From NCBI GenBank assembly GCA_029261575.1, contig JAJDBD010000190.1, positions 1-46,524 on the forward strand: 46,524 nucleotides of DNA. The letters are read 5' to 3'. The notes under the pieces are model-generated. The model was not told the DNA's origin and made no database searches. It worked only from the letters and a program-made list of their open reading frames with translations. Shown here piece after piece: positions 1 to 46,524 of the stretch (within the stretch, counting starts at the first letter, position 1; every line of letters begins with the position of its first letter). The translations under genes and the position numbers were made by a program. The DNA comes from Nitrospinaceae bacterium (GTDB lineage Bacteria; Nitrospinota; Nitrospinia; Nitrospinales; JACRGP01).

Positions 1-1343
1 ACCTCGCCGGTTTGTTCGTCCTTGATCGCGTCCGTACACTTGATGATGTAAGCGCTTTTTAACCGCACCTCCCTGCCGGGCGCGAGACGGAAAAACTTTT
101 TCGGCGGGTCTTCCATGAAGTCGTCGCGCTCGATATATAACTCGCGGCTGAAGGGGATCTTGCGCGTCCCGGCTGTGGGGTCTTCCGGATTGTTTTCCAC
201 CTCCAGTTCTTCCTCCCGGTCTTCCGGATAATTTTCGATCACCACGCGAAGCGGTCGGAGGACGGCCATCACGCGGAGGGCTTTCTTGTTTAAATCTTCC
301 CGGATGCAGTTTTCCAACTGGGCGACGTCGATGACGCTATGGTCCCTCGCCACCCCGATGCGCCCGCAAAAGTCGCGGATCGCCTCCGGCGTGTAGCCGC
401 GCCGCCGCAATCCGGAAATCGTCGGCATCCTGGGGTCGTCCCACCCATTGACAAGTCCTTCCCGGACGAGTTGTAAAAGTTTGCGTTTGCTCAGAACCGT
501 ATAGCTTAAATTGAGCCGGGCAAACTCGATCTGCTGCGGATGGTAAACGGCAAGCTGATCGAGATACCAGTCGTACAGGGGACGGTGGTCCTCAAACTCC
601 AGCGTGCAGAGCGAGTGCGTGACGCCCTCCAGCGAATCGGACAGGCAATGCGTGAAATCGTACATCGGGTAAATGGACCATTTATCGCCCGTCCGGTGGT
701 GCGGCGTTTTAAGAATGCGGTACATGACTGGGTCGCGCATGTTCAAGTTGCCGGACGCCATGTCGATCTTGGCGCGCAGAACGCGCGAACCCTCGTCGAA
801 CTCTCCGGCGCGCATTTTTTCGAACAATTGCAAACTCTCTTCGGCGGGGCGGTTGCGATGCGGACTGTCCTTTCCCGGCTCGGTCAACGTGCCGCGGTAT
901 TGCCGAATTTCATCGGGACTCAATTCGTCCACGTAGGCCTTGCCGTCCTGGATGAGGCGCCTGGCGTATTCATACAATTGATCGAAATAATCCGAGGAGT
1001 GGAACAGCCGGTCCTGCCAGTCGAAGCCCAGCCATCGCACGTCTTCTTTGATCGCTTCGACGTACGTCTCGTCCTCTTTCAGTGGGTTGGTGTCGTCGAA
1101 ACGCAGGTTGCAAAAGCCCTTGTACTCCTCGGCCACTCCGAAGTTCAGGCAAATGGACTTGGCGTGTCCGATGTGGAGGAATCCGTTTGGCTCCGGGGGA
1201 AAGCGCGTTAGCGCCCGGCCTTCGTTCTTGCCGTTTTTGATGTCCTCGTCGATCCGGTTTTTAATGAAATTGGAAGACGAGGCTGTTGAACCGGCGTCGT
1301 TGGCGTCCGGAGCGGGATTACTTTTCTCGTTGGGCGGGGTCAT
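1..1343 (-). CDS. glnS: Glutaminyl-tRNA synthetase, 3' end truncated by the window edge
   Basis: Manual minus-strand translation from ATG at 1343: ...[45 protein letters not shown]..., class I HIGH motif ([15 protein letters not shown]) typical of GlnRS. Absent from the ORF track because it is open at the edge. Overlaps the gltX stop by 4 nt. Confidence 0.95.
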
Positions 1344-2767
1344 GAGCTTTCCTGGCTCTGCATTATATGAAGGGCTTGTTTCAGCCGGTCGACGGTCCGG
1401 TCTTTCCCCAGCAATAGCGCGACGTCGTAAATGCCGGGACTCACCGTCTTGCCCGTCAACGCGACGCGGACCGGCTGAGCCAGTTTGCCCAGTTTCAATC
1501 CGGCCTCCTCGACGATGTTTTTGAACAGGGTCTCCAGACTGTCGTGGCTGAACTCGGCCAAACTTTCGCATCCGGCGATCAGCCGTTCGAACAGGGGAGC
1601 GGTTTCGGATTTTAAAAATTTGTTTTTGGCTTTTTCATCGAAAACCAATTCGTCGCGGAAAAAGAATTCCGCGCGCCCGGCCATCTCGACCAGCGTTTTA
1701 GACGCTTCCTGATTGCACGGGACGGCCTCCGCGATTTTTTCCAGGGTCCAATCGTGGCCTTCGGTCAATACGCCTTCCTGCACGAGAATGGGTTCCAGAC
1801 GTCCGGCCAACTCCAGCGGCGGAAGGGTTTTGATGTAATGGTGATTGAGCCATTCCAACTTTTCCGGATTGAACACCGCAGGCGAGGTCGTGATGTGGTC
1901 CGTGGAAAAATGCTGGACGAGTTCCTGGAGCGAAAAAATTTCCTGATCGCCGTGCGACCATCCCAGACGCGCCAGGTAATTGATCATGGCATGCGGCAAA
2001 TAACCCATATCGCGATAGGCAAGAACGGACGTGGCGCCGTGCCGCTTGCTCAGGCGAGTTTTGTCCGGTCCCAGGATCATGGAAATATGAACGAAGACCG
2101 GACGCGGATAATCCAGAGCGTCGTACAGCAACGCCTGCCGGGGCGTGTTGGATAAATGGTCGTCCCCGCGAATGACATGCGTGACGTTCATGTCCGCGTC
2201 GTCCACCACCACGACAAAGTTATAGGTGGGAGTTCCGTCGGTGCGCAGGACGATCAAATCGTCCAGTTCCTGATTGTCGAAAACCACGTTGCCGCGGAGC
2301 AGGTCGCGCACCGTCACCGAGCCGTCCTGCGGCGCCTTGAAGCGCACGACGTGCGGCGCGCCTTGCGGTGGGTCCGTCTGGTTCCTGCAAGTTCCGTCGT
2401 ACTTGGGTTTGCCGCCGGCCTTTTGCGCGAGTTTTCTTTTTTCTTCCAACTCCTCGGGCGAGCAGTAACAGCGGTACGCCTTGCCTTCCTGTAGCAGGCG
2501 CTCAACGGTTTTGAGATAGACGGCTTGCCGTTGTGTCTGGCGGAAGGGACCTTCGTCCCAGTCCAGTCCCAGCCATTTCATGGCCTCGATAATTTCCTGA
2601 ATCGAATCCTCGGTGGAGCGTTCTCCGTCTGTGTCCTCGATGCGCAGGATGAATTGCCCGCCCCGGTTGCGAGCGTAAAGCCAGTTGAACAGGGCGGTGC
2701 GGACGCCGCCTATATGCAGAAAACCGGTGGGACTGGGGGCGAATCGGACGCGGATTTTTTCACTCAT
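1340..2767 (-). CDS. gltX: Glutamyl-tRNA synthetase
   Basis: [33 protein letters not shown]..., HIGH-like FLHIGG and KMSKS-like [11 protein letters not shown] motifs. Confidence 0.97.
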
Positions 2768-3119
2768 TATTTGAATTCGGTTGGTTTGTTAACGACGTCT
2801 GGATTTAGAAACGGTTCAGGGTAGCAGATAAAAGAAACGAATTTAAGTTTTTATTGAAAAACCCATCGCCAGAAATCGAACATTGGAGAGTCCGAAAACG
2901 CGCAAGTAACTTTTGTGGGCGGTGGCGACTAAATATAACACTTTCAGTTATTTAGACCTGGTTCCTCCTTGGCCGGAATATTGAAAAGCTTTTGAAAACC
3001 GGTCCGTAATATAGCAAATTTTGAGGAGCGTTATTTCGGCGTCCATTTTGCTCTTTGGTTTATGAACCGTGTTCTAGGTATTTCAGGTTCAATAATATTA
3101 AAAAATTGAGGAGGCTAAA

Positions 3120-3287
3120 ATGTGTACATTTGACGCCTTTAAAAAATCAGAGCAGTTACGCCGCGCCATCAGGCAGAAAAAGAAAAATGCCGTTCCGGGT
3201 TTTTTTGAGCGTTACCTCACGAGCCAAAACTCCTTGCCTCAGGAAACCAGGATAGAGATTATCAAACGCTATTTATCGAGTAAATAA
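3120..3287 (+). CDS. Small basic hypothetical protein (55 aa), below the ORF-track length cutoff
   Basis: ATG at 3120 preceded by a strong Shine-Dalgarno (gaggaggctaaaATG). Translation MCTFDAFKKSEQLRRAIRQKKKNAVPGFFERYLTSQNSLPQETRIEIIKRYLSSK*. The listed ORF 3055..3255 is in another frame. Confidence 0.55.
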   Translation: MCTFDAFKKSEQLRRAIRQKKKNAVPGFFERYLTSQNSLPQETRIEIIKRYLSSK

Positions 3288-3445
3288 ATTTTGAATTGCC
3301 TCCGCTCGCCAACTTTCCGGCTGTAACCCTTCGCCGACTGATCTTCCATTGTTACCCTCTTAAATTTTAGGTTGAAATCTCCGGTTCGCTGGTATCAACT
3401 GTAAAGGAGCGACTGTTTCAATGGGGATTTTTGGGAGGGCATGAG

Positions 3446-3943
3446 ATGAAATTCAAAGCCGCCGTCTTGATTTTTTCGTTATTGGCTTTATGGGCGCTTC
3501 CGGCGCAGGCCAGGGAATACGGCGAACTGGTCCTTAAAAAAAATCAACTGGTTCACGGCAGAGGTTTTCCGCTCAACAACCAATGCGTTTCTCTATTAAA
3601 AATTGATCCGGACAAAAACGTTCCCGACATGCGGACCTTCCGCAATTTTTTCTGTACCGGACCCTACACACTGTACTGGGACGGCTTGCCGGACAAAATC
3701 GTTACGGTGTACGCGGATTTTAATTACGGGAAAGAGTACGGGTATTTGATCCTCAAAAAAACGGACGACAAAACAGTTTGGCTGATCGACTACGACGATT
3801 TGCCGGCCAACGAGTGGATCAAGGTTCCCGCCAGCGAGGACGGGTATGGGGGATACGAGGCCTATTACTCGCCGGGTTCGCGTTTCGAGTTGAATTTTTC
3901 CTCAGTGCAGTGGGGGCAATGGTGGGACGCGCCGCTGAATTAA
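3446..3943 (+). CDS. Hypothetical secreted protein
   Basis: ORF 3431..3943 begins with TTG. In-frame ATG at 3446 gives MKFKAAVLIFSLLALWALPAQA, a clear signal peptide, with a GGGAGG SD upstream. Confidence 0.75.
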   Translation: MKFKAAVLIFSLLALWALPAQAREYGELVLKKNQLVHGRGFPLNNQCVSLLKIDPDKNVPDMRTFRNFFCTGPYTLYWDGLPDKIVTVYADFNYGKEYGYLILKKTDDKTVWLIDYDDLPANEWIKVPASEDGYGGYEAYYSPGSRFELNFSSVQWGQWWDAPLN

Positions 3944-3959
3944 TAAAGGGCGGGCCTGA

Positions 3960-4814
3960 ATGCAGATCGTCGAAATAAATTGCAAAACCATTCTCACCCG
4001 CGCGTCCGGTTACCTCAAGCCGGTGTGCACCCATTCCCTGAATCCCTATACCGGTTGCGGGTTTGGCCGTTCCTCTTGCGGCGTCGGGTGTTACGTCCGG
4101 TTCAACCAATGGTTGACGCGCGGCAGGATGTGGGGCGGTTTTGTCGACGTGAAAATCAACGCGCCGGAAATTTATCTTAAGACCGTCGGCGCCGAAAAAC
4201 GGTGGGCGGAAAAGCGCAATCAACTGTTCGCAATTTTTCTTTCCAGTTCCACGGATCCCTGGCAACCCATCGAGAAAAAGTACCGCGTCACCCGGCGCCT
4301 GTTGGAAGCCATCGCGGCAAACCCTCCGGACAGTTTGATCCTTCAAACCCACAGCGCCACGATCTGCGACGATTTTTCATCCATCGCCCGTCTGGCCGAG
4401 GCGTCCGACGTCCGCGTGCAGATATCCATCGAAGGCGATCGGGAAACGCTTCCTGGTTTGCCGCCGCCGCCTTGTTCTCTGGAGGACAGGTTGGTCGCCC
4501 TGGAGAAATTCTCCCACGCCGGGATTTCAACCGTCGCCTGTCTGTCTCCGTTGTACCCTCTTAAAGCTCCGGAAAAATTTTTTGCCCGTCTGGCGCAAAC
4601 CGGCGTTTCGGCGATTGTGATCGACCATTTTATTGAGGGCGATGGGACGCCCGACGGGTCGCGGACTTTCAAGACCCCGCTCCCAGCCGCCATGGAAGCC
4701 ATCGAGCCGGGTTCCGCCTCTCTGGCGTATCGCGATAAGATCGTGGACGTCGCGCGCAAGTACCTTCCTGTGGGAATTTCCCAAACCGGTTTCGCCGGAA
4801 ATTACGCGTCCTGA
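3960..4814 (+). CDS. Spore photolyase-like (SPL family) radical SAM protein, divergent cysteine motif
   Basis: N-terminal TLNPYTGC-like block: HSLNPYTGCGFGRSSCGVGCYVRFNQWLTRG, plus SSSTDPWQPIEKKYRVTRRLLE, typical of SPL-like radical SAM proteins. Confidence 0.75.
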   Translation: MQIVEINCKTILTRASGYLKPVCTHSLNPYTGCGFGRSSCGVGCYVRFNQWLTRGRMWGGFVDVKINAPEIYLKTVGAEKRWAEKRNQLFAIFLSSSTDPWQPIEKKYRVTRRLLEAIAANPPDSLILQTHSATICDDFSSIARLAEASDVRVQISIEGDRETLPGLPPPPCSLEDRLVALEKFSHAGISTVACLSPLYPLKAPEKFFARLAQTGVSAIVIDHFIEGDGTPDGSRTFKTPLPAAMEAIEPGSASLAYRDKIVDVARKYLPVGISQTGFAGNYAS

Positions 4815-4817
4815 AAA

Positions 4818-6518
4818 ATGAACGCCGACTCGCCTGAAAAACTAAATCAAACTCTGAAGGAAATCGACGGACGGAGTTACAAAACTTATAAAAAGTTGCA
4901 AGAAACGAGTTGGGATTTTGCGCCGTTTATTTTGAAATTTGAACATGTGCAGGGCGACCCGTTTGCCGATCCCACGCGCGTTTCCCTTGACTTCGACTTG
5001 CAATCCACAGGTTTTCCCGCAGCGCTCTACGAGTCCGCCGCCCGACGCCTGGCCGTCGAGGATTTTTTGCTCCGGTCGTTTCATTCGGCGTGCGACCGCT
5101 TGTTGTTTCGGTCGCGCGGGTCCGGCAAGAGCGGGGAAATTTTTGCGCAATCGCCCAGCCAGAAAATCCTTAAACGCAGTTCGGTTTTGATATCGGGCGA
5201 CGGTTGCCAACTGATTCATTTTGTCGGCCTGCCCGCCGACGGGCGGAGGATACTGGGCGAGGAATGCGCCGAAATTTTTTCCGGCGTTTTGCCCGCGCTG
5301 TGGCGGAAAGCGCTCCTCCCGCCGAATTTGGATTTAGACCAGTTGAAAAAGCATATCGAGACGCTGGAGGATTATCTAGCCCTCCAGAAAGAGCTCGCCC
5401 AAAGCAATTGGGCGGCGTTTGTGGCGGACGGTTCAATCCTTCCGCGTCTGTCGGGCGTCAGCGATCTTCCTTTAGATGAAAGCGCCGTGCCGTTCAAGGC
5501 GCCGGACGATTTTTCCCAGACGGTTGACTTGCCGCACCGGGGCGAGACGCCGGGCATGGCGATTCCTCAAGGAATCACCCTGATCGCAGGCGGCGGCTTT
5601 CACGGCAAGAGCGCCTTGCTAAACGCCCTGCAGGCTGCGGTCTATCCGCACATTCCCGGCGACGGACGCGAACTCGTGGCCGCGCTTTCTTCGGCGGTCA
5701 AGATTCGCGCCGAGGATGGACGCGCCGCGCGCGCGGTCGACGTTTCAGGTTTCATGAAGGAGTTGCCCCTGCAGGAATCCACCGAACGTTTCTCCACGCA
5801 GTCGACCAGCGGGTCGACGTCACAGGCGGTGAACATCGTCGAAGCGCTTGAAGCGGGATCGGAGTTGTTGCTGATGGACGAGGATACCTGCGCCACGAAT
5901 TTCATGATCCGCGACGCCCGCATGCAGGCCTTGATCGAATCGCGCCTGGAACCCATCACGCCGCTGGTGGACCGTATTGAGGAAATCAACGAACGCTTCC
6001 AGGTGAGTTTTATTTTGGTCCTGGGCGGGTGCGGGGATTATTTTGAGTCGGCGGGGGAGGTGATCGCCATGGAATGGTTTCAGCCCCGGTTGGCGACGCG
6101 CCGGGCCAAGGAACTTGTGGAGTCCCGGCCCACCCGCAGGATACGGGAAGCGTCGAAACCGTTTCCAGAAATCAAGGAACGCAGGTTGGACCCGGCGGCG
6201 TTAAATTTTAAAAAAGGCAAGCGGGAGATTTTTATTCGCGCCTGGGGAATGGATACCCTGTCGTTGGGCAGGTCGGAGGTGGACGTGCGTTATGTCGAAC
6301 AGTTTGCGGAGGTCGGGCAGTTGGAGGCCTGCGGATGGATTCTTGCGCGGATGAAAGAATTTTTGAAAGAGGCGGGGACGAGCAATCGGCAGGCGCTGGA
6401 AAATGTATTCCGCCAGTTGGAAAGCGAGGGCGTGGAATCCCTCGCTCCCTTCAACACTGGTTTGTTGACTCTACCCCGTCCACAGGAAGTCTTGGCCGCC
6501 CTCAACCGCTTACGCTGA
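4818..6518 (+). CDS. Predicted ATPase of the ABC class (COG3044/ABC_ATPase-like)
   Basis: Long ORF, glycine-rich P-loop-like ITLIAGGGFHGKSALLNALQ, Walker B-like ELLLMDEDTCATNFMIRD, LILVLGG-type segment. Confidence 0.8.
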   Translation: MNADSPEKLNQTLKEIDGRSYKTYKKLQETSWDFAPFILKFEHVQGDPFADPTRVSLDFDLQSTGFPAALYESAARRLAVEDFLLRSFHSACDRLLFRSRGSGKSGEIFAQSPSQKILKRSSVLISGDGCQLIHFVGLPADGRRILGEECAEIFSGVLPALWRKALLPPNLDLDQLKKHIETLEDYLALQKELAQSNWAAFVADGSILPRLSGVSDLPLDESAVPFKAPDDFSQTVDLPHRGETPGMAIPQGITLIAGGGFHGKSALLNALQAAVYPHIPGDGRELVAALSSAVKIRAEDGRAARAVDVSGFMKELPLQESTERFSTQSTSGSTSQAVNIVEALEAGSELLLMDEDTCATNFMIRDARMQALIESRLEPITPLVDRIEEINERFQVSFILVLGGCGDYFESAGEVIAMEWFQPRLATRRAKELVESRPTRRIREASKPFPEIKERRLDPAALNFKKGKREIFIRAWGMDTLSLGRSEVDVRYVEQFAEVGQLEACGWILARMKEFLKEAGTSNRQALENVFRQLESEGVESLAPFNTGLLTLPRPQEVLAALNRLR

Positions 6519-6560
6519 GCGAACCGATTTTTTTTCGTCCTTGCAATTGAATTTGGAAAA

Positions 6561-6779
6561 TCAGACGTCGCGGCGGTAGAGGTTCCTGCGCACGGGCGGC
6601 TGGAAGAGGCGGGAGGATTCGTGCACTTTAACGTTGCCCTCGACCTTTATATATTCCCTGCGTTTTTCCGGCTTTTTTTTGGGAGCGGTCCGGACAGTTT
6701 GCAGGTCCGGGCTTTTATGGTGGCAGGCTTTTTCGCTTCCGTGGATGTGGGTCGGGGGATTTTTTTCGTCGTCGGACAT
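6561..6779 (-). CDS. Small hypothetical protein
   Basis: 72 aa ORF with SD (aggagttacgccATG) on the minus strand, His/Cys-containing N-terminus, Lys/Arg-rich middle. Confidence 0.5.
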   Translation of the reverse strand: MSDDEKNPPTHIHGSEKACHHKSPDLQTVRTAPKKKPEKRREYIKVEGNVKVHESSRLFQPPVRRNLYRRDV

Positions 6780-6880
6780 GGCGTAACTCCTCTTGCTACT
6801 ACTATAAGAGGAAGCGGCGTTGTTAACAAGCCAATTAAAAGCGGGAAGGGAAGTCTGAAAATTTTTAGCGGAGAAAAACG

Positions 6881-7270
6881 TTAGCCGACGACGGCGTCCA
6901 CGCCGCGATGGGCTTTGCCTTCGACCCGCACCACCACGCGGTTGGGAATGCAGGCGATGAGGCGGTCGGCGTATTGAATGTAGCCGGACTTGACGCAGAC
7001 CTTGCCATTACAGGGCGAGCGGAGGATTCGGGCGCGGCCCTGGTTGATAGCGACGTCCGTGACTCCCAGGGTTCCATGGACATGGATCAGCCTGTCTTGA
7101 TACAGTGGCAGGCGTTTTACTTCCTGCCGGTTCACCTCAATGATCACCCAGTCGCCGGGCCGGGATTGGGTTCCCATCTCGAGATACAGCCAGGCATTGA
7201 ACAGGACCAGCGCGACGATGAGAAAATAATCCGCGGCGGTCGTTCGGGTTTTTATTTTTGGAAGACTCAT
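6881..7270 (-). CDS. NusG domain II-containing membrane-anchored protein
   Basis: One N-terminal TM segment (YFLIVALVLFNAWLYLEM) then ...CNGKVCVKSGYIQYADRLIACIPNRVVVRVEG, typical of NusG_II proteins. Confidence 0.85.
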   Translation of the reverse strand: MSLPKIKTRTTAADYFLIVALVLFNAWLYLEMGTQSRPGDWVIIEVNRQEVKRLPLYQDRLIHVHGTLGVTDVAINQGRARILRSPCNGKVCVKSGYIQYADRLIACIPNRVVVRVEGKAHRGVDAVVG

Positions 7271-7290
7271 GGATTTATTTTAGCACAAGC

Positions 7291-7388
7291 CCAGGCAAGT
7301 GCCTGGAGGCAATAGGCGTGAATCATACGGGAAGTCGACAAGCAAGGGTGCGCTTGCATCTCAAACTTTTCTTCCGGGCATTGCCCGG
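7291..7388. repeat. REP/BIME-like element D: terminal hairpins CCAGGC-AAGT-GCCTGG-AGGC and CCGGGC-ATT-GCCCGG
   Basis: Hairpins at 7291-7306, 7342-7357 (GCAAG/CTTGC) and 7374-7388. First 20 nt match element B at 22009 at 19/20 positions. Confidence 0.6.
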
Positions 7389-7395
7389 TCGCCGG

Positions 7396-9513
7396 TTAAA
7401 GGATATTGGTCAAATCCATTCCGTCGCCCCAGACGTCGAACAGGGCTTGTTTGAGTTTTTGATGTTCCGGTTTTTCGAGTTTGGGATCCTGTTCGATCAG
7501 GGTCTGAACTTCGTTGCGCGCGGTTTCTATCTCCCGCACGTCGCGGACCAGGTTGGCGACGCGCAGGCTAGGCAGGCCGGACTGGCGCGCGCCCATGACG
7601 TCGCCGGGTCCGCGAATCTCCAAATCTTTTTCGGCAATGACGAATCCGTCGGACGACTTGACCATGGTCTCGAGCCGGGCCTTGCCTTCCTCGGTGACGG
7701 GCGGGTAGGCGACGAGCAGGCAGTGGGAGGCGTGTCCGCCTCGTCCCACACGGCCGCGGAGCTGATGCAACTGCGCCAGGCCAAAGCGCTCGGCGTGTTC
7801 CACGATCATGATCGTCGCGTTGGGCACGTCGACGCCGACTTCTATGACGGTGGTCGCCACCAGGATATCGATCTTTCCGGCTTTGAAATTTGCCATCAAT
7901 TCCTGGCGATCTTCTTTTTTCAGCTTACCGTGGATAATTTCCACGCGGCGTTCGGGAAACAGGTCGTGCTGAAGCTGTTGGTGAATTTCCTGAACGGTCT
8001 TTAAATCTACCAGGGCCGACTCCTCAATGAGCGGCGCGACGACGTAGGCCTGCCTTCCGGCCTCCAACTCCCCGCGCAGGAATTGATAGGCCTGGTCCCT
8101 GCGGTTTTGGAAAAATAATTTCGTGACAATTTCTTTTCGTCCCGGCGGCATTTCGTCGAGAACCGAAACGTCCATGTTGCCGTACAGGACCATGGCCAGC
8201 GAGCGGGGTATAGGGGTAGCGGTCATCACCAGGACATGCGGCGAGGGGCCTTTTTTGCCGAAGGTTTCCCGTTGCCGGACGCCAAAGCGGTGTTGTTCGT
8301 CGATCACCGCGACGGCCAGGTTTTTAAAGCGGACGTCTTTTTGGAAGAGGGCGTGGGTGCCCACCACGATTTGAATTTCTCCAGCTTCGACGTTTTCCAG
8401 AATAATTTTTCTATCCTTGGGGCGCAGGGTTCCCGTCGCCAGCGCCAGGTTCACGCCGATCTCCTGGCAAAAAGGATGCAGGTTGAGGTAATGCTGTTCG
8501 GCCAGAAGTTCCGTGGGAGCCATCAAGGCGCCCTGGAATCCGTTGTCGACGGCAGTGAGTAAGGCGACCATGGCGATCAGGGTTTTGCCGCTTCCCACGT
8601 CGCCGTGCAGAAGGCGGTTCATGGGACGCGCGCTTTCCAGATCGGACATGATGCTTGTCAGAACGCGTTTCTGCGCGCCGGTCAAATCGAAGCTCAACAA
8701 CCGGACGAATTTGCGAATAGTTTCTCCGCGGGTTTTCAAGGGAACCCCGTCCGAGCTTTCTCCCGCCAGGCGTTTTTTGAAAGCCAGTCCCAGCAGGATC
8801 AAAAACAATTCCTCGAAAATCAGGCGGCGTTGGGCGGGAGTTTTAAAGGCGTCCAGGTCGGCGCCCGAAACGTCGGGATCCGGGAAATGCGCCTGGGCAA
8901 ACGCTTTGGACCTGTCCATCAGGTCGTTGCGTCGCCGAAGGTCTTCGGGGAAAAACTCCTCGGTCGCCGGGGCGAAATTGTCCACCACCTGCTTCATGAT
9001 TTTCCGAAGGGTTTTTAAATGCAAGCCTTCGGTGATGCTGTAGATGGGAACCACCCGTCCGGTTTCCAGAGAATCGGAATCCTCGCCGGAAAGAGTATCG
9101 ACCACTGGATGGATGATCTCCAGGCCCGCGAAGGCGCTGCGCCCGTGGGTCGGTTTGCCGGACACAACCACTTTCTGGCCGACGGCGTATTTTTGTTCCA
9201 TGTACTTAGAATTGAACTTGTACCACTTGGCTTGAACGGTTCCCGTTGGGTCTTCTATCAGGACTTCATAAATTTTTCTTCTCCGGCCAAGGGGGGTCGC
9301 TCCGGAATGAATGATCTCTCCTTGAAAAGTGGAAACTTCATCCGGAGTCAATTCAGAGATATTGACGACGCGGCTTCTGTCTTCATATCGATGCGGTAAA
9401 AAGTACAGACAGTCTTCTATGGTTTCCAGATTCATTTTTCGAAAAAGCTGAAACCGTTTGGGTCCTACGCCTTTGACAAACTGGATTGAATCTTTAAGGG
9501 ATGATTTTTTCAT
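7396..9513 (-). CDS. recG: ATP-dependent DNA helicase RecG
   Basis: MNRLLHGDVGSGKTLIAMVALL, VIDEQHRFGVRQRE, ATTVIEVGVDVPNATIMIVEHAERFGLAQLHQLRGRVGRG. Confidence 0.97.
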   Translation of the reverse strand: MKKSSLKDSIQFVKGVGPKRFQLFRKMNLETIEDCLYFLPHRYEDRSRVVNISELTPDEVSTFQGEIIHSGATPLGRRRKIYEVLIEDPTGTVQAKWYKFNSKYMEQKYAVGQKVVVSGKPTHGRSAFAGLEIIHPVVDTLSGEDSDSLETGRVVPIYSITEGLHLKTLRKIMKQVVDNFAPATEEFFPEDLRRRNDLMDRSKAFAQAHFPDPDVSGADLDAFKTPAQRRLIFEELFLILLGLAFKKRLAGESSDGVPLKTRGETIRKFVRLLSFDLTGAQKRVLTSIMSDLESARPMNRLLHGDVGSGKTLIAMVALLTAVDNGFQGALMAPTELLAEQHYLNLHPFCQEIGVNLALATGTLRPKDRKIILENVEAGEIQIVVGTHALFQKDVRFKNLAVAVIDEQHRFGVRQRETFGKKGPSPHVLVMTATPIPRSLAMVLYGNMDVSVLDEMPPGRKEIVTKLFFQNRRDQAYQFLRGELEAGRQAYVVAPLIEESALVDLKTVQEIHQQLQHDLFPERRVEIIHGKLKKEDRQELMANFKAGKIDILVATTVIEVGVDVPNATIMIVEHAERFGLAQLHQLRGRVGRGGHASHCLLVAYPPVTEEGKARLETMVKSSDGFVIAEKDLEIRGPGDVMGARQSGLPSLRVANLVRDVREIETARNEVQTLIEQDPKLEKPEHQKLKQALFDVWGDGMDLTNIL

Positions 9514-9650
9514 GGCTGGGGAATCTGGACCTGACGCAAGGCGGAGGTTGGGTTCATTTTTTGAATGCGGGTCGTTCTTTTCCTGATACTCATAAAAAGG
9601 AAACGCGACAAGAGTATCTTAATCGGGAACTCTTGGAAGATAAAACATAA

Positions 9651-9680
9651 TTGACAAGGAGTTGAGGAGAGCAGTATCCT
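9651..9680 (+). promoter_or_regulatory. Sigma-70-type promoter candidate upstream of relA/spoT
   Basis: TTGACA (9651-9656), 18 nt spacer, TATCCT (9675-9680), about 95 nt before the ATG. Confidence 0.5.
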
Positions 9681-9773
9681 TATGCTGGGTTAGTTTTTCA
9701 ATTCAACGGGTGTATTGATTTCCCCTTTTATAACAGGGGTGTTCCCGCGTAAGAATTTTTAAAAGTTACCGCA

Positions 9774-12023
9774 ATGCTCGCTCTTAAAGACATCACAAAC
9801 GCCGTATTGGCTTATCATCCGAAAGCGGATATCGACGTGATTCTTGACGCCTACCTGTTTTCCGCCAAGGCCCATCGCGGGCAGAGCCGCGATTCCGGCG
9901 AGGCGTACTTTTCGCATCCGGTCCATGTGGCCTACAATCTTACCAAATTGCGAATGGATGAAAACGCGATCGCCGCAGGTTTATTGCACGATACGATCGA
10001 GGATACCCTGGCGACTCCCGAAGAAATAAGAAGTATGTTTGGCGACGAAGTATACCAACTGGTGGAGGGCGTTACAAAGATCGGCCAGGTGGAATTTGCC
10101 AGCCAGGAAGAAAAACAGGCGGAAAATTACCGGAAAATGATTTTAGCCATGTCTGAGGACATCCGCGTCGTTTATATAAAATTGGCCGACCGGGCGCACA
10201 ACCTGGAAACCCTGGGTTCCCTTTCGGACAGCAGGAAGAAGCGAATCGCCCGGGAAACTTTGGATATTTACGCGCCTTTGGCAAATCGATTGGGCATCGG
10301 TTGGTTGAAAGCGGACCTGGAAAATAATTCCTTTAAATACCTGGCTCCCAAGGAATACGAAGAAATTGGCAACCAGGTGCGGCAAGGGGAAGATCAACGC
10401 AATAAATATGTCGAGGAAGTCTGCCAGGTTCTCATGAGGGAATTAGAGGAGGCGGAGATTCCCGGTACAGTGATCGGCAGGCCCAAGCATTATTACAGCA
10501 TCTATAAGAAGATGCGCGATCAGGACATCCAGTTTGAAGACGTTTATGATTTAAGCGGCGTGCGGATCATCACGGACTCCTTAAAAAACTGTTACGCGCT
10601 TTTGGGGATGATGCACGCCCTGTGGAAACCGATTCCCGGAAAATTTAAAGACTACATCGCCATGCCCAAGCCCAACATGTATCAATCCTTGCACACGTCG
10701 GTGGTCGATTCGGAGGGCCAGCGGCTGGAGATCCAGATTCGCACCGAGGAGATGCATCGCGTCGCGGAGGACGGCATTGCCGCACATTGGCATTATAAGG
10801 AAGAAGGGAAAAGCGGTACGAAAAAACTGCAAAAATCCCTGCCCTGGGTGGGCAAGCTTCTGGAAAGCCAAAAGGAAATAAAAAATCCCAAGGAGTTTTT
10901 GAATACGTTTAAAGTCGACCTGTTTCCGCAAGAGGTTTATGTTTTCACTCCGGAGGGAGAGGTGGTCGCCCTGCCCGTCGGCGCCAGCCCCGTGGACTTC
11001 GCCTACCAGGTGCACACCGATATCGGGAGCCATTGTCTCGCTTCCAAGGTCAATGGAAAGATCGTCCCGCTTCGTTACAAGTTGAAAAATGGAGACCATG
11101 TAAGCATCCTCACTTCCAAGCAAAAAACCCCCAGCCGGGACTGGTTGTCGTTTGTTAAAACCTCCAAGGCGAGAAACAAGATCTCCGGGTTTTTGAACAA
11201 GGCGGAGCGGGAAAAAAGTTTAAGGCTGGGACGGGAACTTCTGGAAAAGGAAATTAAAAAACTGGGTTCCAAACCGGCGGCGGTTTTCAAAGCTCCAGCG
11301 ATCGAGGAGGTCGTCTCCACGTGCGGATGCAACTCTCTGGACGCCTTGTTTCTCGGGATCGGGTACGGAAAAATTTCTGCGCATCATGTGGCGGAAAAAC
11401 TCCTGCCCAAGGAGGCGTTGGAAAAACTCAAGCAATCGGAGGACGTCCGCGTCAAGGTGAAGCAAAAAACGCCGCCGCCGGCGCGAGGCACGGCCATCAA
11501 GGTTAAAAACTTCGACGACGAAATTTTAATTCGAATGGGAAAATGTTGCAATCCGGTTCCAGGCGATGAAATCGTCGGGTACATCACGCGCGGTCGAGGG
11601 GTATCCGTTCACCATGTGGATTGCAAAAGCGTGGTCGGACTCGCAACGGAAGCCGAACGCAGGGTGGAGGTGGTGTGGGACCAAATAGAGAAATTGCGAT
11701 ATTCCTGTCAAATTTCGATTGTGACGGAGGACCGGGCCGGCCTGCTGGCGAGCATCAGCGGAGTTCTTGCGAACAACGACGTCAACATCAGCCGCGCCAA
11801 CGTCCACCAAGGCGGCAACAACCGGGCTTATTTCGATCTGGATATCGACATCCAGAACCTCGATCATCTACAGCGAACGTTTGAAAAAATACGGCAGGTG
11901 GAGGGGGTGATTCATGTGGAACGGGTTTGGGAGAGTCAGAAGAAAGGTCAGAAACCCCGGACGCCGTCCCCGTCGGCTAAAAACGCCGGGTCCATAGAAG
12001 ATCAGAAAACGGCCCTTCATTAA
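9774..12023 (+). CDS. spoT: Bifunctional (p)ppGpp synthetase/hydrolase (RelA/SpoT family)
   Basis: HD hydrolase motif AAGLLHDTIEDT, synthetase block GVRIITDSLKNCYALLGMMHALWKPIPGKFKDYIAMPKPNMYQSLHT, TGS and C-terminal ACT domains. Confidence 0.96.
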   Translation: MLALKDITNAVLAYHPKADIDVILDAYLFSAKAHRGQSRDSGEAYFSHPVHVAYNLTKLRMDENAIAAGLLHDTIEDTLATPEEIRSMFGDEVYQLVEGVTKIGQVEFASQEEKQAENYRKMILAMSEDIRVVYIKLADRAHNLETLGSLSDSRKKRIARETLDIYAPLANRLGIGWLKADLENNSFKYLAPKEYEEIGNQVRQGEDQRNKYVEEVCQVLMRELEEAEIPGTVIGRPKHYYSIYKKMRDQDIQFEDVYDLSGVRIITDSLKNCYALLGMMHALWKPIPGKFKDYIAMPKPNMYQSLHTSVVDSEGQRLEIQIRTEEMHRVAEDGIAAHWHYKEEGKSGTKKLQKSLPWVGKLLESQKEIKNPKEFLNTFKVDLFPQEVYVFTPEGEVVALPVGASPVDFAYQVHTDIGSHCLASKVNGKIVPLRYKLKNGDHVSILTSKQKTPSRDWLSFVKTSKARNKISGFLNKAEREKSLRLGRELLEKEIKKLGSKPAAVFKAPAIEEVVSTCGCNSLDALFLGIGYGKISAHHVAEKLLPKEALEKLKQSEDVRVKVKQKTPPPARGTAIKVKNFDDEILIRMGKCCNPVPGDEIVGYITRGRGVSVHHVDCKSVVGLATEAERRVEVVWDQIEKLRYSCQISIVTEDRAGLLASISGVLANNDVNISRANVHQGGNNRAYFDLDIDIQNLDHLQRTFEKIRQVEGVIHVERVWESQKKGQKPRTPSPSAKNAGSIEDQKTALH

Positions 12024-12056
12024 GGGGGACCTTTAAAAAATTTTCACCCTCGCGAG

Positions 12057-12079
12057 CGGCCTTTATGAAATAAAGGCCG
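12057..12079 (+). terminator. Terminator-like hairpin downstream of spoT
   Basis: Perfect 10-bp stem CGGCCTTTAT-GAA-ATAAAGGCCG, but no clean T-tract follows. Confidence 0.4.
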
Positions 12080-12123
12080 TCGAGTTGTCTTGGGGAGAAA
12101 ATGCTGAACGATGAGAAGTCCGC

Positions 12124-12315
12124 CTAAATTATTTTCTGAACCTTTCCGGCTTTCATGCATCGGGTGCAAACCTTCATGGTCCTCGCCGCGCCCTTGAAGA
12201 CCACGCGCATTTTATGAATATTGGGATTCCATCGCCTCCGGGTGGTATTTTTGGCGTGGCTCACATTATTCCCAAACATGGGACCCTTGTCGCAAACATC
12301 GCATCTTTTCGACAT
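12124..12315 (-). CDS. rpmB: 50S ribosomal protein L28
   Basis: [38 protein letters not shown]... Confidence 0.97.
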
Positions 12316-12404
12316 ACAACGCTCCGTAATTTTTCTAAAAATTTCAAAACGGGAATACTATCACAGTCGCCAGCAATGGAGCAAGGTTTAACTTTTGGGA
12401 TTTT

Positions 12405-12433
12405 GGCGTCGAGACTGCGTCGGCGCCTTTTTT
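12405..12433 (+). terminator. Rho-independent terminator on the + strand
   Basis: GGCGTCGA-GACTGCG-TCGGCGCC (8 pairs including one G.T) followed by TTTTTT. Confidence 0.55.
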
Positions 12434-12456
12434 AACGCGCCGCCGGGAAGGCGGGG

Positions 12457-12768
12457 TTATGCGCCGGAGATGATATCTTTGAGGATAGCTTCGGCCAGGT
12501 CGTTTCTGTCTACATGAAAATTACCGTCGGCAATTTCCTTTTTAATGCGGTTGACCTTCTCAAATCGAATTTCCGGGGCGTTTTTGGCCGCTTCGGAAGC
12601 GCTTTGAATGGTTTTGGCTTTCGAGGAAAAGGCGGTTTGATCGGAACTCCCAGGCGCTTGTCCGGCTCCTTCGACCCCGCTGTCAGAATTTTTGGCAGGG
12701 GCCTTGACCTTGGAGTTTTCCTGAACAATCTTGTTTTTTATTCTTAATTCATTTCCGGGGATTTCCAT
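12457..12768 (-). CDS. flgM: Negative regulator of flagellin synthesis FlgM (anti-sigma-28)
   Basis: C-terminal APEIRFEKVNRIKKEIADGNFHVDRNDLAEAILKDI, typical FlgM motif. Confidence 0.88.
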   Translation of the reverse strand: MEIPGNELRIKNKIVQENSKVKAPAKNSDSGVEGAGQAPGSSDQTAFSSKAKTIQSASEAAKNAPEIRFEKVNRIKKEIADGNFHVDRNDLAEAILKDIISGA

Positions 12769-12866
12769 GGCCGCTTCCAGTCTATTGAATTTTTATTCTT
12801 TAGAATCTTTCCTGTCGGCGTTCGGCGCGCTAAAATCTAGTTTCACCTATCCGACTTCTGTTGGGG

Positions 12867-12894
12867 TTATCGGACGGAATGGGTCGAAACTTAA
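12867..12894 (-). promoter_or_regulatory. Candidate sigma-28 (FliA) promoter upstream of flgM
   Basis: Minus strand TTAAGTTT-N12-TCCGATAA (equally TAAG-N15-TCCGATAA) versus consensus TAAAGTTT-N11-GCCGATAA; about 100 nt upstream of flgM. Confidence 0.5.
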
Positions 12895-13075
12895 GAAAAA
12901 ATTTACAAAATATCGACTGAAAAAAATAATCCAACTTCCTCCAAAATATATATAAAATAACTGTTTGTCAAGGTTTCCACAGGCTTGACCCCCTTTTGCC
13001 CGGAGCCGGGAGCTGTTGGAGGGGCGGGTTCCCCGATGTTATCTTTTGTCCGTTCAATTACAACTTCAGATTATT

Positions 13076-13537
13076 ATGGGCGATTATAAAAACCCTGTTC
13101 CCACCGTGGACGTCGTCATTGAAATCGAGGGCGCAGGCGTCGTCCTGATCGAGCGGTCCAACCCGCCGTTTGGCTGGGCGTTGCCCGGCGGCTATGTCGA
13201 TTATGGCGAATCGCTGGAGGCCGCCGCCCGGCGGGAGGCGCGCGAGGAAACCTCGCTGGAGGTGGAATTGATCGGACAGTTTCATACCTATTCCGACCCG
13301 GAAAGGGACGCTCGCCAGCACAATATTTCCACAGTTTTTGTGGCCCGCGCCGTGGGGAACGGAAACCCCAAAGCGGGATCGGACGCGAAAAACGCCGGGG
13401 TTTTTTCCGCAGACGCTTTGCCGGAAAATCTGGCGTTTGATCACGCCCGGATTCTGGACGATTATTTCCGGCTCCGGTATGGGCCAATTCCATGGAAGCC
13501 AACGCTTCCTGATTCATCCACACAAGCCGGGGCCTGA
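13076..13537 (+). CDS. NUDIX hydrolase
   Basis: Nudix box [27 protein letters not shown]. In-frame ATG at 13076 preferred over the TTG at 13016. Confidence 0.9.
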
Positions 13538-13546
13538 TTCTTTCGC

Positions 13547-14521
13547 ATGAAAACCATGAAATTCCGCTGGATAGTTTTTCTTTCGTTGTTGATTTGCCTT
13601 CATGCTTCCCCGGCGTCTGCGGACGCCAAGGAGTCCCTGGCGTCTTACCAGGAGATCGTTTGGAACTATTTGAAGGAACTGGACGGCTTTGGGCCTCGGT
13701 TTCCCGGCGGACCAGGCTACGGAAAAATGCAGGATCTGATCGCAAAGACGGGGGAACAATACGCCGACGAAATTCGCGAACAAAAGTTTGCCGTCGCTAA
13801 AGGGGAAAACGACAAACTGATAATGACCAATTTTGAATTGATATTTCGCGGCCAGAGCGAGGGCGCTCCGATAGTGATCGGCGTCCATTACGACACGCGC
13901 CCCTATGCGGACAATGAATTCGATCCCAGGGTCCGCAACACTCCCATCCCCGGCGCCAACGACGGGGGATCGGGAACGGCCCTGCTATTGGGATTGGCGC
14001 GTTATCTGGATCAACGCCCGCCTGTGCGAACGGTCAAGCTGGTTTTTTTCGACGGCGAGGATTACGGCAAAAAGGATACCGGGCAAATGTTGCTGGGGTC
14101 GACGGTCTATACCGCAGAGTTGGAGGAGAAAGGCCCAGGTTCCTGGCCGGCTTTGGTCCTGGTGGTGGACATGATCGGCGATAAAAACCTGGAAATTTAT
14201 AAGGAAAACAATTCCCAGAAAAGCGCTCCCTGGTTGGTCGACTATATATTCCAGGTGGCGAGGGAGAATAACGTTTCGCAGTTTCGCGAAAAGTTTCGAC
14301 ACAGCATTTACGACGATCACACTCCCTTCCACCGCCTCGGGATTCCCTCCGTTTTACTGATCGATTTTGATTACCCTTACTGGCACCGGTTGAACGACAC
14401 CCTGGATAAATGTTCGCCGGAAAGTTTGTTCGCGGTGTTTTCGGTGGTGGTGAAAAGCCTGGAAGGGATGGAGACGCTTTTAAAATCCAGGCAGACGGCT
14501 CAGGCCAGGCCGGGCGAATGA
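13547..14521 (+). CDS. M28-family peptidase, glutaminyl-peptide cyclotransferase-like, secreted
   Basis: Signal peptide, GVHYDTRPYADNEFDPRVRNTPIPGANDGGSGTALLL, LVFFDGEDYGKKDTGQMLLGS, LIDFDYPYWHRLNDTLDKCS. Confidence 0.88.
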   Translation: MKTMKFRWIVFLSLLICLHASPASADAKESLASYQEIVWNYLKELDGFGPRFPGGPGYGKMQDLIAKTGEQYADEIREQKFAVAKGENDKLIMTNFELIFRGQSEGAPIVIGVHYDTRPYADNEFDPRVRNTPIPGANDGGSGTALLLGLARYLDQRPPVRTVKLVFFDGEDYGKKDTGQMLLGSTVYTAELEEKGPGSWPALVLVVDMIGDKNLEIYKENNSQKSAPWLVDYIFQVARENNVSQFREKFRHSIYDDHTPFHRLGIPSVLLIDFDYPYWHRLNDTLDKCSPESLFAVFSVVVKSLEGMETLLKSRQTAQARPGE

Positions 14522-14985
14522 ATGTTGTGGTCGACGATCCTGTATCGGTCGGCGTCTTCGGATTTGAACAGGGCGATGGTCTCCTCGGCGGACGCCCGCG
14601 CATATTCCACCTGATAGTTCAAAATGACGTAATGGCCTTTTTCGCCGCGAAACTCCTTCTCCTGAATGCGCCAATCCGTGAGCTGGTTGAACCGAAACTT
14701 GCCCAGCTTTTGTTGAACCGTTTTTAACTGTTGGAGCCAGCGGCGCTTGGATTTGTCCTCAAAAAACGAGGGGGCGTAAAGTTGGAGGGCCTTATCGGGC
14801 GACCCGTATTTTACGGCGGCGAAATAATTGTCCGTCACGGCGATGGCGTCGGTTTTGGCCAGGGTCGAATCGCAGGCGGATAGACAAAGCGCCAGGGCCA
14901 GGAGTATTTGCGGCAGGGGATAAAGGCGTCGGTTTCCCGTGCCGGTCGCCGGACGAAACGGTTTCGGAGCCTGGAAATATTTCAT
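14500..14985 (-). CDS. Putative lipoprotein, unknown function
   Basis: Lipobox LALALCLSAC followed by a small soluble domain. Start overlaps the upstream protease gene by 4 nt. Confidence 0.65.
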   Translation of the reverse strand: MKYFQAPKPFRPATGTGNRRLYPLPQILLALALCLSACDSTLAKTDAIAVTDNYFAAVKYGSPDKALQLYAPSFFEDKSKRRWLQQLKTVQQKLGKFRFNQLTDWRIQEKEFRGEKGHYVILNYQVEYARASAEETIALFKSEDADRYRIVDHNIHSPGLA

Positions 14986-16361
14986 TGCCGTAAGGAACCC
15001 TTCGGTAACGCGTCGAGTTTTTGCTGGGCCTCGGAATTGAGGGGGTCGATCTTTAATATCAATTCCAGTTCCTGCCGGGCCGAGGAAGAATCGCTTTCCT
15101 TATTATATATTTCGTACAATTTCCAATGCAGGGATAAAAAATCCACGCCGTATTCCATCGCTTCATGGTAGGCGGATTTGGCCTGTTTAAATTCCCCGGT
15201 CGCGTAGTAGGCGTTTCCCAGGTTAAAGTAGGGCATCCCAAAACCGGGATCCAGATTCACGGCCTTTTGTAAATAAGGCACGGCCTCGCGGGCTTTGTTG
15301 GTTTTGATCAATGTCGCTCCGAGATTTGACAGGGCTTGAATGAAATTCGGGTAAGCGCGGATGGCTCGCTTGAAATATTCCGTCGCCTCGGCCAGTCGAC
15401 CGCGACGAAACTCATAACCGCCCAGATTCGACAAGGCCTCGGGGAAGTTGGGGCTGAGTTCCAGGGCCTTTTTATATTCCTCAATGGCTTTTTCCAACTG
15501 GCCCTGGTCGCGGTATACGGCGGCCAGGTCGTAATGGGCCAGGGCAAAACCCGGATCCAGCGCCAACGATTTTTGCAGATAGTCCTGGGCCTTGTCCGCG
15601 TCCCCAAGTCCATAGAGCGCAAAGTTGGCCTTGTAGTAGAACGCCTCTTTGGAATTCCGGTCCTCGGCCTGCAATTGTTTAAAACTGAGAACGCTTTTTT
15701 CCTCGAGGAACGGCTTGACGAAGTTGATCGGCAAAGAAAGATTGATCGACTTGCCCTCGACCGTGGCCAGCCCGGTCGCCCGACCCTTTTGATCGACCAG
15801 AGGGCCGCCGCTGAAGCCGGGACCCAGAGGAGTGGTCGAATAAATGTAGGAAAAATCCGGGTGGGCCTGGGGATGAATCCCCAAAACAAAACCAAAAGTC
15901 TGGAGCAGTCGACCGCGGGTTTCGCCGTTGCGCCGCTCCACGTCCTTGGTCGGAAACCCCAGGGCGCTGGCGTAATCGTATTCCTTGAGCCGGTCGGAAT
16001 CTCCAAGCGGCAGGGTGGAATACAAATCGCCTTCCAACTTCAATACGGCAAAGTCTTTGAGACGATCGACTTTTTTGACGCCCAGAACCCCAACCCGGGT
16101 TCCGTCTTCAAACACCGCGTCCATTGTGTCCGCGTCCACCAGTACGTGATAGTTGGTGATCAGGACGCCGTCCGGTTTGACGATGAAACCGGTTCCCGTT
16201 CCAAGGGTTTTCCCCTGGGCGTCTTTGGCGACCAGCAATACAATGGCGCCTTTGTTCACCTCTCCGGCATGAGCCGGGAGAACGCCCAGGGTTAAAAGAA
16301 ACGCGGTTAAAATTACGGCCAGGAGACGCCGGGATAAATAAGCTTTCACGAAAACTTCCAT
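14982..16361 (-). CDS. Trypsin-like serine protease with C-terminal TPR repeats, secreted
   Basis: Signal peptide, TGTGFIVKPDGVLITNYHVL, TTPLGPGFSGGPLVDQKGRATG (active-site Ser), then multiple TPR units (LEKAIEEYKKALELSPNFPEALSNLG). Confidence 0.88.
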   Translation of the reverse strand: MEVFVKAYLSRRLLAVILTAFLLTLGVLPAHAGEVNKGAIVLLVAKDAQGKTLGTGTGFIVKPDGVLITNYHVLVDADTMDAVFEDGTRVGVLGVKKVDRLKDFAVLKLEGDLYSTLPLGDSDRLKEYDYASALGFPTKDVERRNGETRGRLLQTFGFVLGIHPQAHPDFSYIYSTTPLGPGFSGGPLVDQKGRATGLATVEGKSINLSLPINFVKPFLEEKSVLSFKQLQAEDRNSKEAFYYKANFALYGLGDADKAQDYLQKSLALDPGFALAHYDLAAVYRDQGQLEKAIEEYKKALELSPNFPEALSNLGGYEFRRGRLAEATEYFKRAIRAYPNFIQALSNLGATLIKTNKAREAVPYLQKAVNLDPGFGMPYFNLGNAYYATGEFKQAKSAYHEAMEYGVDFLSLHWKLYEIYNKESDSSSARQELELILKIDPLNSEAQQKLDALPKGSLRQ

Positions 16362-16535
16362 GTTTAACGGGTTTTTTCCGCCTCCAAAATATTAAAATAG
16401 CGGGAGGCTGTGATTGAGGAATTAAAAGATTGGATATTCTGATTCCTTAAGTTTATAAGCTTGGTAAAAGGAATACAACCCAATTCAAATTGGTTGGATT
16501 TTACGGGGACCGAAGGGCGGGGGAGATGGCGCAAA

Positions 16536-16566
16536 AAAAGGGAAGGCCTGTTTGACCTTCCCTTTT
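16536..16566 (-). terminator. Terminator downstream of the DUF4399-like gene
   Basis: 11-bp inverted repeat AAAAGGGAAGG...CCTTCCCTTTT, giving a U-tract on the minus strand. Confidence 0.75.
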
Positions 16567-16575
16567 AATGGATTT

Positions 16576-16998
16576 TTATTCTACGTTAACGACGACCGTC
16601 GCTGTCAGCGGAGGATTGTAGGGAACATGGTTGCCCTGGGCAAACAGCGTACGGATGATATGCTTGCCTTTGGCTAATTTGATTTCTTTGCAGGAAGAAC
16701 CGTCGCCCATATGGATATGGTTGGCGTCTTTACCAATGCCCTGGCTAAGATCTTTGGGCAGGTCAACATTGACAAGAATGTGGTGATGGCCTTTGCCGTC
16801 GTTGACGCCTTTTTTAGCCGGCTCAACCTCGACGCCCAATACGCCCATGCAAACCTTGACCGGACTGGAAACAGTGGCTCCATTTGCAGGCTGTACGATG
16901 GTCACCGCGTTGCCGCCGGCAAAAGCGGTAGACAGGGAAAGACTAAAAACCGACGCCAACGTAACCAGGAACAGAATAAAAACTTTCTTCATTACCAA
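16576..16998 (-). CDS. DUF4399-like secreted protein
   Basis: Signal peptide, VTIVQPANGATVSSPVKVCMGVLGVEVEPAKKGVNDGKGHHHILVN... HIHMGDGSSCKEIKLAKGKHIIRTLFAQGNHVPYNPPL. Confidence 0.8.
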   Translation of the reverse strand: MVMKKVFILFLVTLASVFSLSLSTAFAGGNAVTIVQPANGATVSSPVKVCMGVLGVEVEPAKKGVNDGKGHHHILVNVDLPKDLSQGIGKDANHIHMGDGSSCKEIKLAKGKHIIRTLFAQGNHVPYNPPLTATVVVNVE

Positions 16999-17241
16999 AC
17001 CTCCGCATTATTAATGTTAAAAAAAAGATTATAAAATACCCAATCCTAAAGTTCACTTTTTCGTAACGAGGGAAACCGTGATTTGTGAGGATTGGGGGAA
17101 AAGCCAAAATAATTGGATTCTCAATTTTACATTCTACAGCTTATTAGATTCGCGCCGCAAGGATTTGGTTTTAAGAAAATTCTGGGAAAATAGCGAATTT
17201 CATAAATTTTTTCAGACCTTTTACCAGAAATGCAGGGATAA

Positions 17242-19182
17242 ATGGGATCCGGAAACTTAAAACACGGGGTTCAGATTTGGACTCAGCTCATTGCCGATCC
17301 GGTCGCCTGCGTCGACTTCTCGCCCCGGAAAAATCGCGTGGCAATTGGCTTTGCGGACGGTCGCGTGCAAATGCTGGACGGCTTGGGGAATCTGCTTTGG
17401 GAAGCCCAGGCCGGGAACGGTTGCATCAACGATTTAAAAATTGTCGACTCCCAACAATGCCTGGCCGTTTTGACGGACGATGGAAGATTAAAAAAATTTA
17501 ATTTTTCCGGCGCCCTGAAATGGGAGAAAAAGTTCGATTCCAAGTGGACCGGACTGGAAGCCAAGTCCAACGGCTTTTTCTTATGGCACTGGAATTCCCC
17601 CGTCCTCGCGCTGAACGCGTCCGGGAAAAAGTTACGAGAAATCTCCCTTCCGCTCCCCTTGAGAAAACTAAAATTCCTGCCGAAATACGGCGGTTTTTTC
17701 GTCGTCCACAGTTCTCTCTCCGTGGGCGTTTACAATTCCCAGGGCGTCAACCAGTGGCTCACAAACCATCCGGTTCCGATTCAGCTTTCAAAGGACGTCA
17801 ACTCGGACGTAGACGTCGGCGACTACGGAAGGACCCTGGCCGTTTGCGGGTTTGAGAAAGGCGCTTATGTCTACGACGGCCGGGCGGCCACGCTGAAAAA
17901 TATGGAATTGGAAAATCCCATGAGCCATCTGGCGGTGAGCCGCGACGGCAAGCGCCTTCTTTTTACGGACAGCCTGTCCGGCGCATACCTGGTTTCGCGC
18001 GACGTGCGGATTCTCTGGCAAGGCTCCCTGGAAGCTCCGCCTTTGCTGTGCAAATTAAATCACGACGGAACCCAGGCCCTGTTTTACGACGAGAGGGGGG
18101 CGCTTTCCTGTTTCCGTTTTTTCGAGGGAGACGAGGACCGCAACCAGTTTTTCGATTTGGGAAACCGCCGGGACGCGGTTTCAAAGCAGGCGATTTGGAA
18201 AAAGGAGATCGGTAACAAACACCGTCCCCCCGGGGGATTGTTGAAAATATCCTCCGACGGTCGCTGGTTTCTCTACGGGTGCGATAAGGATTTTTACATC
18301 ATAGATTCCCAGGGCAACCTGATTTGGGAGAAAAGTTTTCTCAACAGGTTTCGCCAGTCCTGGTTAATAAATAACGGCAATACGGTTGTGCTTGCCAACG
18401 ACAATATTGTTTATTTGTATGACTTGAAATCGGGGATTGAAAAGCGGTTCACATTTTTCAAAATGGGTTTGAGGGAAATCGCCCTGCATCCGATGGGAGA
18501 CAAATTTCTGACCCATTGCCGCGACGGAATTTTATCGCTTCACACCGCCGGGGGGGAAACGATTTGGAAGCGTTCCATCAAGCAGAAAATTAGTAAAATA
18601 CGAATCGGCTTGGGATCAAAAGCCGTTTTAAACGGGGTGGGTCGTACGCTTTATCTTTTGGGCCTGGAAGATTTTCGGACGCAGAAAGTGACTTTGGACG
18701 ACTCGTTTTCCCAGATTTGTCTGGACCCTTCGGGATTGTATGTGGGAAGCGAGGACGGTCAGTGTTACGCTCTGGACCTGGAAGGAAATATAAAATGGAA
18801 GCGTTCCGTAGGGCAAAAAATACTGTCGATTGCCTGCCTGAACCAAAAAGCCGTATTTGTGGGGCGGGAGAAGCGCGCTTTTCTGTTTGACTCCGCCGGA
18901 AACCCTATGGGTGAAGGCCCGTTACAAAGCTCCCATTCCGTTTTGAACGATTGCTCTGAAGACGTCCTCGAAATTGTTCCTCAACGGAGGGCCGTTTCCT
19001 GTTATAAACTATTCGAGGAACAGCCGCTCTGGACCGCGGCTTTTCCGGCGGGGGTGGACCTGTCCGACGTGTGCGAATCGGGAAACCGCATGGCGGTCCT
19101 GGACGCCTCGCATTTTTATTTTTTTGATCTGGTTCCCGACGCGGAAAGAATCCAGGACCGCGCGTCTTTCCTGGAATTATAA
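17242..19182 (+). CDS. Cytoplasmic WD40/PQQ-like beta-propeller protein
   Basis: 646 aa, no signal peptide, repeated blade motifs (LDGLGNLLWEA, FNFSGALKWEK, IIDSQGNLIWEKS, TAGGETIWKRS, LDLEGNIKWKRS). Confidence 0.8.
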   Translation: MGSGNLKHGVQIWTQLIADPVACVDFSPRKNRVAIGFADGRVQMLDGLGNLLWEAQAGNGCINDLKIVDSQQCLAVLTDDGRLKKFNFSGALKWEKKFDSKWTGLEAKSNGFFLWHWNSPVLALNASGKKLREISLPLPLRKLKFLPKYGGFFVVHSSLSVGVYNSQGVNQWLTNHPVPIQLSKDVNSDVDVGDYGRTLAVCGFEKGAYVYDGRAATLKNMELENPMSHLAVSRDGKRLLFTDSLSGAYLVSRDVRILWQGSLEAPPLLCKLNHDGTQALFYDERGALSCFRFFEGDEDRNQFFDLGNRRDAVSKQAIWKKEIGNKHRPPGGLLKISSDGRWFLYGCDKDFYIIDSQGNLIWEKSFLNRFRQSWLINNGNTVVLANDNIVYLYDLKSGIEKRFTFFKMGLREIALHPMGDKFLTHCRDGILSLHTAGGETIWKRSIKQKISKIRIGLGSKAVLNGVGRTLYLLGLEDFRTQKVTLDDSFSQICLDPSGLYVGSEDGQCYALDLEGNIKWKRSVGQKILSIACLNQKAVFVGREKRAFLFDSAGNPMGEGPLQSSHSVLNDCSEDVLEIVPQRRAVSCYKLFEEQPLWTAAFPAGVDLSDVCESGNRMAVLDASHFYFFDLVPDAERIQDRASFLEL

Positions 19183-19203
19183 AACCCGAGCCGGGCCACG
19201 CCC

Positions 19204-20709
19204 ATGGATATGGAAAAAGTTAAAAAGCAAATTTCACTGAGCATCCGCGCCCGGTATTCCATCCTCTATCTGCTGACCTGGGAAGAAAACCGGGCCGAAA
19301 ATCTCATTCAGGAGGTTGCGCAAGGCCTGAACAAACAGGTCTATTCCTGGACCATTTCCGAAGGATTGCATCCCGCGCCGGCGGGTAGTTCCAGTTTTCA
19401 CAAACCGGAAGAAGTTTTGAGGTTCATCGGCTCCTGTAATGAAAAAGCCATTTTTGTACTCAAGGATTTTCATCCATTTCTGGAAAAAGAACTCGTGGTT
19501 CGCCTGCTGAGAGACCTTTCGGGAACCCTTCGCCGCAGTTTCAAAACCATCATTCTGCTTTCTCCGGAGTTGACCATTCCCAAGGAATTGGAGAAAGACG
19601 TTTCTGTTTTCGACCTTCCGTTTCCCGACTCACGGGAGCTGGAAGACACGTTGCACAAGCTCCTGGCTCCCTACAAGCAGTCCAAGGACGTCCAGGTGGA
19701 CCTGAGCGCGGAGCTGACGGAGAAGGTGGTCCGGGCCACGCTGGGCCTCACCAAAAACGAGGCGGAAAACGTTTACGCCAAGGCCTTGTTGAGCAGCCGG
19801 CGCTTTTCTGAAGACGATCTACCCGACATCATCGAGGAAAAAAAACAATTGATCCGCAAATCCGGTCTGTTGGAATTTATCGGGTTTTCGGCCCACATGA
19901 ATAACGTCGGCGGACTGGAAGAATTAAAGCGCTGGCTCCAGCGCCGCTCCACGGCGTTCACGGATAAGGCCCGCCAGTACGGGCTTCCCCAGCCGAAGGG
20001 ATTGTTGATGGTGGGCGTACAGGGTTGCGGGAAAAGCCTTTCCGCCAAGGCGATTGCGGCGGAATGGAACCTCCCGCTTTTGCGGTTGGACGTCGGCCAG
20101 ATTTTTGATTCCTTCATCGGCAACTCGGAAGCCAATATGCGAAAAGCCATCGCCCTGGCCGAGGCCATGAGTCCCGCCATTTTGTGGCTGGACGAAATCG
20201 AAAAAGGATTTTCCGGAACCATGGGATCGGGCGGCAACGATTCCGGGGTGACGGCCCGCGTGTTTGGCACCTTCCTCACCTGGATGCAGGAAAAAAGGAA
20301 TCCGGTTTTTGTGATCGCCACGGCCAACAACATCGAGCAGTTGCCTCCCGAACTTTTACGCAAGGGGCGCTTTGACGAAATATTTTTTATCGATCTGCCG
20401 GGCCTGGAAGAGCGCAAACATATTTTCAAAATCCATATTCAGTTGAAAAAGCGGGATCCGGAAAAGTTTGATATTACCGGTTTGGCGGAAGCGGCGAATA
20501 ATTTCAGCGGAGCGGAAATCGAGGAGGCGGTGGTTTCTTCCATGTATCGGGGATTCTCCGAAAACCGCGAGTTCAACTCCGACGACATTTTAATTTCCAT
20601 TAAAGAGACGGTTCCCCTGGCCGTGACGGCCCGCGAAAGGATTGATGAGTTGAGGGAGTGGGCCAAGCAAAGAGCGCGTCCCGCCTCGCCGCCGGGCAAC
20701 GCCCGGTAG
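19204..20709 (+). CDS. AAA+ ATPase of the Ycf46 family
   Basis: PKGLLMVGVQGCGKSLSAKAIAAEWNLPLLRLDVGQIFDSFIGNSEANMRKAIALAEAMSPAILWLDEIEKGF, plus the approx. 230-aa Ycf46-type N-terminal region. Confidence 0.9.
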   Translation: MDMEKVKKQISLSIRARYSILYLLTWEENRAENLIQEVAQGLNKQVYSWTISEGLHPAPAGSSSFHKPEEVLRFIGSCNEKAIFVLKDFHPFLEKELVVRLLRDLSGTLRRSFKTIILLSPELTIPKELEKDVSVFDLPFPDSRELEDTLHKLLAPYKQSKDVQVDLSAELTEKVVRATLGLTKNEAENVYAKALLSSRRFSEDDLPDIIEEKKQLIRKSGLLEFIGFSAHMNNVGGLEELKRWLQRRSTAFTDKARQYGLPQPKGLLMVGVQGCGKSLSAKAIAAEWNLPLLRLDVGQIFDSFIGNSEANMRKAIALAEAMSPAILWLDEIEKGFSGTMGSGGNDSGVTARVFGTFLTWMQEKRNPVFVIATANNIEQLPPELLRKGRFDEIFFIDLPGLEERKHIFKIHIQLKKRDPEKFDITGLAEAANNFSGAEIEEAVVSSMYRGFSENREFNSDDILISIKETVPLAVTARERIDELREWAKQRARPASPPGNAR

Positions 20710-20878
20710 CCAGCGTACCGCTGGACCTAATAGTTGGCGAATGGAAAATTGTCTTGATCTGGACTTCAACTCGCCGATCTTTCGTTTTTCCTCAATTGCA
20801 TTCGAGTCGCAAACTCACCGCAACCTGTAGCTTCCCTTAAACGTTACACTATCTGCCTCCGGGGGCTTCCCCGGCTGG
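20692..20878. repeat. REP/BIME-like element A
   Basis: Head hairpin CCGGGC-AAC-GCCCGG (20692-20706), GTAG, second hairpin CCAGCG-TAC-CGCTGG (20710-20724), inverted tail CCGGGG-GCTT-CCCCGG (20859-20874). Confidence 0.65.
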
Positions 20879-21011
20879 CGTTAATCCCGGTTTCCCTGCA
20901 AAAGGAAAAAATGTATACTGGTCCCACGCAAAACTAGATATTCTGTCCGCGCCCTTTTGCCTTACCGGGCCGGCGGCGGATTTTAATACGTAAACGAATC
21001 AGGAGGTTTTA

Positions 21012-21929
21012 ATGGCGGACGATTTACCCATTACGGGAGAGTGCAGGTTTCTTCATACCTGCGAGATGTGCGAATACAATAATGAGAGCGATTGCAAGGC
21101 CGATCAGAACGAGCACAATCGTTGGTTGGTCAACAAGCGCATGGACGATATCAAGTACAAAATCATCGTCGGAAGCAACAAGGGCGGCGTGGGTAAAAGC
21201 ACGGTGACCACCAACCTGGCTGTCGCGCTTGCGGAGCAGGGCTATAAGGTCGGCTTGGCCGACGCTGATTTGCACGGTCCCAACGTTCCCAAACTGGTGA
21301 ACGCGGAAAATGTTCGCTTGAGGTCCGAAGAGGACGGGATCATTCCCTTTGAAACCAAAAACGGTATGAAGGTCGCGTCGCTGGGGTTTCTGATCGAGGA
21401 TCCCAACATGCACATCGCCTGGCGCGACGCAGTCAAGTACGATTTTATTATCGAACTGTTGGGCAACATCAATTGGGGACCCCTGGATTATCTATTGTTT
21501 GACCTGCCGCCCGGCACCGGGAACGAACAGATCACCATCATCGATTTTATCGGCGACGTGGACGGCGCCGTGATCGTGACCACCCCCCAGGAACTGGCCT
21601 TGCTGGACGCCAGGAAAATGATTTCCTTTGCCCGCGACAGCAACGTTCCCATTGTTGGCGTCATCGAAAACATGGCGGCGCTCGAGTGCCCGCACTGTTC
21701 CAAGGAGATCGACGTTTTCCGGACGGGAGGCGGGAAAAAGCTTGCCGAGGAGCTGGCCCTGCCGTATTTGGGAAGCATTCCGCTCGACGGGGAAATTGCC
21801 GTTCGCTCCGACGAGGGGGAGCCGGTGGTCTTGTCGCGGCCTGATTCCAAGGCGGCAAAGGCCTTTTTAGCGTTGGCGGACAATCTGAACAAATTTCTGA
21901 ATCCCCAGGAAACCCTGAAGTCGGGTTGA
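21012..21929 (+). CDS. Mrp/NBP35-family P-loop Fe-S carrier ATPase
   Basis: VGSNKGGVGKSTVTTNLAVALAEQG, LADADLHGPNVPKL, DYLLFDLPPGTGNEQ, C-terminal CPHC; Cys-rich N-terminus. Confidence 0.92.
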   Translation: MADDLPITGECRFLHTCEMCEYNNESDCKADQNEHNRWLVNKRMDDIKYKIIVGSNKGGVGKSTVTTNLAVALAEQGYKVGLADADLHGPNVPKLVNAENVRLRSEEDGIIPFETKNGMKVASLGFLIEDPNMHIAWRDAVKYDFIIELLGNINWGPLDYLLFDLPPGTGNEQITIIDFIGDVDGAVIVTTPQELALLDARKMISFARDSNVPIVGVIENMAALECPHCSKEIDVFRTGGGKKLAEELALPYLGSIPLDGEIAVRSDEGEPVVLSRPDSKAAKAFLALADNLNKFLNPQETLKSG

Positions 21930-21996
21930 CCTTCCCAGAAAAATTTCGTTTAAATATCGCGCCGGGTAAAACCAGATTTATTTTAAAATCAGTTTT

Positions 21997-22042
21997 GCCT
22001 GGCGCGAGCCAGGCAAGCGCCTGGAGGCCGGCGTACCGCCGG
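21997..22042. repeat. REP-like element B (double hairpin)
   Basis: CCAGGC-AAGC-GCCTGG (22009-22024), GGAG, CCGGCG-TAC-CGCCGG (22028-22042); alternative hairpin GCCTGGC-GCGA-GCCAGGC (21997-22014). Confidence 0.6.
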
Positions 22043-22293
22043 TGGTAATGGTTGACGAATGCGCAGTTTTCCTCAACGTGGATTCTAACTGCCGAACTTT
22101 CGTTATTGGATTCTACTAGTCCCGAAGCCTCGCCGCGTTAGCTGTCAGCCTTTCCCAGGTCTCAATAATCCCGTTGCGAACGGCCTTCTTAATAAGAGAT
22201 AATGGAGTTTAACGATAGGAAACCGATTGCCCGCCGAGGCGCCGAGGATGTTTCATCCTTGGATTCCGCGTTTCTGAAGTCGTAAATCAAACT

Positions 22294-23373
22294 ATGTTTA
22301 AATATAAAAATCTGGTTTTTATAGCGGTCTTTTTCTTCCTGCTCCCGGTTTCCATTTCCGCTTGGGCGGAAGCTCCGAAAAACGCGTTTTCCAATAATCC
22401 CGTCGTGGCGGAAGTGGACGGCCAGCCCATCATGCTGGACGACCTTAAAAACGCTAAAATTCAGGATACCCTCGTCAACCTTCACCAGTTGCAAAAGGGT
22501 CTTTTGAAGCAAAAGGTTCTGCAAATTCTTAGGAAGAAGCATCCTGAAATGAAAAAGGAAAATATTCCCCAGGCCACTCGTAAAGATGTAGAAAATTTTT
22601 ATCACAAAACTCCGGGGATCAAGGAGATCGGGACGTTTGAGGAAATGGAAAGCGAAATTCGACAGTTTCTGGAGGCCACCCTGAAAGATTCTTATTACGA
22701 ATCTCAGTATGAGACCGCGTTGCAAAAAGGATGGGTGAAGGATTATTTCGAGGCGCCCAACGATTTTACCGTTGTGGCGAGCCTGGGAACCGCCGCCCTG
22801 TGGTTTAGCGAAGACGCCGCCAAATCGCGTCCAATAATCGTTCTGGAGTATTCGGATTTTCAATGTCCCTTTTGCAAACGGGTCCAGGGCACGATAAAAA
22901 AACTTCGACAGCGCTATGCGAGCCAGGTTCAATTTGGTTACCGGCATTTCCCCTTGCCCTTTCATAAGGAGGCGACCCAGTTGGCCGAGGCGACCGAGTG
23001 CGCCAGGGAACAGGGCCGGTTTTGGGAGATGCAAGCCGTTATTTACGAAAACGCTCCGCAAACCATTACCCGCGACGCCATTTTTGATTACGCTCGTCAA
23101 GCCGGGGTCCGGGACGCCGAGACGTTTGAGGCTTGCTCGATTAGCGGAAAGTATAAGGCCAGGGTGAACCGGGACGTGGCGGTCGGCGTCCGGTTGGGAA
23201 TTGTGGGAACGCCGACTTTTGTTGTCGGACTTTATAATCCCGACAAAAAAACTCTGGCCGGGGAAATGTTTTCCGGAGCCGTTTCTGAAAATGATTTTAT
23301 CCAAAAAATTGAAAAGTACCTCGCCTTGTCGGAGCAAACCGGCCCACTGTCCAGTTTGGCAAAAACCCCCTGA
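22294..23373 (+). CDS. DsbA-family / thioredoxin-fold disulfide oxidoreductase, secreted
   Basis: Signal peptide, VLEYSDFQCPFCKRVQGTIKKL (CPFC), VGVRLGIVGTPTFVVG. Confidence 0.9.
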   Translation: MFKYKNLVFIAVFFFLLPVSISAWAEAPKNAFSNNPVVAEVDGQPIMLDDLKNAKIQDTLVNLHQLQKGLLKQKVLQILRKKHPEMKKENIPQATRKDVENFYHKTPGIKEIGTFEEMESEIRQFLEATLKDSYYESQYETALQKGWVKDYFEAPNDFTVVASLGTAALWFSEDAAKSRPIIVLEYSDFQCPFCKRVQGTIKKLRQRYASQVQFGYRHFPLPFHKEATQLAEATECAREQGRFWEMQAVIYENAPQTITRDAIFDYARQAGVRDAETFEACSISGKYKARVNRDVAVGVRLGIVGTPTFVVGLYNPDKKTLAGEMFSGAVSENDFIQKIEKYLALSEQTGPLSSLAKTP

Positions 23374-23380
23374 AAAAATT

Positions 23381-23965
23381 ATGGACGGCGCCAATCCTCA
23401 AGCGTTGAGCTGTAAATCGCGCCGTTTAAAAATTATTTTTTTCGCGGCGTTGTTTTATTGTTTCTCCGGTCTCTCCGGTCTCTCCGGCGCCGAACCGGCC
23501 GAACGTTATGCTCCGTTTCAAAAGTTTCTGGACGCGAAGCAAGAGGATTTTCGGCTTTCCATCTCCGCCGCCGCGGAACCTGCGGCCCTGAAGCCGGGCG
23601 CGGAATTCACCCTTCATTTGCGCGCTGTCATCGCCGAGGGGTGGCACATTTATTCCATGTATCTGGAAAACCATGACGCTCCGCTTTCCACCCGGATTCG
23701 CCTGGAGCGAGGCGCGTTTTCCCAACGGGGAAAGTGGAAAGAATCCCTCCCCGGGGTTTTGAAAGACGACGCCATTCAAAAGGTCGTCAAGAGCCATGTC
23801 GGCGGCGCCGAATTTTCTCTCACCCTGTACGCGCCGAAAAACCTTAAAGCGGGAGACTACCCGCTAAAAGGAGTTTTGATTTACCGGGCGTGCGATAATA
23901 AAGTATGCACGGCGCCCAGGGAAACGGGATTCAGCGCGTGGGTCCGGGTGACTGGGGAAAGTTGA
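23381..23965 (+). CDS. DsbD N-terminal (alpha)-like domain protein, secreted
   Basis: ATG at 23381 with hydrophobic N-terminus; GEFTLHLRAVIAEGWHIYSMY-like region and LIYRACDNKVCTAP, typical of DsbD-alpha domains. Confidence 0.75.
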   Translation: MDGANPQALSCKSRRLKIIFFAALFYCFSGLSGLSGAEPAERYAPFQKFLDAKQEDFRLSISAAAEPAALKPGAEFTLHLRAVIAEGWHIYSMYLENHDAPLSTRIRLERGAFSQRGKWKESLPGVLKDDAIQKVVKSHVGGAEFSLTLYAPKNLKAGDYPLKGVLIYRACDNKVCTAPRETGFSAWVRVTGES

Positions 23966-24018
23966 GCGCGCCGACGTCTCTTCCCTGAATACGGCGTCTT
24001 TCCGACGAGTTGGTTTTT

Positions 24019-26658
24019 ATGCAAATCATCACGACACATTTAAGCGCGGACTTTGATTGCCTGGCTTCCATGGTGGCTGCGGGAAAGCTTTACCCGGAGG
24101 CGAAGATGGTTTTTTCCGGGTCCATTGAACCTTGCGCGCAAAAATACCTCGAACGTTTCAATTTCCCCTTTCCTTTTCACAACGTAAAGGAAATCGATCT
24201 GGACAAGGTCGATCTGCTGGTGGTGGTCGATACGCAAGACCCAGGGCGCATCGGCCCGTTCCAGGCGATTTTGGGCAAGCCGGGTCTGGAGGTTCATGTT
24301 TACGATCATCACCTGGACGTCTCCCAAAAAATTTCCACCCAAAAGTCGATCGTAAAAAAACGCGGCGCCGCGACGACGGTTTTATTTGAAATATTGCGCG
24401 ACCAGGAAAAGAAACTCAGCGGCGAAGAAAGCTCCCTTCTCCTGATGGGGATTTTTCAGGACACGCATTCGCTGACTTCTCTGTCCACGACTCCGGAAGA
24501 TTTTGAAGCCACGGCGCAGTTGATGCGACTGGGAGGCGACTTGATCCTGGCGGCGGAATTTGTTCAACCTCGATTGAATAGCGACCAGGTCGCCGTGATG
24601 AACGATCTCATTCGCGATTTGGAAGTGGTGAATATTGCCGGAGTGGACGTCGCCCTGGCTTCCGCCACGGTGGACAATTACGTGGGAGAGCTTTCGGTCG
24701 CGGTTTCAAAAATTCTGGAAATGGAAAACCTTGTGGCGCTGTTCGCTCTCATTCGGTTGGAATCCCGGGTTTATTTGATCGGCAGAAGCCGGTCGGAATC
24801 GGTGGACGTTGGCAAGGTCGTGCAGGAGTTTGGCGGAGGCGGTCATTCCGTTGCCGCCTCGGCGTGCGTCAAGGACCTTTCCCTCGTGCAGGTTCGGGAA
24901 AGGCTGGTTGCGTTGTTGGGGGATTTTGTCAAACCGCCGACGACGATCGCCGATATCATGCACGCTCCGGTGATCAGCGTTTCGACGGACGATACCGTCC
25001 TCCATGTTGAAAAAACGTTGACGCGATACAATCTGAATACCCTCCCGGTGGTATCCGGAAAACGCGTGGAAGGATTGATCACCCGGCAAATTGTGGAAAA
25101 AGCGATTCACCACAAACTGGGCAAGGAACCCGTTGAGGAAATCATGATCCGCGAATTTTCCGTCGCCAAACCGGATTTTCTTTTTAGCCGAATTGTGCCC
25201 GCAGTCATCGAGGACAAACAGAAGGTCGTTCCCGTTGTGGATCCGGATACCGGAGAGTTGCAAGGGATTGTCAGCCGGGGCGATCTGTTGCGGTTGTTTC
25301 ATTCGGGGGAAGTCTCCGGTTCAGATTGGGACCGGGGTTTTTTGGGAAAGAGCCGAAGCGTTCCAATAAAAAACGTTAAAGGCTTGATGAGGCAGCGTCT
25401 TCCTAAAAGAATCGTCCTCCTGCTCGGTCAGATGATTGAAACGGCGGATCGCATGGGTGTGTCCATTTACGCCGTGGGCGGATTCGTGCGCGATCTGCTT
25501 CTGCGCAGGGAAAATCTGGACCTGGACGTGGTCGTTGAGGGAGACGGTATTTTGTTCGCCAACGAGTTGGGAAAACTGTTGAAGGGGAAGGTCCGGTCCC
25601 ATTCCAAGTTCCGGACGTCGGTGGTGATTCTTGACGACGGATTGAAAATAGACGTCGCCACGGCGCGGCTGGAATATTATTCCAAGCCCGCCGCGTTGCC
25701 CACCGTGGTCATGAGTTCCATAAAATCCGATTTGTTTCGCCGGGACTTCTCCATCAACAGCATGGCGGTGCAACTCAACGGAAAAACCCCCTACGCCCTC
25801 GTGGACTTTTTTAACGGGCGTCGCGACTTGAAGGAAAAGCGCCTCCGGGTTCTGCACAATTTGAGCTTCGTCGAAGATCCTTCCCGCGCCTTTCGGGCCG
25901 TTCGCTTTGAGCAACGGTTTGGGTTTGCTCTGGGAAAGCAGACGGAGGCTTTCATGAAACAGGCGATCAACAAGCGCCTGATGGACAAGCTGAGCGGAAC
26001 GCGTTTGTTCAATGAATTGCGCTTGCTGTTGGACGATGGGGAGGCGATGAAATGCCTGCGCCGACTGCGCGAGCTTGATTTGTTGAAGTTCATCCACCCT
26101 GCGGTCGCAAAGCGTCCGGACGACTTCGAAGTCCTGGAGCGCATCGACGAGGCGCTTTCATGGGCGGGAATTTCTCCTTTTCCTAAAAACCCGGACTTGC
26201 CGTACCTTTATCTTTTAGGGCTATTGTTTCCCCTCCAGGAAAAGGAGTTTGACGCCGCCGTTCAACGCCTGCAAATGCCCGGAAAAATGCGCAAAAATCT
26301 GGAATCCGATTTTCGTTGTTGCGGCGAGGCGAAAAGGAGATTGATTGGAGACCGGCCAAAGGAACCCAGCGAGGTGAATGAAATTTTTTCCAGCCTCACT
26401 CCGGAAGGGATTCTGTTCCTGCTTGCGGAAACCAACGCCGCCGAAATAAAAAAATACGCTTTGTTGTATTTTTCCCAATATTATTCTTGCGAGCCGTTGG
26501 CCTTGACCGGGAAAGACCTGATCGATCTGGGGCTTACGCCGGGTCCGGTTTTCAGACGGGTGTTCAAGCGGCTCCGCGACGACCGGCTGAACGGGAAGAT
26601 CAAAACGCGAGGAGACGAAGTGGCGACGGTCAAAAGCCAGTTTCTTGACGGTGGTTGA
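24019..26658 (+). CDS. DHH phosphoesterase - CBS pair - tRNA nucleotidyltransferase/poly(A) polymerase fusion
   Basis: DHH domain (DFDCLASMVAAGKLYP, VYDHHLD), two CBS repeats (IADIMHAPVISVSTDDTVLHVEKTL...), NTase motif (VGGFVRDLLLRRENLDLDVVVEGDG). ATG at 24019 preferred over TTG at 24010. Confidence 0.9.
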   Translation: MQIITTHLSADFDCLASMVAAGKLYPEAKMVFSGSIEPCAQKYLERFNFPFPFHNVKEIDLDKVDLLVVVDTQDPGRIGPFQAILGKPGLEVHVYDHHLDVSQKISTQKSIVKKRGAATTVLFEILRDQEKKLSGEESSLLLMGIFQDTHSLTSLSTTPEDFEATAQLMRLGGDLILAAEFVQPRLNSDQVAVMNDLIRDLEVVNIAGVDVALASATVDNYVGELSVAVSKILEMENLVALFALIRLESRVYLIGRSRSESVDVGKVVQEFGGGGHSVAASACVKDLSLVQVRERLVALLGDFVKPPTTIADIMHAPVISVSTDDTVLHVEKTLTRYNLNTLPVVSGKRVEGLITRQIVEKAIHHKLGKEPVEEIMIREFSVAKPDFLFSRIVPAVIEDKQKVVPVVDPDTGELQGIVSRGDLLRLFHSGEVSGSDWDRGFLGKSRSVPIKNVKGLMRQRLPKRIVLLLGQMIETADRMGVSIYAVGGFVRDLLLRRENLDLDVVVEGDGILFANELGKLLKGKVRSHSKFRTSVVILDDGLKIDVATARLEYYSKPAALPTVVMSSIKSDLFRRDFSINSMAVQLNGKTPYALVDFFNGRRDLKEKRLRVLHNLSFVEDPSRAFRAVRFEQRFGFALGKQTEAFMKQAINKRLMDKLSGTRLFNELRLLLDDGEAMKCLRRLRELDLLKFIHPAVAKRPDDFEVLERIDEALSWAGISPFPKNPDLPYLYLLGLLFPLQEKEFDAAVQRLQMPGKMRKNLESDFRCCGEAKRRLIGDRPKEPSEVNEIFSSLTPEGILFLLAETNAAEIKKYALLYFSQYYSCEPLALTGKDLIDLGLTPGPVFRRVFKRLRDDRLNGKIKTRGDEVATVKSQFLDGG

Positions 26659-26690
26659 TGGGGGTCGGCGGGTTTTTAAAGGGAACGATG

Positions 26691-26699
26691 TGATATAAT
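26691..26699 (+). promoter_or_regulatory. Extended -10 promoter candidate upstream of the LRR gene pair
   Basis: TGATATAAT (TGn-TATAAT), about 80 nt upstream of the ATG at 26780. Confidence 0.5.
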
Positions 26700-26779
26700 T
26701 CTATTTTCCCCCTGGACTTGGACAAGGTTTTAACCGCCGCCGAGTCTTTAAATAAACGTTAAAATTCGGACGATATTCC

Positions 26780-27301
26780 ATGGCAAGCGTAGATTATCTG
26801 GTCAATCAATTTTTAAGCGAGGATAAAAGAAGCCTGGATTTGAGCAATCAAAATATTGGCGACAAGGGAGCGGGACGTCTTGCCGGAATGAAGAGCCTGC
26901 GCAAGGTGCGTCGGCTGAGCCTGCCCAATAATAATTTGAGCGACGAAGGCGTCAAGGCTTTAGCCGCGTCGGAGTTTTTCACGAATGTTCGCGATTTGGA
27001 TTTGTACGGCAACGTCGTGGGCGACGACGGGGTGAAGGCCATCGTTGAGTCGCCGAATTTTATCAAGCTGAAAAAATTGAATTTGTATGGAAACCTGATC
27101 GAGGACGAAGGGGCCGTGGCGATTGCCGAAGCGGAGCATCTATCCAAACTCACGCATGTTTATCTCAACGCGAATCGAATCAGGAAAGAGGGCGTCGAGG
27201 CTTTGAAAAACGCCAGATCCCGAACCCGCCTGTGCCACTTGCACGTCGACGAAATCGAAGAGTATATTTACGAAGATTATGGCGAAGGCGACGATGATTG
27301 A
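26780..27301 (+). CDS. Leucine-rich repeat protein, ribonuclease-inhibitor type, no signal peptide
   Basis: RI-type units such as VRDLDLYGNVVGDDGVKAIVESPNFIKLKKLNLYGNLIEDEGAVAIAEAEHLSKLTHVYLNANRI. Confidence 0.85.
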   Translation: MASVDYLVNQFLSEDKRSLDLSNQNIGDKGAGRLAGMKSLRKVRRLSLPNNNLSDEGVKALAASEFFTNVRDLDLYGNVVGDDGVKAIVESPNFIKLKKLNLYGNLIEDEGAVAIAEAEHLSKLTHVYLNANRIRKEGVEALKNARSRTRLCHLHVDEIEEYIYEDYGEGDDD

Positions 27302-27908
27302 CTCCCCGTGCGTCGAGGGATCGACTGTTCCCCAAAGGGAGCGACTCCCGCTTAAAAAATATTTTGCTTCGACCTTCGCGATCGTTCTGTTGGGGTCGGC
27401 TCTGGTTTCCCCCGCGTGGGCGCAGTTTTTCGAGCAGGAAATCGATCTGGATAAATTGTTTTCCGAAGGGACGTCCAACCGGGGCAAAACCCTTGTGCTG
27501 GCGGGAAAAAAAATCGGCGACCAGGGCGTGAAAGTTTTGGCTTCTCACGAGGTTTTGAAAAACGTCGTCAAACTGGATTTGAGATACAATGAAATCACCG
27601 CCCAGGGCGCCCAATACCTGGTGGAATCTCCCCACGCGGGAAAGCTTCAGTCTCTGGAACTCCGGCACAACGATTTGAGCGACGGGGGAGCCGAGGCGAT
27701 CGCCAACTCAAAAAACTTTCCTTCCCTTGCCAAACTTATGCTGGGCTGGAACGAGATCCACGATCCGGGCGGGATGGCTATCGCCAACTCCGGGGAGTTG
27801 ATCAAAAAACTCAAGAAGCTGGATTTGCGGGGCAATTTTTTGGCGGACGCCACAAAAAAGGCCCTGAAGAAATCTTTTCCCCACATCAAAACCCTGAGTC
27901 AGCTTTAG
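27294..27908 (+). CDS. Leucine-rich repeat protein, ribonuclease-inhibitor type, predicted exported
   Basis: ATG at 27279 or 27294 overlapping the upstream LRR stop; TM/signal FASTFAIVLLGSALVSPAWA; LRRs paralogous to the upstream protein. Confidence 0.82.
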   Translation: MIDSPCVEGSTVPQRERLPLKKYFASTFAIVLLGSALVSPAWAQFFEQEIDLDKLFSEGTSNRGKTLVLAGKKIGDQGVKVLASHEVLKNVVKLDLRYNEITAQGAQYLVESPHAGKLQSLELRHNDLSDGGAEAIANSKNFPSLAKLMLGWNEIHDPGGMAIANSGELIKKLKKLDLRGNFLADATKKALKKSFPHIKTLSQL

Positions 27909-27947
27909 GCCGACGTCTCGTTCCCCTTTGGCCTTGGGAGCAAACGG

Positions 27948-28190
27948 CTATAAAATTGATAGCCCGGTTTCTTCGTCCAGGAAGAAATTTTCGTTATTGG
28001 GGCCCTTGTAGCTGATATCCTTCACCTCGAACATCTGCTTTCTTTTTACGTCGGCCTCCGCCACGCGGTAGCGACCGTTGTCGTTTCTCTGCACTAATAA
28101 ATGTTCGTTGTTATTGTTTGAAACGATTTCCCATTGATAGAAATCGCTGACGACGCAATTCGCTTCAAAATCAATTTCAATGATATTCAC
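27948..28190 (-). CDS. Small hypothetical protein
   Basis: 80 aa ORF upstream-coupled to nothing obvious; ribosome-binding-like sequence (aggagccgcaagaaaggtgaat) before ATG. Confidence 0.5.
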   Translation of the reverse strand: MNIIEIDFEANCVVSDFYQWEIVSNNNNEHLLVQRNDNGRYRVAEADVKRKQMFEVKDISYKGPNNENFFLDEETGLSIL

Positions 28191-28217
28191 CTTTCTTGCG
28201 GCTCCTTGTTGTGAGGA

Positions 28218-29786
28218 TTAATAATGAATATTAGCGGCGATCTCTCTGGCCTTTTTAACGGTTTGTTTTTTGTTTCCGGGGGGACCTTCTCTGAGAACCA
28301 GGCTGGCAAATTGGATGAGGGGATCGATCTCGTCGTCTTTTTTATAGCCTTTTTCCTTCAGGTATTGTTCCATTTCTGATCGCTTCAAAACCGTTTCAGA
28401 ATCTATGGGCGTTTCGCGGGTCGTATCCTTCGGCTTGTCTTTATCCTCCGGCGCCAATTGTTCGGACAAAATGCGTATGTGAGGAACGATTCCGTTTTTG
28501 GTGATGTCGATTCCCGAAGGCGTGAAATATTTCGAGGTTGTCAGGCGCAAGCCTGCTCCATCATTGATCCTGAAGATGGTTTGCACCGAACCCTTACCGT
28601 AAGAATTTTCTCCCAATATCAGGGCGTTGCCCGAATCCTTCAGCGATCCCGCGACGATTTCCGAAGCGCTGGCGCTGTAATGGTTGATCAGCACCGCGAC
28701 GGGAAGGGTGGGGTAGGATTTTTTGTTGCGGGCGTGGAATTGTTCCTGGTCCTCTTTTTCGCGTCCCTGGGTATACACCACCAACTGATTTTTTTCCAAA
28801 AAATGCCCCGCTACTTTAACCGATTGCTCCAGCAAGCCGCCGGGATTGTGGCGCAAATCAATGATAATGGATTGGACGCCGGTCTTCTGGAAACGCTCCA
28901 GCTCCTTGCTCAGTTGTTGATCCGTGTTTTTGGAAAAACTCGAAACGCGCACATAACCCGTTTGTTTCTCCAGGATCTTCGCGGTCACGGTTTCCACGGA
29001 AATAATTTCCCGCGTTAATTCCAGGGATATCTCCGCTTTATCTTTGGGACGAAATAGACTCACCCGGACCTGGGTGTTGGGGTAGCCTCGCAACCTGTCG
29101 GCAAGTTCAACGAGTTGGAGGCCCTTGGCGCTCTTACCGTCGATCTTAACGATCTGGTCGTCGGGCAATATTCCCGCCCTGCGGGCCGGGGAGTTTTTCA
29201 TGGTCTTGACCACCGTCAGATTGTAATCCCTCATGGTGATCACCATGCCCAGTCCGCCGTATTTTCCTTCCGTGTCGCTCATGGATTTTTCAAACGCCTT
29301 CTTATCCAAAAACTGGGAGTACGGGTCCAGGGCGTCGATCATCCCGTTGATCCCCGCTTTCTCAAGTTCCCATTTGTCGGTCTTGTCTTCAAACGAATCG
29401 TAAAGGGCGTAATAGACTCTATTAAAAATCCGCATGTTCCTGGACCGGTTGAAATCCAGTTGATAGAGCGGGGCGTCGGTTTTGCCGTCCAGGACGGCGC
29501 CTTCGGGCGTGGATTTAAATTTTTTGTTGTCCGGGTCGATAAACTCGATCATTCCCGCAATGGCGCCGGTGAACATTCTTTTGAAATTCGGCGGATAAAC
29601 GTACTTGTCCGCCACCAGATCGAGAACGTTCTCCAGGGTTTCGAGGTCGCTGTTGAACAAACCCGCGTACGCGGGAGCGGTCCAGGAGGGAGGGACCTGA
29701 AAAAGCCCGGTCGGAAACAGCAGGGCCAGCGCCAATACTGCCAGAGCCAGCCGAAGGCGAAATTTGCGAGATTTACGTTCAAACAT
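28218..29786 (-). CDS. S41-family carboxy-terminal processing peptidase
   Basis: PDZ (GGLGMVITMRDYNLTVVKTMKNSPARRAGILPDDQIVKIDG) and catalytic region (LRHNPGGLLEQSV, VLINHYSASASEIVAGSLKDSGNALILGENSYGKGSVQT). Confidence 0.95.
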   Translation of the reverse strand: MFERKSRKFRLRLALAVLALALLFPTGLFQVPPSWTAPAYAGLFNSDLETLENVLDLVADKYVYPPNFKRMFTGAIAGMIEFIDPDNKKFKSTPEGAVLDGKTDAPLYQLDFNRSRNMRIFNRVYYALYDSFEDKTDKWELEKAGINGMIDALDPYSQFLDKKAFEKSMSDTEGKYGGLGMVITMRDYNLTVVKTMKNSPARRAGILPDDQIVKIDGKSAKGLQLVELADRLRGYPNTQVRVSLFRPKDKAEISLELTREIISVETVTAKILEKQTGYVRVSSFSKNTDQQLSKELERFQKTGVQSIIIDLRHNPGGLLEQSVKVAGHFLEKNQLVVYTQGREKEDQEQFHARNKKSYPTLPVAVLINHYSASASEIVAGSLKDSGNALILGENSYGKGSVQTIFRINDGAGLRLTTSKYFTPSGIDITKNGIVPHIRILSEQLAPEDKDKPKDTTRETPIDSETVLKRSEMEQYLKEKGYKKDDEIDPLIQFASLVLREGPPGNKKQTVKKAREIAANIHY

Positions 29787-29834
29787 AGGAAATTGCTTTT
29801 CTGGAATTATCAGCGCAGACGCCGAAAGCGCGTT

Positions 29835-30059
29835 TCATTTCAATTTTGTGAAATCTTCGAGAGTTAATCCTGCGTCCTTAACAATCCGGGCCAATGTGCC
29901 CTTTTTTAATTCGGGGTGAAGCGGAACAATTATCTTTAAGGTTTCTTCGGGTAAGGGTTTTTCCAAACGGACATGAGAACCCTTTTGTCGCGTCTCCACA
30001 AAGCCGATTTGTTTAAGTTTTTTGATAAGGTCGACTCCGGAAAGAACGGGAAGTTTCAT
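29835..30059 (-). CDS. hicA: HicA-family mRNA interferase toxin
   Basis: SGVDLIKKLKQIGFVETRQKGSHVRLEKP...IIVPLHPELKKGTLARIVKDAGLT. Confidence 0.92.
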   Translation of the reverse strand: MKLPVLSGVDLIKKLKQIGFVETRQKGSHVRLEKPLPEETLKIIVPLHPELKKGTLARIVKDAGLTLEDFTKLK

Positions 30060-30256
30060 AAGGTCAGAGTGATTTTCTCTCCTTCCAACTCGATCAACTC
30101 CTCCGCATCTGATTCCAGATAAAGTTCAATCGCCTCTTTTATATTTTCCACGGCCTCCTCCCTGGAGTCTCCCTGGGAGACACAACCTTTAAGAGAAGGA
30201 ACGTGAGCGGTAAACCCGCCTTCTTCCTGGGATTCTAAAATCACGGTGAACTTCAT
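30056..30256 (-). CDS. hicB: HicB-family antitoxin (short form)
   Basis: FTVILESQEEGGFTAHVPSLKGCVSQGDSREEAVENIKEAIELYLES; 4-nt overlap with hicA. Confidence 0.92.
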   Translation of the reverse strand: MKFTVILESQEEGGFTAHVPSLKGCVSQGDSREEAVENIKEAIELYLESDAEELIELEGEKITLTL

Positions 30257-30332
30257 TTTTTTAAGTTGCCGCTAAATTTTTTTTAAAGAGAATCTCTAAT
30301 CATTCGATATTTAAACAAGGAGTCTGCGGGTT

Positions 30333-30962
30333 TTAGCTGTTATTCAAAACATCTTCCAAAATTAATTCCAGGCCGTCGGTCATTTTATCCACACTGCCGC
30401 CATACATGCTGGGAGCCACTTTCAACGTTTTGTTGATGATGATCGTCGGCGTTTCGCCGGCCTTGTATTGTTGAGACAGAGTCAGGGATTGTTGAACCTT
30501 GGCCTTGACGTCGGCCGATTCCATTCCCTGGGTCATCTCCTTTTCGATCCCATAATCCTTGGCCAGAATTTTTATGGCGCGCGGTTTAAAAATGTTGATT
30601 CCGTATTTGAAATTCGTGTCGAACAATTCCTGGGTAAACTTTTCCTCGACTCCCAACTCGTCCGAGATATAAAAAGCCATGGCCGGATAAGGCGTCTGGT
30701 TGCCCCAGTATACCGGGTATTTTTTATGGAACAGCTTGTCTTTGAATTTCGTGTGGAGGCGCTTCGAGGTTTCCAAAAACTTGTAGCAATGCCCGCAGGA
30801 GTAATTAAAAAACTCGAGCATCTCGACTTGTTTGGCCCCCTTGAGAGAGTCCAGGTTTCCAATCACCTCGTATTTCCCGCGGAATTTGGCGTCGCTTCCC
30901 GCCTGGATGGAAGAAGGAATAATGACTAAGGCGATCAATAACAGAGCGGTCAAATACCTCAT
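30333..30962 (-). CDS. DsbA-like thiol:disulfide interchange protein, secreted
   Basis: Signal peptide, EMLEFFNYSCGHCYKFLETSKRL (CGHC), ETPTIIINKTLKV. Confidence 0.9.
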   Translation of the reverse strand: MRYLTALLLIALVIIPSSIQAGSDAKFRGKYEVIGNLDSLKGAKQVEMLEFFNYSCGHCYKFLETSKRLHTKFKDKLFHKKYPVYWGNQTPYPAMAFYISDELGVEEKFTQELFDTNFKYGINIFKPRAIKILAKDYGIEKEMTQGMESADVKAKVQQSLTLSQQYKAGETPTIIINKTLKVAPSMYGGSVDKMTDGLELILEDVLNNS

Positions 30963-31001
30963 AAAAATTTCCTTTTCCGATGTGTCATATTGAAGAATGA
31001 A

Positions 31002-32342
31002 TCAATGTTGAATCCGGGACCAATAGTCCTCGAAATTAAATCTGGGGCTGTGGTCTCCGAAATGGCAACGCTTGCAGGCGCCGCGCGCATTGGCTCCAAA
31101 GCCCGGCCTCGGGGACTTGATGTGTTGAAGACCGGATCCGTGGCAGGTTTCACACTGAACGTTTTCCAGCTCTTCGGTATCGTTCTCGCTGATAAAACCG
31201 CCCGGTTGATTGAACGCCACTGTGTGGCATTGCAAACATTCCGGGTCGAACGCTTTGTTGGCCTTTCGCAAGGTGGCGTAGGCGCGGGCATGTTGCGACC
31301 GCGACCAGATTTCATGCGCCTCTGCGTGGCAGGTTTTGCACGCCTTGTCCGTCGCGTAAACCCGCGCTCCGGCTTTTTCCCGCCGGGCCGAAAGCGACGC
31401 CAGAAAAAGCTCCTCCACCTCGTCGTTATAGACCTCGTATAACTTTACCATTTCCGGATCGAATTGAACACTCGAATCCATGGGAACCATTTTCAATTCG
31501 TAGACCGTCTTCCCCCCCGCCGACAGCGTCGCTTTCAGCTCCCCGAGCTTCTGTCCCTTGGGACCAGGCTGGACGAAAATACGACCGTTTTTGCGCACGG
31601 GTTTCACATCAATCTCGTCGTTTTCCGTTTCGATGTTGCCGTTGATCACGACGTCGACGCCTTCCAGGTCCAGCAACTTCAAGCCGTCCTCCCGCTTCAT
31701 ATGGGAAAGAACCACGACCAGATCCGGCTTTTCCGTTTCCTCCGTTTCGCTCAGGGCTTTGAGACGCTCTTTGACCGCCGCCGCCGGATCGTTCATTTTT
31801 AGATTGGAATGCCCCGTCAAATGATATAGCCCGGGATCGCCTACGGCCAACAGGGCGACCTTCACGCCGTCGCCCATTTTTTTAATCAGAAATTTTGGGA
31901 GCGCCTTCCCGCTTGTGAACTCAATATTGCTGGCCAGCCAGGGAATGTTTTTCAAGTCGCGAATGAAATCGTTTCCGTAAACCAGGTCGTTGTCCCCAAG
32001 GGCCACGGCGTCGTACTGCATCCGGGACAGAGCGTTGGCGAGAAACTTTGCCTTGAGCTTGCCCTGCTCCGTGGGTTCCTTGAAATTGTCGCCGACGTCG
32101 ACCAGCAGGACGTCTTCCAACCTGTCGCGGGCGTTCTTGATAAAAGTCATGCGGCGTTCGAAACCGCCTTGCTCTTCTTCCTTCGCGCACCCGCAGGGTT
32201 TCAATTCCCCCAGCGCCAGGCCGGAAAATATTATGTGCGCGACGCGGAGGGGGGGCTTCGCCATGGAAAGCGCGGAATTGGAAAGGCCCGTCCAGATCAG
32301 GACCGGGACGGCCAGAATTATGATCCAATACTTGAAATTCAA
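31002..32342 (-). CDS. Metallophosphatase (UshA-like)-tetraheme cytochrome c fusion
   Basis: N-terminal GELKPCGCAKEEEQGGFERRMTFI... VDVGDNF ... ALGDNDL and VLSHMKREDG, then four CxxCH: CKTCH, CLQCH, CETCH, CKRCH. Confidence 0.85.
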   Translation of the reverse strand: MNFKYWIIILAVPVLIWTGLSNSALSMAKPPLRVAHIIFSGLALGELKPCGCAKEEEQGGFERRMTFIKNARDRLEDVLLVDVGDNFKEPTEQGKLKAKFLANALSRMQYDAVALGDNDLVYGNDFIRDLKNIPWLASNIEFTSGKALPKFLIKKMGDGVKVALLAVGDPGLYHLTGHSNLKMNDPAAAVKERLKALSETEETEKPDLVVVLSHMKREDGLKLLDLEGVDVVINGNIETENDEIDVKPVRKNGRIFVQPGPKGQKLGELKATLSAGGKTVYELKMVPMDSSVQFDPEMVKLYEVYNDEVEELFLASLSARREKAGARVYATDKACKTCHAEAHEIWSRSQHARAYATLRKANKAFDPECLQCHTVAFNQPGGFISENDTEELENVQCETCHGSGLQHIKSPRPGFGANARGACKRCHFGDHSPRFNFEDYWSRIQH

Positions 32343-32565
32343 AGCGGGAAAGAATCGAAAGGGTTGTGTTTTGTTGGTTATTGTCTTTCATTCAGGTTAG
32401 CGGAAAACTGAACCCAAATCAATGCGAACAGAGAGGAGGACCCGTTGGCAGAAAAAAGTTTGAACCACCGGTGGGTACAGATAAACACGGAAAGTTTTCA
32501 AGTTAAAAATACTGGCCCCGGCGCCTCGCCGGCGGATGAAAGTGGTATACTTCCAAGCAACGCTA

Positions 32566-33465
32566 ATGAACGAGTCATCTGTCTTGAAAACGACCAAATC
32601 GGAAATCCACATGCACTCCACTTTTTCCGACGGGGAATTTACGCCCGCCCGGCTCGTGGAGATCGCGCAAAAAAATAGCGTACAGGCTCTGGCGCTCACC
32701 GACCACGACACCTTCGAGGGGATCGACGATTTTTTAACCGCCGCCCAACCGACGGAGATTTTCGCCTTTCCGGGGATCGAGATCACCGTGCGCTTTCACG
32801 ATTTTAACCTGCATATTTTGGGTTATTTCAAAGACCGCGAATCCCTCGGCGCCGACCTTTGCGACCGGGTCAGAATCATGAAGGAGTTGCGGGAAAGCCG
32901 TATGCGCGAATTGATTGTGCGCGTCGACGCGGTCGTTCCGGAAAAGTTTCGCGGCGCGATTACTTTTGACAATGTCCGCAAAGCGGCGGAAGGAGTGATC
33001 GCCCGCCCGCACCTGGCTCGCGAAATGGTTCGCCTCGGAATCGTTCCCAACACCCCTGCGGCCTTCGACCAATACCTCGTCAAATACAATGTGGAGAAAG
33101 ATAACATCTCCGCCGAAGAGGCCATCGACCTGATCCGCAAAAACGCCGGCGTCCCCGTCCTCGCCCATCCGGGAGAGCGAACCTACTCTATCATCAACAC
33201 GAAAAAAGGGCGGAGCTTAAACGACGCGGAAAAGTCGCTGGAAGAATTGAAAACCTTTGGACTGCTGGGGATGGAGTGCGTGTACCCCTATCACGAGAGG
33301 GCGGGCACGGTAAAACTTTTTCTGGACCTGGCGGAGAAGTATGGATTGATCGCCACCGGCAGTCGCGACTTCCACGGATTTCATTATGCCCAGAGCACAG
33401 ACCACCTCGGCGCGACCAAAATGCTTCCCCCCTTCCTCGACCAGTTTAAAGAAGTTTGGGGTTGA
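32566..33465 (+). CDS. PHP-domain metal-dependent phosphoesterase
   Basis: EIHMHSTFSDGEFTPARLVEIAQKNSVQALALTDHDTFEGI, PVLAHPGE, TGSRDFHG. ATG at 32566 or 32536. Confidence 0.92.
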   Translation: MNESSVLKTTKSEIHMHSTFSDGEFTPARLVEIAQKNSVQALALTDHDTFEGIDDFLTAAQPTEIFAFPGIEITVRFHDFNLHILGYFKDRESLGADLCDRVRIMKELRESRMRELIVRVDAVVPEKFRGAITFDNVRKAAEGVIARPHLAREMVRLGIVPNTPAAFDQYLVKYNVEKDNISAEEAIDLIRKNAGVPVLAHPGERTYSIINTKKGRSLNDAEKSLEELKTFGLLGMECVYPYHERAGTVKLFLDLAEKYGLIATGSRDFHGFHYAQSTDHLGATKMLPPFLDQFKEVWG

Positions 33466-33485
33466 AAATTTAGTAAGGGAAACAA

Positions 33486-34277
33486 CTAAAACTCCCTCAA
33501 AATTTCTTTGCGTTTGGTTTTGTATTCCTCTTCGGTGACGGCGTTTTCCTTGCGCAATTGTTCCAGGGTTTGGAGGCGGTCCCTGATCTCGTTCGCGTCG
33601 GGACGGGTGGATGATTTGTCTACCCGCCGGGGTTTTTCCTGGACCGGTTCCCGCATCACTCTGGATTTCTCCGGCAATATGTTTTTGCAAATCACCCATG
33701 CGCCAATGTCCTGGGCCACTTTGCGCGACCCTCGCCAGTAACGCTGTTTATAAGTCTGATCCTTTTGCAGAACCAGCTTCCAGGGTTCTCCCGATACGCT
33801 GAAATCCTCGATTCCCCAACGCTCCCGCTTCACCGCAGTCAGCCTCCAGTGAAGCCCTTCTGGAGTTAGAAAAGTATCGCCGCGTGTGTGAATTTTTCCG
33901 GCAGAATCGACGACCTTGAAAGAGATTCTCTGATCCTTGTTTGCCCGCGCGAAATTTTTCGCAATCAGAGGGGCCAGCCGCTGGATCAAATCGGCGCTGA
34001 ACACCCGACCACTTTGAACGTTAAAAAGGTCCTTCTTTTTATAGACCAGAGAAGCCATGCTTTTTTGAATCGTCTTCAGGGGCATGGAATAGGGATGAAC
34101 GATTTTTAAATCGTAGCGTTTTTTTTCGCCTTCGTCAAAGGGCAGAACGCTTGCCTCGTAAGCGGCTTTATTGGATTCGTTTTTTTGCGCGAAGACGGGA
34201 GCGGCGAATAGAACGACCGCTATGCCAAGGAAGGCGGCGAGAGAAATTGAAAACCTGGGGGAGATGGCGTTCACCAT
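33486..34277 (-). CDS. Hypothetical exported protein with C-terminal SHOCT-like segment
   Basis: N-terminal hydrophobic signal; C-terminus EIRDRLQTLEQLRKENAVTEEEYKTKRKEILREF. Confidence 0.65.
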   Translation of the reverse strand: MVNAISPRFSISLAAFLGIAVVLFAAPVFAQKNESNKAAYEASVLPFDEGEKKRYDLKIVHPYSMPLKTIQKSMASLVYKKKDLFNVQSGRVFSADLIQRLAPLIAKNFARANKDQRISFKVVDSAGKIHTRGDTFLTPEGLHWRLTAVKRERWGIEDFSVSGEPWKLVLQKDQTYKQRYWRGSRKVAQDIGAWVICKNILPEKSRVMREPVQEKPRRVDKSSTRPDANEIRDRLQTLEQLRKENAVTEEEYKTKRKEILREF

Positions 34278-34353
34278 TTTTCGAGCGTTTTTAAATTGGC
34301 AAATCTACCCCGGATTTTAACAGATTAAGGCATGGAAGGTGAGTCTGGCGATT

Positions 34354-35565
34354 TCAATACGCGAAAACGATTCCAAACTCTCCGGTGTGGGTTTTTTCGC
34401 TATGTAACGGGCTGACGCCCTGAAGGTCGCCGGTCAACTCGAACATTAATTTCAAATTGCGCATTAAATAGTAGGTCAGGTTGGCAGTGATCGTATTGGC
34501 GTCGAGTTGAGGTTTTTCGTTCACCTCTACGATATTGTGAAGAAAAGATAAAATCCAGTCGTCGCCGAGTTTTTTGGTCACGCCGACAAAACCGCCCCAG
34601 GACTGAATGTCCCCCTCCGGTCCTCGTTCCTGGAAGGTTCCGTTGCGGTCCTCTCCGTAAAGATAACTTCCCCAAATGTTCCAGTCTTCGAAGATGGTGA
34701 AATTAAAATCAGGCCCAATCCGGTAGAAATTGCTGGCCACTCCCCGAGGGTCGTCCTCCTGTCCGTGGTATGCATAGACGCCGACGGTCTGGTTTCCATA
34801 ACCGAGAGTGCCTCGCCCGTAAAAATTCTTAAAACCATTGGAATCGAAATTACGTTCGTTGTTCGCATTCCCGATTCCGTTGCCGTTGGAAATTCCGGCT
34901 AATAGTCCCACGTTCCAATCTTCCGTGACGTTGAAATTGTAATTTGCCTCAATGGCCCGATCGTAGACAAGATTGAAACCGCTATCGCTGACCGGGGTCG
35001 TGTAATAGGTGTAATCCTGAAACGTCAGTCTTTGTTCGCGGGGGAATAACGAGTCTGTTATCTGGAACTGGCCAAAACGAAGATCAAAATTTTCTATGCC
35101 CAAAAAACTGTTCAAATAGAGAAATGCGTCTTCGATACCGGTGACCCCGCCGCGTTCGTCGAAGAAAAAATAGAAATAGTAGGCGATGTCTTTTCTAAGG
35201 GTTCCGCTGGTCAACACCTTGGCGGAAAAAGGCGCTTCTATGTCCGTGGTCACCTCGGTGTCGTTGCGCGCGCGGAAAAATGAATCGACCCGGATGGCAA
35301 AGGGGAAATATTGATGGAGCAGAAGTTTGTTCTCTTCAATTTCCTCGACATAGTCCTTCGGGTCTTCATCGGGCATTTGATAGCCGTTTTGAGCGAAGTT
35401 GGCTCCGAAATTATTCAATTGCGGAAAACCGGTATGGCACATGACGCAGGAGAGTTTATACTTGCGGGCAAACAGGGGAATTGCCGACGCCGTTTCCGCA
35501 ACAAGACAGACGAACAGCGCCATCGCGGCAATAAAAATCCATTTTCCATGTTTTATCCTGCGCAT
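34354..35565 (-). CDS. Monoheme cytochrome c-porin fusion, Cyc2-like architecture
   Basis: Signal peptide followed by IPLFARKYKLSCVMCHTGFPQLNNFGANFAQNGYQM (one CxxCH), then a beta-barrel-like remainder ending in FAY (C-terminal aromatic). Confidence 0.75.
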   Translation of the reverse strand: MRRIKHGKWIFIAAMALFVCLVAETASAIPLFARKYKLSCVMCHTGFPQLNNFGANFAQNGYQMPDEDPKDYVEEIEENKLLLHQYFPFAIRVDSFFRARNDTEVTTDIEAPFSAKVLTSGTLRKDIAYYFYFFFDERGGVTGIEDAFLYLNSFLGIENFDLRFGQFQITDSLFPREQRLTFQDYTYYTTPVSDSGFNLVYDRAIEANYNFNVTEDWNVGLLAGISNGNGIGNANNERNFDSNGFKNFYGRGTLGYGNQTVGVYAYHGQEDDPRGVASNFYRIGPDFNFTIFEDWNIWGSYLYGEDRNGTFQERGPEGDIQSWGGFVGVTKKLGDDWILSFLHNIVEVNEKPQLDANTITANLTYYLMRNLKLMFELTGDLQGVSPLHSEKTHTGEFGIVFAY

Positions 35566-35673
35566 GAGTTATTCCTTAGTTTCATCATGGTTGGCGAAAT
35601 CGTTATCGTATATTTTCTTAGATACAAATCAACTTGAAAATATTTCAGTTAAACGGCGGCGCTGGTTAAATCC

Positions 35674-36585
35674 CTATTGCCCTTTTGAGGGTTTCATTTT
35701 TTGAACGATCAGCCAATATGAAATGCTAAGGCACAGCACCAACAGGCCGTATAAAAGGACGTCCATGGATTTTGCCGGTGAAAGTGAAAATATCAAAATC
35801 TTCCTGATGAGCGCCGCTATAGCGAGGGTTATAAAAGCTTCCAGGGCAAAACTACCGCCGCGCAGATGGTTCATTTCTTGATGAATCAATTCAATAGCGG
35901 CCCAAAGGATCAAGAGACTGCCGAGGATGGTTAATATACCTTTCTCGACTTGGATTTGACTGAAAAATAGCAGATAAACGTCGTATCCGAATAAACCGAC
36001 GGCAAACGAAGCGACGACTAACAAGGCTCCCGCTAGCACGTAATTGAAGTAACCGCTGACTTTTTTTAGCAAACCCAGTAACGTTTTTTCAGTGCGAGAA
36101 AGAGACAAAAATCGGCTCATTTCCTCTTCCCGGTAGGCGCTGGTCAGTACATCCAGATTTATATCAAGGATCTTTTCCATCGCGTTTAACTTTTTGGTTA
36201 AACTTTCATCGTCCTTATTCTCTTGCCGAATGCGATCCAGGGTAAATACTCGGACATAATTAAATGCGGCGTTAACATAATGGGTGGGGAGTCCTAGCCG
36301 GACGTGTATCTCGCCAACCTTTAACAGTTTCATAAAATAGAAAATGTCATAAGTCCCGCCAAAAAGGTCCAGATACCATTGGCGAATTTTGCCGCGATGC
36401 CGAGAGATCACTGCTTCATCCCGTAGAAAGTCAGCGGTTTTACCGAATTTCCAGATAAATTCGTAAAAACCGTCCAGAAATTCGTCGGCAAATGATTCCA
36501 TTTGAGGCCTCATTTGCAGAAGGAGCGCCTCGTCGTCTTTGGTGAATTGGTAATGTTCTTTAAGAAGGGAGTGATCCTTTTGCAT
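35674..36585 (-). CDS. Protoglobin (globin-sensor) domain fused to a PsiE-like membrane domain
   Basis: N-terminal protoglobin pattern (LLLQMRPQMESFADEFLDGFYEFIW ... KVGEIHVRLGLPTHYVNAAFNYVR) and C-terminal 4-TM region resembling PsiE (LILWAAIELIHQEMNHLRGGSFALEAFITLAIAALIRKILIF). Confidence 0.75.
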   Translation of the reverse strand: MQKDHSLLKEHYQFTKDDEALLLQMRPQMESFADEFLDGFYEFIWKFGKTADFLRDEAVISRHRGKIRQWYLDLFGGTYDIFYFMKLLKVGEIHVRLGLPTHYVNAAFNYVRVFTLDRIRQENKDDESLTKKLNAMEKILDINLDVLTSAYREEEMSRFLSLSRTEKTLLGLLKKVSGYFNYVLAGALLVVASFAVGLFGYDVYLLFFSQIQVEKGILTILGSLLILWAAIELIHQEMNHLRGGSFALEAFITLAIAALIRKILIFSLSPAKSMDVLLYGLLVLCLSISYWLIVQKMKPSKGQ

Positions 36586-36676
36586 TTATAATTTCCTGTC
36601 GCAGATTTATTGGTTCGCCAACGGCGCGCCCCTAATTATAGGCGCAACAATTTATTTTTAATATGGGAAATGAGGG

Positions 36677-37717
36677 CTAGAACAAACCCGATTGATTGGG
36701 GTCGGATTTTGGCGGGACGATTCCGAAATGTTCGAAGGCGGCGGCCGTGGCGACGCGCCCGCGCGGGGTGCGGTGGATGAATCCGGTTTGCATCAGGAAA
36801 GGTTCGTAAACGTCTTCGATCGTATCCTTATCTTCGTTGATGGAGGCGGCCAGGGTTTCCACCCCCACCGGTCCGCCTTTGAATTTTTCGATCATGGTCA
36901 GCAATAGCTTGTGGTCCATTTTGTCCAGCCCCATGTGATCCACTTCCATCATTTCCAGAGACCGGTCCGCGACGTCCTTGTCGATCACCCCGTCGGCCTT
37001 GACCTGCGCGAAATCGCGCACCCGGCGGAGCAGGCGGTTGGCAATGCGCGGAGTGCCGCGCGATCTCCGGGCGATCTCCGTCTCTCCCTCCTTCGTGATG
37101 GGAATGTTCAGGATGGAGGCCGAGCGCTTGACGATGACTTCCAGTTCCTGCGCGGTGTAATGGTCCAGCCTGTGCACCACGCCGAACCGGTCGCGCAAAG
37201 GGGAGGTCAGCAATCCCGCGCGGGTGGTGGCGCCGATCAGGGTGAACGGCGGCAGGTCGAGCTTGATCGACCGCGCGCTCGGTCCCTGTCCGATCATGAT
37301 ATCCAGTTTGAAATCTTCCATCGCCGGGTAAAGAATTTCTTCGACGGCGCGCGGCAGGCGGTGGATTTCGTCGATGAATAATATATCGCCGTGCTCCAGG
37401 TTGGTGAGAAGCGCGGCCAGGTCGCCCGATTTTTCCACCACCGGACCGGAGGTGCTTTTCAGGTTGGAACCCATTTCGATGGAGATGATATTGGCCAGCG
37501 TGGTTTTGCCCAGACCCGGCGGGCCGTAAAACAGAACGTGGTCCAGGGTCTCCTTGCGCATGCGCGCCGCCGAAATAAAAATCTCCAGGTTCTTTTTAAT
37601 TTTTTCCTGGCCGATGTATTCCTTGAAATTCTGCGGCCTGAGGTTGGCCTCGAATTGTATTTCCTCGTTCTCCGCCGAGGCGTCCAGGTTTTCGTTGAGG
37701 TTCATGGGTTCAGTCAT
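36677..37717 (-). CDS. ruvB: Holliday junction branch migration ATPase RuvB
   Basis: [62 protein letters not shown]. Confidence 0.97.
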
Positions 37718-37721
37718 TATA

Positions 37722-38327
37722 TTAGGAAAAGTGTTTCAAACTTTCCTTGATGAGTTGTTCCAAAGAAATTTCGCCGGGGTTTTCCTGGCGGACGCGCTTG
37801 AGAATTTTTTCCGCCTCGGCTTTTTTATATCCCAGATTGGCCAGAGCGGACAAGGCGTCTCCTAGCGCGCCCTCCAGCGGACCGCCGTTGGCGGGAGATT
37901 TTTCGCTCCCCACGCCCTCCAGCAATCCGTCCAGTTTTCCCTTGATCTCCAGCGCCAGGCGTTCGGCGGTTTTTTGTCCCACTCCCGGAATGGCGCTCAG
38001 GCGGACCACGTCGTTTCCTGCCACCGCCGCCGCCAACTCCGGAACGGAAATTCCGGACAAAATGGCCAGCGCCAGTTTGGGTCCCACCTTGTTGATGGAA
38101 ATCAACACCTCGAAAATTTTCAATTCGTCCTCGGTGAAAAAACCAAACAACCGGAGAGCGTTTTCCGTCATGTGCGTGTGGATGTGAAGAGCGACGGGGC
38201 CTTCGAGGTTCGGCAATTTGTAAAAAGTGGACAGCGGAATATTCACCGCATAGCCCACGCCGTTCACGTCGACCACCGCGAGGTTGGGCGATTTTTTGGC
38301 GAGTTGTCCGCGAAGTTGGGCGATCAT
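37722..38327 (-). CDS. ruvA: Holliday junction branch migration protein RuvA
   Basis: [39 protein letters not shown]..., Hh[34 protein letters not shown]. The ORF-track start at 38738 includes an unrelated N-terminal extension. Confidence 0.95.
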
Positions 38328-38338
38328 GTCGAGTCGGA

Positions 38339-38842
38339 TTATTTGAGGTGAGCCTGCAAGCGGGATTTGGTTTTGTAGTTGTGTATGTGGCAAATAGCGA
38401 CGGCCAGGGCGTCCGCCGCGTCGTGCGGTTCCGGCGCCTTGTCCATATGGAGCAGGGCGGCGACCATCATCCGCACCTGATCCTTTTCCGCCCGCCCGTA
38501 ACCCACGGCGGATTGTTTGACCTCCAGCGGAGAGTATTCCGCGATTTCCAAATTGCAATGGGCCGCCGCCAGCAGGGTCACGCCCCGCGCCTGGCCCAGC
38601 TTCAACACCGATTTGACGTTGGTGGCGAAAAACAAATCCTCCACCGCCGCAGCGGTGGGTTCGTGTTCCCGGATCTGGAAGACCAACTGGTCGTAAATCA
38701 ATTTCAGGCGGTCGGGAAAACTCATTTTTGGTTTGCAACGAATGCCTCCCCAGGCCACGGCTTGCAGGCGGCCCCGGGTCTCTTCCACAATTCCAAATCC
38801 GGTGCAGTTGCTTCCGGGATCGATTCCCAAAACGCGCATCAT
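38339..38842 (-). CDS. ruvC: Holliday junction resolvase RuvC
   Basis: MMRVLGIDPGSNCTGFGIVE, AAAVEDLFFATNVKSVLKLGQARGV. True start about 38842 rather than 39007. Confidence 0.96.
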   Translation of the reverse strand: MMRVLGIDPGSNCTGFGIVEETRGRLQAVAWGGIRCKPKMSFPDRLKLIYDQLVFQIREHEPTAAAVEDLFFATNVKSVLKLGQARGVTLLAAAHCNLEIAEYSPLEVKQSAVGYGRAEKDQVRMMVAALLHMDKAPEPHDAADALAVAICHIHNYKTKSRLQAHLK

Positions 38843-38960
38843 GGGGTTTCGTTTCCTTCGGTTGGAGATTGTAGAGGGGTTGAGAATAGAGAATAGAGAA
38901 TCGAGGATCGAAGCGATCCGGTTGAGTAAGGCCGGGCTAAAAAAATGGCGGAGGTTGGAG

Positions 38961-39716
38961 CTAGGATTCCTGATCCAAAGCCGCCATGACCTCGTCCGAA
39001 ATATCAAAATTGGAATAAACTTTTTGAACGTCGTCGTGATCTTCCAGAAGGTCCATGAGCTTGAGGATCGAGCGGGCGTTTTTTTCGTCCACCTCCATCG
39101 TGTTGTCGGGGATTTGCGCCAGCTCGGCGGAAATGGTGGGGACGTCTTTTTCTTCCAGAGCTATGCAGACGTTGTGGAAATGTTCCATGGAAGTGACGAT
39201 TTCAAAATGGTTCTCGTTGTTTTGCAAATCGTCGGCGCCCGCCTCCAGAACCAGTTCCATGAACTGGTCCTCGTCGCGGCCCTTGGCCTCCACCACGATC
39301 AAACCTTTTCTCTGAAACATCCAGTTTACGCATCCGTTTTCGCCGATGTTGCCGCCGTTTTTTCCAAACAGGGTGCGAAGCTCGCTCACCGTCCGGTTCT
39401 TGTTGTCGGTCACCGCTTCCACAAGAATGGCCACGCCGCCCGAACCGTAACCCTCGTAACCGATTTCCTCGTAATTGGCGCCTTCCAACTCGCCGGTGCC
39501 CTTTTTAATGGCGCGTTGGATATTGTCCTGAGGCATGTTGACGGATTTGGCGGAGAGCACAGCGGTGCGCAGGCGCGGATTGGCTTCGACGTCGCCGCCG
39601 CCCACCCGGGCCGCAACCGTGATTTCCTTGATGATTTTCGTGAAAACCTTGCCGCGTTTGGAATCCGTCGCCGCTTTCTTGTGCTTTATGGTAGACCATT
39701 TGGAATGTCCGGACAC
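38961..39716 (-). CDS. yebC: YebC/PmpR-family regulator
   Basis: [75 protein letters not shown]. Confidence 0.97.
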
Positions 39717-39904
39717 GCTTTAACCCCTCCAAAATTATTTCTCTGCCGGTAATTTACCATAGAATGTTTTATTGCGTAAGGGTCCAATTTTAAATGGACG
39801 GGAGGCCGGTCGATAAAAGATTGATGAGAACGTCTCGGCGTTTCAATTTATCCGGCCCTGCGTTAAACTTTGTAACGATAAAAAATATTCGGAGCGACAA
39901 CAAC

Positions 39905-40576
39905 GTGACGTCGAACAAGGTAAACATTTTAATATCGGGGAAAACCGTTCAGGCCACCGAGGGCGAAACCATCGTCCGGGCGCTGTGGTCCGCGGGCTTG
40001 GGCGGACTGGTAGAAGTCGGATGCGCCGGCGGCGTGTGCGGCGCCTGCACCGTCACCGTTCGGTTTTCCGACGGGCGGCCCGGCGGTACGGACTTGGCCT
40101 GCATGCGGCCCGTAGAGGAAGGCATGGAAATTTTTCCCTGTCCGGTGGAAACCCAATCCGTTCCCGCTCCCCAGGCCGACCCCACGGCGGTAAAAATCCG
40201 CGCCGCGTTTCCCACCCTGGACCGTTGCACGAAATGTGGAAGTTGCACCACAGCCTGTCCCATGTCCATCCCCGTGATGGACTCGGTTTTAAGAATGCAA
40301 TCCGGAAACTTCGAGGTCGTCGCCGAGGATTTCACCACCTGCATCCATTGCGGGTTGTGCCGCTTTGTGTGCGAGGACAAAGTTAAGCCACACTCCATGG
40401 GGATGTGGGTGCGCCGCTCGTTGGGTATGAGCCGGACTGAATCGCTGAATGAAGCTCCACAGCCCGACTTTTGTTCGGAGAAGGACGCGGAAAAGGAGTG
40501 GGAATGGTTATTGGCCGACGATTCTGAAGAGCGTTTGTGCCGCGCCAAAACTTTTCGCGAAACGGGGAGGTTGTGA
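39905..40576 (+). CDS. Succinate dehydrogenase/fumarate reductase iron-sulfur subunit-like protein
   Basis: 2Fe-2S motif VGCAGGVCGACTVTV, cluster motifs CTKCGSCTTACP and CIHCGLCRFVC. GTG at 39905 with GGAG upstream preferred over ATG at 39794. Confidence 0.88.
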   Translation: MTSNKVNILISGKTVQATEGETIVRALWSAGLGGLVEVGCAGGVCGACTVTVRFSDGRPGGTDLACMRPVEEGMEIFPCPVETQSVPAPQADPTAVKIRAAFPTLDRCTKCGSCTTACPMSIPVMDSVLRMQSGNFEVVAEDFTTCIHCGLCRFVCEDKVKPHSMGMWVRRSLGMSRTESLNEAPQPDFCSEKDAEKEWEWLLADDSEERLCRAKTFRETGRL

Positions 40577-40581
40577 CGCCG

Positions 40582-42264
40582 ATGGAATGGGCGAGCGATT
40601 CTCTCCAAAAAGTCGACCAGACCCGGGCCGCGCGCATGAAACAAAGCGCGCCTGTTTTAAGCGACGCGGATAAGGACGAACTGTTGCGCGAGTTTCATCC
40701 CGACTTCGTGGGGATGAAACGGTCCGTGCGCGTGGGACCCAATGCGGGCGATCAGGAATTTCCTAACGAACTGGCCGATTTGCTGGAAGCCGACAGTCCA
40801 CTGCCCGAAGATTTTCAACCGCGCGCCGATATCGAAACCGACGTCCTGATTGTCGGGGGCGGCGGGGCGGGCGTATCGGCGGCGCTGGCGTTGGAGGGTT
40901 CCGGGCTCACCGTTCATCTGGCGACCAAGTTGCGGCTGGGCGATTCCAACACCGTCATGGCCGAAGGCGGCATTCAGGCCGCGCTTGGTCCGGAGGATTC
41001 TTCGCGCAGGCATTTCGCCGACGCCCTGGCGGGCGGTCATGGAAAAAACGATCCGGCGCTTTTGCGCGCGCTGTGCGAGGCGGGTCCAACGGCTATCGAC
41101 TGGTTGACCTGTCTGGGTTGCATGTTCGATCAAAATCCCGACGGAACCTATCGCCTGCGTTCCGGCGGCGGCACCTCCACGCCCCGCGTGCTGGCTTGCC
41201 GGGATTACACCGGCCTGGAGATCATGCGCGTACTGCGCGACGCTTTGACGCAGGGAAGCGCGAACTTGCTGGAACATCATTCCGCCGTGGAACTTCTGGA
41301 CAACGGCCAGGGGCAGACCAGCGGCGCGGTATTGTGGAATTCCAAAACCCGCCGATGGGTAACGGTTTCGGCGCGCGCCGTCCTGTTGGCAACCGGAGGA
41401 AGCGGTCGCCTGCATTTTCAAGGGTTCCCGACGTCCAACCATTTCGGCGCCACCGGCGACGGATTGATACTGGCCTACCGGCAGGGACGCCCGTTGGTCC
41501 ACGCGCACACGTTTCAATATCATCCGTCCGGAGCGAGTTACCCGGAAGCGTTGGCGGGACAATTGGTGACGGAGTCCATACGCTCCATCGGCGCTCAGCT
41601 TTTAAATAAAGATGGAGAACAATTTGTCGAAGAGTTGACGTTTCGCGACGTGGTGGCCTCCGCCATCATCCGCGAAGTCGTGGAAGACCGGGGCGTCAAA
41701 ACCCCCACCGCGCGGCGCGGCGTCTGGCTGGACACGCCGGTGATTGAATTGAAATCCGGCGAAGGGACGATAAGGCGCCAATTCCCCGGACTCGTCCACC
41801 GGTTCGAACGTTACGGGATTGACCCGGCGCAACAGCCTATACTGGTCTATCCCACCCTGCATTATCAAAACGGCGGAGTTAAAATCGACTCCGACGGGCG
41901 AACCGACAACGTTGGCTTGTGGGCGGCGGGGGAGGTCACTGGCGGTTTGCATGGGACCAATCGGCTAATGGGCAATTCCCTGCTGGACATTACGGTGTTT
42001 GGAAAGCGGGCGGCGGAATCGATTAAAAATAATTTGCCGAAACGCGAGGCGCTGACGCTGGGTGCCTTGAAGCGGTTCCGCGAAGAATTAAAATCTCTTG
42101 ATCATAGGCCGACGGAAACCTCGCCGATCCTGTTTCCCAAAGAGTCGGGAATGAAACTGGAAATTGATTCCGAAGTGGAGGCCGGGACGAAGACGGACGC
42201 TTCATCCAGGCAACAAGAAACAAAAACCTACGAACCCCCTGACCCATTCGCGGGACGGTTTTAA
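40582..42264 (+). CDS. SdhA/FrdA-like FAD flavoprotein
   Basis: TDVLIVGGGGAGVSAALALEGSGLTVHLATK, MAEGGIQAALG, PTLHYQNGGVKIDSDGRTDNVGLWAAGEVTGGLHGTNRLMGNSLLD. GTG at 40573 also possible. Confidence 0.9.
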   Translation: MEWASDSLQKVDQTRAARMKQSAPVLSDADKDELLREFHPDFVGMKRSVRVGPNAGDQEFPNELADLLEADSPLPEDFQPRADIETDVLIVGGGGAGVSAALALEGSGLTVHLATKLRLGDSNTVMAEGGIQAALGPEDSSRRHFADALAGGHGKNDPALLRALCEAGPTAIDWLTCLGCMFDQNPDGTYRLRSGGGTSTPRVLACRDYTGLEIMRVLRDALTQGSANLLEHHSAVELLDNGQGQTSGAVLWNSKTRRWVTVSARAVLLATGGSGRLHFQGFPTSNHFGATGDGLILAYRQGRPLVHAHTFQYHPSGASYPEALAGQLVTESIRSIGAQLLNKDGEQFVEELTFRDVVASAIIREVVEDRGVKTPTARRGVWLDTPVIELKSGEGTIRRQFPGLVHRFERYGIDPAQQPILVYPTLHYQNGGVKIDSDGRTDNVGLWAAGEVTGGLHGTNRLMGNSLLDITVFGKRAAESIKNNLPKREALTLGALKRFREELKSLDHRPTETSPILFPKESGMKLEIDSEVEAGTKTDASSRQQETKTYEPPDPFAGRF

Positions 42265-42297
42265 TGAAGAACCCCGCCGCAAGCGCCGGGGTATCAT

Positions 42298-42466
42298 GTC
42301 ATTGCGAGGAGCGTTAGCGACGCGGCAATCCACCGGGGACGCCCCCGGAGGCAGAGTTTGAGACGCCAAACTCACTGAAACCCGAGCCGCTTTCCTTAAA
42401 TGTTCACTAATTGCCTGCGGGCGCTTGCCCGCCTGGATTGCTTCGGCTAAATGGCCTCGCAATGAC
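42298..42466. repeat. Composite palindromic repeat C: outer GTCATTGCGAGG...CCTCGCAATGAC arms with a REP/BIME-like element inside
   Basis: Outer arms 42298-42309 and 42455-42466 (12/12), inner arms GCAATCC/GGATTGC; inside: CCGGGG-ACGC-CCCCGG (42333-42348), GAGTTTG-AGACGC-CAAACTC (42354-42373), GCGGGC-GCTT-GCCCGC (42417-42432). Confidence 0.75.
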
Positions 42467-42527
42467 GAATGCCCCAGGGGCGGGGTATTGAACCCGAAAA
42501 CCAAATAAAATCACGGGATAATAAAAT

Positions 42528-43043
42528 ATGGAATGGATACTGGCGGTCGGCGTTGTGGCGGTCGCGATTTTTTTATTCAAAAAAAGAAAAAGGCCCGCAG
42601 GCGCCGTTCGGGCCGCGCTGGAAAAATTGGGCGCCGAATATAAAATTATCGGCGACGTCCAGGTTTCCAGTCCTAAAGGAATGCTCCGTCTCGACCACGC
42701 AGCGGTTTCGCCCTATGGAATTTTCGTGATTACGGAAGTCAAGGAGTCGGGTAACGTGAGAGGGAATGCGTCGGAGCGGGAATGGTCCATATCCAGAGAG
42801 GAAACGATTTACAATCCCCTGTGGCGAAACCGGACCCTGGTCAACGCGCTGGAAGAAAAATTGGGAAAGAACAAATACCTGCCCATCGTGGTGTTCGCCA
42901 ACGCGTCGTTGAAACAGGATTATGGCAAGGACGCCGTCGAGTATTCCGGCCTGATCCCCCGCATCCGGTTTTTCACCAACCCGGTCATGTCGCCGGAACA
43001 AGTGGAAGAAATCATTAACCGCCTCCACGGCCTGCGCGGCTGA
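42528..43043 (+). CDS. NERD-domain-like membrane-anchored protein
   Basis: N-terminal TM (WILAVGVVAVAIFLF), then NERD-like LRLDHAAVSPYGIFVITEVKESGNVRGNASEREWSIS...NPLWRNRTLVNALEE. Confidence 0.75.
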   Translation: MEWILAVGVVAVAIFLFKKRKRPAGAVRAALEKLGAEYKIIGDVQVSSPKGMLRLDHAAVSPYGIFVITEVKESGNVRGNASEREWSISREETIYNPLWRNRTLVNALEEKLGKNKYLPIVVFANASLKQDYGKDAVEYSGLIPRIRFFTNPVMSPEQVEEIINRLHGLRG

Positions 43044-43205
43044 CCGCCTACTGCTCTTTCCCACCTCCGCCGGGGCGCCGGCAGGCAAATGTGACCTACT
43101 CACCGAAAAGCAGTCTAGATTATGCCGCCAAGTCATTGTTCCGCTTTTCACCGCCGACGGACACCCGTCAACCGATCATGTGAATTTAAAACCCTGGCAA
43201 CTCAA

Positions 43206-43601
43206 TCAATATTTGAAATCTTTTCCTGCGGAGACAACTTTATTTACAGCGTCCAAAAGCTTATCTTTATCGACCGGTTTTACTAAGTAATTTTTGCAAC
43301 CTCGCTCTAAAAGAGAAACGGCCATTTCAGTATCAGCGAATCCCGTGACCACAATTACGGGGATACCAGGAGCTTCCCTTCTAAAATATTCAATACATTC
43401 CAAACCGTCGACTTTTGGCATGCGAATATCGCATAAAATCACGCCCACACTGACCAAATGGTCTTCGGATTTCAGAGTATTTATGGCCTCTTCGCCATTT
43501 TCAGCTTCTAAAATATTATACTTTTCCGACTCCAAACAAAGTTTTAAGGAGTCCCTGACGTCCTTTTCATCGTCAACGATTAAAACTTTTCCTTTCGCCA
43601 T
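43206..43601 (-). CDS. Response regulator receiver domain protein (stand-alone REC)
   Basis: VLIVDDEKDVRDSLKLCLESEKYNILEAENGEEAI...VILCDIRMPKVDGLECI...VIVVTGFADTEMAVSLLERGCKNYLVKPVDKDKL. Confidence 0.95.
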   Translation of the reverse strand: MAKGKVLIVDDEKDVRDSLKLCLESEKYNILEAENGEEAINTLKSEDHLVSVGVILCDIRMPKVDGLECIEYFRREAPGIPVIVVTGFADTEMAVSLLERGCKNYLVKPVDKDKLLDAVNKVVSAGKDFKY

Positions 43602-43693
43602 ATCAATAACCCCTTTTAGGAAACCGCCTAAAGCTTATAGAAAAATACTGACTGGCCAATCCCCAATTGAAAAGGCCAATCTTTCCTGCCGTA

Positions 43694-46429
43694 TTAATTC
43701 AATCCCGAGAAGTTGGCGGAGCTGAAGGCGCGGCTGTCCTGCATGTCGCCGATGAACTCCATCGCAAAGCCGGTGGCGGAGGACGAAATCACAATCGCTC
43801 CCCAGAACGTTAACGCTCTAATGTCCCCAAAGCCGCTGCCGGAAATGCTCGCGCCTCCCAGTTTCACTAACGGGTTGGTTGCTTTGGAACTGAACCCAAG
43901 GTTTCCCGTCCCCATCCCAGAGCTGTCGATGATCAAAAACCGGTCTCCGGGATTGCTGACTGGACCAAAGAAAAAGTTAGTTGTGGTGATGAACGCTCTT
44001 TGCACATTTCCGGACATTACCGTAAACTCCAGCGATCCCTGCAGGCTGCCGTCCGTATTCAGGGCGGTCATGACAACGCCGACGGTCGAGTTCATCCCGG
44101 AAAGCGAGGCGTGGCCGACGGAGATGAACGTGTATATACCCGCCTCGGATTGCCAGTAGGGCGACACGACGTCGAACGGCGGTAAAAAGGCGGAAGGGGC
44201 CGAAGGCTGGGGTATCAAATATTTAATCACAAAGGAGTCGAATGACCCCCCTAGAGTTGAATCAATCGGGCTCACTGTCGGAAAATCCGTGGAAGATGTA
44301 CCTCCTACAACATAGGCATTTCCCGAAGAATCCACGGCAATGCCCATTCCATCCTCAACGGTCGCGCCACCCAGATAAGTGGATAAAGTCAGCGTCGAAC
44401 CGGTCGCATTCAATATAGAAACGTAACCGTCTTGTGTCCCTCCCAGGGTTGAATCGATGGATCCTCCCACAAACGGGAAGTCAGTTGAAGTTGTACTTCC
44501 TGTAACATAGGCATTTCCCGAAGAATCCACGGCAATACCACCTCCAAAGGAAGTCTCATCACTTGCGCCCCCCAGATAAGTGGAATAAACCAGCGCCGAA
44601 CCGACGGCGTTCAATTTAGAAACAAAACCGTCTTGCGTCCCACCAAGTGTGGAATCGATGGCACTCACAGTCGGAAAGTCCGAGGAACCTGTAAAACCTG
44701 TAACGTAAGCGTTTCCCGAAGAGTCCACGGCAATATCTTTTCCAATGTCAGAAACCGTGCCTCCAAGGTAAGTGGAATAGGTCAGCGCCGAACCGGCCGC
44801 ATTCAATTTAGACACAAACGCGTCCGTCCCATCCTGAGAGGAATCAACGCCTCCCACAAACGGGAAGTCCGAGGAATCGGTTTGTCCTGTAACATAAGCA
44901 TTACCGGATGAATCCACTACAATTCCCCATACAATATCAGAAGAACCGGCGCCCCCCAGATAGGTGGAATAAGTCAGCGCCGAACCCGCCGCATTTAACT
45001 TGGATACGAAACCGTCTTGCGCCCCACCAAGTGTGGAATCGATGGCGCTCACAGTCGGAAAGTCCGAGGAGGTTGTATGTCCTGTAACGTAAGCGTTGCC
45101 CGATGTATCCACGGTAATACCCTCTCCCCGTTCAACGGCCGTGCCTCCAAGGTAAGTAGAATAAGTCAGCGCCGAACCCGCCGCATTCAACTTGGACACA
45201 AAGGCGTCGGTTGAATTCTGGGTCGTATCGAGTGCGCCCCCCGTGGTCGGAAAATCTGAGGAAGTCGTTTGGCCTGTAACATAAGCGTTGCCCGATGAAT
45301 CCACGGCAATTTCACTCGCTAATTCAAAGGACACGCCCCCCAAATAAGTGGAATAAGTCAGAGCCGAACCCGCGGCGTTCAACTTGAACACGAAGGCGTC
45401 TCTTGTCCCCCCCCGGGTGGAATCAATGGAGCCCCCCACAAAAGGAAAGTCCGAGGACAGGGTTTGCCCCGTAACGTAAACGTTTTCCGAAGAATCCACG
45501 GCAATGCCATATCCATGATCAAAAGCAGATCCTCCCAGATAAGTGGAAAACGACACACTGGGATCGATCACCAGACTTTTTCCCTGATCGTACTCGCCGA
45601 TACGGAAACCGACAAGATCCTCGCCCAGCAAAACGTAACGGCCCTGAACGGGAATTCGTTTTTCACCGACCAATTGATAAATAACCGGAGCGTTTTGCAC
45701 GACGCGTCCTGATTCCACTTTAAGAATCAGGTTGCCCGACTCGTCAATTTCTACCGCGTCCTGTCCCTCGAATTTTATTTTAATGATATCCGGGTCGGCT
45801 CCGGGCGAAACAACAAAATCGTATTCCAACCGGCGCGGGTTGCCGTAATAGATCAGGTCGATTCCGGGATAAGCCTCCTCGTAGCGCACCCGGCCATAGT
45901 TTGTTATTTCCGTCAGCCATTTCTCAGGATCGGAGCCGATGAAGTAATTACTTTTGGTAATCAGTTCGTCCTCGCCGAGCATTTTTGGCGAAGGGTTGGC
46001 GTTCAACAAACTCATACTCACAACAGCGCGCCGGGTTTCGCTATTTTCAAGAGAAACTTTTTTAACGGAATCGGTTGCCGCCTTTGCCGGTCCTATCGGA
46101 AGAGCCATCACCGCCGATTGCGGAGTCAGAAACAGGGAGTAACCCTTGTCCCGCGCCAGGAACTTTACCCGCTCGTCCGTCTGGCCGACGTTGGCCTCGA
46201 AGCGGATGGGAAGCTTGCCGTAGGAATCGCTCAGCCGAGCATTTATCTCAGGCTTAGCCGGATTGGAAATTTTTTCAGGCGTGGGTTCAGAATCGAAGTT
46301 TTTATTCTGGAACGTTTTGGAATACAGGAAAACTGAAAAGACAAGGCAAGAAAATAGCAGGACGGGTAACGAGAGTTTTGAACCCAACATATCTCCCCCT
46401 GGATATAGAAATAGAACAAGCCGATACAA
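43694..46429 (-). CDS. SBBP-repeat beta-propeller protein, exported
   Basis: N-terminal hydrophobic segment, LPIRFEANVGQTDERVKFLARDKGYSLFLTPQSAVMAL block, then seven SBBP-type repeats (YSTYLGG...GIAVDSSGNAYVTGQTTSSDFPT...DAFVSKLNAAGSALT). Confidence 0.92.
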   Translation of the reverse strand: MYRLVLFLYPGGDMLGSKLSLPVLLFSCLVFSVFLYSKTFQNKNFDSEPTPEKISNPAKPEINARLSDSYGKLPIRFEANVGQTDERVKFLARDKGYSLFLTPQSAVMALPIGPAKAATDSVKKVSLENSETRRAVVSMSLLNANPSPKMLGEDELITKSNYFIGSDPEKWLTEITNYGRVRYEEAYPGIDLIYYGNPRRLEYDFVVSPGADPDIIKIKFEGQDAVEIDESGNLILKVESGRVVQNAPVIYQLVGEKRIPVQGRYVLLGEDLVGFRIGEYDQGKSLVIDPSVSFSTYLGGSAFDHGYGIAVDSSENVYVTGQTLSSDFPFVGGSIDSTRGGTRDAFVFKLNAAGSALTYSTYLGGVSFELASEIAVDSSGNAYVTGQTTSSDFPTTGGALDTTQNSTDAFVSKLNAAGSALTYSTYLGGTAVERGEGITVDTSGNAYVTGHTTSSDFPTVSAIDSTLGGAQDGFVSKLNAAGSALTYSTYLGGAGSSDIVWGIVVDSSGNAYVTGQTDSSDFPFVGGVDSSQDGTDAFVSKLNAAGSALTYSTYLGGTVSDIGKDIAVDSSGNAYVTGFTGSSDFPTVSAIDSTLGGTQDGFVSKLNAVGSALVYSTYLGGASDETSFGGGIAVDSSGNAYVTGSTTSTDFPFVGGSIDSTLGGTQDGYVSILNATGSTLTLSTYLGGATVEDGMGIAVDSSGNAYVVGGTSSTDFPTVSPIDSTLGGSFDSFVIKYLIPQPSAPSAFLPPFDVVSPYWQSEAGIYTFISVGHASLSGMNSTVGVVMTALNTDGSLQGSLEFTVMSGNVQRAFITTTNFFFGPVSNPGDRFLIIDSSGMGTGNLGFSSKATNPLVKLGGASISGSGFGDIRALTFWGAIVISSSATGFAMEFIGDMQDSRAFSSANFSGLN
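44215..45556 (-). repeat. In-frame tandem coding repeats, 7 units of about 63-66 codons
   Basis: Repeated 'SSTYLGG...DSSGNAYVTG...FVSKLNAAGSALTY' units visible in both protein and DNA (e.g. agataagtggaataagtcagcgccgaacc recurring). Confidence 0.88.
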
Positions 46430-46524
46430 ACTGGCTCAAGGTTAAATTCTTATTTCTATAGGTCAAAAACTTACAATAAATACGTAAGTCTTTTGTTGGA
46501 TAATGTTGGAACACCATTTACCCG

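Follow-up and report, generated by a model that had tools for sequence, protein, structure and literature searches.

The window, by which we mean the whole 46,524-nt stretch analysed here (contig C190 of a Nitrospinaceae MAG of 3.0 Mb in 200 contigs, 86.8% complete), contains four members of a real, abundant and genus-specific family of mosaic repeats, which is BIME-like and, on the available evidence, not a RAYT-REP system. In our preferred reading, to which we give a probability of about 0.7, each of the four loci holds a copy of a mosaic in which a linker sequence, core1, alone or together with a second linker, core2, is capped by exchangeable inverted hairpin cassettes. The units would be small, non-autonomous mobile repeats whose spread depended on a putative enzyme acting in trans, and recombination between copies sharing short GC palindromes may have reshuffled caps and linkers; a benefit to the host, if any (the hairpins lie near gene 3′ ends), would be secondary. 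The initial annotation had proposed a REP/BIME-like family, and this was borne out by dozens to hundreds of intergenic copies with inverted hairpin pairs and preserved pairing. The comparisons below involve the window's own genome (G000), a congener (G001), two genomes of a sister genus in the same family (G002 and G004) and a third genus (G003).

All of the hairpin sequences quoted in the annotation were located in the window (D, head and tail of A, B, head and tail of C; Table 1), and the 20-mer pattern gave five matches there against 0.24 expected. The hairpins had been described as a repeated architecture of stem, loop, stem and flank; their sequences were confirmed, but the units are hairpin-linker-hairpin elements of approximately 100–190 bp and not isolated REPs. 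Specifically, D and C have the layout hairpin-core1-hairpin, A has hairpin-hairpin-core2-core1-hairpin and B has hairpin-hairpin-core2. The tails of A and C are inverted hairpins, as had been noticed, and so is the right-hand hairpin of D. Of the description of the four loci as intergenic, the head of A has to be excepted, the left junction of this element falling inside the 3′ end of an AAA-ATPase ORF (19204-20709) whose last codons and TAG stop are supplied by the element (SPPGNAR*), where the congener ends in SLKAD*. The lone fifth hairpin of the window has no counterpart in the congener's orthologous spacer.

Table 1. Elements of the hairpin-linker family and associated features. Positions are those of the window, except in the last row, where loci of the sister genus are given; R1 denotes the hairpin + core1 model.
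Feature	Position	Strand	Details
Element D	7291-7388	+	hairpin CCAGGC-AAGT-GCCTGG 7291-7306, tag AGGC, core1 7310-7365, inverted hairpin CCGGGC-ATT-GCCCGG 7374-7388
Element D, match to R1	7288-7392	+	quoted 20-mer at 7291-7310
Element A, full form	20692-20874	linkers on -	hairpins CCGGGC-AAC-GCCCGG 20692-20706 and CCAGCG-TAC-CGCTGG 20710-20724
Element A, linkers and right cap		-	core2 20729-20788, core1 20801-20855 (- strand), hairpin CCGGGG-GCTT-CCCCGG 20859-20874
Element A, match to R1	20774-20877	-	
Element B	22009-22108	-	hairpin CCAGGC-AAGC-GCCTGG 22009-22024, tag AGGC, second hairpin CCGGCG-TAC-CGCCGG 22028-22042
Element B, linker	22047-22108	-	core2, without core1; quoted 20-mer at 22009-22028
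Element C	42333-42432	-	hairpin CCGGGG-ACGC-CCCCGG 42333-42348, core1 42357-42412 (- strand), hairpin GCGGGC-GCTT-GCCCGC 42417-42432
Element C, match to R1	42330-42435	-	quoted 20-mer (head) at 42333-42352
Outer palindrome around element C	42298-42466	.	GTCATTGCGAGGAGC...GGCAATCCA / TGGATTGC...CCTCGCAATGAC; element C in the centre; 8 bp of flank complementarity
Lone fifth hairpin	32518-32532	.	CCGGCG-CCT-CGCCGG; same class set; in divergent spacer
TIR MITE family (G002/G004)	L235-L254 and L195-L214		empty 155-bp and filled 200-408-bp forms

That the four loci belong to one family was confirmed by exact matches to the hairpin plus 3′ tag pattern, which numbered 101 in G000 against 1 for a control in which the pattern was read backwards. 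The same pattern matched 70 times in G001, 108 times in G002 and 50 times in G004 (controls 0–2), 0 times in G003 (96% complete) and 0–3 times in other genomes of the order. A BLAST search with element A found 57 places in its own genome, and the inter-hairpin sequence, used as a profile, defined core1 (57 nt) with 108 distinct copies in the searched part of G000. The annotation had suggested a genome-wide model scan for further copies, and in each of G000 and G001 the hairpin + core1 model indeed returned at least 150 copies, 150 being the ceiling of the scoring, against 0–2 borderline matches in nine other genomes; a de novo k-mer search alone was too insensitive. The second linker, core2, is about 64 nt long and often follows core1. 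The family shares with REP/REPIN sequences a high copy number, an extragenic position, palindromes and their arrangement in inverted pairs. Rfam gave 0 matches at the gathering threshold for the element, core1 or core2, the papers covered by a literature search contained no account of repeats of this kind from Nitrospinae, and to our knowledge neither core1 nor core2 has been described. The median best-paralog identity of copies in the window's genus was 83%, indicating that they are old and that transposition is not seen in action.

The conserved part of the elements is the linker and the variable part the hairpin caps. Each cap consists of a GC stem of about 6 bp of the type CCRGSS, a 3–4-nt loop and a 3–4-nt tag, and the caps at the two ends of a linker are inverted, with their tags facing inward. 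A hairpin lies directly beside core1 in 74 of the 78 copies with an intact left edge and belongs to one of several stem classes, namely CCAGGC, CCGGGG, CCAGCG, CCGGCG, CCGGGC and a class with a TCGCC loop (at least five, about seven in all), so that hairpins of different classes replace one another around the same linker. Several palindrome types and extra-palindromic motifs in alternating orientation, by which BIMEs are recognized, are thus present. The same hairpins also lie beside other dispersed repeats at G000 loci near elements (GACAGGATTAACAGGAT, ACCACCGATGAACACGG, CAGGCTGAGCCTGTCGAAG and CCCCCTTGCAAAGGGGG; e.g. L047, L070, L056 and L046), which suggests that these repeats can serve as linkers too.

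Both stem arms change together, as the annotation had stated. A perfect 6-bp stem was found in 84 of 125 copies, compared with 19.4 on average, and never more than 34, in 1000 shuffles in which the 3′ arms were dealt to other copies. In a pair count over the named structure, based on an alignment that mis-registers 3-nt loops, 70.9% of positions were paired versus 61.6%, with none of 500 shuffles as high. Pairing is therefore preserved, but the accompanying idea that the sequence drifts was only partly right, since the tag is tied to the stem class, as is expected of whole-cassette exchange: CCAGGC occurs with AGGC (24/25), CCAGCG with ACCC or ACTC (15/18) and the TCGCC class with GGGC (12/14). 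The CCRGGC classes are over-represented in the catalogue, as some of its entries were gathered by means of the hairpin pattern. This association points to stems changing by exchange of whole cassettes (hairpin plus 3–4-nt tag) more than by drift, a view drawn from the mosaic pattern and not from observed events. A few G-T or A-C stem intermediates were seen, so point changes occur too. The tag had also been likened to the GTAG or GGAG tetranucleotide of REPs, a comparison that does not hold, since it lies 3′ of the hairpin, inside the element, and reads AGGC, GGGC, ACCC or GGCC according to stem class instead of GTAG or GGAG at the 5′ foot. No constant tetranucleotide was found 5′ of the hairpin, where no base is conserved beyond a G.

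In an unbiased 446-kb sample (contigs picked by size), 27 of 29 core1 copies were intergenic; of the other two, one fell inside a called gene and the second at the end of a piece. Hairpins were depleted in divergent spacers (4 of 48 against 27% expected, p = 0.0016; p = 0.038 in the congener, whose sample consisted partly of contigs chosen for having matches), and elements lay nearer the upstream stop (52–69 nt) than the downstream start (115–153 nt), the gene calls, made with a simple codon-usage script, being approximate. Relative to transcription, core1 had the same orientation in 4 cases and the opposite in 15 in G000, compared with 28 and 20 in G001, and was thus inconsistent between the genomes.

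The linkers are genus-restricted and turn over between congeners. Of 35 orthologous spacers compared between G000 and G001, seven were occupied by an element in at least one of the two genomes, and core1 was present on both sides in just two, those of A and C. In spacer A, core1 has the same orientation in the two genomes, with core2 and the head hairpins present only in G000, and in spacer C the core1 of the congener runs the other way and is accompanied by different hairpins. In spacer B, the first hairpin is common to both and the interior sequence differs. A single empty site, itself approximate, was seen in the congener (C73 31615, about 124 bp absent), the spacers being too diverged between congeners for exact junctions to be defined.

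In the sister genus, core1 is absent and the same hairpin classes cap another linker, M98, with caps again exchanged. The M98 units (98–100 bp) occur in many cases inside a TA-flanked MITE with the TIR GAGCGTCTAACAAAATGA (159 ends in G002 and 98 in G004) and also outside it. When empty and filled MITEs were compared, the insertion point of a 98-bp unit could be fixed precisely as CCCTCCC^TCAAGGG, without loss of target sequence; the seven copies that show it probably go back to one event amplified with the MITE. An M98 unit in the other orientation was found at CCCCCTTGA^AGGGGG, likewise in a hairpin loop and without target loss, and other units fill the central hairpin of the MITE, GTGAAAAGCC...CACCC. 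The presence of units in these hairpin loops indicates that at least some insertion in the sister genus is palindrome-directed. An IS200/IS605-like TTGA target was considered and rejected, as this motif precedes M98 in two MITE loops and is missing at other M98 copies; a PATE of the IS200/IS605 type was rejected as well, in that there was no fixed tetranucleotide target and no Y1 gene was found in the window's genus.

In the window, the position of element C in the middle of a palindrome with complementary flanks (Table 1) suggests insertion into that palindrome, a reading that cannot be generalized. The outer flanks of 85 core1 units from G000 and G001 showed a mean complementarity of 2.78, against 2.79 after shuffling, and loop-directed insertion is thus not general in these two genomes. 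Their core1 units showed no shared TIR, conserved junction or flanking sequence at the unit ends and no conserved target sequence at the outer ends. No transposase or other enzyme could be linked to the family. As candidate mobilizers, an IS110-type transposase (PF02371) was not found, and of three rve/IS3-type genes in G000 none was bounded by the hairpins.

The evolution of REPs and BIMEs is usually explained by a RAYT acting on a 5′ GTAG tag. TnpA-REP recognizes and cleaves its substrate via a 5′ GTAG-type motif (PMC8266576). The annotation had accordingly linked the hairpins to such an enzyme, and a REP/REPIN family moved by a RAYT (TnpA-REP, Y1 HUH) whose gene has been lost or lies outside the assembled sequence would agree with the inverted hairpin pairs, the high copy number, and the 6-bp stems and 3–4-nt loops, which fit REP dimensions (PMC3733652). 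A search for Y1_Tnp (PF01797) gave 0 matches in G000, G001 and G004, and no Y1 gene was thus found in the window's genus; the MAGs are 71–87% complete, so that this absence is no proof and sequence missing from them is the chief reservation, and deletion is one way in which a REPtron can disappear (PMC3733652). The sister genus does possess a true RAYT, the single Y1 protein of G002 (NF047646, 91.7 bits, cut-off 80; L101, G002:C60, 1405-1941). This gene, however, is bounded not by hairpins of the CCRGSS type but by another palindrome, TGGAG-NGCAAAGCC-TCC-CGGCTTTGC, GGAG-tagged and of two stem types (AAAGCC / AACGCG). Copies of this palindrome number 51 in G002, 28 in G004 and 0 in G000, G001 and G003, and they often form inverted pairs with a spacing of about 32 nt. 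The method can therefore find a RAYT-REP system where one is present, and the hairpin-linker family is not that system. With a 5′ tetranucleotide that is not constant, a 3′ tag that varies with stem class, and a third genus, G003, that has a Y1 gene yet none of the hairpins, the RAYT reading is not supported, and we judge it quite unlikely. The Y1 protein of G003 (L095) is 321 aa long, scores 76.8 bits with the RAYT model, below the 80-bit cut-off, and its C-terminal region matches the C-terminal end of DnaA.

Two other explanations were weighed against a mosaic of mobile units. Caps and linkers might have spread only as passengers, carried within ordinary TIR MITEs that a DDE (IS630/Tc1-like) transposase moves, and the M98 units inside the MITE of G002 and G004 would speak for this; the TIR, however, is absent from G000, G001 and G003, in spite of the abundance of core1 in the first two, M98 also stands outside the MITE, and sequence shared by the flanks of core1 units was not found in the window's genus, so that this origin appears very improbable. 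A cis-acting RNA at transcript 3′ ends (a terminator or an mRNA-stabilizing hairpin), its stems kept by selection on the RNA, would account for the preserved pairing, the depletion in divergent spacers and the proximity to the upstream stop. We nevertheless give this explanation little credence, given the inconsistent orientation relative to transcription, the lack of an Rfam match and the strong turnover between congeners. RNAalifold gave no conserved pairs within core1, and a scripted search only short, weak helices of 4–5 pairs; in addition, a 3′ bias is equally expected from selection against promoter damage.

Hairpins of the same kind were also detected in other phyla. An exact 21-mer, GCCAGGCAAGCGCCTGGAGGC, that caps genus-specific linkers in Nitrospinaceae occurs in the gut Clostridia RGIG5399 and in Ruminococcus RUG11844, where the hairpin + tag pattern matched 11 and 38 times, respectively (controls 0). 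In these genomes, the hairpins stand beside other conserved linkers (e.g. AGTTCCGATTTTACTTTACCGTGACGGTCAGTTGGTCTCCGCG); the caps are exchanged there too, and hairpins also form tandem arrays. In Ruminococcus RUG11844 (L260-L276), a hairpin with AGGC was seen with a different linker, and hairpin arrays had a period of 27 nt. This sharing may equally be due to a common mechanism, to transfer or to convergence. The occurrence in gut Firmicutes raises the alternative of one mechanism versus strong convergence across phyla. It is conceivable, if doubtful, that hairpin + tag cassettes are mobile or recombinogenic in their own right across phyla, capping any linker and favouring hairpin loops or neighbouring hairpins under the action of an enzyme.

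Taken as a mosaic of non-autonomous units, the family can be placed beside several known systems. The BIMEs of Enterobacteria, in which palindromic units (y, z1, z2) are combined with extra-palindromic motifs into a mosaic (PMC8266576), are alike in being intergenic and high in copy number, with inverted pairs of several palindrome types, non-palindromic linkers, and tandem and truncated forms. They differ in that the present family has no GTAG at the 5′ foot and no RAYT was found with it, its stems are short and perfect (about 6 bp) and lack the y/z bulge, and about seven stem classes exchange around one linker. REPINs and GTAG- or CGTC-tagged REPs resemble it in their small palindromes, complementary stem changes, inverted dimers 20–100 bp apart and preference for tandem and convergent spacers (PMC3733652, PMC3116915); in the present family, by contrast, the tag follows the hairpin on its 3′ side and differs from one stem class to another, a tyrosine transposase was not found, and it is the linker that is conserved and the hairpins that vary. 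The closest parallel in behaviour is SMR-A of Haloquadratum, an element of about 110 bp with prominent inverted ends that occurs in tens of copies without target duplication and inside palindromes of other elements, its mobilization being unknown (PMC3119063). The M98 units of the sister genus likewise sit in MITE hairpin loops without target loss. SMR-A, however, is archaeal, with conservation commonly >95% within a type, whereas the ends of the present family are exchangeable and its copies diverged. Transposases can also aim at palindromic REP sites, as described for IS1397, ISKpn1, IS621 and ISPpu9 (PMC1525189), but these are autonomous IS elements, and an IS110-type transposase was not found in the hairpin-linker genome. 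The present case is one of a large palindromic family without a detectable RAYT, beside a genus in which a true RAYT-REP system is present. This contrast offers a way of testing how BIMEs arise and whether the caps can move independently of the linkers.

Two further features of the window were recorded. A HicA toxin / HicB-like antitoxin pair is encoded at 29835-30256 (-), and the orthologous spacer of the congener is without it. A 911-aa protein encoded at 43694-46429 (-) contains seven SBBP beta-propeller repeats and a DUF7948 domain, with internal DNA repeats of about 192 nt.
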